This document shows positions 1 through 64,000 of a DNA stretch of 64,000 nucleotides, piece by piece (position 1 is the stretch's first letter; every line of letters starts with the position of its first letter). The notes beneath the pieces were generated by a model. The model did no database searches and was not told the origin of the DNA. It was given only the letters and a program-made list of their open reading frames with translations. The position numbers and the translations under genes are program-made. This DNA comes from Reyranellaceae bacterium. GTDB lineage: Bacteria > Pseudomonadota > Alphaproteobacteria > Reyranellales > Reyranellaceae. The stretch covers positions 1-64,000 of the forward strand of contig JALHMM010000025.1 of the NCBI GenBank assembly GCA_022844045.1, given 5' to 3'.

Positions 1-441
1 GGCGGTCAGCCTGGCGCCGCGGCACCGACAGGCGCTGCGCCGGCAGGCGCGCCGCCGACAGCCGCCGCACCAGTCGATCGTGCGCCGCCGAGCCGTGCGA
101 TGCCGTACTCATTGTCGCTGCCGATCCTCTTCGAGTTCGATTCGGATCGGCTGACTCCGGCGGCCAGCAAGCTGCTCGACGATCTCGCCGACGTGCTGAA
201 GCGCAATCCGAGCGATCGCTTCATCATCGAGGGCCATACCGACGCGGTCGGCGCCGACGACTACAACAAGGATCTGTCGGAGCGGCGCGCGCGCGCGGTT
301 GTCGAGTATCTCGCGACACGGCATTCTATCGACCGTGCTCGCCTCGAAAGCGTCGGCCTTGGTCGCTCGAAGCTGGTTGTTCCCAATCAGCCGGCCGATC
401 CGCGCAATCGCCGGGTGCAGATACTCAATGTCGGAACCTGA
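1..441 (+). CDS. OmpA-family peptidoglycan-binding protein, C-terminal part (5' end outside window)
   Basis: The frame is open from base 1, so only the last 146 residues are visible. A Gly/Pro/Ala-rich linker of about 35 residues leads into a complete OmpA-like domain with ILFEFDSD, EGHTDAVG and LSERRARAVVEYL, and it ends NRRVQI. This fold binds meso-diaminopimelate of peptidoglycan in the periplasm. It stops 9 bases before tssA, so it is probably the first visible gene of the T6SS operon. It could be the OmpA tail of a TssL/ImpK protein or a separate anchor of TagL type. The sequence looks more like a free-standing OmpA protein than the usual ImpK tail, but the missing N-terminus prevents a decision. 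Confidence 0.8.
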   Translation, partial: GGQPGAAAPTGAAPAGAPPTAAAPVDRAPPSRAMPYSLSLPILFEFDSDRLTPAASKLLDDLADVLKRNPSDRFIIEGHTDAVGADDYNKDLSERRARAVVEYLATRHSIDRARLESVGLGRSKLVVPNQPADPRNRRVQILNVGT

Positions 442-450
442 GGCAGGCTT

Positions 451-1590
451 ATGGCGGGCGAAGCGCAGGGCGGGCCAAAAGTAGAGCTAGTCATCGAGGT
501 TCCGGCGCTGCTCGCCCCCATACCCGGGGACAAGCCGACCGGTGCCAATCCGCGTGACGATGACTCCGCGACGTCGCCGTACTACGACGTGCGCAATGTC
601 CGCGGCGTGGCCAACGCCGCGGAGAAGGACTGGCTCAATCTGGAACTCTCGGCCGCTCCAGGCGCCGACGAGGCGCGCGACCGCGCCATACAGGCCTGGG
701 GTCAGGTCCAGGAGAAATGCGAAACGATCCTACGCGAGAAATGCAAGGATCTGGAGATTCTCGAGTGGCTGATCGAGGCGCTTGTCCGGCTCGAGGAGTT
801 CGCGGGTTTGCACGCCGGCTTGGTTCTGGCCGCCGAGTTGCTCGAGAAGTACTGGGACGACGTCAACTACAGCGTCGACCCCGATGACCCCACGGCCAAA
901 GGCTTCAACTTCGACCGGCTGAATAAGACGCTGGCCGCGCCAATCATGCGAACGCCGGTGACTCCTCCGGCGGGCGACAAGGGGCCGCTATCGCTTGCCG
1001 CGCTGCAGCGGATGCAGAAGGACAAGGCCGGTCTCGGCGAGGCGGAGGCCGCGGCGCGCACTGGCGGCCGGCCATTCTATCAGCCGCTGGGCGTGCATAT
1101 CCGGGCTTCTATCGCGAGCTGGCAACGGATCAACAAGTTTCTCAACGGCAAGATGGGCGACGACGCGCCCATGTTGGGTCCGCTGTCCGAATTGCTCGTC
1201 GACCTTGAGAAGATGGTCAAGCTGGTGGCTGGCTCGCTGGTCGATCCACCAGCGGCAGCTGGTCCTGCGGCGGCGGAAGGTGACGCCGCCGCCGCCGCCG
1301 ATGGCGCGCCGGGCGGCGCCCAGGCCAATTTCGCGCGGCCCGGAACCTTCGCCACTCGCGAGCAAGCGCTCGACATGTTGGCGGCGGTAGCGAAGTACTT
1401 CCGCGAGTACGAGCCGCAATCGCCGGTGTCATACGCGCTCGATGCGACCATCGATCGGGCGCGCATGTCACTGCCCGATCTGCTCGCGGAACTCTTGCCG
1501 GACGTCGATGCCCGCCGCAAGATGCTGCAGATTGCGGGCATCAGGCCGCCGGAACCCCCGCCGGCGCCTGACGCGAAAGCCAAGAAATGA
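451..1590 (+). CDS. tssA: T6SS protein TssA (ImpA N-terminal family)
   Basis: The 379-residue protein has an ImpA_N domain at its start (LLAPIPGDKPTGANPRDD, then KDLEILEWLIEALVRLEEF and LLEKYWDDV) and a C-terminal part with TREQALDMLAAVAKYFREYEPQSP and MSLPDLLAELL, both typical of TssA. The TssA family acts at the baseplate and distal sheath end, where it primes and coordinates tube and sheath growth. An Ala/Gly-rich linker at about residues 268-295 joins the two parts. The gene lies 9 bases after the OmpA-domain gene and 80 bases before tssB. The ATG at 451 is the first in-frame start that keeps the conserved N-terminus. Confidence 0.93.
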   Translation: MAGEAQGGPKVELVIEVPALLAPIPGDKPTGANPRDDDSATSPYYDVRNVRGVANAAEKDWLNLELSAAPGADEARDRAIQAWGQVQEKCETILREKCKDLEILEWLIEALVRLEEFAGLHAGLVLAAELLEKYWDDVNYSVDPDDPTAKGFNFDRLNKTLAAPIMRTPVTPPAGDKGPLSLAALQRMQKDKAGLGEAEAAARTGGRPFYQPLGVHIRASIASWQRINKFLNGKMGDDAPMLGPLSELLVDLEKMVKLVAGSLVDPPAAAGPAAAEGDAAAAADGAPGGAQANFARPGTFATREQALDMLAAVAKYFREYEPQSPVSYALDATIDRARMSLPDLLAELLPDVDARRKMLQIAGIRPPEPPPAPDAKAKK

Positions 1591-1670
1591 CGGTATGGTC
1601 GCGTCGCCTGTTCTCGCGTCGCGGCTTGGATATGTGCTAGGGTTCCACGAGACACGGGAGAGGTGCGATC

Positions 1671-2183
1671 ATGGCTGAATCGGTACAGAAAAAGCTTGAT
1701 CGGGTGCGCAAGCCGCGCGTGCACATCAAGTACGAAGTCGAGACCGAAGGCGCGATGGTGGTCAAGGAACTGCCGTTCGTCGTTGGCGTGACAGGCGATT
1801 TTTCGGGTGACCCGACGGCGAAGCTGCCGGAACTGCGCGACCGCAAGTTCGTGCAGATCGATCGCGACAATTTCAACAAGATCATGTCGACGATGGCGCC
1901 GGGCGCCAACATGCGCGTCGCCAACAAGCTGCAGGATGACGGCTCGGAGATGGCCGTCAACCTGAAGTTCAATTCGATGGACGATTTCGAGCCGAACCGG
2001 ATCGTCAACCAGGTCGAGCCGCTCAAGCGCCTCAAGGAGACGCGCGACAAGCTGCGTGACCTGCTGGCGAAGGCCGACCGCTCGGAGAACCTCGAGCAGA
2101 TGCTCGAGAAGATCCTCGCCGATGAAGAGGCGGTGAAGAAGCTGCACTCTGAAATCGAAGCGCGTAACAAGAAGGAGGGCTGA
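1671..2183 (+). CDS. tssB: T6SS contractile sheath small subunit TssB (VipA/ImpB)
   Basis: This 170-residue protein is full length for TssB. It has the hallmark [14 protein letters not shown] near the N-terminus, [26 protein letters not shown] and a C-terminal helix ending in KKLHSEIEA. TssB pairs with TssC to form the cytoplasmic contractile sheath around the Hcp tube. A purine-rich ribosome site (gggagagg) precedes the ATG, and tssC starts two bases after the stop, so the two subunits are likely made in step. Confidence 0.97.
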
Positions 2184-2185
2184 GC

Positions 2186-3670
2186 ATGGCCGCCGAGACC
2201 TCGACCCAAGCCCAAGCCGGCACGACGACGGCTGAAGGCGAAGGCTTTTCGCTGCTCGACCAGGCAATCGGTGCGACCAAGCAGACCGATGCCAACGAGG
2301 CCCAGGACCTGCTGAAGGCTCTTACCGAGCAGGCGATGGCCGGCACGGTGAAGTTCAGCCGCAACCTGGCGCAGACCATCACCAAAGCCATCGAGATGAT
2401 CGATGGCAAGATCTCCCGACAGCTGGCCGAGATCATGCACCACGAGAAGTTCCTCAAGATCGAGGGCTCGTGGCGTGGTCTCAACTATCTCGTGATGAAC
2501 AGCGAGACCGGCGAAAACCTCAAGATCCGCGTTCTCAACATCACCAAGCGGCAGCTGCTGAACGACTTCGCCAAGGCGACCGAGTTCGACCAGAGCATGC
2601 TGTTCAAGAAGATCTACGAGAATGAGTTCGGCACGCCAGGCGGCGAGCCGTATGGCTGCATGGTCGGCGACTACGAGTTCTCCAACCATCCCGACGACAT
2701 CGAGCTGCTGCGTGGCCTCTCCGGCGTCGCCGCGGCCTCGTTCGCGCCGTTCATCTCCTCGGCCAGCGCCAAGATGTTCGACGTGGGCGACTTCCGCGAC
2801 CTCAAGGAAGTCCGCGATTTGAAGAAGGGCTTCGAAGGCGGCAAGTACATCGGCTGGCGCGGCCTGCGCGAGAGCGAAGACTCGCGTTTCCTGTGCCTCA
2901 CCATGCCGCGCGCGCTCGCCCGCGTGCCGTACGGCAAGGACACCAAGCCGATCGAGGAGTTCGACTACGAGGAGGGCGAGCCCGGCCGCGCGCTGGCGCA
3001 CGACCATTACTGCTGGATGAACTCCGCCTTCGTCTACGCCCAGCGCCTGACCAACGCCTTCTCGCAGTACGGCTGGTGCACCGCCATCCGCGGTGCCGAG
3101 GGCGGCGGCAAGGTGGAAGGCCTGCCGAGCCACGTGTTCGAGAGCGACGACGGCGACTTCGACCAGAAGTGCCCGACCGAGTTCGCGATCACCGACCGGC
3201 GCGAGAAGGAGCTGTCGGATCTCGGCTTCATGCCGCTGTCGCACTACAAGAACACGGACTACGCGGTGTTCTTCGGCGCGCAGACGGTGCATAAGGCGCA
3301 GAAGTACGACCGCCCCGAGGCGACGGAGAACGCCGCGATCTCGGCGCGCCTGCCGTACATCATGGCGTCGTCGCGCTTCGCCCACTACCTGAAGATCATG
3401 GGCCGCGACAAGGTCGGCTCCTTCATGGAGCGGGGCGACGTCGAGAAGTGGCTGAATCGCTGGATCAGCAACTACGTCAACTCCAACCCCGATGCCGGCC
3501 AGGAGACCAAGGCCAAGTACCCGCTGCGCGAGGCCCGCGTGACGGTGGTCGAGGTTCCTGGCTCGCCGGGCTCCTACTCGGCCGTGGCGCATCTGCGTCC
3601 GTGGCTGCAGATGGAGGAGTTGACCGCGTCGCTGCGCATGGTCGCGCGCATACCGGCCGCGGCCAAGTGA
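2186..3670 (+). CDS. tssC: T6SS contractile sheath large subunit TssC (VipB/ImpC)
   Basis: The protein is 494 residues, the normal size for TssC. Conserved stretches include WRGLNYLVMNSETGENLKIR, FDQSMLFKKIYENEFGTPGG, PYGCMVGDYEFSNHPDDIEL, RFAHYLKIMGRDKVGSF and the C-terminal PGSYSAVAHLRPWLQMEEL. It forms the outer sheath with TssB, and the last strands make the sheath handshake with neighbouring subunits. It starts 2 bases after tssB and is followed 10 bases later by a second TssC-like gene. Confidence 0.97.
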   Translation: MAAETSTQAQAGTTTAEGEGFSLLDQAIGATKQTDANEAQDLLKALTEQAMAGTVKFSRNLAQTITKAIEMIDGKISRQLAEIMHHEKFLKIEGSWRGLNYLVMNSETGENLKIRVLNITKRQLLNDFAKATEFDQSMLFKKIYENEFGTPGGEPYGCMVGDYEFSNHPDDIELLRGLSGVAAASFAPFISSASAKMFDVGDFRDLKEVRDLKKGFEGGKYIGWRGLRESEDSRFLCLTMPRALARVPYGKDTKPIEEFDYEEGEPGRALAHDHYCWMNSAFVYAQRLTNAFSQYGWCTAIRGAEGGGKVEGLPSHVFESDDGDFDQKCPTEFAITDRREKELSDLGFMPLSHYKNTDYAVFFGAQTVHKAQKYDRPEATENAAISARLPYIMASSRFAHYLKIMGRDKVGSFMERGDVEKWLNRWISNYVNSNPDAGQETKAKYPLREARVTVVEVPGSPGSYSAVAHLRPWLQMEELTASLRMVARIPAAAK

Positions 3671-3680
3671 CGGAGGGGGC

Positions 3681-5222
3681 GTGGCCGCGCCCGACGAGGT
3701 TCCGCCATCAGCGGATACCGGACCCACCGGTATTTCGCTGGCGGAACTCGGCTTCGATCTCCCGGCGCCGGCTGCCGATGTAGCCGGCGCTGCGGCGCCA
3801 GAGACATTTGAGGGTACGCCTCCGCCGCCGGTCGAAGAGCCGGTGCCGGAGGCGTCTCTCGTTCCGGCCATCACGCGGGCCGAGATCGAGAAGCGCAACG
3901 CTTGGACGCGCCGCGCGATCGACAGGCTCATCGCGGCGATCGATCGCATGTTGTCGGCGCAGGTCGACGAGATCCTGCATCACCCCAAGGTGCAGCGCCT
4001 CGAGGCGTCGTGGCGCGGCGTCATGTGGTTGATCCGCACCGCCGATGGCTCGAAGTGGATCCGCATCAAGCTCTTGAACATGACCTGGATGGAGCTGACG
4101 CGCGACATCGACCGCGCGCTCGAGTTCGACCAGAGCCAGATCTTCGACAAGGTCTACACCCAGGAATTCGACACGCCCGGCGGCATTCCCTACGGCCTGA
4201 TCATCGCCGACTACGAGCCGACCAAGCACCCGCGCGATATCGCCACCCTGCGTGGCCTCGCCAGCGCCGTGGGTGCCGCGCACACGACGACCGTGCTGGG
4301 CTGCTCGCCGGCGGTGTTCGGCGTCGACGGCTACCGCGAGCTGGTCTCGACTATCGACATCGCGGCGCTGTTCCAGCGCGGCGAGTTCGCCGCGTGGCGT
4401 GGCTTCTGCTCGGCGACCGAGGATGCGCGCTATCTCGGCTTCGCCCTGCCGCGTGTGCTGATGCGCAAGCCCTACCGCAACGACGGCTACCGCGCCGACG
4501 GCTTTGTCTACAGCGAGGCGACGCATCTGCGCAGTGGCCGCGGCTGGCTGTGGGGATCGGCGGCCTATGCTTTTGGCGCCGTCGTCGTGCGCTCCTTCGC
4601 GACCTACGGATGGTTCGCCGATATCCGCGGCGCGGGCCGCGACCTGAGCGGCGGCGGGCTGGTCGACGACATGCCGACGCCGTGGTTCACCACAGACCGG
4701 CCGGGCGTGGGCATTCGCGTGCCGGTGGAGATCCAGCTCACCGAGCGGCAGGAGAAGGAGTTCTCCGATGTCGGCTTCATTCCGCTGGTGCCGGCGCGGC
4801 TCACCGCCTTCGCCGCCTTCCACTCCAACCAGTCGGCTTGGCAACCGCCGCGCTACGACAAGGCGGCGGCGCGCATGAACGCCAAGCTGTCCTCGATGCT
4901 GCAGCAGATCCTTTGCGTGTCGCGCTTCGCGCATTTCATCAAGGTGATGGCGCGCGACGAGGTCGGCAGCTTCCGCACCGCCGACGAATGCCGCGACAAG
5001 CTGATGAAGTGGCTGCAGACCTACACCCAGAGCAACGACGAGGCCTCGCTCGAGATCAAGGCCAAGTATCCGTTGCGCGACGCCGATATCGAGGTCACGG
5101 AACTGGTGGGCAAGCCCGGCAGCTTCGCCGTCGTGGCGCGGCTCCAGCCGCAATTCCAGCTCGACGAGATCGGCGCGAATTTCAATCTTGTCAGCACCGT
5201 GCGCACGCAGAACGCGGCGTGA
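3681..5222 (+). CDS. impD: second TssC-like sheath protein (ImpD type)
   Basis: This 513-residue protein is a paralog of the preceding TssC: it keeps VQRLEASWRGVMWLIRTADG, FDQSQIFDKVYTQEFDTPGG, SRFAHFIKVMARDEVGSF and the ending PGSFAVVARLQPQFQLDEI. It adds an N-terminal extension of about 65 residues rich in Pro, Ala and Glu. In Rhizobium-type imp clusters impD holds the same place and belongs to the same family. The GTG at 3681 is preceded by a gagggg ribosome site. Whether it joins the sheath as a minor subunit or caps it is not known from the sequence. Confidence 0.88.
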   Translation: MAAPDEVPPSADTGPTGISLAELGFDLPAPAADVAGAAAPETFEGTPPPPVEEPVPEASLVPAITRAEIEKRNAWTRRAIDRLIAAIDRMLSAQVDEILHHPKVQRLEASWRGVMWLIRTADGSKWIRIKLLNMTWMELTRDIDRALEFDQSQIFDKVYTQEFDTPGGIPYGLIIADYEPTKHPRDIATLRGLASAVGAAHTTTVLGCSPAVFGVDGYRELVSTIDIAALFQRGEFAAWRGFCSATEDARYLGFALPRVLMRKPYRNDGYRADGFVYSEATHLRSGRGWLWGSAAYAFGAVVVRSFATYGWFADIRGAGRDLSGGGLVDDMPTPWFTTDRPGVGIRVPVEIQLTERQEKEFSDVGFIPLVPARLTAFAAFHSNQSAWQPPRYDKAAARMNAKLSSMLQQILCVSRFAHFIKVMARDEVGSFRTADECRDKLMKWLQTYTQSNDEASLEIKAKYPLRDADIEVTELVGKPGSFAVVARLQPQFQLDEIGANFNLVSTVRTQNAA

Positions 5223-5254
5223 TCGGCTGACCGACCGGCATTGAGGGGGTTCAC

Positions 5255-6067
5255 ATGGCGACCGACGCAAGAGCTTTGTTCCGCGACGGCAATCTCGACG
5301 GCGCGATCGAGGCCGCCACCAACACGGTGCGCGACAATCCGAACGACGCCGAAGCCCGCGCGCTGCTCGCCGACTTCCAGTGCTTCGCCGGCGCCTTCGA
5401 CAAAGCCGATCGGCAGCTCGACATCATCGGCACGCAGAATACCAAGCTGGCCGTCGCCGTGGCGCAGACGCGCCAGGTGATCCGCGGCGCCATCGCGCGC
5501 CAGGAGGTCTTCGAGAAGGGACGCGCGCCCGACGTGGTGACCGAGCCCGACGCCTTTGTCGCCGCCAGCCTGCAGGCGCTGCTGGCGCTGCGCGAAGGCG
5601 ATAATAAGCGTGCCAGCGAGATCCTCGCCGAAGCCGAGGAAGCGCGCATCAAGGTCACCGGCACGCGCGACGGCGACAAGCCGTTCGACGATTTTCGCGA
5701 CGCCGACGATCTCAGCGCCGGTATCCTCGAGGTGATCTCGGTTACCGGAAAGTACTTTTGGGTGCCGATGCACAAGGTCGTGTCGATCCGCTTCGAAAAG
5801 TCGGCGCGGCCGCGTGATCTGCTGTGGCGGCCGGCCGCGGTCGAGGTGCGTGACGGTCCCGAGGGCGTGGTCTACATTCCCGCCACCTACCCGACAACGC
5901 CCACCGGCCCGGAGGCCACGGCGCTGCGCCTGGGCCGCGCCACCGACTGGCAGGGCGGCGAGGGCGAGGTCGTCCGCGGCGTCGGCCTGCGCCTGTTCGT
6001 GGTCGGCGAGGACGGTGTCGGCATCGATGAGCTGTCGGAAATCGATTTCGCGACCGCGAGCGCTTAG
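5255..6067 (+). CDS. tagJ: T6SS accessory protein TagJ (ImpE/SciE family)
   Basis: The 270-residue protein matches the ImpE/TagJ family in length and place. An N-terminal TPR-like helical part (ARALFRDGNLDGAIEAA, then NDAEARALLADFQCFAGAFDKADRQL) is followed by a beta-rich C-terminal part with DLLWRPAAVEVRDGPEGVVYIPATYP. TagJ proteins of some systems bind the TssB N-terminus and modulate ClpV-driven sheath disassembly. It sits between the second tssC and tssE, the standard imp order, with a gaggggg ribosome site before the ATG. Confidence 0.9.
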   Translation: MATDARALFRDGNLDGAIEAATNTVRDNPNDAEARALLADFQCFAGAFDKADRQLDIIGTQNTKLAVAVAQTRQVIRGAIARQEVFEKGRAPDVVTEPDAFVAASLQALLALREGDNKRASEILAEAEEARIKVTGTRDGDKPFDDFRDADDLSAGILEVISVTGKYFWVPMHKVVSIRFEKSARPRDLLWRPAAVEVRDGPEGVVYIPATYPTTPTGPEATALRLGRATDWQGGEGEVVRGVGLRLFVVGEDGVGIDELSEIDFATASA

Positions 6068-6082
6068 CGAGGATCAACCACC

Positions 6083-6577
6083 GTGTCCATGAACGACAAG
6101 GACACCCCGCGTGCGCTGCTCTCGCTGCTGGATCGGCTGATCGATCGCGATCCGGAGAACCAGGTCGAGTTGCCGCCGACACCGACCGAGGCGCTCGACC
6201 GGCTGCGCGAGGGTGTGCGTCGCGACGTCGAGGCGTTGCTGAACACGCGCGAGCGCTGCCGCGGCTGGCCCGACGTGTTCGGTGAGATCGACGAGTCGGT
6301 CGTCGGCTACGGCATCCCCGATTTCTCGATCACGTCGATCCAGGGCGGCAACTGGCGCCTCCTGGTATGCCGGCAGATCGAGGCCGCGATCCGTCGCTTT
6401 GAACCGAGGCTTTCGATGGTGCGGGTGACGTTGCCGGACAAGGGCGATCGGATGGATCGCTCGGCGCGCTTCCGTATCGACGCCCTGTTGTCGGCCGACC
6501 CGGCGCCCGAGCCGGTCAGCTTCGACACCGCGCTCGAGCCGACGACACGTCGGGTCGACGTGTCGACCGGGCGCTGA
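6083..6577 (+). CDS. tssE: T6SS baseplate protein TssE (gp25-like)
   Basis: This 164-residue protein has the GPW/gp25 fold signature: ALLSLLDRLIDRDP at the start, LRRxVRRDVEALLNTR-type spacing (LREGVRRDVEALLNTRERC), SVVGYGIPDF, and a central IEAAIRRFEPRL. TssE is the wedge subunit that starts sheath assembly on the baseplate. The GTG at 6083 lies about ten bases after gcgagga. The ATG two codons later at 6089 is the alternative start. tssF follows after 7 bases. Confidence 0.93.
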   Translation: MSMNDKDTPRALLSLLDRLIDRDPENQVELPPTPTEALDRLREGVRRDVEALLNTRERCRGWPDVFGEIDESVVGYGIPDFSITSIQGGNWRLLVCRQIEAAIRRFEPRLSMVRVTLPDKGDRMDRSARFRIDALLSADPAPEPVSFDTALEPTTRRVDVSTGR

Positions 6578-6584
6578 GGGCACC

Positions 6585-8399
6585 GTGGACGACGTCCTTC
6601 CCCTCTACAATCGCGAGCTTGAGTTCATCCGCCGCCAGGCCGGCCGGTTCGCCGACGCGCATCCCAAGGTCGCCGGACGGCTGCGTCTCGGCCCGGAGAT
6701 GGCCGACGATCCGCATGTCGAGCGGCTGATCGAGGCGGTCGCGTTGCTCAACGCACGCGTGCGGCTGAAGCTCGAGGACGAGTTCCCCGAACTGACCGAG
6801 GCTGTCCTCAACGCGCTCTATCCGCACTACCTCGCGCCGGTGCCGCCGATGGGCATCGCTCGACTGGAGGCGTCGAGCGCGCTCTCAGAGCCCTACGAAA
6901 TCGCGCGCGGCACCGAGCTGGATACCGGCGCGATCGACGGCGAGCGTTGCCGCTTGCGCACCACCCAGGCGCTGACCATGTGGCCGTTCGAGGTCACCCA
7001 GGTCGGCCTGCAGGGCCGGCCGTTTCGCGCGCCGGTCAACCCGCGCGCCCAGGGCGCGCTCTCGGTGCTGCACATCCGGCTCGCGACAACCAGCGACGGC
7101 GCGACCTTCGGCGACCTGCAGCCCGATCCGATCCGCTTCTATCTCGGCGGCGCCGGCGCCCGCGCCCTGCCGCTCTACGAACTTTTGCGCAACCGCCTGC
7201 TGGGCATCGCGGTCTGCGAGCAGCCGGACGAGCCCAATGCGGTCTTCCTGCCGCCCTCGGCGCTGAAGCCGGTCGGCTTCTCGCGCGACGAGGCGATCCT
7301 GCCCTATCCGGCGCGTTCTTTCGTCGGCTACCGGATGCTCACCGAGTACTTCGCGTTGCCGCAGAAGTTCCTCTTCTTCGAGATCAATGGCGTGTCGGCG
7401 CGCATGCTCGCCGGCGCCGGCCGCGAGCTCAGCATCTATCTCTACCTAGCCGATACCGAGGCCGAGCTCGAGCGCGGCGTGACCACCGCCGATATCTCGA
7501 CCGGCTGCGTACCTGTCGTGAATCTCTTCCCGCTGCGCGCCGAGCCGATCCGGCTCGACGGCACGGCTTTCGAGCATCGCATCGTGCCCGACGCGCGTCG
7601 GCCCGAGGCGCTCGAGGTCTATATGGTGGAGAAGGTGAGCGCGAGCGACGTCGACGGCAACGAATACCCATTCGAGCCGTTCTTCGGGCTGCGCCACGAT
7701 GCGGCCGGCGAGGTGCGCTTCTGGCAGGTGTCGCGGCGCCAGGCCGCCAGTGCGCGCGACAGGGGCAACGAACTCTTCATCTCGCTGCTCGACCGCGAAG
7801 CCGATGCTGGCGCGCCGGCCAACTGGACGCTTTCGGTCGACACGCTGTGCTTCAATCGCGACCTGCTGGCGCGCATTCCCTCGGTCGGCGGCCAGGTGCC
7901 GCTCGACTTGGTGTCGCCATCACCGGCGGTGCGCCGGGCCTACATGGCGAGCCCCTTCAGCCCAACGCGGCGGCCGCCGCTGGGCAATGGTCGCATGTGG
8001 CGATTGCTGTCGCACCTCTCGCTCAATCATCTGTCGATGGCCGGCGGCGAGGATGGCGGCGAGGCGCTGCGCGAGATCCTCAGGCTCTACGACTGGGGGC
8101 AGGGGCTCGAGACGCGCCGGCTGATCGACGGCGTGCGATCCGTCACCAGCAAGCGCGGCCTGGCGCGCATCGTGCTGGGCCGCTCGACGGCCATCACCCA
8201 GGGCCTCGACGTCGAGGTATTGCTCGATCCACAGAGCTATCCGCCGGGCGGCGCCTATTTGATGGCCTCGGTGCTCGAGCATTTCTTCGGCCTCTACGTC
8301 GCCGTCAACACCTTCACCCGGCTGACCGCGCGTCTGTCGGGGCGCACTGGAGTCCTTGCCACATGGCCTCCCCGGACGGGCGAGAAGACCCTCCTCTGA
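6585..8399 (+). CDS. tssF: T6SS baseplate protein TssF (VasA/ImpG)
   Basis: The 604-residue protein is full length. It starts with the family hallmark LPLYNRELEFIRRQAGRFAD, followed by HPKVAGRLRL and DEFPELTEAVLNALYPHYL, and ends with the FFGLYVAVNTFTRLTARLSG segment conserved in TssF. TssF and TssG form the wedge complex of the baseplate. The start is GTG at 6585. The last 37 bases overlap tssG in another frame, which suggests translational coupling of the two wedge subunits. Confidence 0.95.
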   Translation: MDDVLPLYNRELEFIRRQAGRFADAHPKVAGRLRLGPEMADDPHVERLIEAVALLNARVRLKLEDEFPELTEAVLNALYPHYLAPVPPMGIARLEASSALSEPYEIARGTELDTGAIDGERCRLRTTQALTMWPFEVTQVGLQGRPFRAPVNPRAQGALSVLHIRLATTSDGATFGDLQPDPIRFYLGGAGARALPLYELLRNRLLGIAVCEQPDEPNAVFLPPSALKPVGFSRDEAILPYPARSFVGYRMLTEYFALPQKFLFFEINGVSARMLAGAGRELSIYLYLADTEAELERGVTTADISTGCVPVVNLFPLRAEPIRLDGTAFEHRIVPDARRPEALEVYMVEKVSASDVDGNEYPFEPFFGLRHDAAGEVRFWQVSRRQAASARDRGNELFISLLDREADAGAPANWTLSVDTLCFNRDLLARIPSVGGQVPLDLVSPSPAVRRAYMASPFSPTRRPPLGNGRMWRLLSHLSLNHLSMAGGEDGGEALREILRLYDWGQGLETRRLIDGVRSVTSKRGLARIVLGRSTAITQGLDVEVLLDPQSYPPGGAYLMASVLEHFFGLYVAVNTFTRLTARLSGRTGVLATWPPRTGEKTLL

Positions 8400-9442
8400 T
8401 CGAGCGCCTGCGCGAGGAGCCGGAGGCGTTCGACGCGCTGCAGGCCATCCTCACGTTGGAGCGCCACGCCGCGCGTCAGGGCGGGCGCGTCAGCGGCAGC
8501 GCGCCGATCGGCGGCGAAGCGCTGCCCCAGGATGAGGTGCTGCATTTCGTCAGCGAGACGGCGCTGGCTTTCCCTGTCTCCGCGCTGACCCAGGTGCGCG
8601 AAACGCCGGGCGGTCCGCCGAAGGTCGAGATCACCTTCATGGGCCTGCACGGCCCTTCGGGCGTGCTGCCGCAGGCCTATAGCGACAAGGTGCTCGAGCG
8701 GCAGCGCGAGAAGGACACAGCGCTCGCCGACTTTCTCGACCTCTTCACCCATCGCTCGGTCAGCTTCTTCATCCGCGCGTGGAAGAAGTATCGGCTCGCG
8801 GCGCAGGTCAACTCGACATACGACGAGCTGGGCCCCACGGCTCTGCCCTCCGATCTCGGTATAGCCGGCTTCGTCGACGCGATCCTGGGTTTCAGCACCG
8901 GCGGATTGAAGGGCAGGCTGGCGCCGCGCCACACGGCGCTGCGCTTCTACGCCGGCGCCTATGCCGGCAATCCACGCTCGGCCGTCGTCCTCGAGGCGAT
9001 CCTCAGCGACTATTTCGGCGAGAAGATCACCGTCGATACCTTCATGCCGCACTGGGAGCGCCTGCCGACCAGTGAGCAGACGCAGATGATTCCGACCAGC
9101 TTCTGTCGGCTGGGCGACGAGGCGGTGATCGGCGCGCGCGTCATGCGCCCGGAAGCCAAGTTCCGCATTAAGCTGGGGCCGCTCGACTACAAGACGTTGC
9201 GCTCGTTCCTGCCCGACCAGACCCGGCTGCGCGAGCTTGTGCACCTGGCGCGTCTGTTCGTCGGCGAGGCGATGTTCTTCGACGTCCAGCTTGTGCTGCG
9301 TCGCGACGACGTTCCGCCGCTGCAGCTGGGTGACTGGGGTGGCGGCGACGGCGCGCGGCTGGGCTGGAACACGTGGCTGACGTCGGTGGCGCCGCCGACC
9401 AATCCCGATGATACCATCCTGTCCTGCGATGTGATCGCCTGA
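8363..9442 (+). CDS. tssG: T6SS baseplate protein TssG (ImpH/VasB)
   Basis: The 359-residue protein carries TssG marks: LIERLREEPEAFDALQAILTLERH, FPVSALTQVRE, the segment ITFMGLHGPSGVLPQAYSD, HRSVSFFIRAWKKYR, and a late LGPLDYKTLRSFLP. The reading frame is open far upstream, but that part is antiparallel-frame shadow of tssF. The ATG at 8363 gives the family N-terminus and a 37-base overlap with tssF. It is the last gene of this + strand operon and faces the PAAR gene tail to tail across 7 bases. Confidence 0.95.
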   Translation: MASPDGREDPPLIERLREEPEAFDALQAILTLERHAARQGGRVSGSAPIGGEALPQDEVLHFVSETALAFPVSALTQVRETPGGPPKVEITFMGLHGPSGVLPQAYSDKVLERQREKDTALADFLDLFTHRSVSFFIRAWKKYRLAAQVNSTYDELGPTALPSDLGIAGFVDAILGFSTGGLKGRLAPRHTALRFYAGAYAGNPRSAVVLEAILSDYFGEKITVDTFMPHWERLPTSEQTQMIPTSFCRLGDEAVIGARVMRPEAKFRIKLGPLDYKTLRSFLPDQTRLRELVHLARLFVGEAMFFDVQLVLRRDDVPPLQLGDWGGGDGARLGWNTWLTSVAPPTNPDDTILSCDVIA

Positions 9443-9449
9443 CGCGACG

Positions 9450-9740
9450 CTATCCGCCGATGATCACCGTGGGAAAACCGGTGATGATGATGCCGCCATG
9501 CGCGGTGTTGTCGAGGATGCGCGCCGCCGGCATGTTCATCACGATCACCGTCATCGAGCCCTTGACGATCACATCAGGTGGGCCGACGCAGATCGCCATG
9601 TCGGTGATGCGCGCCTGAGGCATCATGCCGGTGATCACCGTGACCGCGCAGGGCGGGATGATCGGCCCGCCCACGTGCGGCACGAGGACTGTGAGCATCG
9701 GACAGACATGCATGTCTGTCACTCTGGCTGCTGGCATCAT
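9450..9740 (-). CDS. PAAR-domain T6SS spike tip protein
   Basis: This 96-residue protein is a stand-alone PAAR domain. It shows the repeating motif RVTDMHVCPM, IPPCAVTVITG, QARITDMAICVGPPDVIVKG and AARILDNTAHGGIIITG, with His and Cys residues placed to bind the single zinc at the tip. PAAR proteins cap the VgrG trimer and pierce the target membrane. No toxin domain is attached at either end, so any effector must be carried in another way. It is the last gene of the vgrG-tagH set, 49 bases after tagH. Confidence 0.92.
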   Translation of the reverse strand: MMPAARVTDMHVCPMLTVLVPHVGGPIIPPCAVTVITGMMPQARITDMAICVGPPDVIVKGSMTVIVMNMPAARILDNTAHGGIIITGFPTVIIGG

Positions 9741-9789
9741 ATGAGTATTTAATCACTTTTCTCGCTGGCGGTAAAGGCCGGCGGTGCCG

Positions 9790-11928
9790 TCAGCGCGAGC
9801 CACCCTTCTTGCTGTTTTCCCGTTCGTAAGCTTCGGCGAAGATCTGGCCGATGCGGCCGGCCAGCGTGTTGCCGATGTCCTGCTTCACCTCGCCATAGGC
9901 CTTGGTGTAGCGCTGCCAATATCCCGCTTCGCGCGCCTGCAGCAGGCGTCCGAACATACCGGCCTCCTCGCCGCCGGCGCCGGCGATGGCCTCGGGCGAG
10001 AGACGTGCCAGCACGGCGTCGAGCACGGCGCGGAAGGCGGCGAGCAGCGCGAGCTGATGCGCCTCGAGATCCTTGCCGGCGTCCCACACGGCGGCCTGGC
10101 CGGACTGGAAACCGGGCCGAACCGAGCCCAGCATCACCAGCAGCATCTCCGACTCGTCGGCGGAGAACTTCAGCGGGTTGTTCTCGCGCGCGGCCACCAC
10201 GGTCTGGCTGATGCGGAACTCGCCCTTCAGCAAGCGGCGCGCCTCGAGCAGCCGCGCCAGGGTCGAGACGATGGCGCGTGTCGAGGCGCCTAAGGTCCGG
10301 AGCGCGGTCGCCGCGTCGGTGTTCGGCGGCAGATTCTCGATTCCCGCACCGTCGAGGAAAGCGCGCAGCAGCTCGTCGCCGCCCAGCTCGGGTGCCGCGC
10401 TCGGCTGCGGTGTTGGTGCCGTCCGACGCTGCGGTGGTGGTGGTGGCGCCGGTGTTGGTGTGGCGACGGGTGTCGGTTTCGCTGGCACTGGAGCGGCCGG
10501 CACGCCCGGCGGCGGGAACACCACCTTCGACACCGAGATGCGTCCCGAGGGCTGCCGGTCCGACGGGCCGTCGAATGGATCGTCGGTTGGAATCGGCGGC
10601 GACTGCATGGCGTTCGCCGGACCTGGCGCGGGCTGGCCGGCATTCGCATCGCCGAACAGATTGTCGCCCACCGGCGGCGCTTGCGGCACATCAACCCAAT
10701 CGTCCACCGGCGGCGCGACTGGCGCCATGGCCCGCGGTGCGGGCGCGGGTGATGGTACGGGTGGGCGGTGTTGGGGCGGAGCCGGCGGCGGCGGTGCTGG
10801 CCGTGGCGTCGGCGCCTGCGGGCGCGGTCGAGCGGCGGCCGGTTGCGGTGGCGTCGGTCCCGGCACGGGCCCTGGCGGCATCCCGAAGGCGCGGTCCAGG
10901 CCAGGATCGGGCGCGACGGGCTGCGACGAGCCGGTCTTTGGCGCCAACCCGGCCAGTGCCGCCTCGATCGGATCGAGTTCGGCCGGCGGTGCGCTCAATC
11001 CGCCCGATGGCGTCGCATCCCAGTCGGTCGGCAGCGCCTGCTGCGGTCCGGGCCCGACGGGATTGGGGATCGCAACCGGCTGCAGCGCGAAGGGCGACTG
11101 CGGCATCGGCACGTGCCGATCGTCTGGCGCGGCGGGCGGTTGATCGAAGGGATCGGGAAGCGCCGCCAGCGGGTCCGGTGCGTTGGTGAATGCCGACCGT
11201 TGCGGTGGCGGCGCGGGCGCAGCGAAGGGATCGGGATTGCCCGCCTGTGGTGTGCCCCAGTTGTCGGGCATCGGCCCGCCGAAGGGAGAGCCGCTTGACG
11301 GCGAAGGCGCGCCGAATGGCGAGGCGTCGGGTGGCGGGGCGCCGAGACCGCGCTGCTCGGGTGCGTTAAACGGGTCGGCCATGGTGCCGCCCGGCGACAG
11401 CGGCGTGCGATTGTCGCCGAGCTCGCCGAACAGGTCGTTGCTCGCCGGTAATTCCGGCGGGCGCTCCTCGGCCATCGGATCGAGCGGCGAGGGGCCGCGC
11501 GGCGCGGCGCGTGGCGCGCCGAAGTCCGCCCGCGCGAGGTCGCCAAGATCGAACGAGTCGTTGCCGATGGTCGGCGGTCCGGCAGCCGCGCGGCCGAAGT
11601 CGTCCTGGCCGCCCTCCATCTCGACGGCGATCTCGTAACCGCCGATGCGGATCGAATCGCCCGGACCGAGTGGCCAAGCGTTGCCGTTGCCGACGTTCTG
11701 ACCGTTGACGAAGGTGCCGTTGGCCGACTTGTCGACGATCTGCCAGCCGCCTTGCGCGCCCTCGATCACCGCGTGCTCGCGCGACACACCCGCCGACGCG
11801 TCGGGGAGCACCCACGAGTTTCCGTCGCGACGACCGATCGTCGCGCGACCGCCGGCGAGCGTGAACGGCGGCGGCGCCCGCTCGGTCGGCGGCGCCGATA
11901 CGACGCGAAGGGTCAGGGACGCAGCCAT
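9790..11928 (-). CDS. tagH: T6SS FHA-domain protein TagH (ImpI) with very long Pro-rich linker
   Basis: The 712-residue protein has three parts. Residues about 20-105 are an FHA domain with the phosphothreonine-binding residues visible in GRRDG, SREHA (Ser49, His52) and NGTFVNG. Residues about 125-515 are a low-complexity Pro/Ala/Gly/Asp-rich linker. Residues about 525-700 are the TagH C-terminal helical domain (LDGAGIENLPPNTDAATALR, then FSADESEMLLVML). Fha proteins are switched on by threonine phosphorylation by PpkA-like kinases in the T6SS of Pseudomonas. No kinase or phosphatase gene is in this window. The linker is longer than usual for the family and is likely disordered. Confidence 0.9.
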   Translation of the reverse strand: MAASLTLRVVSAPPTERAPPPFTLAGGRATIGRRDGNSWVLPDASAGVSREHAVIEGAQGGWQIVDKSANGTFVNGQNVGNGNAWPLGPGDSIRIGGYEIAVEMEGGQDDFGRAAAGPPTIGNDSFDLGDLARADFGAPRAAPRGPSPLDPMAEERPPELPASNDLFGELGDNRTPLSPGGTMADPFNAPEQRGLGAPPPDASPFGAPSPSSGSPFGGPMPDNWGTPQAGNPDPFAAPAPPPQRSAFTNAPDPLAALPDPFDQPPAAPDDRHVPMPQSPFALQPVAIPNPVGPGPQQALPTDWDATPSGGLSAPPAELDPIEAALAGLAPKTGSSQPVAPDPGLDRAFGMPPGPVPGPTPPQPAAARPRPQAPTPRPAPPPPAPPQHRPPVPSPAPAPRAMAPVAPPVDDWVDVPQAPPVGDNLFGDANAGQPAPGPANAMQSPPIPTDDPFDGPSDRQPSGRISVSKVVFPPPGVPAAPVPAKPTPVATPTPAPPPPPQRRTAPTPQPSAAPELGGDELLRAFLDGAGIENLPPNTDAATALRTLGASTRAIVSTLARLLEARRLLKGEFRISQTVVAARENNPLKFSADESEMLLVMLGSVRPGFQSGQAAVWDAGKDLEAHQLALLAAFRAVLDAVLARLSPEAIAGAGGEEAGMFGRLLQAREAGYWQRYTKAYGEVKQDIGNTLAGRIGQIFAEAYERENSKKGGSR

Positions 11929-12033
11929 TCGTCGGCTCTCCGGCAGAGTCAGTCTTGGCCGCTCATGTATAGCAGCGCGCCTCGGTCCCCGTCACATGAA
12001 GCTGACGCGCCGCGCCGATAGCGGTGACGCGCC

Positions 12034-12633
12034 TTACTTGGGGCGGCCGTTGCCGCCTTGGGCGATGTCGATGCCTTGGGTGAGGAACGCCCGGTGCTTG
12101 GCTTCCATATCCTCGGGTGATTTCGGATTGGCCACGGCGGCGAGGATGACCGCGCCCCAGATAGCGCGGCCCAAGGCGTTGGGCGGCGGCGGCACGGAAG
12201 GAAGATTCGGCGGCGCGATCGAACCGCCGCTCCAGAACGAGCCCATCGCCGCCCAGGAAGCGGGAGTCTGGAAGCCGGTGGCCATGGCGCGGTCGTAGGC
12301 GGCGCGACGATTGTCCTCGTCGGGCTTGAACACCCAGGCCTCGGCGGCGCTCAGCGCATCGGTATCCGGCGGGTCGACAGGGTTGCCGGCATCGACATAG
12401 GCGCGCGCGGCGAGGCAGGCCCACCATACGGCCTCACGCGGTCGTAGCGAATGCGCGAGGAAGCGCACCGCGTCCTGCAGCAGGCCCGCATCCATCAACG
12501 AGGTGATAAATCCTTCCGGGCTCGCGGCCGCGGGCACCAGGGCCTGCGCCTCCGGGCCAAGCTCCCCCGACTGCGCCACCGCGGGAACCTCCGCATTGGC
12601 CAGCTTCGTGAACGGCTGCACTTCTCCGGCCAT
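12034..12633 (-). CDS. conserved protein of unknown function in the vgrG-tagH gene set
   Basis: This 199-residue protein lies between vgrG (34 bases away) and tagH (105 bases away) on the same strand, so it is probably co-transcribed with them. It appears helical, with no signal peptide or membrane segment. It has the blocks LMDAGLLQDAVRFLAHSLRPREAVWWACLA and SAAEAWVFKPDEDNRRAAYDRA, then a Pro-rich loop near residue 145. The layout recalls the T6SS-linked DUF6931 family, but I cannot confirm that. Position next to vgrG suggests an effector-loading adaptor or a second FHA-pathway component; this is inference from context only. Confidence 0.7.
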   Translation of the reverse strand: MAGEVQPFTKLANAEVPAVAQSGELGPEAQALVPAAASPEGFITSLMDAGLLQDAVRFLAHSLRPREAVWWACLAARAYVDAGNPVDPPDTDALSAAEAWVFKPDEDNRRAAYDRAMATGFQTPASWAAMGSFWSGGSIAPPNLPSVPPPPNALGRAIWGAVILAAVANPKSPEDMEAKHRAFLTQGIDIAQGGNGRPK

Positions 12634-12667
12634 CCCGCCTCCTACCCGACTCCGCTCGCCGCCCGAC

Positions 12668-14677
12668 TCAATTGATCAGCGTTATACCACCCTTGAGCGT
12701 GAGCATCGCAGTGCCTTTGACCGACGTCATCAGGCCCTTGATATCCACCATGATCTTTCCTTCGACATTGATCATCATGCCCTTGATGGTCACGCCCATC
12801 TGGTCGAGCTTGACCGAGGAGCCGCCAACCTTGAGCTCTATGCTCTGCATCGCCTCGACGTCCTGCTTGCCCAGGCTCATTACCAGCTTGTCGTTGCCCA
12901 TGCTGAGCGTGGTCTCGCGATTGCCCATGCCCAGCTTGGTGGTCTGATTGCCCATGTCGATGGTTTCTTTGAGATTGCCCATACTCAGCTTGTAGGTGTC
13001 GTTGCCCTGGGTGATCGTTGTGTCGCGGTTCTGCTTGATCGTCTCTTGCTGATTGTTGTCGACCTTCAGTGTCTGGTTGTTCTTGATGTGCCGGGTCTGG
13101 TCGTTGTCGATGGTGATGTTCTCGTCGTGCTCGACCTCGACCACGTGGTCCTTCTGGGCGTGCATGTAGATGACCTCCGAAGACTTCTTGTCCTCGAAGC
13201 GGAAGATGTTGGTGTCGGCCTTGGCGCCGCCCTTGCTGCTGCGCGTCTCGATGCCGCTCTGCGTCTTGTTCGCCGGCAGCGCCCAGGGCGGCATGTTGGT
13301 GCCGTTGTAGACGGAGCCGACGACCAGCGGCCGGTCTGGATCGCCGTCCTGGAACTCGACCACGACTTCCATGCCGATGCGCGGCGTGAACACCGTGCCC
13401 CATTGCGGGCCTGCCCAGGCGTGCATGACGCGGATCCAGCACGAGCTCTTCTCGTTCTTCTCGCCCAGCCGGTCCCAGTGGAACTGCACGTGGATGCGGC
13501 CGAACTCGTCGACATCGATCTCTTCGCCCGAGGGGCCGACGACGAGTGCGGTCTGCGGCCCGGCGATGATCGGCCGGGGCGTGGTGCGCGCGGGCCGCAG
13601 GATGGTTTCCTTCGGCGCGACGACGAAGCTGTTGCCGTAGGTTTCGGAGCCGCCAGCGCCGGCGGCGTGACCGGCGCCGGAAGCGGCGTGCCGCACGCGG
13701 GCGACGACCCACTGCTTGCCGTCCTCGGCCTTGAAGCGCGCGCCCTTCAGGGTGAAGTAGCCACCGGCTTCGAAGAAGCGCACCGCGCCGTGGCCTTCGG
13801 CCAGCTTGAAGTTCGCCTCGAGCGCCTCGATGCGGCGCTTGGCGATGTGATCGCCCTTGCCGTCGGCGGTGCCCTTGTCGATGTAGTTGCCGGGGTAGTC
13901 GTAGACCTCGAACTGGCCCGGCTTGGCCGTCTTCTTGACGCTGTTGGTCGAGACCAGCAGATCCTTCGATGGCGCCTTGAAGTCGTAGTCTTCGTTCGCC
14001 CACTTGGTCGGCAGGAAGCGGTACTCGAGGTCGAAGGCGTTGATCACGTCGTTGGCGGTGCCTTCGGCGTCCATCTCGACGTTGGCCATCTCGATGCCGT
14101 AGTAGACGCCGCCGTCCTCGCCGACGTGCAGCTCGTTGGCGCCGTCCTTGTGGCGGAGGAACCAGACCCAGCCTTCTTCCTCGCACAGGCGCTGGATGAA
14201 GGCCCAGTCGCTCTCGAGGTACTGCACGCAGTACTCCCAGGTGCGGCCGGTCGGCAGCTTGGTCGCCGCCTTGGCGCCCGCCTTCGACAGCACGTCCTCG
14301 ATGATCGCCTTTGTCGTCTTCTGCTGGTATATGCGACAGTCGACGCGATGGGTGAGGAACCAATACTCCGGCACGAGCTCGATGTGATAGACGTAGTAGG
14401 TCAGGCCATCGCCCCAGTGGTCGATCGTGCCGCTCGAGCTCAGGCGGCTCACGAAGCCATGGAAGTGGCGCCGTGCGTCGCCCGAGGCGACGCTGAACGT
14501 GATCTCCTTGCCCAGAAGATCGGTGGGCTGGATATTTTCCTTGAGCGAGATCACGTCGAGCCGGAAGGAGAAGAACCCGTTGACCGCCTCCTCGCCGGAA
14601 AACCCGGTCAGGATCATCTGATCCTTGCCCAGCGGCGTCTTGAGCTGCAGCCAGCGTTTGGTGTCAGAGATAGCCAT
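12668..14677 (-). CDS. vgrG: T6SS spike protein VgrG (TssI)
   Basis: The 669-residue protein has the gp27-like N-terminal part (QLKTPLGKDQMILTGFSGEE, then CVQYLESDWAFIQRLCEEEG and WFLRHKDG), the OB-fold gp5 part (VDEFGRIHVQFHWDRLGEKN, SSCWIRVMHAWAG, QWGTVFTPRIGMEVVVEF) and a C-terminal beta-helix. The tail holds short repeats built on MGN (SMGNLKETIDMGN, LGMGNRETTLSMGN) and ends without an extra domain, so it is not an evolved VgrG. The ATG at 14677 is chosen because an aggag site lies eight bases before it. A further in-frame ATG exists nine codons upstream at 14704. Confidence 0.96.
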   Translation of the reverse strand: MAISDTKRWLQLKTPLGKDQMILTGFSGEEAVNGFFSFRLDVISLKENIQPTDLLGKEITFSVASGDARRHFHGFVSRLSSSGTIDHWGDGLTYYVYHIELVPEYWFLTHRVDCRIYQQKTTKAIIEDVLSKAGAKAATKLPTGRTWEYCVQYLESDWAFIQRLCEEEGWVWFLRHKDGANELHVGEDGGVYYGIEMANVEMDAEGTANDVINAFDLEYRFLPTKWANEDYDFKAPSKDLLVSTNSVKKTAKPGQFEVYDYPGNYIDKGTADGKGDHIAKRRIEALEANFKLAEGHGAVRFFEAGGYFTLKGARFKAEDGKQWVVARVRHAASGAGHAAGAGGSETYGNSFVVAPKETILRPARTTPRPIIAGPQTALVVGPSGEEIDVDEFGRIHVQFHWDRLGEKNEKSSCWIRVMHAWAGPQWGTVFTPRIGMEVVVEFQDGDPDRPLVVGSVYNGTNMPPWALPANKTQSGIETRSSKGGAKADTNIFRFEDKKSSEVIYMHAQKDHVVEVEHDENITIDNDQTRHIKNNQTLKVDNNQQETIKQNRDTTITQGNDTYKLSMGNLKETIDMGNQTTKLGMGNRETTLSMGNDKLVMSLGKQDVEAMQSIELKVGGSSVKLDQMGVTIKGMMINVEGKIMVDIKGLMTSVKGTAMLTLKGGITLIN

Positions 14678-14821
14678 GGCCGCGCTCCTGATGGCCGCGA
14701 ACATATCGCGCGGCCAGTCTATGGCAAAGTGTCCGACAGGTTGACGTCGAGGTCAAGAAAAAAGCGATCATTCGCTCACTTCTTGGATGACATCCGCGTT
14801 TCGATTGAAAGGTCCAAGCCC

Positions 14822-15526
14822 ATGCGTCTGATCTTGAGCGCCTGCCTGCTCGTTGTTCTGTACGCGGCCGGTCTCGATCATGCCATAGCCCAGCAGCCAA
14901 CGCCGCCTGTAGCCAAGCCGCCTGCGCCGGCCGCTGCAGCGCCCGCGGCCACACCTGCTCCAGAGCCCACCGGCATCGACGGCTTCCGCTCTGCCAAGTT
15001 CGGCCAGACCGAAGCCCAGGTCCGGGCCGCGATCAAAGAGGACTTCAAGCTAAACGACACCGCGATCAAGGCCGCCACCCATCCGTTGGAGCAGACGCGC
15101 AGCCTCTCGATCATTGTGCGCGACCTGGTCGCCAACAGCGGCGAGGCGCAGGTCGCGTATGTCTTCGGCTTCCGCTCCAAGACGCTCATCCAAGTCAACA
15201 TCCTTTGGGCCGCCGCCGATCCGGCCGGCACCGAGATCGTTATCGGCGCCGGCAACGCGCTGCGCGACTACTTTGTCGGCCAGACCACCCGCTTCGTGAA
15301 GGAGCAGGTGAAGGCCAACGTCCAACTGCCCGATGGCCGCATCCTGTTGTTCCAGGGCGCCGACGACAAGGGCCGCGCCATAGAGCTGGTGATGGTGGTC
15401 GCCGCCCGGCCGCCGGTGCAGGGCCAACCCGCCGATCCGCGGCCTGGCTCCGTCCAGCTGCGCCTGGTCTACGTGCTGGCGCCCGGCAATTCCGACATCC
15501 AGCGCATCGGGCCCGGCCAGTTCTGA
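14822..15526 (+). CDS. secreted protein of unknown function inside the T6SS locus
   Basis: This 234-residue protein starts with a signal peptide (MRLILSACLLVVLYAAGLDH, likely cut after the Ala-Gln at about residue 24), followed by a Pro/Ala-rich linker to about residue 52. The mature domain has GIDGFRSAKFGQTEAQVRAA and alternating strand-like segments to the end. It is the only + strand gene between vgrG and the hcp genes, divergent from vgrG and tail to tail with hcp (6 bases). I do not recognise the family beyond a general likeness to small periplasmic proteins with a GFRSAxFGxTEAQVR opening. A periplasmic immunity or accessory role is possible but unproven. Confidence 0.8.
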   Translation: MRLILSACLLVVLYAAGLDHAIAQQPTPPVAKPPAPAAAAPAATPAPEPTGIDGFRSAKFGQTEAQVRAAIKEDFKLNDTAIKAATHPLEQTRSLSIIVRDLVANSGEAQVAYVFGFRSKTLIQVNILWAAADPAGTEIVIGAGNALRDYFVGQTTRFVKEQVKANVQLPDGRILLFQGADDKGRAIELVMVVAARPPVQGQPADPRPGSVQLRLVYVLAPGNSDIQRIGPGQF

Positions 15527-15532
15527 CGTCTC

Positions 15533-16003
15533 TCAGGCCTTCGACAGGTTGTAGGACTGCACGAACGGCTTGCCGGTCTTGGTGCCCTTCTGCTCCATGT
15601 CGTAGAAGGTGCACTCGATCTCGGTGAAGTTGAGCGCGATAAGCTCGGTTGGCCGGTCGTCCCCTTGGCCGGAGGAGGCAAACGAACTCATCAGCACGTT
15701 GCTGAGCTTTATCGCCTGGAAGAGCGTCTCGCCGCCCTGGGAGTTCACGGTCCAGTTGAGAATGACGGTCTTGGGATCGCCCATGAGATGCTCGCGCCAC
15801 AGCTTGCCGCTGGCGTGGTCGCGCTTCTTTGAGATGAGGACCTCGCTCATGCTCACAGCGCTTCTCTGGCGCTTGTCGACAGCGCCCGATGTCGTGATGG
15901 CGCGCGAGGAACCCCACTGCACCGAATCCAGATGGATCCAGCCCGCGTGGGCTTCGGCGGTGACGTCGCCGTCGACGCCGTCGTAACTCATGTAGATCGG
16001 CAT
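15533..16003 (-). CDS. hcp: Hcp tube protein, first copy
   Basis: This 156-residue protein is an Hcp/TssD ring protein, which stacks as hexamers into the T6SS inner tube. Family marks are a short N-terminal strand (MPIYMSYDGVDGDV), the strand WIHLDSVQWG, MSEVLISKKRDHASGKLWRE, and LIALNFTEIECTFYDMEQK. It is the most divergent of three adjacent hcp genes: the middle block reads DPKTVILNWTVNSQG and the loop FASSGQGDDRPTELI differs from SSGGDRPxESIS of the others. A strong terminator-like hairpin separates it from the next copy, so it may be expressed at a different level. Confidence 0.93.
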   Translation of the reverse strand: MPIYMSYDGVDGDVTAEAHAGWIHLDSVQWGSSRAITTSGAVDKRQRSAVSMSEVLISKKRDHASGKLWREHLMGDPKTVILNWTVNSQGGETLFQAIKLSNVLMSSFASSGQGDDRPTELIALNFTEIECTFYDMEQKGTKTGKPFVQSYNLSKA

Positions 16004-16041
16004 GTGATGGCTCCCTGGCCAGGAAGGGTCGATCTGTCAGC

Positions 16042-16071
16042 AAAACGGCGCGGCGTTCACACGCCGCGCCG
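16042..16071 (-). terminator. intrinsic terminator after the second hcp gene
   Basis: Bases 16046-16056 and 16061-16071 form a perfect 11-bp G+C-rich stem with a 4-base loop, followed on the - strand by a run of four T. It lies 30 bases after the stop of the 16101-16589 hcp gene and 39 bases before the start of the next hcp gene, so it would cut or reduce read-through to the last copy. Confidence 0.75.
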
Positions 16072-16100
16072 ATCGCGTTGTTGGTGCTCGGCCGCGGCGA

Positions 16101-16589
16101 TCAGGTCGCCTTGGACAGCGCGATGTCGTAGGTGACCGCGCTGCCGCCGGTCGCGTCAGTGCCTTCCTTGGCCTGCACCATGTACTTGGTCTCGATCTTG
16201 GTGAAGTTCAGCGAGATCGACTCCTGGGGACGGTCGCCGCCCGAGGAGAAGGACATGCCGCTCACCAGCGTGTTCTCCAGCTTCATGTACATGAAGGTGT
16301 TGTCGGCGCCGCCGCTGGTCGACGTGAAGTCGATCGTGACAGGCTTGCCGCTGGTGTTCTTGACCAGCTCCTGCCAGAGCGGGCCCGAGGCCGCGTCCAT
16401 CACCTTGGTGACCACGATCTCGCTCACCGAAGCGGTCGAGGCCTCGCGATTCTCGGCGCTGCCCACCGGGGTGGAGATGCCGCGGCCGACGCCGAACTGG
16501 CAGGACTGCAGCGTGATCCAGTCGGTGTGCGACTCCGCCGTCGCATCGCCCTTGATGCTGCCGCCATCGTATTCCATGAAGATAGCCAT
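16101..16589 (-). CDS. hcp: Hcp tube protein, second copy
   Basis: The 162-residue protein is an Hcp homolog with WITLQSCQFGVGRGI, VSEIVVTKVMDAASGPLWQE, the loop SSGGDRPQESIS and LNFTKIETKYMVQAK. The ATG at 16589 follows a ggag site at six bases. An in-frame start at 16613 exists but adds eight residues not seen in the other copies. It is closest to the 16655-17137 copy (both have GxAxNREAS and SSGGDRPxESIS). It lies between the third copy, 65 bases upstream, and a terminator. Confidence 0.94.
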   Translation of the reverse strand: MAIFMEYDGGSIKGDATAESHTDWITLQSCQFGVGRGISTPVGSAENREASTASVSEIVVTKVMDAASGPLWQELVKNTSGKPVTIDFTSTSGGADNTFMYMKLENTLVSGMSFSSGGDRPQESISLNFTKIETKYMVQAKEGTDATGGSAVTYDIALSKAT

Positions 16590-16654
16590 TGTAGTCTCCG
16601 TGTTGGGCCGCATGGGCCCCGTTGGTTTGGTCCTAGCCTCTTGCCCTGGCGCGC

Positions 16655-17137
16655 TTAGGTGGCGACGGCCGTGGCGAGATCGTAGGTGACGGCGAACGGC
16701 GTGCTCGCCTCGGTGGCCTCAACCGACTGGTTGTGGAAGGTCGACTCGATCTTCGTGAAGTTCATCGAGATCGACTCATGCGGGCGGTCGCCGCCCGAAC
16801 TGACCGAGAAGCCGCTGATCAGCGTGTTCGTCAGCAGCAGCTCCATGATGGTGTTGACGCCCTGGTCGCTGGTCGTCGTCAGGTGGACGGTGACATCCTC
16901 GCCTTCCGTACCGACATAGGACCGCTTCAGCAGCTCCGGGGACGCGCCGTCCTGCGGCTTGGTGACCACGACCTCGCTGATCGAGACCATCGAGGCTTCG
17001 CGGTTCTTGGCCGAACCGGTCGACGTGCCGATCGCGCGGCCACCGCCCCACTGGATCGAGTCACAGGTAATCCACTTCTCATGCGACGCAGCCGTGGCAT
17101 CGCCTTCGATCGGACCATACTTCACGTAGATCGCCAT
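16655..17137 (-). CDS. hcp: Hcp tube protein, third copy
   Basis: The 160-residue Hcp homolog has MAIYVKYGPIEGDATAASH, WITCDSIQWGGGRAIGTS, ISEVVVTKPQDGASPELL, SSGGDRPHESIS and MNFTKIESTF. An unusually good ribosome site (aaggaggag) lies six bases before its ATG, fitting a protein needed in large amounts. It is the first hcp after clpV on the same strand, with 115 bases between that hold a small hairpin (17153-17169) and the palindrome at 17237-17252. Confidence 0.94.
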   Translation of the reverse strand: MAIYVKYGPIEGDATAASHEKWITCDSIQWGGGRAIGTSTGSAKNREASMVSISEVVVTKPQDGASPELLKRSYVGTEGEDVTVHLTTTSDQGVNTIMELLLTNTLISGFSVSSGGDRPHESISMNFTKIESTFHNQSVEATEASTPFAVTYDLATAVAT

Positions 17138-17236
17138 TTTGCTCCTCCTTCTGGACCGGTCTTCGGTCCGCCTGATCTGTCGTTCGGGGCTCTAACCGCT
17201 CGCCCCTGAGCGGCCATCTCGCCGCCGCCCCGACGC

Positions 17237-17252
17237 TCACTCAACTGAGTGA
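17237..17252. repeat. short palindrome between clpV and hcp
   Basis: The 7-base arms tcactca and tgagtga face each other across two bases, immediately after the clpV stop and about 100 bases before the hcp start. It is too short and lacks a T run for a terminator. It could be a protein-binding site for separate hcp control, but nothing else supports that. Confidence 0.35.
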
Positions 17253-19889
17253 TTACTCAATCTTGTACTCGAACTTCTGATCCTTGTCTACCCCCACATG
17301 CACCTTGTTGATAACTTTGCCGTCGGCGAGGGCGGACAGGAAATGGCCGGAGAGTTCCGGCAGCATGGTGCGCTGGATGATCTGCTCGATGTTGCGGGCG
17401 CCGGACTCGACCTCGGTGCAGCGCGCGGCGATGGCATCGACCATCGCCTCGTCGTAAACCATTGTGGCCTTGTAGTTTTCCGCCACGCGCTTGACCACGC
17501 GACCAAGCTGCAGCCGGACGATCTTCTTGATCGTCGAGTCGTCCAGCGGATAGTAGGGCACCACCGTGATACGGCCGATGAAGGCCGGCTTGAAGGTCTT
17601 CAACAGCTCTGGATGCAGCGAGCTGGCAAGCGCCTCGGGGTTCGGCCGCGTCTCCGGATCGGCGCAGAGCTTGGCGATCAGATCCGTGCCGGCATTCGAC
17701 GTCAGGATAATGACGGTGTTCTTGAAGTCGATGTCACGGCCTTCGCCGTCACGCAGCATGCCCTTATCGAACACCTGGTAGAACACGTCCTGAACGCCCG
17801 GGTGAGCCTTCTCGACCTCGTCGAGCAGCACCACCGAATAGGGATGGCGCCGCACCGCTTCGGTGAGCACGCCACCCTCGCCGTAGCCGACATAGCCCGG
17901 CGGCGAGCCCACGAGCATCGAGACTTTGTGCTCTTCCTTGAACTCCGACATGTTGATGATCGTCAGCGCTTGGTCGCCGCCGTACATTTCCTCGGCGAGC
18001 GTCAGCGCGGTCTCGGTCTTGCCGGTGCCCGATGTGCCGGCGAGCATGAAGACGCCCAGCGGCTTGCGCGGATCCTGCATGCGCGCGCGTGCCGTGCGCA
18101 TGCCCTTGGCGATGATCTCCAGCGCGTGATCCTGGCCGATGACGCGCTCCGCCATCTTGTCCTTCAGGTTCAGCACGGTGCGGATCTGGTCGCCCAGCAT
18201 GCGGCCGACCGGAATGCCGGTCCAGTCGCCGACGATGGCGGCGGCCGCCTGGGCGTCGACCAGCGGCAGCACCAGCGGCGACTCGCCCTGCAGCTTTTTC
18301 AGCGCCTCCCATTTCTCGTCGAGCTGCGCCTTCTTGGCCGGACGCTCGGCCTCGTTGGTCTCGCCCTCGAGCTCGGCGCGCAGCTTGGTGACCTCGTCGA
18401 CGAGGACCTTCTCCTGTTTCCAGCGCTCCTCCATCGCCACCAGCTCTTCCTTGAGCTTGGCCAGCAATTCCTCGCCCTCGGTGATCTCTTCCTGGTGGTC
18501 GGTGCCCGCCTGCTGCTCGCGCTTCTGGATGTTGATCAGGTTGTCGAGCAGGCCGATGCGGCGGCGCAGATCCTCGACCGCCGGCGGCGTCGAGGCGAGA
18601 CCCATGGCGACGCGCGCGCAGGCCGTGTCGAGCACGCTGATCGCCTTGTCGGGCAATTGCCGGCCGGCGATGTAGCGGTTGGACAGACGCACGGCCTCCT
18701 GCACCGCCTCGTCGAGCACGCGCACCTGATGGTGCTTTTCCATGACGTTGGCGATACCGCGCAGCATGTCGATGCCCGACTTCTCGTCCGGCTCCTCGAC
18801 CTTGACCACCTGGAAGCGCCGCGTCAGCGCCGGGTCGCGCTCGAAGTACTTCTTGTACTCCGCCCAGGTCGTAGCCGCGATGGTGCGCAGCTCGCCGCGC
18901 GCCAGCGCCGGCTTCAGCAGGTTGGCGGCGTCGCCCTGACCAGCCGCGCCACCGGCGCCGATCATCATGTGGGCTTCGTCGATGAACATGATGATGGGCT
19001 GCGGCGAGGCCTTGACGTCCTGCAGCACGCTGTTCAGCCGGTTCTCGAACTCGCCCTTCATGCCGGCGCCGGCCTGCAGCAGGCCGAGATCGAGCACGCG
19101 AATGGCGCAGTTCTTCAGCTTATCCGGCACATCGCCATCGGCGATCTTCAGCGCCAGGCCGTCGACCACCGAGGTCTTGCCGACGCCGGCCTCGCCGGTG
19201 AGGATCGGGTTGTTCTGGCGACGGCGCAGCAGGATGTCGATGCACTGCCGGATCTCGTTGTCACGGCCCAGCACCGGATCGAGCTTGCCGCTCTTGGCGC
19301 GCGCCGTCAGATCGGTGGTGTAGAGGTCGAGCGCGCCGGTCTTGGCGCCTGCCGGCCGTGGGGCACCCGCGCCACCGGCGGACTGCACGTCCTGCGCTAC
19401 CTCGGCCGCCTTGGCCTCCGACGAGCCGTCGGTCGCGGCATCGAAATCGCGCGCCAGCGCCTCGACGGGAATCTTCGAGAGCTGGCTCGACGTGTTGCGC
19501 GCGGCGATCGCCATGGTCTCGTCGCTCAGCATCGCCACCAGGATGTGGCCCGAGCGCACCTGCGGCGAGGACTTGTTGACCGAGGCGAAGAGGTAGGCCT
19601 CGCTGGCCAGCTTGACGATCTGCGGCGCCAGCGCCGGCGGCCGGCCGTTGCCGGTCTTGAAGCGATCGATGGCGCGATTGAGGTCGGCACTGAGCCGGCC
19701 GACATCGGCCTCGTACTTGCCCATGATCTTGGCGATGTCGTTATCGGCGACATCGAGGATCTTCAGCAGCCAATGCTCGATCTCGACGTTGTAATTGGTC
19801 CGGGACATCGTCAGTCCGGCGGCCGCTTCGAGCGCTTTGCGGCAGGGATCATTGAGCTTTGTGACAAGCGACTTGAGATCAACGGCCAT
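17253..19889 (-). CDS. clpV: T6SS sheath-recycling ATPase ClpV (TssH)
   Basis: The 878-residue AAA+ protein has an N-domain (EAAAGLTMSRTNYNVEIEHW), a first nucleotide site with Walker A GEAGVGKTS at about residue 232, the sensor block MFIDEAHMMIGAGGAAGQGD, a coiled-coil middle domain at about 430-540, and a second Walker A GTSGTGKTE at about residue 617. The ClpV form differs from ClpB in its N-domain and in the link to T6SS. It unfolds contracted TssB/TssC sheaths in the cytoplasm. The start codon follows a gggga stretch. The hcp genes follow downstream on the same strand. Confidence 0.96.
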   Translation of the reverse strand: MAVDLKSLVTKLNDPCRKALEAAAGLTMSRTNYNVEIEHWLLKILDVADNDIAKIMGKYEADVGRLSADLNRAIDRFKTGNGRPPALAPQIVKLASEAYLFASVNKSSPQVRSGHILVAMLSDETMAIAARNTSSQLSKIPVEALARDFDAATDGSSEAKAAEVAQDVQSAGGAGAPRPAGAKTGALDLYTTDLTARAKSGKLDPVLGRDNEIRQCIDILLRRRQNNPILTGEAGVGKTSVVDGLALKIADGDVPDKLKNCAIRVLDLGLLQAGAGMKGEFENRLNSVLQDVKASPQPIIMFIDEAHMMIGAGGAAGQGDAANLLKPALARGELRTIAATTWAEYKKYFERDPALTRRFQVVKVEEPDEKSGIDMLRGIANVMEKHHQVRVLDEAVQEAVRLSNRYIAGRQLPDKAISVLDTACARVAMGLASTPPAVEDLRRRIGLLDNLINIQKREQQAGTDHQEEITEGEELLAKLKEELVAMEERWKQEKVLVDEVTKLRAELEGETNEAERPAKKAQLDEKWEALKKLQGESPLVLPLVDAQAAAAIVGDWTGIPVGRMLGDQIRTVLNLKDKMAERVIGQDHALEIIAKGMRTARARMQDPRKPLGVFMLAGTSGTGKTETALTLAEEMYGGDQALTIINMSEFKEEHKVSMLVGSPPGYVGYGEGGVLTEAVRRHPYSVVLLDEVEKAHPGVQDVFYQVFDKGMLRDGEGRDIDFKNTVIILTSNAGTDLIAKLCADPETRPNPEALASSLHPELLKTFKPAFIGRITVVPYYPLDDSTIKKIVRLQLGRVVKRVAENYKATMVYDEAMVDAIAARCTEVESGARNIEQIIQRTMLPELSGHFLSALADGKVINKVHVGVDKDQKFEYKIE

Positions 19890-20172
19890 AGGTCAAATCC
19901 CCCCGGGCGCGAGGCGCACTGGCGACTACGTAGCGCATCGACGTTGCGATGCTGTAACAGTCCACGGGGCTGATCCCTCTCCCGGATGCGGCACGGCGGA
20001 CCGTTGGAAAGAATGAACAGAATCGATCTCAGAGTCGAGGGGGTGTTCAATCGGAAATGCTGATCGGCGGTTCTGATTGTCGCCGGTGCGCCGGTTGGCC
20101 GGCCCGACTATCGATCGATTGATCCGCCCGTGTAGAGCCTGCGATGCTGCCGGCCGACAGAGTAGGGGAGCC
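19890..20172. other. divergent intergenic region between clpV and the amidase gene
   Basis: The 283 bases must hold the promoters for the clpV-hcp set (leftward) and the amidase (rightward). I looked for -24/-12 sigma-54 elements, FNR-like boxes and clear inverted repeats and saw none that stand out. A local G+C-rich repeat of cgccgg occurs near 20090-20105. No gene is supported. Confidence 0.5.
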
Positions 20173-21441
20173 ATGATGACCGATACGCCCTTGTGCCCGA
20201 CCGTCAGTGAGGCGCTCGCGGGCTTGCGTGACGGCGGCCTGACGCCCCAGAGCCTGCTTGATCGCTGCTTCGCGCGCATTCATGCGCGGGAGCAGGCGGT
20301 CGGCGCCTGGCAGACGATCGACGAGCCGGCGACGCGGCGCATCGCCGGCATGAACCTGGTCGGCCCGCTGGCCGGCCTGCCGGTTGGCGTGAAGGACATC
20401 ATCGACACGGTCGACCTGCCGACCGGCTACGGCTCGCGGGCTTTCGTAGGGCATCGCACGAGCGCCGATGCCGCCTGTGTCGCCGCACTGCGCTATGCCG
20501 GGGCCATCGTCCTCGGCAAGACCGTCAGCACCGAGTTCGCCTCGATGCATCCCGGCAAGACGCGCAACCCGCATGACCTGAAGCACACCCCGGGCGGCTC
20601 CTCGAGCGGCTCGGCAGCGGCCGTGGCCGACGGCATGGTGCCGGTGGCGCTGGGCACGCAGACCGCCGGCTCGGTGATCCGCCCGGGCTCGTTCTGCGGT
20701 GTGGTCGCCTACAAGGGCTCCTATGGCTGGACGGATACGGCGGGCATTCATCCGCTGGCGCCGTCCTTCGACACGCTGGGCTTCTATACCCGTGCCGTCG
20801 CCGACGTCGCGCCGGTGCGCGCCGCCCTGGCGGAGGGCGCGCGCGATCGCGTCAGCGCGCGCAAGCCTATGATCGGCCTGTGCCGCACGCCGCAATGGGA
20901 CCAGGCCGGTCCGGGCACAAAGCGCGTGGTGGAAAGCGCGTTCGAGAAACTGCGGGCCGCCGGCGCCGCGACCTTCGAGGTGGTCTGCCCGCCGTCCTGG
21001 AATGACCTCGTCGAGACCCACCGCCGCTTCATGCTGCGCGAGATGCCGGCGATCTTCGAGAAGATCATCGCCGAGCATGGCGGCAAAATCAGCAAGGGCT
21101 TCAAGGAGCAGGTGAAGGAAGGCGCCTCGATCTCGGCCGCCGATGCCGCCGTGCTGGCGCAGGCGATCACCGATCGTCGCGGCGACTTCACGCGCATGAT
21201 CGGGCGCGGCGAGATCTGGCTGACGCCGGCGGCGCCCGACGAGGCGCCGCAGGGTATCGATCGCACCGGCGATCCGCTGTTCAACCGCCTATGGACCCTG
21301 CTCGGTGGGCCGCTGATGTCGATCCCCGCCGGCACGGGTGCCAAGGGGCTGCCGATCGGCGTGCAACTGGTCGGCGCGCCGGGTGCCGACGACGATCTGA
21401 TCGACGCGGCCGCCTGGGTCGAGGCGGCGCTGGCCGAATGA
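20173..21441 (+). CDS. amidase (amidase-signature family)
   Basis: The protein has 422 residues from ATG 20173 (or 421 from 20176, which is better spaced from aggggag). The amidase-signature triad is present: Lys in VGVKDIID, cis-Ser in GGSSSGSAAAVADG, and the nucleophile Ser in GTQTAGSVIRPGSF. The GTQTAGS form, in place of GTDTGGS, marks a subgroup of aliphatic amide and allophanate-like hydrolases. It lies just before the IclR regulator and transporter genes on the same strand, so it may release ammonia or an acid from the imported compound. The substrate is not predictable. Confidence 0.88.
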   Translation: MMTDTPLCPTVSEALAGLRDGGLTPQSLLDRCFARIHAREQAVGAWQTIDEPATRRIAGMNLVGPLAGLPVGVKDIIDTVDLPTGYGSRAFVGHRTSADAACVAALRYAGAIVLGKTVSTEFASMHPGKTRNPHDLKHTPGGSSSGSAAAVADGMVPVALGTQTAGSVIRPGSFCGVVAYKGSYGWTDTAGIHPLAPSFDTLGFYTRAVADVAPVRAALAEGARDRVSARKPMIGLCRTPQWDQAGPGTKRVVESAFEKLRAAGAATFEVVCPPSWNDLVETHRRFMLREMPAIFEKIIAEHGGKISKGFKEQVKEGASISAADAAVLAQAITDRRGDFTRMIGRGEIWLTPAAPDEAPQGIDRTGDPLFNRLWTLLGGPLMSIPAGTGAKGLPIGVQLVGAPGADDDLIDAAAWVEAALAE

Positions 21442-21470
21442 TATGGTTTGAGATCGGGCATTCAGTGATC

Positions 21471-21486
21471 TGGCACGGTGCTCGCA
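21471..21486 (+). promoter_or_regulatory. possible sigma-54 promoter ahead of the IclR-ABC operon
   Basis: The sequence tggcacggtgctcgca matches the -24/-12 pattern TGGCACG-N4-TTGCA with one mismatch, and there are exactly ten bases between the GG and GC pairs. It points toward the iclR gene and lies 40 bases upstream of the operator-like palindrome. No enhancer-binding regulator gene is nearby, so a chance match is possible. Confidence 0.35.
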
Positions 21487-21525
21487 TTGACTCCGGCGCG
21501 GATCGGCCGTTACGCTGATCAAAAT

Positions 21526-21542
21526 ATGGAACGCTGTTCCAT
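21526..21542. promoter_or_regulatory. palindromic operator of IclR type
   Basis: The palindrome tggaacgctgttcca (15 bases; A/T flanks extend the symmetry) lies 17 bases before the IclR-family start codon. IclR regulators typically bind TGGAA-N-TTCCA-like sites near their own promoters, so self-control and control of the following operon are likely. Confidence 0.65.
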
Positions 21543-21558
21543 TTTCCGGGACTGACCG

Positions 21559-22332
21559 ATGGGCGCGCTGTCGAATGCGGTGGCCATCCTGCGCTGGGCG
21601 CGGGGACGCGAACCCGACTTCGGCGTGAGCGAGGTGGCGCTGGGGCTCGACATGCCCAAGAGCACGGCGTCGCGACTGCTCAAGGACATGGCGGGGCAGG
21701 GTCTGCTCGAGCGCGATGCCGCCACGCAGCGCTACCGCGTCGGCATGTTGCTGCTGGAGCTCGGCCGCCAGTATCGCGCCGGCCAGCCGCTGGTCGAGGC
21801 GGCCGATACGGCTCTGATCGAGCTCACGCGCCGGACCGGCTTCGCCACGGGCATCAGCTTGCTCGACGGCATCGAGGTCGTCGTGCTGCGCTCGCGGCCC
21901 GGCACGCATCCGCTGCAGGTCGTCACGCCGCCGGGCGCGCGCGGCCCGGCCTGGGCCAACTCCACCGGCCGTAATCTGTTGGCGCGCCTGACTGACGCCG
22001 AGATCGCGCGGCGCTTCTCCCCCTATCCGACACTCGATCGGCCGAACGCGCCGGCGAATCTCGGCCAGCTGATGGAGCGTATCGGCCGCGCCCGCGCGCG
22101 TGGCTTCGATGAATCCGACGACGAGGCGCTGCCGGGTGTCGCCGCGGTATCGGTGGCGATCGCCGATCCGCAGTCGGGCGACGCGATGTCCCTGTACATC
22201 GCGTTCTCTGGCCTGCACGTGAACCGCCAGCGTCGCCGCGAGCTCGCCACCATGCTGCTGAACGTCAAGATGAAGCTGATCGACCGCTTCGGCGAGGAAC
22301 CCTTGACCGAGCCGAGGCGCGCGCATGGCTAG
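21559..22332 (+). CDS. IclR-family transcriptional regulator
   Basis: The 257-residue protein has an N-terminal winged helix (NAVAILRWA, then VSEVALGLDMPKSTASRLLKDMAGQGLLERD) and the IclR ligand domain (GFATGISLLDGIEVVVLRS, ARGPAWANSTGRNLLA, ALPGVAAVSVAIAD). IclR proteins sense small organic effectors and usually control neighbouring catabolic or uptake genes. Its stop overlaps the start of the first permease gene by eight bases, so it is in one transcript with the ABC transporter. Confidence 0.93.
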   Translation: MGALSNAVAILRWARGREPDFGVSEVALGLDMPKSTASRLLKDMAGQGLLERDAATQRYRVGMLLLELGRQYRAGQPLVEAADTALIELTRRTGFATGISLLDGIEVVVLRSRPGTHPLQVVTPPGARGPAWANSTGRNLLARLTDAEIARRFSPYPTLDRPNAPANLGQLMERIGRARARGFDESDDEALPGVAAVSVAIADPQSGDAMSLYIAFSGLHVNRQRRRELATMLLNVKMKLIDRFGEEPLTEPRRAHG

Positions 22333-23233
22333 CGTCGCGCTCGATGATGTCGCGCCATTACCGGCGATGCGTCGGCGCGGTGTGTCGCCGATCGCCTGGC
22401 TGGCGGCGCCGGCCCTGCTGCTCTTCGTTGTCTTCTTCGTGCTGCCATTCGGCGTGATGGCGCTGCTGTCGTTCCTCAGTGGCAATCCCGCCACCAATCC
22501 GAACACGATCTGGACCACGCGCCACTACGAGCGCTTTCTCGGCGACGACCTCTATCACGACGCGCTGTGGTCGACCCTGCGCATCGGCCTGATCACAACC
22601 ATCGTCGCCCTGCTGATCGGCTATCCGCTGGCCCATTGGATGGCGCGCATGAAGTCGCGCATCGGTCACGCGGCGCTCCTGATGGCGGTGATCGCGCCCA
22701 TGCTGACCGGCATTGTCGTGCGCACCTTCGCCTGGATGACGATCCTGCAGGACAAGGGCGTGATCAACACCACGCTGATCGAGATCGGCCTGATCGAGAA
22801 GCCGCTACCGCTGATGTACAACGAGTTCGGCACGATCGTGGCCCTGGTGCACATCTACGTGCCGTTCATGGTGCTGACGCTCACCGGCGTGATCGGCCGT
22901 ATCGACGAGCGCCTGGAGCAGGCGGCGCGCAATCTCGGCGCCACGCGCACGCGTGCCTTCGTCGAGGTCACCCTGCCGCTCAGCCTTCCCGGCATCCTCG
23001 CCGGCTCGCTGCTGGTCTTCGCGCTGTCGATCAGCGCCTATGTCACGCCCTTCCTGATGGGCGGCACCAACGTGCTGACCTTGCCGATGATGATCTATCA
23101 GCAGGTCAGTTCGTCCTTCAACGTCGGCTTCGCCGGCGCGCTGGGCGTCGTGCTGCTGGCGGTCTCGCTGGTGATCATCGTCGCCTACAACCGCGTGCTG
23201 GCCCGCCTCTCCGGCGACGAGGCGCTGACATGA
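22325..23233 (+). CDS. ABC transporter permease (PotB-like)
   Basis: This 302-residue inner-membrane protein has six hydrophobic segments and the EAA loop EQAARNLGATRTRAFVEVTLPLSLPGI characteristic of spermidine/putrescine-type importers. Hydrophobic LLLFVVFFVLPFGVMALLS opens the membrane part after a short cytoplasmic tail. It overlaps the regulator gene upstream and shares ATGA with the next permease gene. The cargo class is polyamine-like or another small cationic or amide compound. Confidence 0.92.
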   Translation: MASVALDDVAPLPAMRRRGVSPIAWLAAPALLLFVVFFVLPFGVMALLSFLSGNPATNPNTIWTTRHYERFLGDDLYHDALWSTLRIGLITTIVALLIGYPLAHWMARMKSRIGHAALLMAVIAPMLTGIVVRTFAWMTILQDKGVINTTLIEIGLIEKPLPLMYNEFGTIVALVHIYVPFMVLTLTGVIGRIDERLEQAARNLGATRTRAFVEVTLPLSLPGILAGSLLVFALSISAYVTPFLMGGTNVLTLPMMIYQQVSSSFNVGFAGALGVVLLAVSLVIIVAYNRVLARLSGDEALT

Positions 23234-24048
23234 GCGCGCCCCGAATGAACGCCAGGCGATTCGATGCCGGCCGGGCGGCGTATCTCACGCTCAACGGCGC
23301 CATCTTGACCTTCCTGCTGGCGCCGCTGGCGATTGTCGCGGTCTTCGCGCTCAATCCGACGCCCTACATCTCCTTCCCACCGGTCGGCGTCACGACGCGC
23401 TGGTTCGAGAAGTTCTTCGCCACCGACGACTTCATGCGCTCGCTGTGGCTCAGCCTGCGCGTGGCGGCGATGGTGCTGGTGCTGTCGACGACCATCGGCG
23501 CGATGTGCGCGTTGGCGCTGGCGCGTGGGCGCCTGCCCGGCGCGCGGGTGCTGACCGCCTTCTTCATGTCGCCGCTGATGCTGCCGGCGATCCTCACCGG
23601 CCTGGCGCTTTTCCAGGTGCTGCTGCTGTCGGGCGTCGGCCGTCCGGTCTGGGGTTTGGTGCTGGGCCACACGCTGGTCGCCGTGCCCTATGTGCTGCGC
23701 ACGACCCTGGCGGTGCTGGCCAATTTCGACACCAAGGTCGAGGAGGCCGCCGCCAGCCTGGGCGCTTCGCCGATGCGCGTCTTCTTCGAGGTGACCCTGC
23801 CGCTGATCCGCCCGGGCGTGATCGCCGGCGGCATCTTCGCCTTCATCGTCTCCTTCGACCAGTTCCCGATCTCGCTGTTCCTCGTGCTGCCCAAGGGCGA
23901 GACGCTGCCGGTCGTGCTGTTCAACTACATGAAGTTCGACCTCGATGGCGCGATCGCCGCGGCCTCGATGGTTTCCATTCTGATGGCGTTGAGTGTCGTG
24001 CTCCTGCTGGAGCGTGTGATCGGTCTGAAAGCCTACGTGAAGCTCTGA
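23230..24048 (+). CDS. ABC transporter permease (PotC-like)
   Basis: The 272-residue second permease has six membrane segments and the EAA loop KVEEAAASLGASPMRVFFEV. The start ATG at 23230 overlaps the stop of the preceding gene (ATGA). Upstream sequence in the same frame is a shadow of that gene. It would form the membrane heterodimer with the PotB-like protein. Confidence 0.92.
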   Translation: MSAPRMNARRFDAGRAAYLTLNGAILTFLLAPLAIVAVFALNPTPYISFPPVGVTTRWFEKFFATDDFMRSLWLSLRVAAMVLVLSTTIGAMCALALARGRLPGARVLTAFFMSPLMLPAILTGLALFQVLLLSGVGRPVWGLVLGHTLVAVPYVLRTTLAVLANFDTKVEEAAASLGASPMRVFFEVTLPLIRPGVIAGGIFAFIVSFDQFPISLFLVLPKGETLPVVLFNYMKFDLDGAIAAASMVSILMALSVVLLLERVIGLKAYVKL

Positions 24049-24068
24049 TCTCGAATGGAGGATTGCCA

Positions 24069-25115
24069 ATGACTCGTCTATCCCGCCGCACCGCGTTGAA
24101 AGTCGCCGCCGCGTCGGCCGTCGCCACCCTGGCGGCGCCGGCGATCCTGCATGCGCAGGTCAAGACCCTGAAGATCACCACCTGGGGCGGCAAGTGGGGC
24201 GAGATCATGAAGGGCACGGTGCTGCCGGCCTTCGAGAAGGAGTTCAAGTGCACGGTGTCGGCCGACCAGGCCTTCCCGTTCCTGCCCAAGCTGCAGGCCG
24301 CGCCCAAGAACGATCCGATCTACGACGTGCTGCACACCAACTCGAATGAGCAGTGGAATGCGGTCGAGCAGGGCATCGTGATGTCCAAGATCACGCCCAA
24401 GGAAGTGCCCAATGTCGCCGACGTGTATCCCTACGCGGTGAGCGACAAGATCGTCGGCGTGTCGATCTTCACCTCGGCCATCGGCCTGGGCTATCGCACC
24501 GACAAGGGCCTGACCCCGCCCAAGTCGTGGAAGGATCTCGCCGACCGCAAGCTCGATGGCGCGCGGGGCGGCTACATCATCCCGGTCAACAGCCTGGGCC
24601 AAGCGCACCTGATGATGCTGGGCAAGATCTACGGCAAGGGCATGCAGGACCTCGACGCCGCCTACAAGGCGCTCGAGCAGCTCAAGCCGATCAAGATGGT
24701 CGACTTCACCGGCCAGATGGAAAAGATGCTGCTGAGCGGCGAGGTCACCATGGGCGTGATCCACGACAGCGGCATCTACCGCTATGACGGCCAGAACCAG
24801 CCGGTCGACTTCGCGATCCCCAGCGAGGGCGTGCTGGCGCTGGAGCAGGTGCTGAACGTCACGCCGGGCAGCAAGGTCAAGGAACTGGCCTTCGCCTATA
24901 TCGACTTCATGCTGCGGCCCGACATCCAGAAGCAGCTGGCCGAAGGCGTCTGGTACTCGCCGTCGAACAAGAAAGTGAAGCTCGATCCCAAGTACGACGC
25001 CAAGCTGTTCAACACCGAGGCCAAGGTGGCGCAGCTCATCCAGCCCGACTGGAAGTGGTACAACGCGCGCAAGGACGACATCGACGCCCGCGTCGCGCGT
25101 CTGCTGCGCGGCTGA
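24069..25115 (+). CDS. ABC transporter substrate-binding protein (PotD-like, Tat-type signal)
   Basis: The 348-residue protein begins with a twin-arginine signal (SRRTALKVAAASAVATLAAP, cut near AILHAQ) and continues with KTLKITTWGGKWGEIMKGTV, the fold of family 1/8 binding proteins for polyamine-type importers. A Tat signal implies export of the folded protein to the periplasm. A ggagg site precedes the ATG. The gene follows the permeases by 20 bases and is separated from the ATPase gene by a paired-palindrome repeat. Confidence 0.92.
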   Translation: MTRLSRRTALKVAAASAVATLAAPAILHAQVKTLKITTWGGKWGEIMKGTVLPAFEKEFKCTVSADQAFPFLPKLQAAPKNDPIYDVLHTNSNEQWNAVEQGIVMSKITPKEVPNVADVYPYAVSDKIVGVSIFTSAIGLGYRTDKGLTPPKSWKDLADRKLDGARGGYIIPVNSLGQAHLMMLGKIYGKGMQDLDAAYKALEQLKPIKMVDFTGQMEKMLLSGEVTMGVIHDSGIYRYDGQNQPVDFAIPSEGVLALEQVLNVTPGSKVKELAFAYIDFMLRPDIQKQLAEGVWYSPSNKKVKLDPKYDAKLFNTEAKVAQLIQPDWKWYNARKDDIDARVARLLRG

Positions 25116-25130
25116 TGATGGCGCTCTTTC

Positions 25131-25260
25131 CTACCTTCCCCCGGAGGGGGAAGGTGGCGCGCGCAGCGCGACGGATGGGGGATGCCTCAACGCGTCGGGT
25201 GTCCGTCTTCGACATCCCCCATCCGCCCTTCGGGCACCTTCCCCCTCCGGGGGAAGGTAA
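25131..25260. repeat. paired-palindrome intergenic repeat, copy 1 (inverted orientation)
   Basis: Both ends are the palindrome tacctTCCCCC-N-GGGGGaaggt, and the inner sequence pairs (gatgggggat with atcccccatc), so the whole 130 bases can fold as one long hairpin. The two arms differ in a short block: the left has gcgcgcagcgc, the right has gcccttcgggc. Copies at 26341 and 63706 have these blocks swapped, so this copy lies in the opposite orientation. It sits between the binding-protein and ATPase genes. Confidence 0.9.
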
Positions 25261-25271
25261 GGCGGCACGCC

Positions 25272-26324
25272 ATGCGTGAATCCGCATCGATCCGCATCGA
25301 TGGCGTGACCAAGACCTTCGACGGCCGGGTCATGGCCGTCGACGACGTCACGCTCGACATCCAGGCCGGCGAGTTCTTCTCGTTGCTGGGACCGTCGGGC
25401 TGCGGCAAGACCACGACCTTGCGTCTGATCGCCGGCTTCGAGATCGCCGATGCCGGCCGCATCGTCGTCGGCGGCCGCGATATCACCGACCTGCCGGCGC
25501 ACAAGCGCGACATGGGCATGGTGTTCCAGTCCTACGCGCTCTTCCCGCACCGCACCGTGGCGGAGAACGTCGCCTTCGGTCTGCGCATGCGCGGCCTGCC
25601 CAAGGCGGAGATCGCCGAGCGCGTCGCGGCGGCGCTCAAGCAAGTGGCGCTCGACGGTTACGAAGCGCGCCGGCCCTCGCAGCTCTCGGGCGGTCAGCAG
25701 CAGCGCGTGGCGCTGGCGCGCGCCGTCGTCATCCGCCCCGCCGTGCTGCTGTGCGACGAGCCGCTGGGCGCGCTCGACCGCAAGCTGCGCCAGTCCATGC
25801 AGTTCGAGCTCAAGCAGCTGCAGAAGGAGCTCGGCGTCACCTTGGTCTTCGTCACGCACGACCAGGAGGAGGCGCTGGCGATGTCCGACCGCATCGCCGT
25901 CATGAACGCCGGCAAGGTCGAGCAGGTCGGCGCGCCCCAGGAGATCTACGATCGCCCGCGCACGCGCTTCGTCGCCGACTTCATCGGCGAGATCAACATG
26001 TTCGAGGGCGCCTGGAGCGGCGGGCGTTTCGTGATGGGCCACGGCCGCGCCCTGCCGGCGGCGAGCGCCAGCGGACGTACGGGAGCGGGCATGATCGCCG
26101 TGCGGCCGGAGAAGACGCGCCTTGTCGGCGAGGTCGATGGCGCGTTGGGCGGCCGCATCGAGAGCGCCAACTTCCTCGGCGGCCATGTGCTCTACCGCGT
26201 CGTCACCGACGAGGGCCGCGCCGTGCTGGCCAAGGAACAGAACGTCGGCGACAGCGGCCGCAAGGTCGGTGACCGCGTCGGCGTCGCTTGGATGCCGTCC
26301 GACGCGGTGAGCTTGGAGGCGTGA
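25272..26324 (+). CDS. ABC transporter ATPase (PotA-like)
   Basis: The 350-residue ATPase has Walker [11 protein letters not shown]-loop [10 protein letters not shown], signature [14 protein letters not shown], Walker [13 protein letters not shown] and the switch His in [11 protein letters not shown]-terminal TOBE domain (about residues 270-350) fits the spermidine/putrescine and sulfate class. The ATG at 25272 is used because upstream codons lie in the repeat. The ribosome site taagg directly abuts the end of that repeat. Confidence 0.94.
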
Positions 26325-26340
26325 GGATGAACGCGACTCT

Positions 26341-26471
26341 TACCTTCCCCCGGAGGGGGAAGGTGCCCGAAGGGCGGATGGGGGATGTTGAAGACGAACT
26401 GAGGAGTCCGTCTTCAAAATCCCCCATCCGTCGCGCTGAAGCGCGCCACCTTCCCCCTGCGGGGGAAGGTA
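26341..26471. repeat. paired-palindrome intergenic repeat, copy 2
   Basis: The layout is as in the 25131 copy but with the asymmetric blocks reversed (gcccgaagggc on the left, gcgctgaagcgcgc on the right), so it has the same orientation as the 63706 copy. The inner loop carries gaagacg and cgtcttc, which extend the stem. It lies between the ATPase gene and the AroM-like gene, and its last bases run straight into the aaaggag ribosome site of the latter. Confidence 0.9.
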
Positions 26472-26484
26472 AAGGAGATGCATC

Positions 26485-27156
26485 ATGACCCGTACGCTCG
26501 GCATCGCGGTGATTGGTCAGGCGCCGCGCGATGACATCGCCGCCTTGTTCGCGGCACAGGCGCCGGCCGGCACGAGGGTGATCCTGCGTGGCTGTCTTGA
26601 CGGCATGAGCGACGCCGAGATCGCGGCGGTCGCGCCGGTCGACGGTGCGGATACGCTCTACACGCGCCTGTCCGGCGATCGCGACGTGAAGATCTCGAAG
26701 AAGGCCGTGATCGCGCGCGCGCCCCAGACCTTGGCGAAGCTGCGCGACGACGGCGCCGATGCGCTGGTCTTCAACTGCACCGGCGCTTTTCCCTCGATGC
26801 CGGGCGATGCCGGGGTGCTGTTCCCCTCGCGTGTGTTGGCGGGGTTGAGCGCGGGGCTGCTACCGACTGGCCGGCTGGGTCTTTTGGTGCCGCTGGCCGA
26901 GCAGGCCGCCAAGCTCACCGAGAAGTGGCAACGGCCGGGCATCGAAGTGTTCGCCGAGGCGCTGGCGCCCAGCGCTGGCGACGCCGAGATCGAGGCCGCC
27001 GCGGCGCGTCTGAAGGCAAAGGCGCCCGACCTGATCGCCATGGACTGCATGAGCTATACGCCGGCCACCAAGGACATCGTCAAGCGCGTCTCGGGCGTGC
27101 CGGCGTTGCTGGGCGTCACCGCCACGGCGCGCGTGCTGCGCGAATTGCTGGAGTAG
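26485..27156 (+). CDS. AroM-family protein
   Basis: The 223-residue protein matches the AroM family: LGIAVIGQAPRDDI at the start, RGCLDGMSDAEIAAV, DTLYTRLSGD, ALVFNCTGAFPSM, LGLLVPLAEQ and MDCMSYTPA. AroM proteins have an Asp/Glu racemase-like fold with Cys residues in the places seen here (NCTG and MDCM), but their reaction is not established. Here it sits two bases before the DUF917 pair, in an operon with a HyuA-like protein, which fits a racemase or hydrolase acting on a hydantoin or amino-acid-derived compound. That role is inference. Confidence 0.85.
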   Translation: MTRTLGIAVIGQAPRDDIAALFAAQAPAGTRVILRGCLDGMSDAEIAAVAPVDGADTLYTRLSGDRDVKISKKAVIARAPQTLAKLRDDGADALVFNCTGAFPSMPGDAGVLFPSRVLAGLSAGLLPTGRLGLLVPLAEQAAKLTEKWQRPGIEVFAEALAPSAGDAEIEAAAARLKAKAPDLIAMDCMSYTPATKDIVKRVSGVPALLGVTATARVLRELLE

Positions 27157-27158
27157 AG

Positions 27159-28238
27159 ATGGACCGCGAGATCACGCTCGACGATATCGAATCGCTCGCA
27201 GTCGGCGCCTGGGTGCTGGGCACCGGCGGCGGCGGCAGCCCGTATCTCGGCCTGCTCAACATGCGCCGCCTCTACCGCGAGGAGAATCTGCGGGTAAGGC
27301 TGATGAGCCCCGACGACCTTGCCGACGACGACATGGTCGCCGCGGTATCGAACATGGGCGCGCCGCTGGTCGGCCAGGAGCGGCTCACCGACAGCCGCAC
27401 CATCGCGCGCGCCGTGGCGCTGATGGAGGAGCACACCGGCAAGCGCTTCCGTGCGATCATGTCGCTGGAGATCGGCGGCGGCAATTCGATCCAGCCGCTG
27501 ATGGCCGCGGCGCATCTGGGCCGGCCGGTGGTCGACGCCGACATGATGGGCCGAGCCTATCCCGAGGCGCAGATGACCTCGGTCGCGGTCGGCGACCTCA
27601 CGCCATGCCCGCTATCGACCGTCGACGTGCGCGGCCTGGAATCGATCGTCGACAAGGTGCCGACCTGGAAATGGATGGAGCGGGTCAGCCGCAAGATCTG
27701 CGTCGAGTACGGCTCGATCGCCTCGACCTGCAAGGCACCGCGCACCGGCGCCGAGGTCAAGAAATGGGGCATCAAGTACACCACGACCAAAGCGATCAAG
27801 ATCGGCCATGCGGTGCGCGAGGCGCAGCGCCGGCATGAGGATCCGATCGAGGCGATCCTCTCGGTCGAGCCGGGCAAGGTGCTCTATCGCGGCAAGGTCA
27901 AGGACGTCGAGCGGCGCACCACCGAGGGCTTCCTGCGCGGCCGCACGCGCTTCGAGGGCATGGACGAGTATCGCGGCGCCTCGATGGAGATCGCCTTCCA
28001 GAACGAGTGGATCGTCGCCTGGCGCGACCAGCAGCCGATCGCCATGTCGCCCGACCTGATCTGCGTGCTCGACAGCGTCTCGGGCGAGGCGGTGGGCACC
28101 GAGACCATCCGCTATGGCCAGCGTGTCACCGTGATCGCGCTGCCGCCGCCGGAGGTCTTCCTGTCGCCCAAGGGCTTGCAGCATGTCGGCCCGCGCGCCT
28201 TCGGCTACGACATCGAGTTCCGGAGCGTCTTCGCGTGA
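27159..28238 (+). CDS. DUF917 family protein (S-methyl-thiohydantoin desulfurase-like), copy 1
   Basis: The 359-residue protein has the DUF917 opening (EITLDDIESLAVGAWVLGTG GGG region), then NMGAPLVGQERLTDS, EIGGGNSIQPLMAA, VVDADMMGRAYPEAQMTS and the C-terminal CVLDSVSGEAVGTETIRYGQ. The family is linked to hydantoin and thiohydantoin metabolism and usually sits beside HyuA-type genes, as here. It starts two bases after the AroM-like stop and shares GTGA with a close paralog. No signal or membrane segment is seen. Confidence 0.9.
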   Translation: MDREITLDDIESLAVGAWVLGTGGGGSPYLGLLNMRRLYREENLRVRLMSPDDLADDDMVAAVSNMGAPLVGQERLTDSRTIARAVALMEEHTGKRFRAIMSLEIGGGNSIQPLMAAAHLGRPVVDADMMGRAYPEAQMTSVAVGDLTPCPLSTVDVRGLESIVDKVPTWKWMERVSRKICVEYGSIASTCKAPRTGAEVKKWGIKYTTTKAIKIGHAVREAQRRHEDPIEAILSVEPGKVLYRGKVKDVERRTTEGFLRGRTRFEGMDEYRGASMEIAFQNEWIVAWRDQQPIAMSPDLICVLDSVSGEAVGTETIRYGQRVTVIALPPPEVFLSPKGLQHVGPRAFGYDIEFRSVFA

Positions 28239-29317
28239 GCCTGCGCGACGTCACGCTCGACGACATCGAATCGCTTGCGGTCGGCGCCTGGGTGCTGGGC
28301 ACCGGTGGCGGCGGCAACCCCTATCTGCCGCTGCTCAACATGCGCGCGTTGTACCGTGAGGGCTATCGCTGCCAGCTGATGTCGTCAGACGATCTCGCTG
28401 ACGACGACTGGGTCGGCACCGTCGCCAATATGGGCGCGCCGCTGGTGGGGCAGGAGCGGCTGACCGATAGCATCACCTTGGCACGCGCCGTGACGGCGAT
28501 GGAGAAGCACATCGGCAAGCGCTTCCGCGCTCTGATGAGCATGGAGATCGGCGGCGCCAACGGCGTGCGGCCGTTCATGGCGGCGGCGCACCACAAGTTG
28601 CCGGTGGTCGACAGCGACACCATGGGGCGTGCCTACCCCGAGGCGCAGATGACCTCGGTCGCGGTCGGCGGTCTCACGCCCTATCCGCTAACCGCCGTCG
28701 ATGTGCGCGGCTTCGAGAGCATCGTGCACAAGGTGCCGACCTGGAAATGGACGGAGCGCGTCGGCCGCAAGATCTGCGTCGAGTACGGTTCGGTCGCCGC
28801 CACCTGCCAGCCACCGCGGACCGGTGCCGAGGTCAAGAAGTGGGGCATCCACGGCACCACGACCAAGGCCATCGCCATCGGTGCCGCTGTCCGCGAAGCC
28901 CAGCGCAAGCACGACGATCCGATCGCCGCGATCCTCTCGGTCGAGCCCGGCAAGCTGCTCTACACCGGCAAGGTGGTCGACGTGGCGCGGCGCACCACCG
29001 AGGGCTTCCTGCGCGGCGTGGTGCGCTTCGACGGGCTCGACGACTATCGCGGCTCGGCGATGACCATCAACTTCCAGAACGAGTGGATCGTCGCATACCG
29101 CGACGAGCAGCCCGTCGCCATGACCCCCGACCTGATCTGCGTGCTCGACTCGGTGTCGGGCGAGGCGGTGGGCAGCGAGACGATCCGCTATGGTCAGCGC
29201 GTCACCGCGATCGCGCTGCCGCCACCCGAGGTTTTCCTTTCGGAAAGAGGCCTGCAGCACGTCGGCCCGCGCGCCTTCGGCTACGACCTCGACTTCAGGA
29301 GCGTGTTTTCGTCATGA
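28235..29317 (+). CDS. DUF917 family protein, copy 2
   Basis: The 360-residue protein is a tandem paralog of the preceding gene and alike over its full length (by eye well over half of residues identical, for example TLDDIESLAVGAWVLGTG and EAQMTSVAVG). Differences cluster in the candidate active region: MEIGGANGVRPFMAA replaces LEIGGGNSIQPLMAA. It starts with GTG overlapping the previous stop, which fixes the start. The two may form a hetero-oligomer or act on different isomers. Confidence 0.9.
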   Translation: MSLRDVTLDDIESLAVGAWVLGTGGGGNPYLPLLNMRALYREGYRCQLMSSDDLADDDWVGTVANMGAPLVGQERLTDSITLARAVTAMEKHIGKRFRALMSMEIGGANGVRPFMAAAHHKLPVVDSDTMGRAYPEAQMTSVAVGGLTPYPLTAVDVRGFESIVHKVPTWKWTERVGRKICVEYGSVAATCQPPRTGAEVKKWGIHGTTTKAIAIGAAVREAQRKHDDPIAAILSVEPGKLLYTGKVVDVARRTTEGFLRGVVRFDGLDDYRGSAMTINFQNEWIVAYRDEQPVAMTPDLICVLDSVSGEAVGSETIRYGQRVTAIALPPPEVFLSERGLQHVGPRAFGYDLDFRSVFSS

Positions 29318-30852
29318 GACGCATTGGCATCGATGTCGGCGGCACCAATACGGATGCGGTGCTGATCGAGGACGGCAAGGTAACCGGCGCGGTCAAGGCG
29401 CCGACCAGCGAGGACGTCACGACGGGCATCCTCGATGCGCTGAAGGCGCTCGCCGCGACCGGCGTGCTGAAGGGCAAGCGCATCGACGGCGTGATGATCG
29501 GCACCACGCATTTCATCAACGCCGTGGTGCAGCGCCGCCATCTCACCAAGGTCGGCGCGCTCAGGCTGGGCATGCCGGCCTCGGCCTCGCTCCCGCCATT
29601 CTGCGACTGGCCGGAGGATCTCGCCGAGATCGTGCGCGGCGGCGTGTGGATGGTGGAAGGCGGCCACGAGTTCGACGGACGACCCTTCATGCCGCTCGAC
29701 GAGGCGGCGATCATGGCGGCGGCGCGGGAGATGAAGGCCAAAGGCCTGAAGTCGGTGGCGATTTCGGCGATCTTCTCGCCGCTCGATCCCTCGCACGAGA
29801 AGCGCGCGGCGGAGATCGTCGCCGGCGAGGTGCCCGGCGTTTCGATCACCTGCTCGTCCGATCTCGGCCGCATCGGCCTGCTGGAGCGCGAGAATGCCGG
29901 GCTGCTCAATGCCGGCCTGGCCGATCTGGCGCGCGACACCATCGCCGCCTTCGAGCAATCGATCCGCGACAGCGGCATCGCCGCACCGCTCTACATCACG
30001 CAGAACGACGGCACCGTGGTCGAGGCGGTGCAGGCGCGCCGCCTGCCGGTCTACAGCTTCGCCTCTGGTGCGACCAACTCGATGCGTGGCGGCGCCTATC
30101 TCTCGGGCCTGCTGGACGCCATGGTTATCGATGTCGGCGGCACCACGACCGATGTCGGCCAGTTGCGCCACGGCTTTCCGCGCGAGGCCAACTCCGTCGT
30201 GCGTGTGGGCGGCGTGCGCACCCTGTTCCGCATGCCCGACCTCATGTCGATCGGCCTGGGCGGCGGCAGCCATGTCTCGCTTGATCCGCTGAAGGTCGGC
30301 CCGCTATCGGTGGGCTACAAACTGCTGCGCGAGGGCATCGCCTTCGGTGGTACGCAGCTCACCACCACTGATATCGCCATCGCCGCCGGCCGCCTCGGGC
30401 TGGGCGACAAGGCGAAGGTTGCCCACCTCGACGCCGCGACCTGCGCCCGCGTTTTCGGCGAGGCCAAGCGCATGGTCGAGGAGACGGTCGATCGCATGAA
30501 GACCGAGGCCGGCGACGTGCCGTTGATCGCCGTCGGCGGCGGGGCCTTCCTGGTGCCCGACAAGCTCGAGGGCGTGTCCGAGGTCATCCGCGTGCAGTAC
30601 GGCGATTGCGCCAACGCCGTGGGCGCGGCGATCGCCCAGGTCTCCGGTGAGTGCGATCAGATCTTCCGCGACATGGCCCGCGTCGACGCCATCGCCCGTG
30701 CCAACGAGCTGGCCGCCGATCGCGCCGTCTCGGCCGGCGCCGACCGCGCTACGCTCTCGATCATCGAGACCGAGGACATGCCGCTGGCTTATCTGCCGGG
30801 CAACGCCTTGCGGGTACGCGTGCGCGTCGTGGGCGACGTGGCCGCGACCTGA
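29314..30852 (+). CDS. hydantoinase/oxoprolinase family protein (HyuA-like, short form)
   Basis: The 512-residue protein has the HyuA N-terminal ATPase fold (MRRIGIDVGGTNTDAVLIED, MIGTTHFINAVVQRR) and the hydantoinase A core (FASGATNSMRGGAYLSGL, MVIDVGGTTTDVGQL, SIGLGGGSHV). It lacks the ~200 C-terminal residues of full HyuA, as is usual for forms partnered with DUF917. The family uses ATP to open 5-membered cyclic amides. No HyuB gene is present, so the DUF917 pair probably supplies the partner function. It overlaps the upstream gene by ATGA and ends the operon, facing hemN across 13 bases. Confidence 0.9.
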   Translation: MRRIGIDVGGTNTDAVLIEDGKVTGAVKAPTSEDVTTGILDALKALAATGVLKGKRIDGVMIGTTHFINAVVQRRHLTKVGALRLGMPASASLPPFCDWPEDLAEIVRGGVWMVEGGHEFDGRPFMPLDEAAIMAAAREMKAKGLKSVAISAIFSPLDPSHEKRAAEIVAGEVPGVSITCSSDLGRIGLLERENAGLLNAGLADLARDTIAAFEQSIRDSGIAAPLYITQNDGTVVEAVQARRLPVYSFASGATNSMRGGAYLSGLLDAMVIDVGGTTTDVGQLRHGFPREANSVVRVGGVRTLFRMPDLMSIGLGGGSHVSLDPLKVGPLSVGYKLLREGIAFGGTQLTTTDIAIAAGRLGLGDKAKVAHLDAATCARVFGEAKRMVEETVDRMKTEAGDVPLIAVGGGAFLVPDKLEGVSEVIRVQYGDCANAVGAAIAQVSGECDQIFRDMARVDAIARANELAADRAVSAGADRATLSIIETEDMPLAYLPGNALRVRVRVVGDVAAT

Positions 30853-30865
30853 CGAAGATCGGGCC

Positions 30866-32212
30866 TCAGACGGCGACGGAGTGGCGAGCGCCCGAGGTCG
30901 GGAGATAGTGGTCGAAGGCGGCGCATACGAGCCGCGTCGCGATGCGGCCTTCGGCGGAGATTTCCACGCGATGGCCATCGATGGCGACGAATCCTGCGGT
31001 CACAAAAGGCTGTAGCCGCTCGAGATCGTCGTCGAAGACGGCGACCTTGCCATGGCGTCGCGCGACGACATCGAGGTCGACGGCGAAGTCGCACATCAGC
31101 CGCTCGATCACATCGCTGACCAGCCGGTCGTCCTCGCTCAGCGTGCAACCGCGCGCCGTGGCGTAGGAATCCTCGCGCAGGCACCGCGCGTAGTCGGTCA
31201 CGCCGGCGGCGTTCTGGCTGAAGCCCTGGGGTAGCTGGCTGATGGCGCTGGCACCCAGGCCGATCTGCGGGGCCAGCGGAACATCCGTGTAGCCCTGGAA
31301 ATTGCGTCGCAGGCGGCCTTCGCGCCCGGCGACGGCGAGCGGATCGTCGGGGCGGGCGTAGTGGTCGATACCAATCGCCACGTAGCCGGCGGCGACCAGA
31401 TCGCGCGCGGCCAGCCGGGCCATGGCCTGGCGCGTCGCCGTGTCAGGCAATGTCGCCGCGTCGATCGCCTGCTGACGGCGCGCCATCCACGGCACATGGG
31501 CGTAGCCGAACACGGCGATCCGCGACGGGCCGAGCGCGACGGTCTGCGCCAGCGTGGCGGCCAGCATGTCGATTGTCTGCGTCGGCAGGCCGTACACCAG
31601 ATCGATGTTGATGCGCTCGATCCCGGCATGGCGCAGCGCGTCCATCGCCCGCTCGGTCGTCTCGACCGGCTGCCAGCGGTTGATCGCGCGTTGGACCGCC
31701 GGCGCGAAGTCCTGCACGCCGAGGCTGGCACGGTTGACGCCGATCTCGCCGAGCACCGCCGCGCGTCCGGGCGTCAGGTAACGCGGATCGGTCTCGATCG
31801 AGATCTCGGTCGATCGATCGATCGTGAAGCGGTCGGCGATCCGATCGGCCAGACGCTTCAGGCCATCGCCGCCGAGTTCGGTCGGCGTACCGCCGCCAAG
31901 CTGAAGTGCCGCCAGACGGCGACCGCCGCCGACATCGCGCGTGACCATGTCCAGTTCGCGTGTCAGCAGCGCGCCATAGGCCTCCATCTGCTCGGCACCA
32001 CGCACCACCGCGGTGTGGCAGGCGCAGTACCAGCACAGCGCACGGCAGTAAGGGACATGCAGGTAGAGCGCCACGTCGCCGCCCGCGGGCAGCGCGTTCA
32101 GCCAGGCTCGGTGGGCTGAAGCGTCGATCGCGCTGCCGAACTGCGCCGCGGTAGGGTAGCTCGTGTAGCGCGGCACACTGCGCTCGAGGCCCGGCAGCAT
32201 CGTTTTGTCCAT
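30866..32212 (-). CDS. hemN: oxygen-independent coproporphyrinogen III oxidase HemN
   Basis: The 448-residue radical-SAM enzyme has the HemN opening VPRYTSYPTAAQF, the 4Fe-4S/SAM motif Cys56-x3-Cys60-x2-Cys63 with the HemN-specific Cys65 (CRALCWYCAC), then LQLGGGTPTEL and IDLVYGLPTQT. It converts coproporphyrinogen III to protoporphyrinogen IX without oxygen, for heme synthesis under microaerobic or anaerobic conditions. An FNR/FixK-like box lies 70-83 bases upstream of the start, matching how hemN is controlled in other alphaproteobacteria. Confidence 0.95.
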   Translation of the reverse strand: MDKTMLPGLERSVPRYTSYPTAAQFGSAIDASAHRAWLNALPAGGDVALYLHVPYCRALCWYCACHTAVVRGAEQMEAYGALLTRELDMVTRDVGGGRRLAALQLGGGTPTELGGDGLKRLADRIADRFTIDRSTEISIETDPRYLTPGRAAVLGEIGVNRASLGVQDFAPAVQRAINRWQPVETTERAMDALRHAGIERINIDLVYGLPTQTIDMLAATLAQTVALGPSRIAVFGYAHVPWMARRQQAIDAATLPDTATRQAMARLAARDLVAAGYVAIGIDHYARPDDPLAVAGREGRLRRNFQGYTDVPLAPQIGLGASAISQLPQGFSQNAAGVTDYARCLREDSYATARGCTLSEDDRLVSDVIERLMCDFAVDLDVVARRHGKVAVFDDDLERLQPFVTAGFVAIDGHRVEISAEGRIATRLVCAAFDHYLPTSGARHSVAV

Positions 32213-32281
32213 CGCTTCTCCCGCGCCCGGCGGATGGCGCGGGCCTGCCCGAGGACGCTAGCGGGCCGCCCAGGTCATGCG

Positions 32282-32295
32282 TTGATGCAGGTCAA
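32282..32295 (-). promoter_or_regulatory. FNR/FixK-type box upstream of hemN
   Basis: The sequence ttgatgcaggtcaa fits the anaerobox TTGAT-N4-ATCAA with one mismatch (G for A), a variant seen at FixK and FnrL sites. It lies 70 bases upstream of the hemN start codon in the only intergenic space serving that gene. The TauD-type gene (same strand) ends 50 bases further on. Confidence 0.75.
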
Positions 32296-32344
32296 GCGTC
32301 GGCTGGCCGGCGCACCACCGGTGCCGCTAAGCCGAAGAACGGCG

Positions 32345-33226
32345 TCAGGCCGCCAGCGCCATCGGCCGCACCAGCTCCAGCCCGTCGGCGGCGGTGGCGG
32401 AGATCGTCGTACGCACCATGTAGCGACCGATATCCTCGGGCCAGGGCCGGCCACGATGCATGGTGGCGCGGTTGTCCCACATCACCACGTCGCCGGCGCG
32501 CCAGGTGTGTTCCCAGGTGTTGCCCGGTGCGGTCGCCAGCTCCTCGAGCTCGTCGATCAGCGCGCGGCTTTCGGACTCCATGCCCTCGATGGCACGGATG
32601 TGCGAGGCGATGTAGAGCGACTCGGTGTTGTTCACCGGGTTGCGCCACACCAGCCGCCAACGCACCGGCGGCAACGAGCGGCGCTCCTCCTCGTTCATCA
32701 GCGTCGGCGAGATCCGGTCGCGCGAGGTGGAGAAGTCGTGGATCGCCACCATCTGGCGCAGCTTGGCGCGACGGCTCTCGGGCAGGCGCTGGAAGGCGCG
32801 GCGCGTGCTGACGAATTCGGTCTCGCCGCCTGACGGTGGGATGATGCGGCCCGACAGGATCGAGGTCAGCGCCGGGATCGCCTTGAACGAGCTGTCCGTG
32901 TGCCAGAACTGATTGGCCTTGTTGGTTAGCCACAGGCGATGGCTGGTCGGCACGATCTTGTTGGTCTCGGGGTCGATGTTCCGGAGATGAACATAGAACG
33001 AGCCCGAGCCGATCGCGTTGACCTTGGTCGGCTCCGGCGGCCCGAACTTCGCCGAGAAGGCGAGCTGGTCCTCGTCGGTGAGCTCCTGGCCGCGGAACAG
33101 CAGCACCGAATGCTCCTCGAAAGCGGCGCGCACCTGGCGGTAGACGTTGTCGTCGCGCGCCACGTCCTGGATGGTCACGCCACGCACTTCGACGCCGAAA
33201 TCCGGTCCGAGCTTCACCAGCTCCAT
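32345..33226 (-). CDS. TauD/TfdA-family Fe(II)/2-oxoglutarate dioxygenase
   Basis: The 293-residue protein has the facial triad His109-x-Asp111 in WHTDSSF and His257 in MHRGRPW, with the 2-oxoglutarate Arg expected in the following YMVRTTI. RGQELTDEDQLAFSAKFG is the standard N-terminal block. Enzymes of this type hydroxylate taurine, alkyl sulfates, 2,4-D and many other acids. The substrate cannot be read from the sequence, but the GSGSFYVHLRN region is nearer to TfdA-like than to TauD proteins. It has its own promoter region of about 70 bases, shared with the divergent MFS gene. Confidence 0.9.
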   Translation of the reverse strand: MELVKLGPDFGVEVRGVTIQDVARDDNVYRQVRAAFEEHSVLLFRGQELTDEDQLAFSAKFGPPEPTKVNAIGSGSFYVHLRNIDPETNKIVPTSHRLWLTNKANQFWHTDSSFKAIPALTSILSGRIIPPSGGETEFVSTRRAFQRLPESRRAKLRQMVAIHDFSTSRDRISPTLMNEEERRSLPPVRWRLVWRNPVNNTESLYIASHIRAIEGMESESRALIDELEELATAPGNTWEHTWRAGDVVMWDNRATMHRGRPWPEDIGRYMVRTTISATAADGLELVRPMALAA

Positions 33227-33299
33227 GGTTTCCTCCCGCGGCTCGAAACATCCGCTTGTCGCGGCACTATAGCGCCACGGAGGGCCGGGCTACAGTGGC

Positions 33300-34487
33300 G
33301 TGATGCGCCGCGCGCTGGTTCCCCTGACCGCCACCTTCCTCGTGCAGACCCTGTGCTCGGCGGCGGTGCTGGCGTTGGCGACCATGATGCCCAAGGTCGG
33401 GCCCGATGTCGGCGTGCCGAGCTGGGTGATCGGCGCCTTCACGGCGATCATCTACGCCGTCGCCGCGACCTCCTCGTTCTTCAGCGCCCAGCCGCTGGCA
33501 CGCTTCGGCGGTGTGCGGCTGTGTCAGGCGGCGCTGCTCTCGGGCGCGCTCGGTCTCGCCGTCATGACGCTCGCCACGCCCCTGGCGCTGGTCGTGGGCG
33601 TGTTCCTGGTCGGCGGCTCCAACGGACCGCTCAACGCCGCGTCGGCGGCGATCCTCGCGCATCGCGTGCCGCCCAACTGGTACAGCGCCGCTTTCACGGT
33701 GAAGCAGACCGGCGTGCCGTTCGGGTTCGCGCTGTCGGGCGCCATCGTGCCGCCGCTGGCGACCTGGCTGGGCTGGCAGGGCGCCGCCTGGAGTCTGGCC
33801 GCGGTGCTGGTCATCGCCATCGTCGCGCTGCAGATACTCGCTGCCGAGCTTGAGGGCGGCGCGCCGCCGATCGCGCGACCGGCGCTGCTTGAACCGCTGC
33901 GCGTGATCTTCGCCGACCGTCGGCTGCGCGCGCTGGCGCTCGCCTCGCTGCTGTATGTCGTGGCGCAGCACACCGTGACCTTCGTGCTTGTCACCTACCT
34001 CGTCGAAGCCTGCGGCCTGTCGATGGTGGTGGCCGGCCAGATCCTTGCCGCCTCGCAGTTCGGCGCCGCCGCGTTGCGTCTCGTGCTCGGCAGCTTCGCC
34101 GACCGTCTGCGCGAGCGGCTGAGCCTGCTTGGCGGTATCGGCCTGATCACCGCGGCGGGCTGCGCCGCGGTATCGCTGGCGCGGCCCGACTGGCCGTTCC
34201 TCGCCATCGCCGCCGCGGCGGTGATCTGCGGCACCACGGCGGCGAGCTGGAACGGCCTCTCGGTCGGCGAGTTCGTGCGCTGGTCGCCGCCAGGCCAGGC
34301 CGGCGCGATCAACGCCGCCAGCACCGCGATCGTCTTCAGCGGCGGCGTCATCGGCCCCGGCCTGTTCAGCGCCGTGGTCGGCGCCAGCGGCTCCTACGTC
34401 GCCGGCTTCGTTCTGATCATCGTCGCCGTCGGCGCCGGTGGCCTATGGCTTCTGGTCGAAGGACGCCGGCTGCGACGGGAGGCCTGA
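33300..34487 (+). CDS. MFS transporter
   Basis: The 395-residue membrane protein shows about 12 hydrophobic segments in two halves, with the amphipathic loop typical of MFS (LARFGGVRLCQAALLSGA, and FADRLRERLSLLGGIGL in the second half). GTG at 33300 or ATG at 33303 can start it, and neither has a strong ribosome site. It lies divergent from the dioxygenase and one base ahead of a glutathione transferase gene, so export or uptake of a dioxygenase substrate is possible. No substrate is predicted. Confidence 0.88.
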   Translation: MMRRALVPLTATFLVQTLCSAAVLALATMMPKVGPDVGVPSWVIGAFTAIIYAVAATSSFFSAQPLARFGGVRLCQAALLSGALGLAVMTLATPLALVVGVFLVGGSNGPLNAASAAILAHRVPPNWYSAAFTVKQTGVPFGFALSGAIVPPLATWLGWQGAAWSLAAVLVIAIVALQILAAELEGGAPPIARPALLEPLRVIFADRRLRALALASLLYVVAQHTVTFVLVTYLVEACGLSMVVAGQILAASQFGAAALRLVLGSFADRLRERLSLLGGIGLITAAGCAAVSLARPDWPFLAIAAAAVICGTTAASWNGLSVGEFVRWSPPGQAGAINAASTAIVFSGGVIGPGLFSAVVGASGSYVAGFVLIIVAVGAGGLWLLVEGRRLRREA

Positions 34488-34488
34488 C

Positions 34489-35109
34489 ATGATCCTCATC
34501 GGCGTCAACCGCTCACCCTACACGCGCCGCGTCGCGATCACCTTGCAGGTCTACGGCATCGCCTACGAGCAACGCGACCTCAACGGTTTCGGCCACCGCG
34601 AGGCGGTGCGCGCCGCCAATCCTGTGGGACGCATCCCGGCGCTGGTGCTCGACAGCGGCGAAACGCTGATCGACAGCGGCGCCATCGTCGACTTTCTTGA
34701 CGAGACCTATGGCGGCGACCAGCCACTAACGCCGCGATCCGGTGCCGAGCGTCGCGCCGTGCTGAAGATTGCGGCGATGATGATGGGTGCCTGCGACAAG
34801 GGTCTGCAGGCCGCCTATCATCGCAATCACACACCGAAAGAGAAGTGGCATCAGCCCTGGATCGACGACTGCATGGCGCAGATGACGAACGCGCTGGCGG
34901 CGGTCGACGCGATGGTGAAGCCGGATGATCCCTACCTGCTGCTCGGCCGTCTGACCCAGGCCGACATCACCGCCTTCGTCGCCGAACGCCTGGGGCGCGG
35001 GCTTGGCATCGATACCGATGCGCAGATGCCACGCCTGCGCGCGATGACGCGCGCGCTGCTCGGTCAACCCGCTTTTCTTTCTACGGAGCCCACGCCGCCA
35101 CCGGCATGA
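34489..35109 (+). CDS. glutathione S-transferase family protein
   Basis: The 206-residue protein has an N-terminal thioredoxin fold (MILIGVNRSPYTRRVAITL, with Ser in the catalytic position, then NPVGRIPALVLDSGETLIDS giving the cis-Pro and glutathione-binding Ser) and a helical C-terminal domain (about residues 85-200). The ATG at 34489 starts one base after the MFS stop with a gggagg site, so the pair is one operon. Its 3' end touches the convergent EEP gene with no gap. Confidence 0.9.
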   Translation: MILIGVNRSPYTRRVAITLQVYGIAYEQRDLNGFGHREAVRAANPVGRIPALVLDSGETLIDSGAIVDFLDETYGGDQPLTPRSGAERRAVLKIAAMMMGACDKGLQAAYHRNHTPKEKWHQPWIDDCMAQMTNALAAVDAMVKPDDPYLLLGRLTQADITAFVAERLGRGLGIDTDAQMPRLRAMTRALLGQPAFLSTEPTPPPA

Positions 35110-35889
35110 TCAGTGCCACTCGAAGGTCGCGCTGATCGCCAGATGGTCGGAGGGCTGCTCGAGCGAGGGCAGCGGCGTGGTTGCGTGGATCGTCGGCAGC
35201 GCGTGGGGTTCGGCGCTCAGTGGGCCGCGATACAGCAGATAGTCGATGCGTTTGGCGATTTCGTTGGAGTTGCAGGTGAAGTCGTCCGGTCGCGCGGCGT
35301 AGGCGTCGGCAAACCCCGCCGACCAGAAGGTGTCGAGCGTCGGGGTCGCCGCCGTCGCGTTGAAATCGCCGCAGGCGATCCAGGCGTCGCAAGGCTGGAG
35401 CGCGCCGACCAGCTGTCGCGCCTGACGCAGGCCGATGCGCTGGTCTGGCGGCGTCGTCGGCGCCTGCCATTTGAGATGGGTGCTGGCGACGCCCAGTGTT
35501 CGCGCGTCGTGGCGCAGCTCCAGCAGCAGGGCGATGCTGCCTGAGGACGGTTGATCCGCGATGCCGTCGTCGTAGACCAGCCGGTGGACATTGCCGAGCG
35601 TGAACTGGCTGCGATCGAAGAACGTCGCGCAGCCGTCGAGGCGGGTACCGCTCTTCTTCAGATACTCGCCGGCATAACCCAGCTTCGCGAGGCGTCGCTC
35701 GAGCAGGGCGAAGGTCTCTTCCTCGATCTCCTGCAGGCACAGGATATGGGCCGCCCGCCGCTCGATCGCGTCGGCCAGCGCGCCCATCCGCCATTCCGGC
35801 CGCAGGTGCTCGGCTGCGGTATGCGGAAAAAAGCGCGGCTCGATATAGGCGTTGGCCAGGATGTTGTAGGAGCAGACGACGAAAGACAT
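35110..35889 (-). CDS. endonuclease/exonuclease/phosphatase (EEP) family protein
   Basis: The 259-residue protein has the EEP core: VCSYNILANAYI (Asn metal ligand), CLQEIEEETF (catalytic Glu), GVASTHLKWQAP, CGDFNATAATPTL (Asp/Asn pair), RIDYLLYRG and SDHLAI (final Asp-His). This is closest to the CCR4/nocturnin-like branch, which cleaves RNA tails or nucleotide phosphates, but bacterial members are poorly known. No signal peptide. The start overlaps the amidase stop by one base (TGATG), so the two genes are coupled. Confidence 0.88.
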   Translation of the reverse strand: MSFVVCSYNILANAYIEPRFFPHTAAEHLRPEWRMGALADAIERRAAHILCLQEIEEETFALLERRLAKLGYAGEYLKKSGTRLDGCATFFDRSQFTLGNVHRLVYDDGIADQPSSGSIALLLELRHDARTLGVASTHLKWQAPTTPPDQRIGLRQARQLVGALQPCDAWIACGDFNATAATPTLDTFWSAGFADAYAARPDDFTCNSNEIAKRIDYLLYRGPLSAEPHALPTIHATTPLPSLEQPSDHLAISATFEWH

Positions 35890-37259
35890 CAGCGCGCCAA
35901 CGCCAGTTCGGCGCGCGCCGCCATCTTCAGCAGTGGCCGGTCGTGCAGGCGCGGCGCCACGATCTGCAACCCAACGGGCAATCCATCGCGGCCGCTACCG
36001 CAGGGAATCGAGATACCCGGCACCAGCGCGAGGTTGAACAGCGGCGTGAACACCGCGTGACCGCGCGGCCCGGCGGGCTTGTTCTCGATCACCGCTGGAT
36101 ACACCGTCTCGACCGGCCACGACACGCAGGCGGTGGTCGGCGTCAGCAGGTAGTCGTAGCGGGTGAAGAACTCCGCCACGGCGCGGGCGGCGGCATCGGC
36201 GAAGCGCAACGCGGCGACCACGTCGGTGCCCGACGTGCCCCGGCCGCGCTCGATCAAGCCCGCGATGTTGTCGCCGAATAGCCCGGGCTCGGTCGCGTGC
36301 CGTTCGCCGTAGAGCAGCGCGCTGGCGGCGGCGTTGACCGCCGCGAAGGCGAGCTCGCCGGTTCCGGCGGGCCATGTGATGTCGGCGTTCTGGATGCTCC
36401 AGCCGGCGCCGCGCAGTGTCTCGACCGCGGCGTCGACCGCGTCGCGCACATCGGCGTCGACGGCGACGTCGAGGCCCAGGCGCGGGCTGTAGGCGATGCG
36501 CGGCTTGGCCGGCGGTGCCACGTCGTAGGTCGGCACCGAATGCGGGTCGCGCGGATCGGCGCCGGCCATCATCTCGAACATCAGCGAGGCGTCAGCCACC
36601 GTGCGGCCCATCGGCGCCGTCACGCCATAGAGCGGGCCGTACGACCCGCCGAAGCCGAAGGGCGAGGGGATCGCGCCGGCCGAGGTCTTGAGCCCGACCA
36701 CGCCGCAATGCGACGCCGGCCGTCGGCCCGAGCCACCGCCATCGGTGCCCAATGCGATCGGTGAAAAGCCGGCCGCCAGGCCCACCGCCGCGCCGCCGGA
36801 GGAACCACCGGGGGTGAGCGCCGGATTCATCGGATGGCGCGTCGGGCCATAGACCTTGTTCTCGGTGTGGCCCTTGGCGGCCATCTCGGGCGTGTTGGTC
36901 ATGCCCAGGAACACGCCGCCCGCCGCCTTCAGCCGCTCGACCGACACCGCGTCGCGCGGCGCGATGAAGTCCTTGTAGAGCAGCGAGCCATTGGTGACGC
37001 GCCGGCCGGCGACCCAGGTCGTGTCCTTCACCGTGTAGGGCACGCCCAGCAGCGGCCCGTCGAAACCGGCCTTGCGCTGCGCGTCGACGCGGTCGGCGTC
37101 GCGCCGTGCTTCCGCGGGATCGAAGTCGACGATGGCGGTGAGCGCAGGATTCCTTGCCTCGACCCGCGCGATGGCGGCCTCGGCGACGTCGCGGGCCCTG
37201 GCCTTGCCGGAGCGGACCGCGGTGGCGATCTCGGCGGCGGTTCGATCGATCAGGTCCAT
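35889..37259 (-). CDS. amidase (amidase-signature family), second copy in window
   Basis: The 456-residue protein has the triad Lys in VPYTVKDT, cis-Ser in TPGGSSGGAAVGLAAG and nucleophile Ser in GTDGGGSGRRPAS. The usual GTDTGGSIR motif is slightly altered (DGGGSGRR). It is longer than and distinct from the 20173-21441 amidase, with only the signature region in common. The ATG at 37259 begins the family N-terminus MDLIDRTAAEIA; upstream in-frame codons overlap the divergent DUF2161 gene. The substrate is unknown. Confidence 0.9.
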   Translation of the reverse strand: MDLIDRTAAEIATAVRSGKARARDVAEAAIARVEARNPALTAIVDFDPAEARRDADRVDAQRKAGFDGPLLGVPYTVKDTTWVAGRRVTNGSLLYKDFIAPRDAVSVERLKAAGGVFLGMTNTPEMAAKGHTENKVYGPTRHPMNPALTPGGSSGGAAVGLAAGFSPIALGTDGGGSGRRPASHCGVVGLKTSAGAIPSPFGFGGSYGPLYGVTAPMGRTVADASLMFEMMAGADPRDPHSVPTYDVAPPAKPRIAYSPRLGLDVAVDADVRDAVDAAVETLRGAGWSIQNADITWPAGTGELAFAAVNAAASALLYGERHATEPGLFGDNIAGLIERGRGTSGTDVVAALRFADAAARAVAEFFTRYDYLLTPTTACVSWPVETVYPAVIENKPAGPRGHAVFTPLFNLALVPGISIPCGSGRDGLPVGLQIVAPRLHDRPLLKMAARAELALAR

Positions 37260-37312
37260 CGGGGTTGTCCTTGGGCTTGGCGACTCGGCTGCGCTATCAT
37301 GGCCACAAAACA

Positions 37313-37954
37313 ATGCCCCTCGAAACTGATCTCTACGCGCCGGTGAAGGCGCTACTCGAAGGCCAGGGCTACGACGTCAAGGGCGAGGTCCGCGGCTGCG
37401 ACGTCGTGGGCGTGCGCGGCGCGGAGCCGCCGGTGATCGTCGAGCTCAAACGCGCCTTCGGGCTCGGCCTGGTACTGCAGGGCGTCGAGCGATTGGGCAT
37501 GACCGACTCGGTCTACCTCGCCGTCGGCGCCTGGCCCAAGCGCATGCGCGAGGTCAAGAAATTGTGCCGGCGGCTCGGGCTCGGCTTGATGATCGTGACG
37601 GGCGCGCGGGTCGAGATCCTGCTCGATCCCGCGCCCTACGTGCCGCGCAAGAACACGCGCAAGGCCGGCCGCCTGCTGGGCGAGCATGCACGGCGTGTCG
37701 GCGATCCGACGAAGGGCGGCTCGACGCGCGTGCCGATCATGACCGCCTATCGGCAGCAGGCGTTGCGCTGCGCCGAACTGCTGGCGCGCGACGGGCCGAT
37801 GAAGGCCGCGGTGCTGAAGGCATCCGCCGAGGTGCCGAACGCCGGCAAGATTCTGCTCGACGATGTCTATGGCTGGTTCGAGCGGGTCGAGCGCGGCGTC
37901 TATACGCTCAGCCCGGCGGGGCGTGATGGGCTGGTGAAGTTCGGCCGGGGCTGA
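37313..37954 (+). CDS. DUF2161 family protein (PDDEXK nuclease fold plus winged helix)
   Basis: The 213-residue protein has a PDDEXK-like core: Asp30 in CDVVGV, then Glu44-x-Lys46 in VIVELKRAF, with an upstream Glu in a helix (ALLEGQGYDVKGEV). The C-terminal part (about 140-213, RQQALRCAELLARDGP to VYTLSPAG) looks like a winged helix for DNA binding. The family is listed as a phosphodiesterase of unknown job. Start ATG 37313 gives the conserved METDLY-type opening (MPLETDLYAPVKALLEGQGY). The gene is divergent from the amidase with 53 bases between. Confidence 0.82.
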   Translation: MPLETDLYAPVKALLEGQGYDVKGEVRGCDVVGVRGAEPPVIVELKRAFGLGLVLQGVERLGMTDSVYLAVGAWPKRMREVKKLCRRLGLGLMIVTGARVEILLDPAPYVPRKNTRKAGRLLGEHARRVGDPTKGGSTRVPIMTAYRQQALRCAELLARDGPMKAAVLKASAEVPNAGKILLDDVYGWFERVERGVYTLSPAGRDGLVKFGRG

Positions 37955-37996
37955 TGTAGGCTGCCCGGGCGATCAGGCCGCCGAGGGAGTTCTCCG

Positions 37997-38797
37997 ATGG
38001 ACATGCCGATCACCGAGCTGCCGCTGACTGGAACCGATGTCTACGCCATGCCGCGCGAGCAGGGCGAATGGGTGCTACGCCGCCAGCTCGCCGCCGCCTA
38101 TCGCCTGGTCGACCATTTCGGCTGGACCGAGCTGATCTACGGCCACCTCACCGCGCGCGTGCCGGGCGATGCGCCGCATTTCCTGATCAATCCCTTCGGT
38201 CTGAACTACGACGAGGTCACCGCCTCGAACCTGGTGAAGATCGACCTCGACGGCAACATCGTCGAGCCCTCGCCGCATCCCGTGAACTACGCCGGCTTCG
38301 TCATCCATTCGGCGATCCACATGGCGCACGCTTCGCGCCACCGCGTGGTGATGCACACCCATACCCGCGCCGGCATGGCGGTTTGCGCGCTGAAGGATGG
38401 GCTGAAGCCGATCTCGATGGTATCGACGGCGTTCCACGGCAAGCTCTCGCAGCATGACTACGAAGGCCCCAGCCTCGATCTCGACGAGCGCGGCCGGCTC
38501 CTGAAGAACCTCGGCGACAACCAGGCGATGATGCTGCGCAACCATGGCCTGCTGGTCACCGGTCGCTCGGTGCCCGAGGCCTTCCTGCGCCTCTATCGCC
38601 TGGAACGCGCCTGCCAGATCCAGATCGACGCCGCGGCCGCCGGCGCGCTCAATGTCATGGGCGACAATCTCGCGGCCAAGTCGGGCGCCGACATGGACGC
38701 GTTCTCCGAGCGCGAGAGCGCCAACGGCATGGGCGATCTCGAATTCGCCGCCCTGATCCGCAAGCTCGACAAGACCGATTCGAGCTGGCGGCACTAG
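37997..38797 (+). CDS. class II aldolase/adducin family protein
   Basis: The 266-residue protein has the class II aldolase domain with zinc ligands in HTHTRAGMAV and the later NHGLLVTGRS, plus the opening LAAAYRLVDHFGWTELIYGHLTARVP. Enzymes of this kind cleave or decarboxylate phosphorylated sugars, but this subgroup (with FLINPFGLNYDEVTASNLVK) is common in soil proteobacteria and mostly untested. A ggga site precedes the ATG. A hairpin at 38805 follows the stop. Confidence 0.9.
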   Translation: MDMPITELPLTGTDVYAMPREQGEWVLRRQLAAAYRLVDHFGWTELIYGHLTARVPGDAPHFLINPFGLNYDEVTASNLVKIDLDGNIVEPSPHPVNYAGFVIHSAIHMAHASRHRVVMHTHTRAGMAVCALKDGLKPISMVSTAFHGKLSQHDYEGPSLDLDERGRLLKNLGDNQAMMLRNHGLLVTGRSVPEAFLRLYRLERACQIQIDAAAAGALNVMGDNLAAKSGADMDAFSERESANGMGDLEFAALIRKLDKTDSSWRH

Positions 38798-38804
38798 TTC
38801 AGGC

Positions 38805-38822
38805 GGGAGCGCCGCCGCTCCC
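38805..38822. terminator. possible terminator hairpin after the aldolase gene
   Basis: The 7-base arms gggagcg and cgctccc pair across four bases, eight bases past the aldolase stop. No T run follows, so it may only weaken read-through into the dodecin gene. Confidence 0.4.
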
Positions 38823-38885
38823 GTCCCACTTCTGCATCGCTGCGCGTTGCGTTGAGCACGGCGTTGGCTAGCGAAGGAGGGATCC

Positions 38886-39098
38886 ATGGCGGACAGTGTC
38901 TACAAGGTGATCGAGCTCATCGGCACCAGCACCGAGTCCTGGGAGAAGGCGGCGAACGTCGCGATCAGCCGCGCCAGCAAAACGCTGCGCGACCTGCGTG
39001 TCGCCGAGGTCGTCGAGCTCGACATGGTGATCGAGAAGGGCAAGGTCGCGGCCTACCGCACCAAGGTGAAGCTGTCCTTCAAGTTCGAAGGAAGCTGA
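38886..39098 (+). CDS. dodecin (flavin-storage protein)
   Basis: The 70-residue protein fits dodecin in length and in motifs: VYKVIELIGTSTESWEKAAN, AISRASKTLRDLRVAEVVEL and AYRTKVKLSFKFE. Dodecins form 12-subunit shells that bind FMN, riboflavin or FAD between aromatic side chains. An aaggaggg site lies close to the ATG. Its last 20 bases overlap the end of the convergent aconitase X small-subunit gene. Confidence 0.95.
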   Translation: MADSVYKVIELIGTSTESWEKAANVAISRASKTLRDLRVAEVVELDMVIEKGKVAAYRTKVKLSFKFEGS

Positions 39099-39489
39099 TC
39101 AGGCCCTCGGCGTCGATGCCGATCTCGGCGCCGTCTTCGATCCGCTCCATCTCCCGCGGCGCCAGCTCGTAGAGCGGGATCGCGGGCCAGCCCATCTCGC
39201 GCGCCACGACGACGCCCAGGCCGAGGATGGCATCGACGCGGCCCAGCACGATGGCCGATGGTGCATGGCCGTTGCGCAACAGCTCGAGCATCACCGCGCT
39301 CGAGGACGACGAACCGCGTGGCTCGGCCACCAACAGCACGCGGCCGGCGATACGCTCGCCGTGATGGGCGATCGATGGATCGGTGAGCGCGCCGGTATCG
39401 GGATCGACGCCGCCCCAAAAACTCAGCGCCGCGACCTTCAGCGCGCGGCCCGAGGCGGCGCCGGGAAGGATGACACGCGCGCGGATCAT
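39079..39489 (-). CDS. aconitase X swivel (small) subunit, DUF126
   Basis: The 136-residue protein is the aconitase X swivel domain: RVILPGAASGRALKVAALSF opening, SFWGGVDPDTGALTD, HGERIAGRVLLVAEPRGSSS (the active-site Ser loop) and a C-terminal GWPAIPLYEL. It works with the large subunit at 39635-40888. Bacterial enzymes of this family are dehydratases such as cis-3-hydroxy-L-proline dehydratase. Its gene lies after the large subunit on the same strand, with a 122-base paired palindrome between the two. Confidence 0.9.
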   Translation of the reverse strand: MIRARVILPGAASGRALKVAALSFWGGVDPDTGALTDPSIAHHGERIAGRVLLVAEPRGSSSSSAVMLELLRNGHAPSAIVLGRVDAILGLGVVVAREMGWPAIPLYELAPREMERIEDGAEIGIDAEGLISFLRT

Positions 39490-39499
39490 TGCGTCTTCC

Positions 39500-39621
39500 T
39501 CCCTCTCCCCGCGAGCGGGGAGAGGGTCGGGGTGAGGGGCTGAATCAGGTGTCGCACTACGGCCGCAAGCAACCTGCGACTCCCCCTCACCCCAACCCTC
39601 TCCCCGCAGGCGGGGCGAGGG
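39500..39621. repeat. paired-palindrome repeat of a second sequence type
   Basis: Outer palindromes are ccctctccccgcgagcgggg type on the left and a matching ctctccccgc-aggcggggcgag unit on the right. Inner arms gggtcggggtgagggg and cccctcaccccaaccc pair with each other, so the region folds as one long hairpin. It separates the two aconitase X subunit genes. Sequence is related in layout but not in bases to the 25131, 26341 and 63706 copies. Confidence 0.88.
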
Positions 39622-39634
39622 AGCATGAAGTGCA

Positions 39635-40888
39635 TCATCGCCATAACGACACGTCCCGCACGAGGCGGCCGGCGGCGGCGGATTCGGCGACGTCGCTCAG
39701 CGAGCCGAACACCACGTCGTAGCCGGTGTTGGGCCGCGTGTAGTGGGCGAACTTGCCGGAGTTGGTGAGTAGGGTGGCGCCTGTGATATCGGGCAGGATC
39801 GGCGCAACGACGACGCAGGTATCTGCGACGAGCGTGATGTTGGCGTCAGCCAGCGCGCCGAGCAGTTCTTCGCGCTCCAGCGCGGAGAGCGTATGGCGGC
39901 CGGTGCAGGCGAAGAAGGGCAGGCGACTCGGGCGGCCATTCAGCAGCGCCAGCAGTCGCCGAACCTCATTGATTGAGAGGTGCGGGCTGCCGATGGCGAT
40001 GGCGTCGAGGCGAGCACCCCCGGTGGTCGAGAGCCGGTCGTAGCTCTCGCGCAGCATCGCGCCGGTCAGCGCGATCGTCTCGGCCGACGGCGCGCCACCG
40101 AGGACGGTCGCGACATCGGGCGCCTCGGGCGTGACGCCGACGACGTGGAACAGGCCGATGGCGCCACTGGAGGCGGCGGCGGCGCCCAGCGCCTTCAGAC
40201 GATCTTCCGACGTGTCGCGTGGCAAGCCGGCGAAGGCCGCGACGCGACCACCGGCGACACGGCCCAGCCAGGCGCCGAGCACGGGATAGAGCGCGTCCTC
40301 GGCCAGCAGGCGCGGATCGAGGCCGCCGCACTCGACCAGCAGCGTGGCGCGGCGATTGGCGTCGCGATGCAGTCCATAATCCGGCGCGCGCGCGGCGATG
40401 GCGGCGCAAATGTCCAGGAAGTCGCCGTAGCGCTCGGTGCGCGCGCCCAGCACCGAATTGCAGAAGGCGACGGCGTTGCTTTCGCCCCAGGCGACATGCG
40501 CGCCGGTGCGCGGGCGGTGACCGGCCTGGTAGGGCGCGCAGGTCCATGTCGGCTGGCAGCCCAGCGCGACATAGGCATCCATCATGCGACGCGCCATGGC
40601 GGCCTTGTGCGTGTCGAGCTTCACCCGGCCGGTATGCAGCAGGTCGAGCGCGCCGACATTGAGGGTCGTCGGTACGCCGGCGCGGCCGCCGCCCTCGACC
40701 AACCGTTCGGCGAACAAGGTGCCGGAATCGCCGTGATAGAGGCAGCCGTCGATATGCGCGGACTCAACCGAGATCAGCCGCTCGGCGCCCATCATGCGCG
40801 CGGTCTCCGATACCACGCGCATCGACAGGGCGGCGGCCGGGCCGTCGCGGCCCTCCAGCACGGCGCGTTCGTCCGAGGTGAGCTGCAT
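39635..40888 (-). CDS. aconitase X catalytic (large) subunit, DUF521
   Basis: The 417-residue protein is full length for the aconitase X catalytic subunit: MQLTSDERAVLEGRDGPAAA at the start, SVESAHIDGCLYHGDSG, the Cys motif in WTCAPYQAGHRPRTGAHVAW, GESNAVAFCNSVLGARTER, and a late SGKFAHY. Cys residues in these blocks hold the metal or iron-sulfur centre. The likely reaction is dehydration of a hydroxy-amino or hydroxy acid such as cis-3-hydroxyproline. Mevalonate-5-phosphate dehydratase is the archaeal alternative. The start is divergent from the CoA-transferase gene, 127 bases apart. Confidence 0.9.
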   Translation of the reverse strand: MQLTSDERAVLEGRDGPAAALSMRVVSETARMMGAERLISVESAHIDGCLYHGDSGTLFAERLVEGGGRAGVPTTLNVGALDLLHTGRVKLDTHKAAMARRMMDAYVALGCQPTWTCAPYQAGHRPRTGAHVAWGESNAVAFCNSVLGARTERYGDFLDICAAIAARAPDYGLHRDANRRATLLVECGGLDPRLLAEDALYPVLGAWLGRVAGGRVAAFAGLPRDTSEDRLKALGAAAASSGAIGLFHVVGVTPEAPDVATVLGGAPSAETIALTGAMLRESYDRLSTTGGARLDAIAIGSPHLSINEVRRLLALLNGRPSRLPFFACTGRHTLSALEREELLGALADANITLVADTCVVVAPILPDITGATLLTNSGKFAHYTRPNTGYDVVFGSLSDVAESAAAGRLVRDVSLWR

Positions 40889-41015
40889 GGGCGGTAGTGT
40901 AGCGACAGCGAGGGCCTGCGTCCCGCCAGCACTCCCATGCAGGCAAGGCGATTGTCAGGGCCCGCCGCTCTCGGCATATGGTGCCGGCCAAGCGAACAGG
41001 ACAAGAGGAACGGGC

Positions 41016-42137
41016 ATGCCCGGCGCGCTCGACGGTATTCTGGTGATCTCGGTGGAGCAGGCGGTGGCCGCTCCTTATTGCGCGGCGCGGCTGGCCGATT
41101 CGGGCGCGCGGGTGATCAAGGTCGAGCGGCCGGAGGGCGATTTCGCGCGCGGCTACGACCGGCACATCAGAGGCGACAGCGCCTATTTCGTCTTCCTCAA
41201 CCGCGGCAAGCAGTCGGTGACCTTGGACTTCAAGCGGCCCGAGGATCTGGCGCTGCTGCATCGCATGATCGGCAAGGCCGACGTGCTGATCCAGAACCTC
41301 GCGCCGGGCGCGGCCAAGCGTGCCGGTTTCGGCGCCGAGGACATGCGCAAGCTCAACCCGCGCCTGATCACCGTCGATATCTCGGGCTACGGCGATTTCG
41401 GGCCGTACAAGGAGCGCCGTGCCTACGACCTGCTGGTGCAGGCCGAGTCGGGGCTCGCGTCGATCACCGGGTCGCACCATGCGCCGGGCCGCGTCGGCAT
41501 CTCCGCCACGGACATCGGCACCGGCATGTTCGCCCATGCCGCCGTGCTCGAGGCGCTGATCGCGCGCGGCCGCGACGGCAAGGGCCGCCACATCGAGGTG
41601 TCGCTATTCTCGGCCATGGCGGAGTGGATGGCGATCCCGCTGATGTCCTGGGAGTACAACAACTATGACTGGCCGCGGCTGGGCCTGACGCATCCCTTCA
41701 TCGCGCCCTATGGCGTCTATCCCACCGGCGACGACGTGCCGGTGCTGATCTCGATCCAGAACGACAATGAGTGGCGGCGACTGTGCACCGGCGTGCTCGA
41801 TCGCCCCGACATGCCCGACGATCCGCGCTTCGCGACGGGCGTGGCGCGCAACGCGATTCGCGACGAGACCAACGCCATCGTCGCCGAGGTCTTCAAGCGC
41901 CACACCTGGGATAGCATCACGGCGAAGCTGGAAAAGGCGCAGATCGCCTATGCCCGCGTAAGCTCAGTGAAGGATCTCGGCGGCCACCCGCAGGTGCGCC
42001 GCACGACCATCACGACCGACAAAGGCGAGGTCTCGCTGCCGGCACTGGCCGCGACCATCGACAACGAAGTGCGGACTCTGGGCGCGGTGCCGGCGCTCGG
42101 CGAGCACAGCGACACGATCCGCGCCGAGTTCAAGTGA
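41016..42137 (+). CDS. class III (CaiB/BaiF) CoA-transferase
   Basis: The 373-residue protein has the family marks ALDGILVISVEQAVAAPYCA, LADSGARVIKVERPEGDFAR, SVTLDFKRPEDLALL, ITVDISGYGDFGP and the catalytic Asp138 in RRAYDLLVQAESGL. It moves CoA between organic acids, typically from succinyl-CoA or a product CoA ester. An agagga site six bases before ATG 41016 sets the start. It faces away from the aconitase X genes and is followed by a paired-palindrome repeat. The acid substrate is unknown. Confidence 0.93.
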   Translation: MPGALDGILVISVEQAVAAPYCAARLADSGARVIKVERPEGDFARGYDRHIRGDSAYFVFLNRGKQSVTLDFKRPEDLALLHRMIGKADVLIQNLAPGAAKRAGFGAEDMRKLNPRLITVDISGYGDFGPYKERRAYDLLVQAESGLASITGSHHAPGRVGISATDIGTGMFAHAAVLEALIARGRDGKGRHIEVSLFSAMAEWMAIPLMSWEYNNYDWPRLGLTHPFIAPYGVYPTGDDVPVLISIQNDNEWRRLCTGVLDRPDMPDDPRFATGVARNAIRDETNAIVAEVFKRHTWDSITAKLEKAQIAYARVSSVKDLGGHPQVRRTTITTDKGEVSLPALAATIDNEVRTLGAVPALGEHSDTIRAEFK

Positions 42138-42151
42138 TCTACGCAGGCGTC

Positions 42152-42319
42152 TTACCTTCCCCCGCTCTGCGGGGGAAGGTGCCCGAAGGGCGGATGGGGG
42201 TGCTGGTATTGCGGTCAGATGCGATGTTTGAGTTGTCGCACCCCGGGGCCGTCCGCGGCCCCTGTCCACCCCCATCCGGCGCTGCGCGCCACCCACCCCC
42301 GCCCGCGGGGGGCGGTAGG
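42152..42319. repeat. paired-palindrome repeat, diverged copy 3
   Basis: The left arm is nearly identical to that of the 26341 and 63706 copies (taccttcccccgc, then gcccgaagggcggatggggg), and the right arm has cccccatccggcgctgcgcgccac. The outer right palindrome has drifted to cccccgcccgcggggggcgg, and the inner loop is 40 bases longer with a separate ccccggggccgtccgcggcc stretch. It lies between the CoA-transferase gene and the MFS gene, and the MFS ribosome site (taggaga) follows it directly. Confidence 0.85.
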
Positions 42320-42324
42320 AGACA

Positions 42325-43476
42325 ATGATCCCGGCGCGCCTCGCCTATTTCTTCGGTGCCTATTTCTTCGCCGGCGGCGCGGCGCTGAGTTACTGGGCGG
42401 TGTGGTTGCGCGACCGCGGCGTGGGCGATGCCGAGATCGGCACGATCTACATGGCGCGCCAGTTCGTGACGGTAGCGGCGACCATCGCCGTGGGCTGGAT
42501 CGCCCAGCGCCTGGCCGGCACGCGCGGCCTGATGATGGCGTTGCTGTCGGGCGCGCTCGCCATGGCCATCGCCTACGAGTTCTCCTATGGCTTCTGGCCC
42601 AACCTGATCGTCACCATGATCTGGGGCGCGATGTGGCACCCGCTGCTGTCGCTGGGCGACGGCAATGCCGTGGCGGTGACGCGCGAGCGCGGCATCGACT
42701 ATGCGCGGGTGCGCGTCTGGGGCTCGGTGACCTTCATCGGCGGCGCGCTGGCCGCCGGCGTCGCGGTCGATCGCTGGGGGCCGCCCTGGGTGCTCTATCT
42801 GCTGGGCATCGGCGTGGTGCTGACCATTCCCGCCGCCTTGTGGCTGCCCGCGCCGGCATCGCGCAGCGCGCCGGCCGATCGCGGCAAGGTCCGCGCCGGC
42901 GAGTTGCTGCGCAAGCCGACCTTCGTGCTGTTCCTGGTCGCCTGCGGCTTCTGCCAGGCCAGCCACGCCGTGCTCTACAGCTTCGGCACGCTGTCATGGC
43001 GCGCCGCCGGCATCGACGACGTGGTGATCAGCCTGCTGTGGGGCGAGAGCGTGCTGGTCGAGATCGGCCTGTTCATGGTCGGCGGCGCGCTCACCGCGCG
43101 CTTCGGCGCCGTCGGCATGCTGGCGCTGGGCGCCGGCGGCGCGTTGGTGCGCTGGGCGGCGATGCCCTGGCTCGGTACCGACGTCGCCGCCCTGGTCGTG
43201 CTGCAGGCGCTGCACGCCTTGACCTTCGGCGCCACGCATCTGGCCGCGATGGCCTTCCTGCGCCAGGCGATCCCGACGCACGCGATGCCGCTGGCGCAGA
43301 GCCTATACTATGGGCTGGCGAGCGGCCTGGTGATCGCCGTGGTATTCCAGGTCTCGGGTACGCTCTACGCGCGCTTCGGCGGCGACGCCTTCTTCGCCAT
43401 GGCGGCGCTGGCGAGCGTCAGCCTGCTGGCGACGATCGCCCTGGCGCGCCACTGGAAGGGCGAGGCGTTGATTTAG
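42325..43476 (+). CDS. MFS transporter of the HcaT-like (MFS_1-like) family
   Basis: The 383-residue membrane protein has about 12 segments and the opening LAYFFGAYFFAGGAALSYWAVWLRD with IYMARQFVTVAATIAVGWIA, as in 3-phenylpropionate-type permeases of the HcaT family. RVWGSVTFIGGALAAGVAVDRWG is the mid-region motif. The start follows the end of the 42152 repeat and its taggaga site. A small NTF2-fold gene follows ten bases later. Transport of an aromatic acid is a reasonable guess, not established. Confidence 0.88.
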   Translation: MIPARLAYFFGAYFFAGGAALSYWAVWLRDRGVGDAEIGTIYMARQFVTVAATIAVGWIAQRLAGTRGLMMALLSGALAMAIAYEFSYGFWPNLIVTMIWGAMWHPLLSLGDGNAVAVTRERGIDYARVRVWGSVTFIGGALAAGVAVDRWGPPWVLYLLGIGVVLTIPAALWLPAPASRSAPADRGKVRAGELLRKPTFVLFLVACGFCQASHAVLYSFGTLSWRAAGIDDVVISLLWGESVLVEIGLFMVGGALTARFGAVGMLALGAGGALVRWAAMPWLGTDVAALVVLQALHALTFGATHLAAMAFLRQAIPTHAMPLAQSLYYGLASGLVIAVVFQVSGTLYARFGGDAFFAMAALASVSLLATIALARHWKGEALI

Positions 43477-43486
43477 GGAGGACGCG

Positions 43487-43846
43487 ATGTCCAAGGCCGA
43501 CCATGACTTGTTGGAGGCGCTGAACGACGACTACATCCATTCGGTGCAGCATTCCGACGTGAAGCGCTTCGACGAGATCTTGGCCCAGGACTTCCGCTGC
43601 TCGAATCCCGATGGCTCGCTGCTCGACCGTGCCGGCTTCCTGGCGCAGACCGCCAAGCCCGTGACGATCAGCGGCCTGCGCACGGAGGACGTCGAGATCC
43701 GCCTGATGGGCGACTTCGCCATCATCCATGCGCGCACGCTGTACACGCTCCCGGACGGCAAGGTCGGGCGTGGCCGCTATACGGACGTCTGGGCGCGGCA
43801 GGGCGGCAAGTGGCTCTGCGTCTCCGCCCACGTCACGCGGAACTAA
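43487..43846 (+). CDS. NTF2/SnoaL-fold protein (DUF4440-like)
   Basis: The 119-residue protein has the cone fold seen in DUF4440 and SnoaL-like proteins: LLEALNDDYIHSVQHSDVKRFDEILAQDF, LDRAGFLAQT, IHARTLYTL and RYTDVWARQGGKWLCVSAHVT. Such proteins are small cytoplasmic enzymes or ligand carriers. The ending with KWLCVSAHVTRN is typical. A ggagga site precedes the ATG, ten bases after the MFS gene, so both are in one transcript. It ends one base from the convergent PLP enzyme gene. Confidence 0.88.
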   Translation: MSKADHDLLEALNDDYIHSVQHSDVKRFDEILAQDFRCSNPDGSLLDRAGFLAQTAKPVTISGLRTEDVEIRLMGDFAIIHARTLYTLPDGKVGRGRYTDVWARQGGKWLCVSAHVTRN

Positions 43847-43847
43847 G

Positions 43848-44999
43848 TCAGCGCGAGCGGCCGCGGCCGGCGATCGTCCAGATATCGACCAGGGTCTCGC
43901 CTTTGACGATGTGATAAGCGTCGTAGAGGTTGACCGTGGGATCACAATGCGGCGGCACCAACACGACGCGCGCGCCCAGCGCTGGCGCCTCCTGGCCTTC
44001 CGGCGCGATCACCGCGCAATGCTCATCGCCCATGAAGCGCGTGGTGCTGCCTTCGGCGGCGCCCGAGAGGATCTTCGGCGGGCCGGCTTCTGTCGCCATC
44101 GACTTCAGCCCCGAGTCCATCGTCGCCATGCCCTGGGTATTGCGGCTCACCACGCGCGCATCGATCTGAAGTGACTGCTCGAAGGTCGGCCGGTTCTCGC
44201 CGCGCAGGTCGCAGATGTTGTACTGGTGGTCCATGAAGACGTAGCTGCCGACCTGCAGCTCGGTGAAGACGCCCAGCTCGCAGTCGATCTGGTGCGTGCC
44301 GGTGCCCGAGCCGGTGATGATGCCGGGCTTCAGCTTCGCCTTGGCCAGCAGGTCGAGGATGCCCTTGAGGTACTCGGTGCGCTCGACGATCTGCTTGCGG
44401 CGCTCGGCGTAGTCCTCGATGTGCTGATGCCGGCCGCAATAGAACTGCACGCCGGCATAGCGCAGCGAGGGCAGTCCCGTGATCTTCTTCGCCAGCGCCA
44501 CGACGCCCTCCGGCGAGGCGACGCCGGTGCGGTGGATGCCGGGATCGATGTCGATGATCACCGTCAGCACCTGCTTCGCCGCCTTGGCCGCGTTGGCCAG
44601 CGCATCGGCGTTGTCGGGGTGATCGACGCAGACCATCAGGCCTTTGGCACGCGCGTTCAGCGTCATCAGCCGTTCGATCGCCGGTTGGGTGACAACAGGC
44701 GAGGTGATCAGCAGTCCATCGATGCCGCCATCGGTGAGCGCCTCGGCCTCGCCCAGCTTGGCGCAGCAATTGCCCAGCGCGCCGGCAGCGATCTGGCGGC
44801 GCGAGATCTCCGGGCATTTGTGCGTCTTGGAATGCGGGCGCAGCGAGACGTTGTGCTTCTTGGCGAAGGTCGCCATGGCCGCGATGTTGCGCTCCAGCAT
44901 CTCCAGGTCGAGCGACAGCGACGGCGTGTTGAGCAGGCCGCGCGAGCCCTGTTGGCCGATCAGATGGGCGTGCAGACGGTGCGAATCGGTGGGATGCAT
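43848..44999 (-). CDS. D-threonine aldolase / D-serine dehydratase-like PLP enzyme (DSD1 family)
   Basis: The 383-residue fold-III PLP enzyme has the PLP-binding Lys58 in RPHSKTHKCPEI, TGSGTGTHQ near residue 233 for phosphate binding, and the metal site His-x-Asp in VPPHCDPTVNLYDAYH near the end. Enzymes of the family split D-threonine or deaminate D-serine or 3-hydroxyaspartate. The N-terminus starts LNTPSLSLDLEMLERNIAAM as expected. A 25-bp inverted repeat lies just upstream of its start. Confidence 0.9.
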   Translation of the reverse strand: MHPTDSHRLHAHLIGQQGSRGLLNTPSLSLDLEMLERNIAAMATFAKKHNVSLRPHSKTHKCPEISRRQIAAGALGNCCAKLGEAEALTDGGIDGLLITSPVVTQPAIERLMTLNARAKGLMVCVDHPDNADALANAAKAAKQVLTVIIDIDPGIHRTGVASPEGVVALAKKITGLPSLRYAGVQFYCGRHQHIEDYAERRKQIVERTEYLKGILDLLAKAKLKPGIITGSGTGTHQIDCELGVFTELQVGSYVFMDHQYNICDLRGENRPTFEQSLQIDARVVSRNTQGMATMDSGLKSMATEAGPPKILSGAAEGSTTRFMGDEHCAVIAPEGQEAPALGARVVLVPPHCDPTVNLYDAYHIVKGETLVDIWTIAGRGRSR

Positions 45000-45008
45000 C
45001 GAAACTCT

Positions 45009-45084
45009 CTTCGGGCCGCGCCGCTCCAGCGGCGCTCTTCAGTCTAGCCTAGCATGAGAGCCGCTGGAGCGGCGCGGCCCGAAG
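45009..45084. repeat. perfect 25-bp inverted repeat in a divergent intergenic region
   Basis: Bases 45009-45033 and 45060-45084 are exact reverse complements, with 26 bases between them. Arms contain ccgctccagcggc and its mate, rich in G+C. The pair lies nine bases upstream of the PLP enzyme start (leftward) and about 100 bases before the LLM gene (rightward), so it is not a terminator for either. It could be an operator, a mobile palindrome or an RNA stem in a 5' leader. Confidence 0.9.
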
Positions 45085-45186
45085 ATGTCTGCCACGCGAA
45101 AGCGCGTGGCCGGGGCGGGTTGCCGGGATGCGGCCGGAATGCCTATCGTTGTGCGCGGGACAAGCACTCCGGACCGGGAGGACGCC

Positions 45187-46290
45187 ATGAAATTCGGCCT
45201 GTTCTATGAGATCTCGATTCCCCGTCCCTGGACGCCCGAGCGCGAGCGCGAGGTCTATAACAACTGCCTGGAGCAGGTGAAGCTGGCCGACCAGCTCGGC
45301 TTCTCCAATGTCTGGGCGGTCGAGCATCACTTCCTCGAGGAATACTCGCACTGCTCGGCGCCGGAGCTGTTCCTCACCGCCTGCGCCATGGTGACCAAGA
45401 ACATCCGCGTCGGCCACGGCATCGTGGTCTGCGTGCCGGAGTTCAACCACCCGATCAAGATCGCCGAGAAGACGGCGACGCTCGATATCCTGTCGGGTGG
45501 CCGGCTCGAGGTCGGCACCGGCCGCTCAGCGACCTGGACGGAGCTGGGCGGTTTCCGCGCCAACCCCGATACGACCAAGAAGAGCTGGGACGAGTTCGTG
45601 CGCTGCCTGCCCAAGATGTGGACGCAGGAGACCTTCGCCTATCAGGGCGAGTTCTGGTCGATGCCGGAGCGCACCATCCTGCCCAAGCCCTACCAGAAGC
45701 CGCATCCGCCGATGTGGGTCGCGGTCACCAGCCCGGGCACCGAGATCGACGCCGCCGATCGCGGCCTCGGCAGCCTCGGCCTGTCCTTCGCCGGCTACGC
45801 CGAGCAGGAGAAGAAGATCAAGGAGTACCGTCGGCGCATCCAGCTCTGCGATCCGGTCGGCGCCTTCGTCAACGAGCAGGTCGCGACCACCAACTTCCTG
45901 TTCTGCCACGAGGACGAGAAGACCGGCGTGGAGACGGGCAAGCGGCTGGGCAACACCTTCAACTATCTCGCCACGCAGCTGATCTCGACGCGCGAGGTGT
46001 TCTCCTCGCCGTCCTACCAGTCGCTCGGCCTGCTGCCGGCGCTACGCCGCGCCGCCACCGGCCCCGAGGCTTCGGAGCAGCAGACCGAAGGCATGGCCTA
46101 TGGCGATCCGGCGCGCATCATCAAGGCGATCAAGCATTGGGAATCGCTCGGTGTCGACTGCGTGAACTTCATCCTCAACGCCAACGAAACGATTCCCCAG
46201 GAGCAGGTGATGGCGAGCCTTCGCCTGTTCGGCAAGGAAGTCATGCCGGTCTTCGCCAAGAAGCCGGCCAACGTCGCGGCGGCGGAGTAG
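45187..46290 (+). CDS. luciferase-family (LLM) flavin-dependent monooxygenase
   Basis: The 367-residue protein has the TIM-barrel LLM layout: MKFGLFYEISIPRPWTPE, LGFSNVWAVEHHFLEEYSHC, KTATLDILSGGRLEVGTGRS and PPMWVAVTSPGTEIDAADRG. It would use reduced FMN or F420 and oxygen to oxidise an organic substrate. A gggagga site precedes ATG 45187. It lies four bases from the following acetoacetate-decarboxylase-like gene, so the two products probably act in one path. Confidence 0.92.
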   Translation: MKFGLFYEISIPRPWTPEREREVYNNCLEQVKLADQLGFSNVWAVEHHFLEEYSHCSAPELFLTACAMVTKNIRVGHGIVVCVPEFNHPIKIAEKTATLDILSGGRLEVGTGRSATWTELGGFRANPDTTKKSWDEFVRCLPKMWTQETFAYQGEFWSMPERTILPKPYQKPHPPMWVAVTSPGTEIDAADRGLGSLGLSFAGYAEQEKKIKEYRRRIQLCDPVGAFVNEQVATTNFLFCHEDEKTGVETGKRLGNTFNYLATQLISTREVFSSPSYQSLGLLPALRRAATGPEASEQQTEGMAYGDPARIIKAIKHWESLGVDCVNFILNANETIPQEQVMASLRLFGKEVMPVFAKKPANVAAAE

Positions 46291-46293
46291 GCC

Positions 46294-47064
46294 ATGCCCC
46301 TCTACGGAACCCTCGACATCACGCAGAACCCCAAGCGTCTGCCCACGGTGGCCAACCTCGACACCGAGGCATGGACCTTGCCCAAGGCCGAGATGATGCA
46401 GTTGTTGATCGAGGTGCCCCGCAGCTCGACCGAGGGGCTGTTGCCCAAGGCTATGCACCCGGCACTGCCGTCCTACGTGATCGCCGCGGTGACGCGCTAT
46501 CCTGAGAGCCCGGTCGGCGCCTTCAACCTCGCGGTGTTGCGTCTGGGCAGCCGCGCCGGCGCGCATCCCCGTGGCTTCCTGCTGGGCGCGCTGGCCAGCA
46601 CCGAGGCCGCGGCCAAGGAGCTGCGCAGCCGCTGGGGCTTTCCGGTCGAGCACGGCGAGGTGAAGTTCACGCGCCGGCACGATCGCGTCATGGGCACGGC
46701 GAAGAAGAACGGCAAGATCGTGCTCGACTGCGCGCTGGTCGATCCGCAGCCGGTCGCCGGCTCGGACGTGCAGTACATCAACTGGGTGACCGCGGCCAAC
46801 GCGCCGCTCGACGGCCAGACCGCGCCGCTCTTGATCCAGGTCGATCCCAAATACACTTTCTACAAGTCCGAGCGCGGCAAGCCGCAGGTCTCGGCCTTCG
46901 ACGCCGCGGCGTGGAACGCCGGCGACATCACGCTCGCCGACCCGATCGTCGGCACCTGCTGCACCGTCGACACCGACCTGCCACGCATCCGCTTCGTGAT
47001 GGATCCGCTCAAGCCGGTGTTCCAGGGCACGCGGCGGATTCGCGAGTCGCGCGCGGACGAGTGA
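46294..47064 (+). CDS. acetoacetate decarboxylase-fold protein (catalytic Lys not seen)
   Basis: The 256-residue protein resembles the acetoacetate decarboxylase family in its core (PSYVIAAVTRYPESPVGAFNL, GFLLGALASTEAA, RWGFPVEHGEVKF). In the known enzyme the Schiff-base Lys follows GFP as KK; here that place reads VEH, so decarboxylation by that route is doubtful. Such proteins often serve as cyclases or as carriers of a keto acid. It is in one operon with the LLM monooxygenase (3-base gap). The family call rests on my reading of scattered motifs. Confidence 0.7.
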   Translation: MPLYGTLDITQNPKRLPTVANLDTEAWTLPKAEMMQLLIEVPRSSTEGLLPKAMHPALPSYVIAAVTRYPESPVGAFNLAVLRLGSRAGAHPRGFLLGALASTEAAAKELRSRWGFPVEHGEVKFTRRHDRVMGTAKKNGKIVLDCALVDPQPVAGSDVQYINWVTAANAPLDGQTAPLLIQVDPKYTFYKSERGKPQVSAFDAAAWNAGDITLADPIVGTCCTVDTDLPRIRFVMDPLKPVFQGTRRIRESRADE

Positions 47065-47067
47065 TCG

Positions 47068-48936
47068 TCAACCGATGATGATGACGTCGGGATCCGGTGG
47101 ATCCGCGTAGAGCTTTTCGACCAGCGCCTTGCGCCGCGTCAACGTCGCGCGCTGGTTGATGTAGCCTTTGTCGGTCAGCTCGTGGCCGTCGACCGACGGC
47201 GGCTCGGTCATCAGCAGCGCCCGCTTGACCTGCATCGAGGAGCCGCGCGCCTCGCGGTTCATGGTCGCGATGCCGTCCTTCAGACGCGACACGACCGCTG
47301 GATAGCGCAGTACGTCAGCCAGCGGCAGCTGGCCGTCGCTGTCGCGCGCGAGCAGGCGGCAGGCCGCGATGTTGGGGAAGCCGAGGATCGCCACGTAGCT
47401 CTTGTCCTGGCCTGCGATCACCGCGTCCTGCAGCACTGGCGTGGCGGCGGCGATCACTGTCGTGCGCAAGGTGCCGACCAGCACGAAGGTGCCGGACATC
47501 AGCTTGAAATCCTCGACCACGCGGCCGTCGAAGATCAGGCCCTGCGCCGGATCGGCGGGATCGACGAAGCGGCCGGCGTCGCCGATTCTGTAGAAGCCCT
47601 CCTCGTCGAACATCGTCGCCGTGAGCTCGGGCTGCCGGTGATAGCCGGGCGTGACGATGATGCCGCGCAGGCGCAGCTCGTAGCGGCCGTCCTCGCCGGT
47701 GGGGATCATCTTCAGCTCGACGCCGGGGAAGGGCAGGCCGATCAAGCCCACGCGCTCGCTCGCCCAATGCACGCTGGTCGCGGTCGGCGCCGTCTCGGTG
47801 CAGCCCCAGCCGGTGACGAAGGGAATGCGATAGCCGGTGTGGCGCACCGACAACGCCTGCATGCGGTCGTAGAGATCGTCGGGCAGGGTGGCGCCGCCAT
47901 AGGCCAGCACCTTGAGGTCGCGGAAGAAGACGCGCGCCAGCTCGTCGTCGCGCTCCAGCGCGGTGGCGAGCATGGCGTAGCCTGCCGGCACGTTGGCGAA
48001 GTAGGTGGTGGGTACTTCGCGCAGATTGCGCAGCGTCTCCTCGAACATGCCGGGCACCGGCCGGCCGTCGTCGATATACGTCGTGCCGCCGTCGGCGAGG
48101 TTGGCCTGGAAGGTGGCGTTGCCGCCCATGGTGTGATTCCAAGGCAGCCAGTCGAGCATCACGCCCGGTGGCTCGTCCGGCTTGCGCACGCGCGACATCT
48201 GCCCCATGGCGATGTTGGCGCACATCATCTCCTGCGTGTTGACCACGGCCTTGGGCATGCCGGTCGAGCCTGAGGTGAACAGGAACTTGCCCACGGTCTT
48301 GCCGTCGATCGCCGCCAGCGAACGCGCCACGGCGTCGGTCGGCTTGGTCGCTTCGAGCGCAGCGTAAGGCGTCGACTGCAGCCCCGGCGGCGCGTCGTCG
48401 ACATGCACCAAGGTCACGCCCTCGAGCAGGCCGGTGGCGTCGAGCGAGGCCAGCGCCTTGGCGAACATCGCGCCGTTTTGCATGAAGATCATCGCCGGGC
48501 GGATCAGCTTGACGATGTAAGCCAGCTTGGCGTGGTCCTGGCTCATCAGCGAATAGGCCGGCGACGCCGGCGCCAGCGGTGCGCGCGCCTGCATCGCGGC
48601 CATGGTTAGCAGGCCGAACTCGATCGAGTTGCCACTGATCGGCATCACAGGCTTGTCCGGGCCGAAGCCGCGATCGAGCAGCGCCTGGGTCAGCGCGTCG
48701 ACGCGCTTCTTCGCCTCGGCATAGGTCACCTTTAGCCAGGCGCGATCGGCGCCGCGACGCTGCGCGAGCCAGACTCGATCGGGCGCCTCGTCGGCCCATT
48801 TCGCCAGGAAGGTCGGCACGTGACGCTCATACGGAATCAGTCTGTGGCGTGAGCGCAGCACCATGCTGCCGTCGGCGCGCCGGTCGAGCTCGACGTCGCG
48901 GCTCAGGAACTCGATCGGCCGGAACGGCGCCTTCAT
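47068..48936 (-). CDS. feruloyl-CoA synthase-like acyl-CoA ligase
   Basis: The protein is 622 residues from ATG 48936. A TTG start at 48948 is better spaced from a ggaga site and would add four residues. It has the AMP-binding motif FTSGSTGMPKAVVNTQ, LDWLPWNHTMGGN, GWGCTETAPT and the feature of the feruloyl-CoA synthase branch EDFKLMSGTFVLVGTLRTTV, with ITDKGYINQR-like LTDKGYINQRA at the end. The family activates ferulate or related acids with CoA and ATP. The frame is open further upstream but that part is a shadow of the divergent MarR-GNAT gene. Confidence 0.88.
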   Translation of the reverse strand: MKAPFRPIEFLSRDVELDRRADGSMVLRSRHRLIPYERHVPTFLAKWADEAPDRVWLAQRRGADRAWLKVTYAEAKKRVDALTQALLDRGFGPDKPVMPISGNSIEFGLLTMAAMQARAPLAPASPAYSLMSQDHAKLAYIVKLIRPAMIFMQNGAMFAKALASLDATGLLEGVTLVHVDDAPPGLQSTPYAALEATKPTDAVARSLAAIDGKTVGKFLFTSGSTGMPKAVVNTQEMMCANIAMGQMSRVRKPDEPPGVMLDWLPWNHTMGGNATFQANLADGGTTYIDDGRPVPGMFEETLRNLREVPTTYFANVPAGYAMLATALERDDELARVFFRDLKVLAYGGATLPDDLYDRMQALSVRHTGYRIPFVTGWGCTETAPTATSVHWASERVGLIGLPFPGVELKMIPTGEDGRYELRLRGIIVTPGYHRQPELTATMFDEEGFYRIGDAGRFVDPADPAQGLIFDGRVVEDFKLMSGTFVLVGTLRTTVIAAATPVLQDAVIAGQDKSYVAILGFPNIAACRLLARDSDGQLPLADVLRYPAVVSRLKDGIATMNREARGSSMQVKRALLMTEPPSVDGHELTDKGYINQRATLTRRKALVEKLYADPPDPDVIIIG

Positions 48937-49014
48937 CGGGGTATCCAAGGACGTTTCTCCACCACGCGTGTTCTTCGTTGCATCCGGTGTAGCCGCCGCG
49001 GCTCTTGCGGGCAA

Positions 49015-49042
49015 TGATTGACAAAAGCAACTAACCGATTGA
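49015..49042 (+). promoter_or_regulatory. direct repeat of gattgac at 21-base spacing
   Basis: The seven bases gattgac occur at 49015-49021 and 49036-49042, two helical turns apart, directly before the MarR-GNAT start codon and in the space shared with the divergent ligase gene. A MarR-type dimer or two dimers on one DNA face could bind here and control both genes. Confidence 0.5.
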
Positions 49043-49053
49043 CGATCGCGACC

Positions 49054-49983
49054 ATGAGCGACAGCGAACTGGACCGCCGCGTGCGCGCGATGCGCCGCTT
49101 CAGCCGTTTCTACACCGCGCGCATCGGCGCCCTGCGCGAGGGCTTGAACGACGGGCCGTTCAACCTGACCGAGGGACGCGTCTTGTATGAGCTGACGCAC
49201 CGCGACGGGCTGTCGGCCAGCGAGCTGGTGCGCGAGCTGGGCGTCGATGCCGGCTATCTCAGCCGCATCCTGGCGAAGCTGGCGCGGCAGGGCCTGATCG
49301 AGCGCGTGCGCTCTTCGGAGGACGGTCGGCGGCAAGTGCTCGCGGCGACCCGTGCCGGGCGCAAGGCCTTCGCGCCGGTCGATCGCAATTCGCAGGCCGA
49401 GCTCCGGGCGATGCTGGCCAAGGTGGCCGAGCCCGACCAGCGCCGCCTGCTCGAATCGATGGACATCATCGAGCGCGTGCTGGGCGGCCATCGCGAGCGC
49501 GCCACCTACGTGCTGCGGCCGCATCGGATCGGCGACATGGGCTGGGTGGTGAGCCGCCACGGCACGCTCTACGCCGAGGAGTTCGGCTGGAACCACGAGT
49601 TCGAGGGGCTGGTAGCGGAGATCGCCGGCAAGTTCATCCGCGACTTCGATCCCGCGCACGAGCGTTCGGTGATCGCCGAGAAGGACGGCAGGCCGGTGGG
49701 CTGCGCCTTCGTCGTGCGCGACAGCGCCCGGGTCGCGCGGCTGCGCATGGTGCTGGTCGAGCCCGAGACGCGTGGCTCGGGCCTGGGCCGCATGATGGTG
49801 CGCGAGTGCGAGCGCTTCGCGCGCGAGAGAGGCTATCGCAAGATGACCTTGTGGACGCACGACGTGCTGGTCGCGGCGCGCGCGATCTACGCCTCCGAGG
49901 GCTATCGGCTGGTCGAGGAGGAGCGTTACCACAAGTTCGGCAAGGACCTCGTCGGCGAGACCTGGGAAAAGGCGCTGGTGTGA
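49054..49983 (+). CDS. MarR-GNAT fusion (helix-turn-helix regulator with acetyltransferase domain)
   Basis: The 309-residue protein is a fusion. The N-terminal part (about 10-130) is a MarR winged helix with LTEGRVLYELTHRDGLSASE, LGVDAGYLSRILAKLARQGL and a wing RSSEDGRR. The C-terminal part (about 155-305) is a GNAT acetyltransferase with the acetyl-CoA loop RGSGLGRMMV after LRMVLVEPET. Such fusions occur widely. Here it lies divergent from a feruloyl-CoA-synthase-like gene and overlaps the next exporter gene. Start ATG 49054 follows the gattgac repeat. Confidence 0.9.
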   Translation: MSDSELDRRVRAMRRFSRFYTARIGALREGLNDGPFNLTEGRVLYELTHRDGLSASELVRELGVDAGYLSRILAKLARQGLIERVRSSEDGRRQVLAATRAGRKAFAPVDRNSQAELRAMLAKVAEPDQRRLLESMDIIERVLGGHRERATYVLRPHRIGDMGWVVSRHGTLYAEEFGWNHEFEGLVAEIAGKFIRDFDPAHERSVIAEKDGRPVGCAFVVRDSARVARLRMVLVEPETRGSGLGRMMVRECERFARERGYRKMTLWTHDVLVAARAIYASEGYRLVEEERYHKFGKDLVGETWEKALV

Positions 49984-50846
49984 AGCCGTCGCTGCCGATC
50001 CTCGCCGCGGCGACCAACGGCTTGCTGATCGGCGCGGCGATGGTCGCCAGCCGCTTCGCGCTCGAGCAGATATCGCCGGCGACCCTGGCCTTGCTGCGCT
50101 ACAGCGTCGGTGCGCTGTGCCTGCTGCCGCCGCTGCTGATGATCCGGCGCCTGCGCTTCGAGCGGCGCGACCTGCTGCCGGTGGCGCTGCTCGGTATCGC
50201 GCAGTTCGGCATCCTGATCGCGCTCTTGAACTGGGGCCTGCGGTTCATGCCGGCGGCGCGCGCGACCCTGATTTTTGCGACATTTCCGCTGCTCACCATG
50301 CTGCTGGCCGCAGCCCTGCGGCTCGAGCGGCTGACCGTGGCCAAGACGGCCGGTGTGCTGTTGAGCTTCGCCGGTGTGGCCTTGGTGCTGGGCGACAAGG
50401 CGCTGGGGGCAGAAGCGGGGTGGTGGGGCGAGGCGGCCGTGTTCGCCTCGGCGCTCACCGGCGCGGTCTGCAGCGTGTTCTACCGGCCTTATGTGCGGAA
50501 ATATCCGACCCTGCAGGTGAGCTGGTTCGCCATGGTGGCGTCGGTCGCTTTCGTCGTGCCGCTGGCGGCCGGCGAAGGCTTCTTCGACCACTGGCCGCGT
50601 TTCGATGGCGCGGCTTGGGGGGCGGTGCTGTTCGTCGGGCTGGCCAGCGCCGCGGCCTATTTCCTCTGGCTCTTTGCGCTGGCGCACACCAGCCCGACGC
50701 GCGTGACGGTGTTCGTCTCGGTCAGCCCGCCGACCGCGGCGCTGCTCGGCTGGGCGCTGCTGGGCGAGCCGCTGTCGCCGCTCTTCCTCGCCGCCGTGGC
50801 CTGCCTCGCCGGCGGCCTGTGGCTGGCGCAGCGGCCTACTTCCTGA
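49980..50846 (+). CDS. EamA (DMT-family) transporter
   Basis: The 288-residue membrane protein has two EamA repeats of five segments each. The first ends near GVALVLGDKAL; the second opens with EAAVFASALTGAVCSVFY and ends SPPTAALLGWALLGEPLSP. Start is GTG at 49980, overlapping the stop of the MarR-GNAT gene. EamA carriers usually export amino acids or metabolites. Its 3' end overlaps the convergent YbjN-like gene by 11 bases. Confidence 0.9.
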   Translation: MKPSLPILAAATNGLLIGAAMVASRFALEQISPATLALLRYSVGALCLLPPLLMIRRLRFERRDLLPVALLGIAQFGILIALLNWGLRFMPAARATLIFATFPLLTMLLAAALRLERLTVAKTAGVLLSFAGVALVLGDKALGAEAGWWGEAAVFASALTGAVCSVFYRPYVRKYPTLQVSWFAMVASVAFVVPLAAGEGFFDHWPRFDGAAWGAVLFVGLASAAAYFLWLFALAHTSPTRVTVFVSVSPPTAALLGWALLGEPLSPLFLAAVACLAGGLWLAQRPTS

Positions 50847-51330
50847 AGCCGATATAGGTCATGTACTCGCGCAGCGCGAGGTTCCACCACTCCATATAGG
50901 CGCGGAAGTTGACGTCGACATCGGCGCCCTTGGGATTGACGTTCATCTTCAGGCGATAGCGGCCCTGGCCATCGGTCGAGGCCTGCGCCAGCCTTTTGGT
51001 CTCGTTCCAACGGTTGAGCTGGTCGAGCGTCGGCTGTGGGTTCAGGTCGTGGAAGCTGGCCCAGAACTGGTAGCTGCGGCAGCGCACCGGCTGCGCCTGC
51101 TTCTGGCAGTTGTAGAAGAAGATCAGGAAATTGATGTTCTGGGTCCTGCCCTCGATCTCCGGCTCGCCGTCCTTGTCGAGCTGCACCTTGGCCGTGTTGC
51201 CCAACGCCTGCAGGATGCGGACGATCTCCGCCGGGTCGACGTCGCCGCTGCTCGGCGGCGTGATCTGCGCCTGGGCGATGGTCGGAAACAGGGCCAGCGC
51301 GGCGGCCGCCAGCAGGGATCGAATAGACAT
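50836..51330 (-). CDS. secreted YbjN-domain protein
   Basis: The 164-residue protein starts with a clear signal peptide (MSIRSLLAAAALALFPTIAQ, cut after AQA) and has YbjN-family marks in the mature part: VQLDKDGEPEIEGRTQNINFLI, YNCQKQAQPVRCRSYQFWASF, LNRWNETKRLAQASTDGQGR and LDxNPKGADVDVNF-like NPKGADVDVNF. The two Cys before the CRSYQF block probably form a disulfide. The family is a regulator-like fold of unknown mechanism in E. coli. An aggag site precedes ATG 51330. Confidence 0.88.
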   Translation of the reverse strand: MSIRSLLAAAALALFPTIAQAQITPPSSGDVDPAEIVRILQALGNTAKVQLDKDGEPEIEGRTQNINFLIFFYNCQKQAQPVRCRSYQFWASFHDLNPQPTLDQLNRWNETKRLAQASTDGQGRYRLKMNVNPKGADVDVNFRAYMEWWNLALREYMTYIGFRK

Positions 51331-51544
51331 CACGCGTCTCCTGATGTGAGAGCGGTATTTTAGGTGAATTGAGAGGTTCCGCGAAGCGGATGGTGAGCGC
51401 CCCCTGCGGTTAAATGACCGTTCATCTGACCGGCGATTTGCGCCAGAGTCCGACCACCCCAGTGATAGCAGCCCGGCCCGTCGGCCGCCGGGCAGAGGGC
51501 GCGATCGACGCGCCGCGGGAAGCGCCGCACGAGGAGAGGCAACG
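51331..51544. other. divergent intergenic region before the acyl-CoA dehydrogenase gene
   Basis: The 214 bases serve the YbjN gene (leftward) and the acyl-CoA dehydrogenase gene (rightward). A small imperfect palindrome, aaatgaccgttcatct, at 51415-51430 could be a TetR-type operator, but one short site is weak evidence. No gene is supported. Confidence 0.35.
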
Positions 51545-52768
<1,224 letters not shown>

Positions 52769-52796
52769 GGCGGTTCGACGTCGTCGGACGCCAGCG

Positions 52797-52826
52797 AAGG
52801 CCGCCCATTCGGGCGGCCTTCTTCTT
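52797..52826 (+). terminator. intrinsic terminator after the acyl-CoA dehydrogenase gene
   Basis: The stem aaggccgccc with its mate gggcggcctt (10 bp, loop attc) lies 29 bases past the stop, followed by cttctt. It faces the end of the ureohydrolase gene and may act on both strands. Confidence 0.85.
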
Positions 52827-52836
52827 GGCGTCTCGG

Positions 52837-53775
52837 TCAGGCCGCGGCGCGCCGCTCCGCGACCAGACGCAGGCAGTCAAGCGTCACGGTCGCGGCGAGC
52901 AAGGCCGTGACGCCGGTCGGGTCATGCGGCGGGCAAAGCGTGTTGACGCTGACGCCGACGATGTTGAGGCCGGCGCACGCGTCCAGCATCGCCAACCCCT
53001 CGCGCGCCGTTGCACCACCGAAGCACGGCGAGCAGACACCCGGCGCCACCGACGGATCGAAGACGTCGAGGTCGAAGCACAGATAGACCGGGCGCCGGCC
53101 GATCTTGCGCCGCACGCCCGCGAACACGCGATCGACACCGGTCTCGAACAAGGCCTCGAGGGAGACGACGGTGTAGCCGAGCGCCAGAGCGTGCGCGCGC
53201 ACGCCGGGCATCATGTTGAAGCCGCGCATGCCGATCTGGAACGACCGGCGCGGGTCGATCAGTCCTTCCTCGACGGCGCGCGTGAACGACGTGGCGGTGT
53301 TGTGGCCCTCCATCGGGTAGGCATCGGTGTGCGCGTCGATATGCACCGTGACCAGATCCGCGTGGTGCCGGCCGAGCGCGCGCATTTCGGGCAGCGCGAT
53401 CGCGCCGTCGCCGCCCAGGCTCACCGGCACCGCGCCCCGTGCGGCGATCGCCGCTACCGCCGCCTCGATCGCCGGCTGCGACACCTCGATGTCGCCTGGG
53501 ACGACCGCCGCGTCACCGGCGTCGACGGCCCCCAGCGCCGCGAGCGGATCCCGGCCGCTCTCCCAGTGATGTGGATTGAGCTGCTGCGACGCCTCGCGGA
53601 TAGCCGCCGGGCCGAAGCGCGAGCCGGTCCGGTAGGGGTCGGTGCCGCAATCGAACGGCAACCCGAGAATGGCCGCGCGCGCGTGACCGATGTCGGCACG
53701 CACGGGGAGGCCCATGAATCCTGTTCGCACCGGCGCGGGTCGGGATCGCGCGACGCGTCGATTTGCTGGTGCCAT
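52837..53775 (-). CDS. arginase/agmatinase-family ureohydrolase lacking a metal ligand
   Basis: The 312-residue protein has the ureohydrolase fold with FGPAAIREAS, the metal motif Asp147-Ala-His149-Thr-Asp151 in VHIDAHTDAY and Asp235-x-Asp237-x-x-Asp240 in CFDLDVFDPS. The first metal-binding motif, normally GGDH, reads GGDG (Gly124), so one manganese ligand is missing. Activity as a standard agmatinase or arginase is therefore uncertain. ATG 53775 follows a ggaga site. A longer GTG start at 53817 adds a basic stretch. Confidence 0.85.
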   Translation of the reverse strand: MAPANRRVARSRPAPVRTGFMGLPVRADIGHARAAILGLPFDCGTDPYRTGSRFGPAAIREASQQLNPHHWESGRDPLAALGAVDAGDAAVVPGDIEVSQPAIEAAVAAIAARGAVPVSLGGDGAIALPEMRALGRHHADLVTVHIDAHTDAYPMEGHNTATSFTRAVEEGLIDPRRSFQIGMRGFNMMPGVRAHALALGYTVVSLEALFETGVDRVFAGVRRKIGRRPVYLCFDLDVFDPSVAPGVCSPCFGGATAREGLAMLDACAGLNIVGVSVNTLCPPHDPTGVTALLAATVTLDCLRLVAERRAAA

Positions 53776-53827
53776 CAACTCTCTCCGGCGCCGTGGCGGC
53801 GCTCGACGTGGTCCCACGGACGTCGTT

Positions 53828-54526
53828 CTAGACTAGCTGCAATGCCGCGAGCGCGAGCGGCACGCAGCCCATCGCGGCGGGCGGCAGGCGTGGCCAGAAC
53901 CGCTCCGCCGCGCTAACCAGCGCCACGATAGCCATGGTCGCCGGATGGTGGCCGGCGAGCACGAGGCCGATCATCAGCGGCGCGCACGTCGTCGCGCAGG
54001 CGCGGCCATGGAACACTCCGAAGGCAAGGCAAGATCGACGGCCTTCGGCGCCGCCGGGTGCGATGGGCAGGATCCGATGGCATCGACGCAACGCCGAACG
54101 TCGCGCCGGCGTCCAATGCCAGATCGCGGCGACGATGAAGACCACGATCGTCGCTAAGCGTGACTCACCGAGCAGCCAGGTCACTACGGCGCCGGCGAGT
54201 CCGACGATCAGCCACGGTGCGAGATAACCCAGCGTGAACCAGGCCATCGCTTTATGTCTGGTAAGCCACAGGCTGCGCGAGGCGACGTGTCGCGCCATTG
54301 GCAAGGCAAGCGGCAGCATCATCGCCGCGATCATCACTGGCCAGTGCGCAAGAACGCCGGCGATCCGATTGTCGCCCGACGCGCCGAGCGCGGCGCAGAG
54401 CGCGCCGAAGGTCTGGGGTGTCGCCGTCAGGATGATCGCCCAGCTCGCCGCGACGAGCGCCACGAGCCACCACTGCGGCTGGCGCCACGCCAGCGCGCGG
54501 GATCGCGATAAGGCCTGCGCGCTCAC
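53828..54526 (-). CDS. DUF2182 predicted metal-binding membrane protein
   Basis: The 232-residue protein has five to six membrane segments and the DUF2182 marks: VMIAAMMLPLALPMARHVA, GYLAPWLIVGLAG, ALRRCHR and the Cys-rich FHGRACATTCAPLMIG. The paired Cys and His are candidate metal ligands. It overlaps the tyrosinase gene by ATGA, so both are made from one message. Given the copper enzyme next to it, a role in copper or other metal handling is suggested, by context only. Confidence 0.8.
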   Translation of the reverse strand: MSAQALSRSRALAWRQPQWWLVALVAASWAIILTATPQTFGALCAALGASGDNRIAGVLAHWPVMIAAMMLPLALPMARHVASRSLWLTRHKAMAWFTLGYLAPWLIVGLAGAVVTWLLGESRLATIVVFIVAAIWHWTPARRSALRRCHRILPIAPGGAEGRRSCLAFGVFHGRACATTCAPLMIGLVLAGHHPATMAIVALVSAAERFWPRLPPAAMGCVPLALAALQLV

Positions 54527-55980
54527 TCGTAATGGACGCTGACGCTGCCGACCAGCAGGCCGACATCCGCACCCAGCTCGTCGCGGGCGACGAAGGACAG
54601 GTCGAGCCGCTCGGGATTCCAGCGGCCCTCGGCCTTCAGCCGCTCGACGATGCGCGTGACATCGAGCACGTAGGACAGGCCGGACCCGCCATGCGGAGCT
54701 TCCGCGTCGCTGGCGGTCTCGACGCCGAACATCGGCAGCGTGCCCGCCAGATCCTCCTCGCGCGGCTCGCCATGCGCGCCCAGGTACACGCGCACGCGTG
54801 TCGTTGGTCGCTTGGCCGTGATGTTGGAGAGGTTGAGGTAGACGCGTGGTGGGGTGAGCGACTCCAGTGCCGGCCCGCTGGGCCGCGCAAGCTCGATACC
54901 CACGCGAGTCGTCGGTGACGACAGAGGAATGGGGGCCTTGGTGGCCCCGACCAGCTCGGCCATGGCGCTCTCTCTTGTCGCGAGCGACTCCAACCCGGGA
55001 CCCGGCCCGGCGACGACCACCGGCAGCGGATCGGCGATGGTGTCGTAGGCGTAGTGGAAGGGCTCCGCCTTGCTGTCCAGCACATCCGCAGGGGCGTAGG
55101 TCTTGTCCGCGCCGGTGTGATCGCGGAAGCGAAACCGTGCGCCCGTCGCGTTGAGCCAGTCAAGGCTGGTCGGGTTGCCGCCGCTGCCAGCGCGACCGAG
55201 CCATACGTCCCACAGCCGATCGATATTGGCGTGGTGCATCCAGAACACCGGATCGAGTCCGGCGGTCTCGAACCGACTCATCAGCCCCGCGTCGTTGCCG
55301 CTGAAGCCGCCGACGGCGACATGGACGTTGCCGTGCGGCGTCTGCTCGAGGCTGCCGGCGGGACCACCGCCATGACTGAACAGCGTGCTCGGCCCGCCGA
55401 AGGCGGTCGTGCCTGAATTGGGATCCAACGTGAAGACGCGATCGCGCAGGCAGTCGAGGCTGACATCGGAGTCGTCGAGGGGGACGCTGCCGTCGGCCTC
55501 GACGCCCATGCGGAAACGTTGCTCGAGGCGCAGCGGGTTGGGCGTGCCGTCGGGAAGAGCCGCCGCCACGAAAGCGGGCGGCAGGCTGCGCGCGTTGGGA
55601 TTGGTCGCGTCGCTGTAGTTCCAGTAGGGCAGTGCCCAGTCGGCGGGGCCGCCGAGCTGCACGATCGCATCGCTCAGGATGCGCTCCCAGATGCCGAGAT
55701 AGACGCGATGCCAGGGCAGGAAGAACCAGCTGCTGTGCTGGCACTGGTTCCACAGACGCTGGCGCTCGCTCGCGCTCGGCAGGGACTCGCCCGGCTGCCG
55801 ATAGGGATCGAGGCTGGTGTGGTAGCCGTGGATCGCCGCCTGATAGCGCCAGCTCAGCGGATCGGCGATCGGCCGCGCGCGCATCGCCGTGACGCCGCGC
55901 GCGTACCATTCGAGGATGGGATCCCAGGGCTGCTGCAAGCTCCAGACATCGCGTCGCGTGCGCACGGAACCGTTCGCCAT
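54523..55980 (-). CDS. tyrosinase-family copper oxidase
   Basis: The 485-residue protein has the two copper sites of a type 3 oxidase. CuA ligands are His51 in IHGYHT, His82 in CQHSSWFF and His91 in LPWHRVYL. CuB ligands are His216 and His220 in TPHGNVHVAV and His249/His250 in DPVFWMHHANIDRLW. The C-terminal third (about 330-485) is a beta-rich shielding domain as in plant and bacterial polyphenol oxidases. There is no signal peptide (it begins MANGSVRTRRDVWSLQQPWD), so a cytoplasmic enzyme or export via a partner must be assumed. It would oxidise phenols to quinones. Confidence 0.93.
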   Translation of the reverse strand: MANGSVRTRRDVWSLQQPWDPILEWYARGVTAMRARPIADPLSWRYQAAIHGYHTSLDPYRQPGESLPSASERQRLWNQCQHSSWFFLPWHRVYLGIWERILSDAIVQLGGPADWALPYWNYSDATNPNARSLPPAFVAAALPDGTPNPLRLEQRFRMGVEADGSVPLDDSDVSLDCLRDRVFTLDPNSGTTAFGGPSTLFSHGGGPAGSLEQTPHGNVHVAVGGFSGNDAGLMSRFETAGLDPVFWMHHANIDRLWDVWLGRAGSGGNPTSLDWLNATGARFRFRDHTGADKTYAPADVLDSKAEPFHYAYDTIADPLPVVVAGPGPGLESLATRESAMAELVGATKAPIPLSSPTTRVGIELARPSGPALESLTPPRVYLNLSNITAKRPTTRVRVYLGAHGEPREEDLAGTLPMFGVETASDAEAPHGGSGLSYVLDVTRIVERLKAEGRWNPERLDLSFVARDELGADVGLLVGSVSVHYE

Positions 55981-56077
55981 CTCGCTCTCCCCCGCCTGTT
56001 GGCAGCAGGGATACTATCGCCAAGATGGCAGAACATGTCGATGTTGCAGACGTTGCGTTGATGATGAACGAACCGCG

Positions 56078-56151
56078 TCAGAGATCGATACGTTCCTGCT
56101 CGATGCTGCGGCGCTCCGCCATGTTGAAGCGCCTGTCGTGGATCGGCCGGC
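56078..56151 (-). pseudogene. decayed copy of the 3' end of the cupin gene
   Basis: The 74 bases align without gaps to 56814-56887, the 3' end of the cupin gene at 56814-57236 including its stop region, with roughly four in five bases equal by eye. Shared blocks include gcggcgct, gccat, ttgaagcgc and gatcggccggc. The upstream part of the gene is absent, so it is a tail fragment only. Confidence 0.8.
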
Positions 56152-56152
56152 G

Positions 56153-56246
56153 GCATCACCTCGAAGGTCGTCGACCGCTGCTTGCGGCGGCGCGGCGCGG
56201 GTGACGTCTCGTAGGGTCCATCGCGACTAGATCGCCAAGCACATCT
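56153..56246 (+). pseudogene. internally deleted remnant of the acyl-CoA dehydrogenase 3' end
   Basis: Bases 56155-56213 match the acyl-CoA dehydrogenase gene near 52595-52653 (catcacctcgaaggtcgtcg and the following cgaccgctgc are exact). The match then jumps by about 65 bases to gtccatcgcgac and then to agatcgccaagcaca with the stop. Reading frame is broken. It lies directly next to the cupin-tail fragment. Confidence 0.85.
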
Positions 56247-56387
56247 GATGATCAGTTGAAGGTTTCTGAAATTTTCCGAGAAGACCGCTGCAAGACAGCC
56301 AATTTGCTTGATCGATCGACTCGCGCCTGACGTGATGCGCGCCGGCGAGCGGTCGACGTTTCGCCTCACCTCTTGGGGGAGCAATCG

Positions 56388-56759
56388 ATGAAGCGCTTGA
56401 TGGTTGGATTGGTCGCGTTGGTCGCGGTGGCGCTGATGTCCGCGGGCGCGAGCGCCCAGGACCGTAACTTCACCCTGCACAACAACACCGGCTACGCGAT
56501 GAAGGGCATCTACGTGAACTTGCCCAACGACAACGTCTACAACGAGAACGAGCTCGACGCGCCGCTGGCCAACGGCGCGAAGTTCCTGGTCAAGTTCACC
56601 CGCGCCGACGGCGGGCGGGCTTGCATCTGGAACATCAAGGTCGACTGGGCCGACGGCAGCTCGCCGTCGTTCTTCCGCGGCCTGAACCTGTGCAATATCG
56701 ACAACGTCTACATGAAGTACAACAAGGACACCGACGTCACATCCTACACGACGGACTGA
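56388..56759 (+). CDS. small secreted protein of unknown function
   Basis: The 123-residue protein begins with a signal peptide (MKRLMVGLVALVAVALMSAG, cut after ASA) and a mature domain of about 95 residues: NFTLHNNTGYAMKGIYVNLP, DAPLANGAKFLVKFTRADGG, CIWNIKVDWADGSSPSFFRG and LNLCNIDNVY. It resembles a widespread type of periplasmic protein with N-x-TG(Y) near the start and a C-x-W(N/D)-(I/L)KV strand with a second Cys in LC; the pair probably forms a disulfide. Function is unknown. A ggggga site precedes ATG 56388. A bidirectional terminator follows. Confidence 0.85.
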   Translation: MKRLMVGLVALVAVALMSAGASAQDRNFTLHNNTGYAMKGIYVNLPNDNVYNENELDAPLANGAKFLVKFTRADGGRACIWNIKVDWADGSSPSFFRGLNLCNIDNVYMKYNKDTDVTSYTTD

Positions 56760-56783
56760 GCTCGGCGATCATGCCGACACGCG

Positions 56784-56810
56784 AAGGGCCGCCCTATGGG
56801 CGGCCCTTTC
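56784..56810 (+). terminator. bidirectional intrinsic terminator
   Basis: The 11-bp stem aagggccgccc / gggcggccctt with a 3-base loop is followed by t runs on the + strand and preceded by a-rich bases. It lies between the convergent secreted-protein and cupin genes and can serve both. Confidence 0.85.
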
Positions 56811-56813
56811 GCA

Positions 56814-57236
56814 TCACAGATCCGTGCGCTCCCGCTCCACGGCGCGGCGCTCTGCCATATTGAAGCGCTTGTCGTAGATCGGCCGGCCGCCGGTGGTCGG
56901 TCCGGGATACTGCACGATCAGCATCGTGCCGCCGGTCGCGGTGCGCAGCTCCTCCTCGTAGTGCGGATCGGGATGCCAGATCATGGTGCCCGGGCCGTAA
57001 TCCTTGCCGTCGATATGGAAGGTGCCGTCGAGCACGTACCAGACCTGCGCGAAGTCGTGGCGATGCCGCGGATGCCAGCCGCCGGGCTCGAGCCTCAGCA
57101 ATCCGGCATTGGGCTCGGTGGGATTCTCCGGCCGGGGATGGAACAGCATCTTGCCGGTCTCGCCGGGCCAGCGAATGGTTTCCCAATCGAGGTCATCGAC
57201 ATGCCGCGCGATCGGCGCCTGATGGGTCTCGCTCAT
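56814..57236 (-). CDS. cupin-domain protein
   Basis: The 140-residue protein is a single cupin: LRLEPGGWHPRHRHDFAQVW gives the first metal motif (three His) and LDGTFHIDGKDYGPGTMIWH the core, with WHPDPHYEEE and GGTMLIVQYPGP following. Small cupins of this type are isomerases, dioxygenases or ligand-binding proteins. It overlaps the upstream XRE-cupin regulator gene by ATGA, so it is part of the same transcript. A decayed copy of its 3' end is at 56078-56151. Confidence 0.88.
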   Translation of the reverse strand: MSETHQAPIARHVDDLDWETIRWPGETGKMLFHPRPENPTEPNAGLLRLEPGGWHPRHRHDFAQVWYVLDGTFHIDGKDYGPGTMIWHPDPHYEEELRTATGGTMLIVQYPGPTTGGRPIYDKRFNMAERRAVERERTDL

Positions 57237-57889
57237 GCTCTCCTCCTCGGCGACAGGTTGGTCGCGGGCTTGATGTCGCGCAGCGCGCGGAAGGCCGGCG
57301 GCGTCTGTGTGGCCGCGCCGCTCAGGGTGTGCACCATCAGCAGATGCGCCGGCGCGTTGCCCAGCGCGCGTCCCATGTGCGGGGTCGCGGCATCGAAATG
57401 CAGCGTATCGCCCGGCGCCATCTCCAGCCGCTCGCGGCCGAGATGGAACTCGAGCCGGCCTTGGGTGACCTCGAGGAACTCCTCGCCCTCGTGCGAGACC
57501 AGCTCGATCGCCTTGCGCGGGCTCGCGGGAAAGACCAGCTCGAACGCATCCAGCCGCGCGCCGCGCAGATCGCCGCCGAGCCGTCGCCACGCGTAGCCCG
57601 CCGGGCTGCGCAGCCAGCTCGCCGCGGCCTCGTCGGCGCGACGCAACACGTAGCGTGGCGTCTCGCCGCCGAGATCCTCGAACAGGCCGGCGAGCGGCTG
57701 ACCGAGCACGCTCGCCAGGCTGATCAGATTGCCGATCGAGGCGTTGGTCGCGCCCCGTTCCAGCCGCGACAGGAACGCGACCGACAGGCCAGCGGCGGTC
57801 GCGACGTGCTCCAGCGTGCGGCCCTGCCGCTGCCGTGCGCTACGCAGGCGTGCGCCGATGGCCTGGGCGAGGTCGATGTCGGACGGCAT
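57233..57889 (-). CDS. XRE-family regulator with C-terminal cupin domain
   Basis: The 218-residue protein has an N-terminal helix-turn-helix (ARLRSARQRQGRTLEHVATA, AGLSVAFLSRLERGATNASI) and a cupin sensor part at about 110-205 (HEGEEFLEVTQGRLEFHLGR, then LEMAPGDTLHFDAATPHMG). Regulators of this layout sense small molecules and control adjacent catabolic genes. It lies divergent from an amidohydrolase, with tgcaa-type sites in the shared space, and just before the cupin enzyme gene. Confidence 0.92.
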   Translation of the reverse strand: MPSDIDLAQAIGARLRSARQRQGRTLEHVATAAGLSVAFLSRLERGATNASIGNLISLASVLGQPLAGLFEDLGGETPRYVLRRADEAAASWLRSPAGYAWRRLGGDLRGARLDAFELVFPASPRKAIELVSHEGEEFLEVTQGRLEFHLGRERLEMAPGDTLHFDAATPHMGRALGNAPAHLLMVHTLSGAATQTPPAFRALRDIKPATNLSPRRRA

Positions 57890-57920
57890 AGCGGCGACGC
57901 TATGTTGGCCTTGTCAATCA

Positions 57921-57948
57921 TGCAATCTAATTTGCACAGTATGCAATT
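57921..57948. promoter_or_regulatory. probable operator of the XRE-cupin regulator
   Basis: The palindrome tgcaa-N6-ttgca lies at 57921-57936 and a further tgcaattt follows at 57942. Another ttgcatg occurs at 57967. The A+T-rich cluster fills the 80-base space between the regulator and the amidohydrolase and stands out from the G+C-rich surroundings. It could bind the regulator and control both genes. Confidence 0.6.
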
Positions 57949-57969
57949 TCTCTATGGTGCGGCATTTGC

Positions 57970-59298
57970 ATGTATTTGGGCATGAACGACGCCCCCTACG
58001 ATCTCATCCTGCGCGGCGGACACGTCGTGGATCCCGCCACCGGCCTCGACGGTGTGGCCGATGTCGCCATCCGTGATGGCCGGATCGCGGCCGTGCAGGC
58101 CAACCTGCCAGGCAGCGCGCTTGAGGTTACCGACCTGCGCGGGCGCATCGTGCTGCCGGGCATGATCGACACCCATGCGCATGTCTACACTTACGTCTCG
58201 GGCCGCTTCGGCCTGCCGGCGGACATGGTGGGCGTGCAGAGCGGCGTGACGACCCTGGTCGATCAGGGCGGTCCATCCTGCATGACCCTTCCCGGCTTCC
58301 GCCACTTTATCGCCGAGCCGGCCGCCAGCCGCGTGCTGGCCTTCATCTCGGCCTATGTCGTCGGTGGACTCGAAGGGCACTACTACCCCAACCTCTATGG
58401 CCCTGATGGTGTGGACATCGACGCTACGGTGAAGGCGGCGCGTGCCAATCGCGATCTCGTGCGCGGGATCAAGGCGCATGCTGAAGTCGGTGGCTTCGCG
58501 CGCTGGGGCATCGAGGTGATGCGCAAGGCGGCGGAGATCGGCCGGCAGGCGGAGCTGCCGGTCTACATCCACTTCGGCCAGCTCTGGCCCTTGCCGTCCA
58601 CCGGCACCAACGGCGTCGACCCCGACGGCATCCTGCCCGACATCGTCGCGCTGATGCGGCCGGGCGACATCCTCGCCCATCCCTTCACGCGCCATCCGGG
58701 CGGCTTCATCGACAAGGACGGCCGCGTGCATCCGATCGTCGCGGAGGCCATCGCGCGCGGGCTGAAGATCGACATCGGCCATGGCAGCCATTTCAGCTTC
58801 CGCATGGCGCGCCGCGCGCTGGCGGCGGGCATCGTGCCCGACACGCTGGGCGCCGACATGCATGGCTACAACACCAAGGTGCCGCCACCGCCGGGCACAC
58901 CCGCGACCCATCCCGACGAGGAAGAGGCGCATCCCTTCGCTGGCTCGGCGCGCTTCAGCCTGAGCTACGCCATGACCGAGCTGCTGGCGCTGGGCCTGAG
59001 CCTGAAGCAGATCGTGCCCATGGTGAGCACCAACGCGGCGGCGATGATCGGCATGGCGGGCGAGATCGGCACGCTGTACGTCGGCGCTATCGCCGATGTG
59101 TCGGTGCTGGCCGACGACCGCGGCCGTTTCCGGCTGTCGGATAACGAGGGCACCGAGGTGATCACCGACCGCATGCTGAGCCCGCTCTTCTGCCTGCGCG
59201 CCGGCAAGCGATACGAGGCCGCAGCGCCGATTCTTCCGCAGACCGAGTCAGTACTTTCAGATAACGCGGGCGCCCGCCATCAGGTGGCCGCGAGTTAA
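57970..59298 (+). CDS. amidohydrolase (deacetylase-type metallo-hydrolase)
   Basis: The protein is 442 residues from ATG 57970 (ATG 57982 is the alternative). It has the amidohydrolase metal motif DTHAHVY, the carbamylated-Lys region GIKAHAE, further metal His in VYIHFGQ and ILAHPFTRHPGG, IDIGHGSHFS and the catalytic Asp in LGADMHGYN. This is the branch called dihydroorotase-like/deacetylase that removes acyl groups from amino acids or cyclic amides. The gene faces away from the XRE-cupin regulator, which probably controls it. Confidence 0.9.
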   Translation: MYLGMNDAPYDLILRGGHVVDPATGLDGVADVAIRDGRIAAVQANLPGSALEVTDLRGRIVLPGMIDTHAHVYTYVSGRFGLPADMVGVQSGVTTLVDQGGPSCMTLPGFRHFIAEPAASRVLAFISAYVVGGLEGHYYPNLYGPDGVDIDATVKAARANRDLVRGIKAHAEVGGFARWGIEVMRKAAEIGRQAELPVYIHFGQLWPLPSTGTNGVDPDGILPDIVALMRPGDILAHPFTRHPGGFIDKDGRVHPIVAEAIARGLKIDIGHGSHFSFRMARRALAAGIVPDTLGADMHGYNTKVPPPPGTPATHPDEEEAHPFAGSARFSLSYAMTELLALGLSLKQIVPMVSTNAAAMIGMAGEIGTLYVGAIADVSVLADDRGRFRLSDNEGTEVITDRMLSPLFCLRAGKRYEAAAPILPQTESVLSDNAGARHQVAAS

Positions 59299-59527
59299 GG
59301 CTTCGGCTCCTATCGCTGCGCTTTTCTTATGGTTCCAGAGGGTTGGTTGAGATTCCCCTGCTGCGACGTGCTGGCCACCGGGACCTGCGGACACGACGCC
59401 GGATCAAGCGCTTGTCTGCCCGTACCTACACCTGCACGATGATCTGACAAGGCGGCCAAAGCCGGTGTTTCCGTCCCTACGATCGTCGTCTGGTGGTGAT
59501 ATCGGTAGGGACCAAGGGCTCTCGCTG
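59299..59527. other. intergenic region before the duplicated-module gene
   Basis: These 229 bases are less G+C-rich than their surroundings. The arms gtccctac (59473-59480) and gtagggac (59505-59512) are reverse complements across 24 bases, just before the likely start codon at 59528. No gene is supported, though GTG 59465 would extend the next gene by 21 residues. Confidence 0.5.
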
Positions 59528-62101
59528 ATGGCGATGCGCAAGATTGTGGGTTGGTGGTCGCTGGATACGGCCAGCGTCACGCTGATCAATACCAAGACTG
59601 GTCAGGAGCTGCGCTTTGGCGGCGTGGTTGCCGATGATCTGACGCTGCGGCTGCGGCGGACGGCGGAGCGTCGGTGGACACGCTTCGACTATCGGGACTC
59701 GAAGTCCACATACCCGCTGCTTATCGAGCAGCGGAACCTGCTCATCGCCACCAATCACCGGCCGATGGTCTGGCGGCTGGACCACGTAAGGTCAGCGCAG
59801 TTGTGGCGACGTGAATCTGGCAGTCCGGAGGAGCATCCGTCATACGGGTTGTGGCGGCGGGTCGATGACTGCCTGATTGACGCGCTGTCGGCATGGCCGG
59901 CGACCGATGTGGCCGGATTTCGACCAAGAATCGTGTCTCTTGAGGGTGGCTGGCGCGCTAGCGCGTGGCGCACCGACTGCTATCGACGCTTCAACGTCAG
60001 TGAACTTGCGCCCGACATTCGCGGCCGCAAGGCCGCCGATCTACCGGTGATCCACGAACCCCTGCTGGAAACGGACGAGGCGCCTGTGCCTGCGTCATGG
60101 GAGTTTGTCGCGGGAGCGACGCACGACGACTCGACTAGGTCGGACTGGGGCTTCGTCCGCCGGCCTGATGGCGCCTGGTGGCTACCAGCGTCGACGACAT
60201 TTCGTGATGAACGTCTCAGGCGACCCCATCTGCGCAGCACCGATGGTCGACGCTTCTTGATCCCCATCGGGCGTGACAGCGATGCTTGCGCCCCGTTGCC
60301 GTACCCGCACTCCAGTCGCCGGTTGCTCTATGTCGACGACCTCGTCCACGGCGATTGTCTGGAAGTGAGTCCCCGTCACGACCCATCGTCACCCTTTCGG
60401 GAATGGTCGCTTGTGGCCACGGACTCGTCTGCCCGGCCGTTCATCGACCGCAAGTCAGGCAAGGGCATCGACCTCGTTCTGGGTCCGCCGCTGCGCCTGG
60501 GCACATTACCACCCAGCCGCTCGACCTACCTGCCAAACCGGCTGGTCCTTCAGCTCCGGCAGGTCCTGGCAGATGCGTGGCTGCAGTGGCAGAGCGGGCA
60601 GCCCGAAGGAGCCGCAGTCGATGTCGTCTCGGTGCTGCTCTCCTCGCCGATTGGCGGCAGCGAGGAGTCGATCTCGCTGGAGATGACCGCTTCAATCGCT
60701 GACAAGGAGGCCGGCAAACCACACCCGCATGCAATTTTTCACTCCGAACCCGCAGAGCCACCGGCGGTCGGCCGTTCGCGTTCTGTCGGCTGGTGGGACA
60801 TCGATCGCGACAGTGGAACGCTCATCAACGTGACGTCTGGCCAGCGCTTCTGGCTCGAAACAGAGGTCCGAGGCGATTCGAGCAAGAACGCGGCTGGCGA
60901 GCGGATCCAATGGCTGATCTACGAAGACCATGAGACTCGCCTGCCCATCCAGCTGCGTCTCCTCGGTCCCGCCGCCTATGGCGGACTCAGCGATTGGCAG
61001 ATCGACTACGGTGCGTCCGTTGAACGCTGGCCGGCCGAAATGAAGACGTCCACCAGGCAGCCGATCTATGGTGCCTGGCGGCGTGTCGCCGACCGCTGCC
61101 TGGATGCACTGGCGTGTTGGCCCGACACCGCTCAGCTTGGCCTGCGTCGGCCGGCGGTCGCTGCGGTCGGTGGCTATCTGAACGGCGTGTGGTCGGCCGG
61201 GCTGAGGCAGGAGCTGCTAGCCAAGGAGCTCGACAATAGGCTCGCAGAGCCGTCGCGCTTCGCCGCGGAACTGTGGCCCCTTAGTCGTCCGGCGCCGCAG
61301 GCGTGGCGCTATGTCGATGTGCGCGCCGTTGCATCAAAGGCGAAGCTTGCACATCTCGTCGTGTCGCCTGATGGTCGACGGTCGCTACCCGCAAATGCTC
61401 CGCTCGAAGGCTTTCAAGGGATCGTGCCGCACTCTCTTCGACACGACGGCCGTGCTGCGTTCTTTCCCCTCGAGGCCCGCAGCAGCCTGTACCGGGGCGA
61501 AGATTACATTGCAACGGGCTACTTCATGTATGTCGCCGAGGACATGTTCTTCAACGTCTTCGTGGAACGCGGCCCTAACGGCGAATGGGATCTCAGAGTC
61601 GGGGCCAACGACATTGGCAGCCGCTCGGTGCATCGGTCGGAGGACTCGACAAAACTGCTTGCCGAGATCGAGGCAACGAAAGGGACGGAGAACTGGGCGT
61701 TGCCGGAGGCATTGCTGTGCGAGCATTTCGCCAGGACCTTCGCAGACATCTGCCTTGGCTGGAGCGGAACCCGGCGCCGCTTGCTGGATGATCCCGACCG
61801 GCTCGCGGAACACGCAAGACGGACAGAGGTACCCGACCATGCTCAAAGCGGCATCGCTCTGGACCGCGGATCGGGCGTATCGATCCATGGGGCCCTGATC
61901 GCGGGTAGTGCCAGCCGCGGGAGCCTGCAGACCTTCTACACCGCCGATCAGAAGCCAGCGCGCGACGCATTCGTCGAAGAAGCGTTCGCCGTTCTGGGCA
62001 TTCATGAAGACGAGGTCATTCGGACTGGCGATGCGTCACGCGGAGGCCGGGGATCGGGGTTTCTGCGCAACCTGCTGCGGATCGTGAAGAAGGGTGAATG
62101 A
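59528..62101 (+). CDS. unknown protein built from two copies of a ~400-residue module
   Basis: The protein is 857 residues from ATG 59528 (ATG 59534 or GTG 59465 are alternatives). I do not recognise its family. It is an internal duplication. Repeat 1 has VGWWSLD at residue 7, YGLWRRVDDCLIDALSAWP at 106, SWEFV at 190 and FADxWLQW-like LADAWLQW near 360. Repeat 2 has VGWWDID at 420, YGAWRRVADRCLDALACWP at 514, AWRYV at 592 and FADICLGW near 760. Both also share PDG and DGR blocks. No signal, membrane or nucleotide-binding motif is seen. The bases look less G+C-rich than neighbours, hinting at later arrival. Confidence 0.8.
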   Translation: MAMRKIVGWWSLDTASVTLINTKTGQELRFGGVVADDLTLRLRRTAERRWTRFDYRDSKSTYPLLIEQRNLLIATNHRPMVWRLDHVRSAQLWRRESGSPEEHPSYGLWRRVDDCLIDALSAWPATDVAGFRPRIVSLEGGWRASAWRTDCYRRFNVSELAPDIRGRKAADLPVIHEPLLETDEAPVPASWEFVAGATHDDSTRSDWGFVRRPDGAWWLPASTTFRDERLRRPHLRSTDGRRFLIPIGRDSDACAPLPYPHSSRRLLYVDDLVHGDCLEVSPRHDPSSPFREWSLVATDSSARPFIDRKSGKGIDLVLGPPLRLGTLPPSRSTYLPNRLVLQLRQVLADAWLQWQSGQPEGAAVDVVSVLLSSPIGGSEESISLEMTASIADKEAGKPHPHAIFHSEPAEPPAVGRSRSVGWWDIDRDSGTLINVTSGQRFWLETEVRGDSSKNAAGERIQWLIYEDHETRLPIQLRLLGPAAYGGLSDWQIDYGASVERWPAEMKTSTRQPIYGAWRRVADRCLDALACWPDTAQLGLRRPAVAAVGGYLNGVWSAGLRQELLAKELDNRLAEPSRFAAELWPLSRPAPQAWRYVDVRAVASKAKLAHLVVSPDGRRSLPANAPLEGFQGIVPHSLRHDGRAAFFPLEARSSLYRGEDYIATGYFMYVAEDMFFNVFVERGPNGEWDLRVGANDIGSRSVHRSEDSTKLLAEIEATKGTENWALPEALLCEHFARTFADICLGWSGTRRRLLDDPDRLAEHARRTEVPDHAQSGIALDRGSGVSIHGALIAGSASRGSLQTFYTADQKPARDAFVEEAFAVLGIHEDEVIRTGDASRGGRGSGFLRNLLRIVKKGE

Positions 62102-62197
62102 CCGCATTTGCGGCGCGGCCATCTGCCGTAGCCCAGTACCGCCGGAGAATGCTAAGACGCCGCCAAACCAGCGAAGCGCTGCGGCGGAGGGAAAATT

Positions 62198-63694
62198 ATG
62201 GTCGCGCAGATCGGGCATTACATCGGGAACAAGAGCGTCGCGGGCAGCAGCGGCCGCACGGGCGACATCACCAATCCGGCGACCGGCGAGGTCACGGCCA
62301 AGGTCGCCTTCGCCTCGGTGGGCGAGATCGACGCCGCCGTGCAGGTCGCCAAGAAGGCGCAGCTCGCCTGGGCGGCGACGCCGCCACTGCGCCGCCAGCG
62401 CGTGATGTTCAACCTCAAGGGCCTGATCGAGAAGCGCATCGACGATCTGGCGCGCATGATGTCGCTCGAGCACGGCAAGACCTTCGACGACGCCAAGGGC
62501 GAGGTCGGCCGCGGCCTGGAGGTCGTGGAGTTCGCCTGCGGCATCGCCCATCATATGAAGGGCGACTTCACCGAGCAGGTCGCCTCGGACATGGATTCGT
62601 GGTCGATCCGCCAGCCGCTGGGCGTGGTCGCCGGCATCACGCCGTTCAACTTCCCGATCATGATCCCGTGCTGGATGGGCGCCATGGCCGTGGCCTGCGG
62701 CAACGCCTTTATCCTCAAGCCGTCGGAGAAGGATCCCAGCGCGCCGATGCTGCTGGCCGAGCTTTATGCCGAGGCCGGCGCGCCGGCGGGCATCTTCCAG
62801 GTGCTCAACGGCGACAAGGTCGCGGTCGACGCGCTGCTGGAGCATCCCGACGTGCCGGCGATCTCCTTCGTCGGCTCCACGGCGATCGGCGAGTACGTCT
62901 ATCACAAGGGCACGTCGATGAATAAGCGCGTGCAGGCGCTGTGTGGGGCCAAGAACCACATGGTGATCATGCCCGACGCCGATCTCGACCAGGCGACCGA
63001 CGCGCTGATCGGCGCCGGCTATGGCGCGGCCGGCGAGCGCTGCATGGCGATCTCGGTCGCCGTGGCGGTCGGCGGCATCGGCGACAAGCTGATCGAGAAG
63101 CTCGCCCCGCGTGTCGCCGCGCTGAAGGTCGGGCCAGGCCTCGACCCGCAGTCGGAGATGGGCCCGCTGGTGACGCGCCAGCACCGCGACAAGGTGATGG
63201 GTTATGTCGACCAGGGCGTGAAGGAAGGCGCCAAGCTCGTGGTCGACGGCCGCGGGCTGAAGCTGCAGGGCTACGAGAACGGCAACTTCATGGGCGGCTG
63301 CCTGTTCGACGACGTGAAGCCCGACATGACCATCTACAAGGACGAGATCTTCGGGCCGGTGCTCTCGGTGGTGCGCACCGACGGCTTCGACGAGGCGATC
63401 AAGCTGGTCAACGACCACGCCTACGGCAACGGCACGGCGATCTTCACCCGCGACGGCGACGCCGCGCGCACCTTCGCCAACAACGTCAAGATCGGCATGG
63501 TCGGCATCAACGTGCCGATCCCGGTGCCGGTCGCCTATCACAGCTTCGGCGGCTGGAAGGCCTCGGTGTTCGGCGACCACGGCATCTACGGCATGGAAGG
63601 CGTGCGCTTCTACACCAAGCTCAAGACCATCACCGCGCGCTGGCCCACCGGCATCCGCGCCGGCGCCGAGTTCAACTTCCGGGCACGGACGTAA
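62198..63694 (+). CDS. mmsA: methylmalonate-semialdehyde dehydrogenase (CoA-acylating)
   Basis: The 498-residue protein matches MmsA over its full length: IGHYIGNKSVAGSSGRTGDI opening, GVVAGITPFNFPIMIPCWMG, the catalytic Cys282 in AAGERCMAISVAV, and the MmsA ending NVPIPVPVAYHSFGGWKASV. It turns methylmalonate semialdehyde (from valine) or malonate semialdehyde into propionyl- or acetyl-CoA with NAD. A gaggga site precedes the ATG. It has 96 bases upstream and a paired-palindrome repeat downstream. Confidence 0.96.
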   Translation: MVAQIGHYIGNKSVAGSSGRTGDITNPATGEVTAKVAFASVGEIDAAVQVAKKAQLAWAATPPLRRQRVMFNLKGLIEKRIDDLARMMSLEHGKTFDDAKGEVGRGLEVVEFACGIAHHMKGDFTEQVASDMDSWSIRQPLGVVAGITPFNFPIMIPCWMGAMAVACGNAFILKPSEKDPSAPMLLAELYAEAGAPAGIFQVLNGDKVAVDALLEHPDVPAISFVGSTAIGEYVYHKGTSMNKRVQALCGAKNHMVIMPDADLDQATDALIGAGYGAAGERCMAISVAVAVGGIGDKLIEKLAPRVAALKVGPGLDPQSEMGPLVTRQHRDKVMGYVDQGVKEGAKLVVDGRGLKLQGYENGNFMGGCLFDDVKPDMTIYKDEIFGPVLSVVRTDGFDEAIKLVNDHAYGNGTAIFTRDGDAARTFANNVKIGMVGINVPIPVPVAYHSFGGWKASVFGDHGIYGMEGVRFYTKLKTITARWPTGIRAGAEFNFRART

Positions 63695-63705
63695 CGATAT
63701 CGCCC

Positions 63706-63836
63706 TACCTTCCCCCGGAGGGGGAAGGTGCCCGAAGGGCGGATGGGGGATGTCGAAGACGGACTCCCTCGTTCGTCTTCAACATCCCCCATCCGTCGCG
63801 CTGCGCGCGCCACCTTCCCCCTCCGGGGGAAGGTAG
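63706..63836. repeat. paired-palindrome intergenic repeat, copy 4
   Basis: The copy is nearly identical to that at 26341 in both arms (taccttcccccggaggggga, gcccgaagggcggatggggg; cccccatccgtcgcgctgcg, accttccccctccggggg), with the inner gaagacg/cgtcttc pair kept. It lies 11 bases after the mmsA stop and can fold as a long hairpin. Confidence 0.92.
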
Positions 63837-63905
63837 ATCAAAATCGTAATCGGGATCATCGAGCAGGCGATCGAACAACAGGCGCGTGGCGCAAAGGTGG
63901 CTTGA

Positions 63906-64000
63906 GTGGACACGTCCATCGAATCGAAAGACCCGCCATCGACCGAGCGGCGTTTCCGCATGGCCGACGGCATCGAGCTCGTTGCCGATACCTGGGGTGC
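63906..64000 (+). CDS. alpha/beta hydrolase, N-terminal fragment (3' end outside window)
   Basis: Only the first 31 codons are visible (GTG 63906; ATG 63960 is an alternative). The segment RRFRMADGIELVADTWG is the typical opening of an alpha/beta hydrolase of the epoxide-hydrolase or esterase type, before the HGG oxyanion region that would follow. The assignment rests on this short match. An aaggtgg stretch precedes the GTG. Confidence 0.55.
   Translation, partial: MDTSIESKDPPSTERRFRMADGIELVADTWG

What the first reader, a model, noticed from the sequence alone, without database searches (positions are those of the whole stretch)
20173..30852. Putative cyclic-amide uptake and opening operon with an unusual partner set
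Seen: amidase, IclR regulator with a palindromic operator, a full PotABCD-type importer, an AroM-family protein, two adjacent DUF917 proteins and a short HyuA-like protein, linked by ATGA/GTGA overlaps except at two repeats. Known: DUF917 is associated with (thio)hydantoin chemistry and HyuA proteins open cyclic amides with ATP; AroM has no proven reaction. No HyuB is present. Inference: the DUF917 pair replaces HyuB, AroM acts as a racemase or C-N/C-S hydrolase, and the importer brings in the ring compound.
Basis: partly seen in the sequence, partly recalled or inferred. Interest (0 to 1): 0.8.

Follow-up and report, generated by a model that had tools for sequence, protein, structure and literature searches.

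The report
HyuB-less DUF917/HyuA ring-opening operon
A conserved bacterial operon pairs an importer and a racemase-like protein with an ATP-binding-type protein that lacks its usual partner enzyme and sits beside a DUF917 protein instead, which points to an untested second way of breaking down small nitrogen rings.

Summary
The gene list is right and the neighbourhood strongly conserved; the inferred roles are partly supported. All ten genes fall in the named families. Short HyuA directly follows DUF917 in 72 of 74 related loci with room. In an evenly drawn class sample, 15 of 16 genomes with AroM also have DUF917, against 43 of 387 overall, 14 of the 15 within 4 kb. This genome has nine HyuA and eight HyuB matches; only the window's short HyuA lacks HyuB. 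The DUF917 pair is not the HyuB substitute: 13 of 80 loci are tandem, and D2 is one faster-evolving duplicate. AroM keeps both racemase-type cysteines in 80 of 80 enzyme-length homologues; 30 of 30 longer ones have lost both, carry a LuxR helix-turn-helix, and 29 stand head-to-head with DUF917. Five of ten tested DUF917s without HyuA nearby pass a thiohydantoin-desulfurase cut-off; none of twelve HyuA-linked ones does. Best reading: import, epimerisation and ATP-driven opening of a hydantoin- or ureide-like ring by DUF917 plus short HyuA. No substrate has been shown.

The parts
20173..21441 (+). amidase-signature hydrolase, nearest solved relative malonamidase E2; loosely linked, own transcript possible
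   Evidence: PF01425 203.6 bits; 1ock E 7e-63; kept in congeners but at varying distance from iclR
21526..21542 (.). palindromic operator ATGGAACnnnGTTCCAT
   Evidence: 1 match, 0.04 expected; same place before iclR in L044, L046; related form in L051, L055/L108, L141; not seen in most other upstream regions examined
21559..22332 (+). IclR-family regulator
   Evidence: PF01614 and PF09339
22325..23233 (+). PotB-like permease
   Evidence: PF00528; 168.1 bits to PotB, under its cut-off 348
23230..24048 (+). PotC-like permease
   Evidence: PF00528; 131.4 bits to PotC, cut-off 326
24069..25115 (+). solute-binding protein of the polyamine/opine/GABA-sensor kind
   Evidence: PF13416; solved relatives 3pu5, PotD, MotA, GABA-sensor precursor
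25129..25261 (.). dispersed palindromic repeat, first copy
   Evidence: arms; the genome search was run with the second copy
25272..26324 (+). PotA-like ATPase
   Evidence: TIGR01187 374.5 bits, cut-off 355.6
26338..26474 (.). dispersed palindromic repeat, second copy; 40 places scored of 525 candidates in the genome
26485..27156 (+). AroM, two-cysteine (C98, C188) racemase-type
   Evidence: PF07302 201.4 bits; both Cys in 80 of 80 enzyme-length homologues
27159..28238 (+). DUF917 protein D1, the slower-evolving copy
28235..29317 (+). DUF917 protein D2, lineage-specific duplicate, GTG start
   Evidence: one clade of 26 second copies, support 100/100; faster evolution, conserved residues kept
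29314..30852 (+). short HyuA (512 aa), ASKHA ATPase fold, no HyuB partner
   Evidence: PF05378, PF01968; model pLDDT 89.4, best matches N-methylhydantoinase, carboxylases and CapA

Best explanation
The operon imports and opens a 5-membered cyclic ureide (hydantoin- or allantoin-like), or a close lactam, for nitrogen and carbon. Shown: the genes, their conservation, the constant DUF917 + short HyuA pair without HyuB, the two-cysteine AroM, the conserved operator, one D1/D2 duplication. Inferred: (1) the Pot-type importer brings the compound in; (2) AroM shuttles a proton at the ring's chiral carbon between C98 and C188, so that both enantiomers can be used; (3) short HyuA activates a ring carbonyl with ATP, giving an O-phospho-imidate; (4) DUF917, whose free-standing relatives are named as (S-methyl)thiohydantoin desulfurases, that is enzymes for rings already carrying a leaving group at C2, adds water to the HyuA-activated ring, which opens; (5) D2 is a second, specialised version for another substrate or a mixed oligomer; (6) the amidase may trim the open product; (7) IclR controls the transport-catabolic genes from 21526-21542.
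For: DUF917 next to short HyuA in 72 of 74 loci with room (loci are the 80 best of 566 relatives, so biased to close kin) and in all 18 of the 21 annotated records read that hold DUF917 or HyuA, among them Lactobacillales, Bacillales, Actinomycetes and Haloferax (the other three were read for AroM). On two Lactobacillales plasmids and one Sodalis plasmid the module within 6 kb is a cytosine/purine/allantoin-type permease + DUF917 + short HyuA, with a PucR regulator annotated in the two Lactobacillales (permease family checked in two of the three, PucR in one); such a permease is also annotated beside the pair in Parageobacillus and a Streptomycetaceae plasmid. In Novosphingobium the module is HyuA-DUF917-racemase, and that racemase is closest to hydantoin and allantoin racemases. 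HyuA phosphate motifs are invariant in 17 aligned; DxGGTxTD is in 132 of 133 short HyuA. AroM cysteines 80 of 80, aligned with two cysteines of the putative hydantoin racemase 2eq5. Nine HyuA, eight HyuB in the genome.
Against: No substrate, ATPase or complex has been tested. HyuA's adenosine motif GxxPGP, named for CapA in PMC8453981 (passages), is absent from 133 of 133 short HyuA, while the three classical long HyuA in the same set have it (L124, a 660-aa reading without it, set aside), so ATP use is not certain. 2eq5 matches the AroM profile only at E 0.053, and hhalign with one Asp/Glu racemase gave probability 24. The solute-binding protein's relatives bind polyamines, opines or GABA, not rings. 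Dpp-type importers stand in 25 of 50 wide loci, which suggests peptide-like substrates. If DUF917 on a phospho-imidate only expelled phosphate, as a desulfurase expels sulfur, the cycle would be futile; ring C-N cleavage has to be assumed. 18 of 50 wide loci lack AroM.
Confidence: 0.45

Rival explanations
1. The module degrades cyclic dipeptides (diketopiperazines) or their derivatives: imported like dipeptides, epimerised by AroM, opened by DUF917/HyuA, cut by peptidases.
For: Dpp-type importers in 25 of 50 wide loci; dipeptidase, isoaspartyl peptidase, M20 and Xaa-Pro peptidase neighbours; PMC11055893 section 6 (passage read) reports DUF917, AroM and PF01177 enriched in cyclodipeptide-oxidase-like operons.
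Against: The three small permease modules have no annotated peptide importer or peptidase within 6 kb; no gene is annotated as a cyclodipeptide oxidase in the 18 annotated DUF917/HyuA loci read (not searched by profile); the ten-gene stretch has neither Dpp importer nor peptidase, only an amidase.
Confidence: 0.17
2. D1 and D2 are thiohydantoin or S-alkyl-thiohydantoin desulfurases and HyuA then opens the resulting hydantoin alone.
For: Same family as two named NCBIfam desulfurase models; the 26 second copies keep the family's invariant residues except in three cells.
Against: D1 and D2 score 108 and 105 bits against a cut-off of 450; 0 of 12 HyuA-linked DUF917 pass either desulfurase model, against 5 of 10 tested DUF917 without HyuA nearby.
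Confidence: 0.1
3. Short HyuA is not a substrate kinase but an ATP-driven activase or reactivase of DUF917, like MutL/GlmL or CoA-dehydratase activases.
For: Weak matches to MutL, GlmL and acyl-CoA dehydratase activase models, and to BcrAD_BadFG and MutL in the L. plantarum protein; no GxxPGP in 133 of 133 short HyuA; about 180 residues shorter than CapA (512 against 696), with Pfam Hydantoinase_A matched only in positions 1-176 of 291.
Against: By far the best fold and sequence matches are substrate-activating HyuA chains; DUF917 shows no invariant Cys or His that would suggest a cofactor needing reactivation; free-standing DUF917 exist without HyuA nearby.
Confidence: 0.13
4. The importer sets the substrate: a polyamine-, opine- or GABA-derived lactam such as a pyrrolidone, opened by HyuA/DUF917.
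For: Solute-binding protein nearest to polyamine/opine/GABA-type proteins; Pot-type importer together with AroM, DUF917 and HyuA in 26 of 80 loci.
Against: The same enzyme pair is served by Pot-, Dpp- or cytosine-permease-type transporters elsewhere, so transporter family is a poor guide.
Confidence: 0.1

Closest known systems
ATP-dependent caprolactamase CapAB / 5-oxoprolinase / N-methylhydantoinase (HyuA+HyuB)
   Same: HyuA fold and both phosphate motifs; caprolactamase chain 6yra_A TM 0.77 by query length
   Different: HyuA 512 aa instead of about 690, no GxxPGP, no HyuB; DUF917 instead
Thiohydantoin desulfurase and S-methyl thiohydantoin desulfurase (NF058529, NF058532)
   Same: both domains of DUF917 over nearly the whole length
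   Different: scores about a quarter of the cut-off; linked to HyuA, which the five qualifying desulfurases found here are not
CDO-like operons with DUF917, AroM and hydantoin racemase (Andreas and Giessen 2024, PMC11055893, outline and passages seen)
   Same: DUF917 and AroM together, guess that they are hydantoinase and isomerase
   Different: no oxidase among the ten genes here; the main text has no 'oxoprolinase', so the short HyuA is not described under that name
AroM of Escherichia coli
   Same: Pfam family PF07302
   Different: E. coli AroM has Ser at the first cysteine site and differs at other conserved sites; the curated model NF007788 is not reached by the window protein, 175.4 of 198
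Hydantoin/allantoin racemases (Asp/Glu racemase superfamily)
   Same: two cysteines at matching places; such a racemase stands where AroM would be beside HyuA-DUF917 in Novosphingobium
   Different: sequence similarity near the limit (E 0.053)

Membership tests
DUF917 / S-Me-THD-like (PF06032 + PF20906) | both domains above gathering score | tested here: met
   D1 186.3 and 231.6 bits, D2 175.8 and 223.7, cut-off 27
S-methyl thiohydantoin desulfurase (NF058532) | curated score 450 | tested here: not met
   108.1 and 104.9 bits
Thiohydantoin desulfurase (NF058529) | curated score 440 | tested here: not met
   95.0 and 94.3 bits
HyuAB-type ATP-dependent hydantoinase/oxoprolinase | HyuA domains and both phosphate motifs | tested here: met
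   PF05378 139.6, PF01968 102.4 bits; motifs invariant in 17 aligned
HyuAB-type ATP-dependent hydantoinase/oxoprolinase | adenosine motif GxxPGP of CapA | tested here: not met
   absent in 133 of 133 short HyuA, present in the three classical long ones; motif from PMC8453981 (passage)
HyuAB-type ATP-dependent hydantoinase/oxoprolinase | HyuB subunit encoded beside HyuA | tested here: not met
   eight HyuB in the genome, none on the window's contig C25
HyuAB-type ATP-dependent hydantoinase/oxoprolinase | DUF917 structurally a HyuB | tested here: inconclusive
HyuAB-type ATP-dependent hydantoinase/oxoprolinase | ATP hydrolysis coupled to ring opening | not testable with these tools
   needs an assay
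Two-cysteine Asp/Glu/hydantoin racemase superfamily | both catalytic cysteines | tested here: met
   C98 and C188 in 80 of 80 AroM under 265 aa; that racemases of this superfamily use two cysteines is recalled
Two-cysteine Asp/Glu/hydantoin racemase superfamily | significant profile or fold match | tested here: inconclusive
   2eq5 E 0.053; hhalign probability 24; AroM fold not predicted here
AroM (PF07302) | gathering score | tested here: met
   201.4 bits, cut-off 23.8
PotABCD polyamine importer | curated scores of PotA, PotB, PotC, PotD | tested here: not met
   PotA subfamily TIGR01187 met (374.5 of 355.6); PotB 168.1 of 348, PotC 131.4 of 326, PotD 47.0 of 582
IclR regulator | HTH and ligand domain; palindromic operator kept in congeners | tested here: met

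The most novel reading that the evidence does not exclude
DUF917 + short HyuA is a separate, HyuB-less class of two-component ATP-dependent ring hydrolase spread over bacteria and archaea, in which DUF917 does on HyuA-activated rings what its free-standing desulfurase relatives do on sulfur-activated rings; AroM is its racemase; and a cysteine-less AroM fused to a LuxR helix-turn-helix is a racemase turned into the sensor of the same compound.
Probability: 0.33. Interest if true: 0.8.

Novelty: new variant of a known kind. Interest (0 to 1): 0.6.

Why it matters
AroM (named with aroL in E. coli in a 1986 paper, seen only in the reference list), most DUF917 proteins and HyuB-less HyuA proteins have no proven reaction that I found. 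Their linkage, and the small plasmid modules with permease, DUF917 and HyuA, turn three open functions into one test with a short substrate list. A HyuB-less ATP-dependent ring opener would also be a new tool for cyclic amides.

Tried and rejected
Rejected: HyuB hidden nearby (one search finds none on the contig). D2 as a decayed copy: its invariants are kept apart from three cells in 26 second copies. Repeats as operon-specific signals: genome-wide element. DUF917 in viruses: 39 pattern matches in viral contigs, none a relative. E. coli DNA relative of D1-D2: no match by blastn.

Weak points: loci L104-L183 are the best 80 of 566 relatives, so counts favour close kin; some genomes are held twice (L042-L096 and L104-L183), so rows are not independent; of 110 AroM sequences 98 differ. 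The short/long AroM split at 265 aa and the 560-aa split of HyuA are mine. The AroM tree warns of long branches meeting. The two genome samples share members. 'Without HyuA nearby' means no tblastn match of the window's HyuA in a 20-kb stretch. Of such DUF917 I scored 10; L049, L074, L075, L087, L180 and L183 were not scored, and several hits were not fetched. ORF starts in fetched loci were chosen by script. The 14-of-15 and 5-of-6 distances were read off the tables, not computed. Gene tables of the plasmid records are incomplete by the tool's own word.


Full report
Observation. The ten genes are present at the stated coordinates, all on the + strand with intact frames: amidase, IclR, PotB-, PotC-, PotD- and PotA-like, AroM, DUF917 (D1), DUF917 (D2), HyuA. 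Pfam gives clear matches for each. Only PotA reaches a curated NCBIfam score among the importer genes; D1 and D2 resemble the two thiohydantoin desulfurase models at about a quarter of the cut-offs. Junctions are mixed: three 4-base overlaps, one 8-base overlap, two short gaps, two repeat-bearing gaps and one 117-base gap with the operator (coordinates). The repeats belong to a genome-wide palindrome: with the second copy as query, 40 places scored of 525 first-look candidates.

Operator. ATGGAACGCTGTTCCAT occurs once in the window; 0.04 matches are expected with up to two mismatches. In congeners L044 and L046 the arms are identical at the same distance from iclR while the middle bases differ; L051 and L055/L108 keep GGAACnnnGTTCC at nearly the same place, and Azorhizobium L141 has a near form at -47. 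The other upstream regions examined, among them L071, L119 and most Bradyrhizobium, do not show this form there.

Neighbourhood. Of 61 genomes searched as relatives (own included), 32 have DUF917. In the fetched stretches around these the full set PotB-PotC-PotD-PotA-AroM stands with D1(-D2)-HyuA in 22 of 32 stretches of the same family, in two orders; two more are cut by contig ends, and eight lack the set. In named genomes (best 80 of 566 relatives) IclR-PotBCDA-(AroM)-DUF917-HyuA also stands in Bradyrhizobium and Azorhizobium. Counts: HyuA directly after DUF917 in 72 of 74 loci with room (L180 and L183 lack it); tandem DUF917 in 13 of 80; of 50 loci with 8 kb on both sides, AroM or AroM-like in 32, Pot-type importer in 22, Dpp-type in 25, either in 45, HyuB in 3.

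Evenly drawn samples. In 387 genomes drawn from the class, AroM is in 16 and DUF917 in 43; 15 genomes have both (Fisher p 6e-15), and in 14 of the 15 the two lie within 4 kb on one contig (G466 has them on different contigs; read). G461 has a partial AroM match and no DUF917. In 397 genomes of the phylum, AroM is in 16, ten of them in one family (probably the enterics; inference), where AroM is not beside DUF917; of the other six, five have DUF917 within 3 kb and G331 has no DUF917 match. The samples overlap by at least G000 and G005.

HyuA without HyuB. The genome (91.87% complete) holds nine HyuA N-terminal matches and eight HyuB. The eight long HyuA share contigs with the eight HyuB; the ninth, in this window, has none. 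Short HyuA keeps DxGGTxTD and DxGGTTxD and a GGG motif in the 17 aligned; the first motif is in 132 of 133 short HyuA collected. The GxxPGP motif that PMC8453981 gives for CapA (passages) is in none of the 133, but in the three classical long HyuA of the set. The predicted model (pLDDT 89.4) is closest to N-methylhydantoinase, acetone and acetophenone carboxylase and caprolactamase chains, TM 0.66 to 0.77 by query length.

The pair. D1 and D2 are 79% identical. All 26 second copies form one clade (support 100/100) inside the family tree, so one duplication explains them. Second copies differ more between genomes (mean identity 0.80 against 0.90; lower in 307 of 325 pairs), keep the invariants except in three cells, and carry six nearly fixed changes: S27, G31, S64, Q112, S177 and K192. 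This looks like specialisation, not decay. More than one DUF917 with HyuA also occurs in Haloferax mediterranei, Qingshengfaniella and Aminobacter; whether those arose independently was not tested by tree.

AroM. In 80 homologues under 265 aa both C98 and C188 are invariant. The AroM profile finds the putative hydantoin racemase 2eq5 at E 0.053 with two cysteines aligned; hhalign with one Asp/Glu racemase sequence was weak. In other modules an Asp/Glu-type racemase is present: Aminobacter, near a Pot-type importer, HyuA and two DUF917 (importer type by gene order and annotation), and Novosphingobium in HyuA-DUF917-racemase, where that protein is nearest to hydantoin and allantoin racemases. 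E. coli AroM has Ser at site 98, so it is no guide to this enzyme.

Sensor. Thirty longer AroM-like proteins (293 to 349 aa) all carry a C-terminal LuxR/GerE helix-turn-helix (30 of 30). Both cysteines are lost in 30 of 30, while 13 of the 23 columns conserved in the enzyme form are kept in at least 25 of 30; one further column, L131, is Ile or Val in all 30. They form one clade (100/98, 27 distinct; the tree warns of long branches), and 29 of 30 stand head-to-head, 83 to 377 bases from a DUF917 start (the loci had been chosen for DUF917, but not for this arrangement). The window's genome has no such protein (one AroM match in all); there IclR is the regulator. I read this as a racemase fold turned into a sensor of the pathway compound (inference).

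Substrate clues. Two Lactobacillales plasmids carry PucR regulator, cytosine-type permease, DUF917 and HyuA, and Sodalis pSG2 the permease, DUF917 and HyuA without an annotated PucR (Pfam puts two of the three permeases in the family for cytosine, purines, uracil, thiamine and allantoin, and confirms PucR in one). This points to a ureide or nucleobase-like ring and suggests that amidase, HyuB and AroM are dispensable for the core. Dpp importers and peptidases elsewhere point rather to peptide-like compounds. The window's solute-binding protein is of the polyamine/opine/GABA kind. I weigh the ureide reading highest, without proof.

Known or new. PMC11055893 (passages) already reports DUF917, AroM and hydantoin racemase genes enriched together in oxidase-like operons, and guesses hydantoinase and isomerase roles. 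What I did not find in print, are the DUF917/short-HyuA pairing without HyuB, its split from desulfurases, the D2 duplication and the AroM-LuxR sensors. I rate it a new variant of a known kind: HyuA-based ring chemistry with another second subunit.

Noticed in passing
L056:8367-9326 (-), and 29 more such genes in L052-L181, L097, L100: AroM domain without its two cysteines fused to a LuxR-type helix-turn-helix, head-to-head with DUF917 in 29 of 30.
   Followed up: yes
window 25129-25261, 26338-26474 and about 63706-63835: A ~135-base palindrome scattered over the genome: 40 places scored of 525 first-look candidates; function unknown.
   Followed up: partly
L191, L192, L193 (Lactiplantibacillus, Pediococcus, Sodalis plasmids): Small-plasmid modules of cytosine-type permease + DUF917 + short HyuA, with a PucR regulator annotated in the first two.
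   Followed up: partly
L184:1501-2178: E. coli AroM lacks the first cysteine of the two-cysteine AroM and differs at other conserved sites, so the family name hides at least three kinds.
   Followed up: partly
L181:414-3188, L102 and L190: DUF1177 and AroM-family genes stand together with OPT or Dpp transporters, with no DUF917 beside AroM in L102 and L190: another AroM context.
   Followed up: no
window 16655-19889 (-): By translation alone these look like a ClpV-type ATPase and an Hcp-like protein of a type VI secretion system; names recalled, not searched.
   Followed up: no
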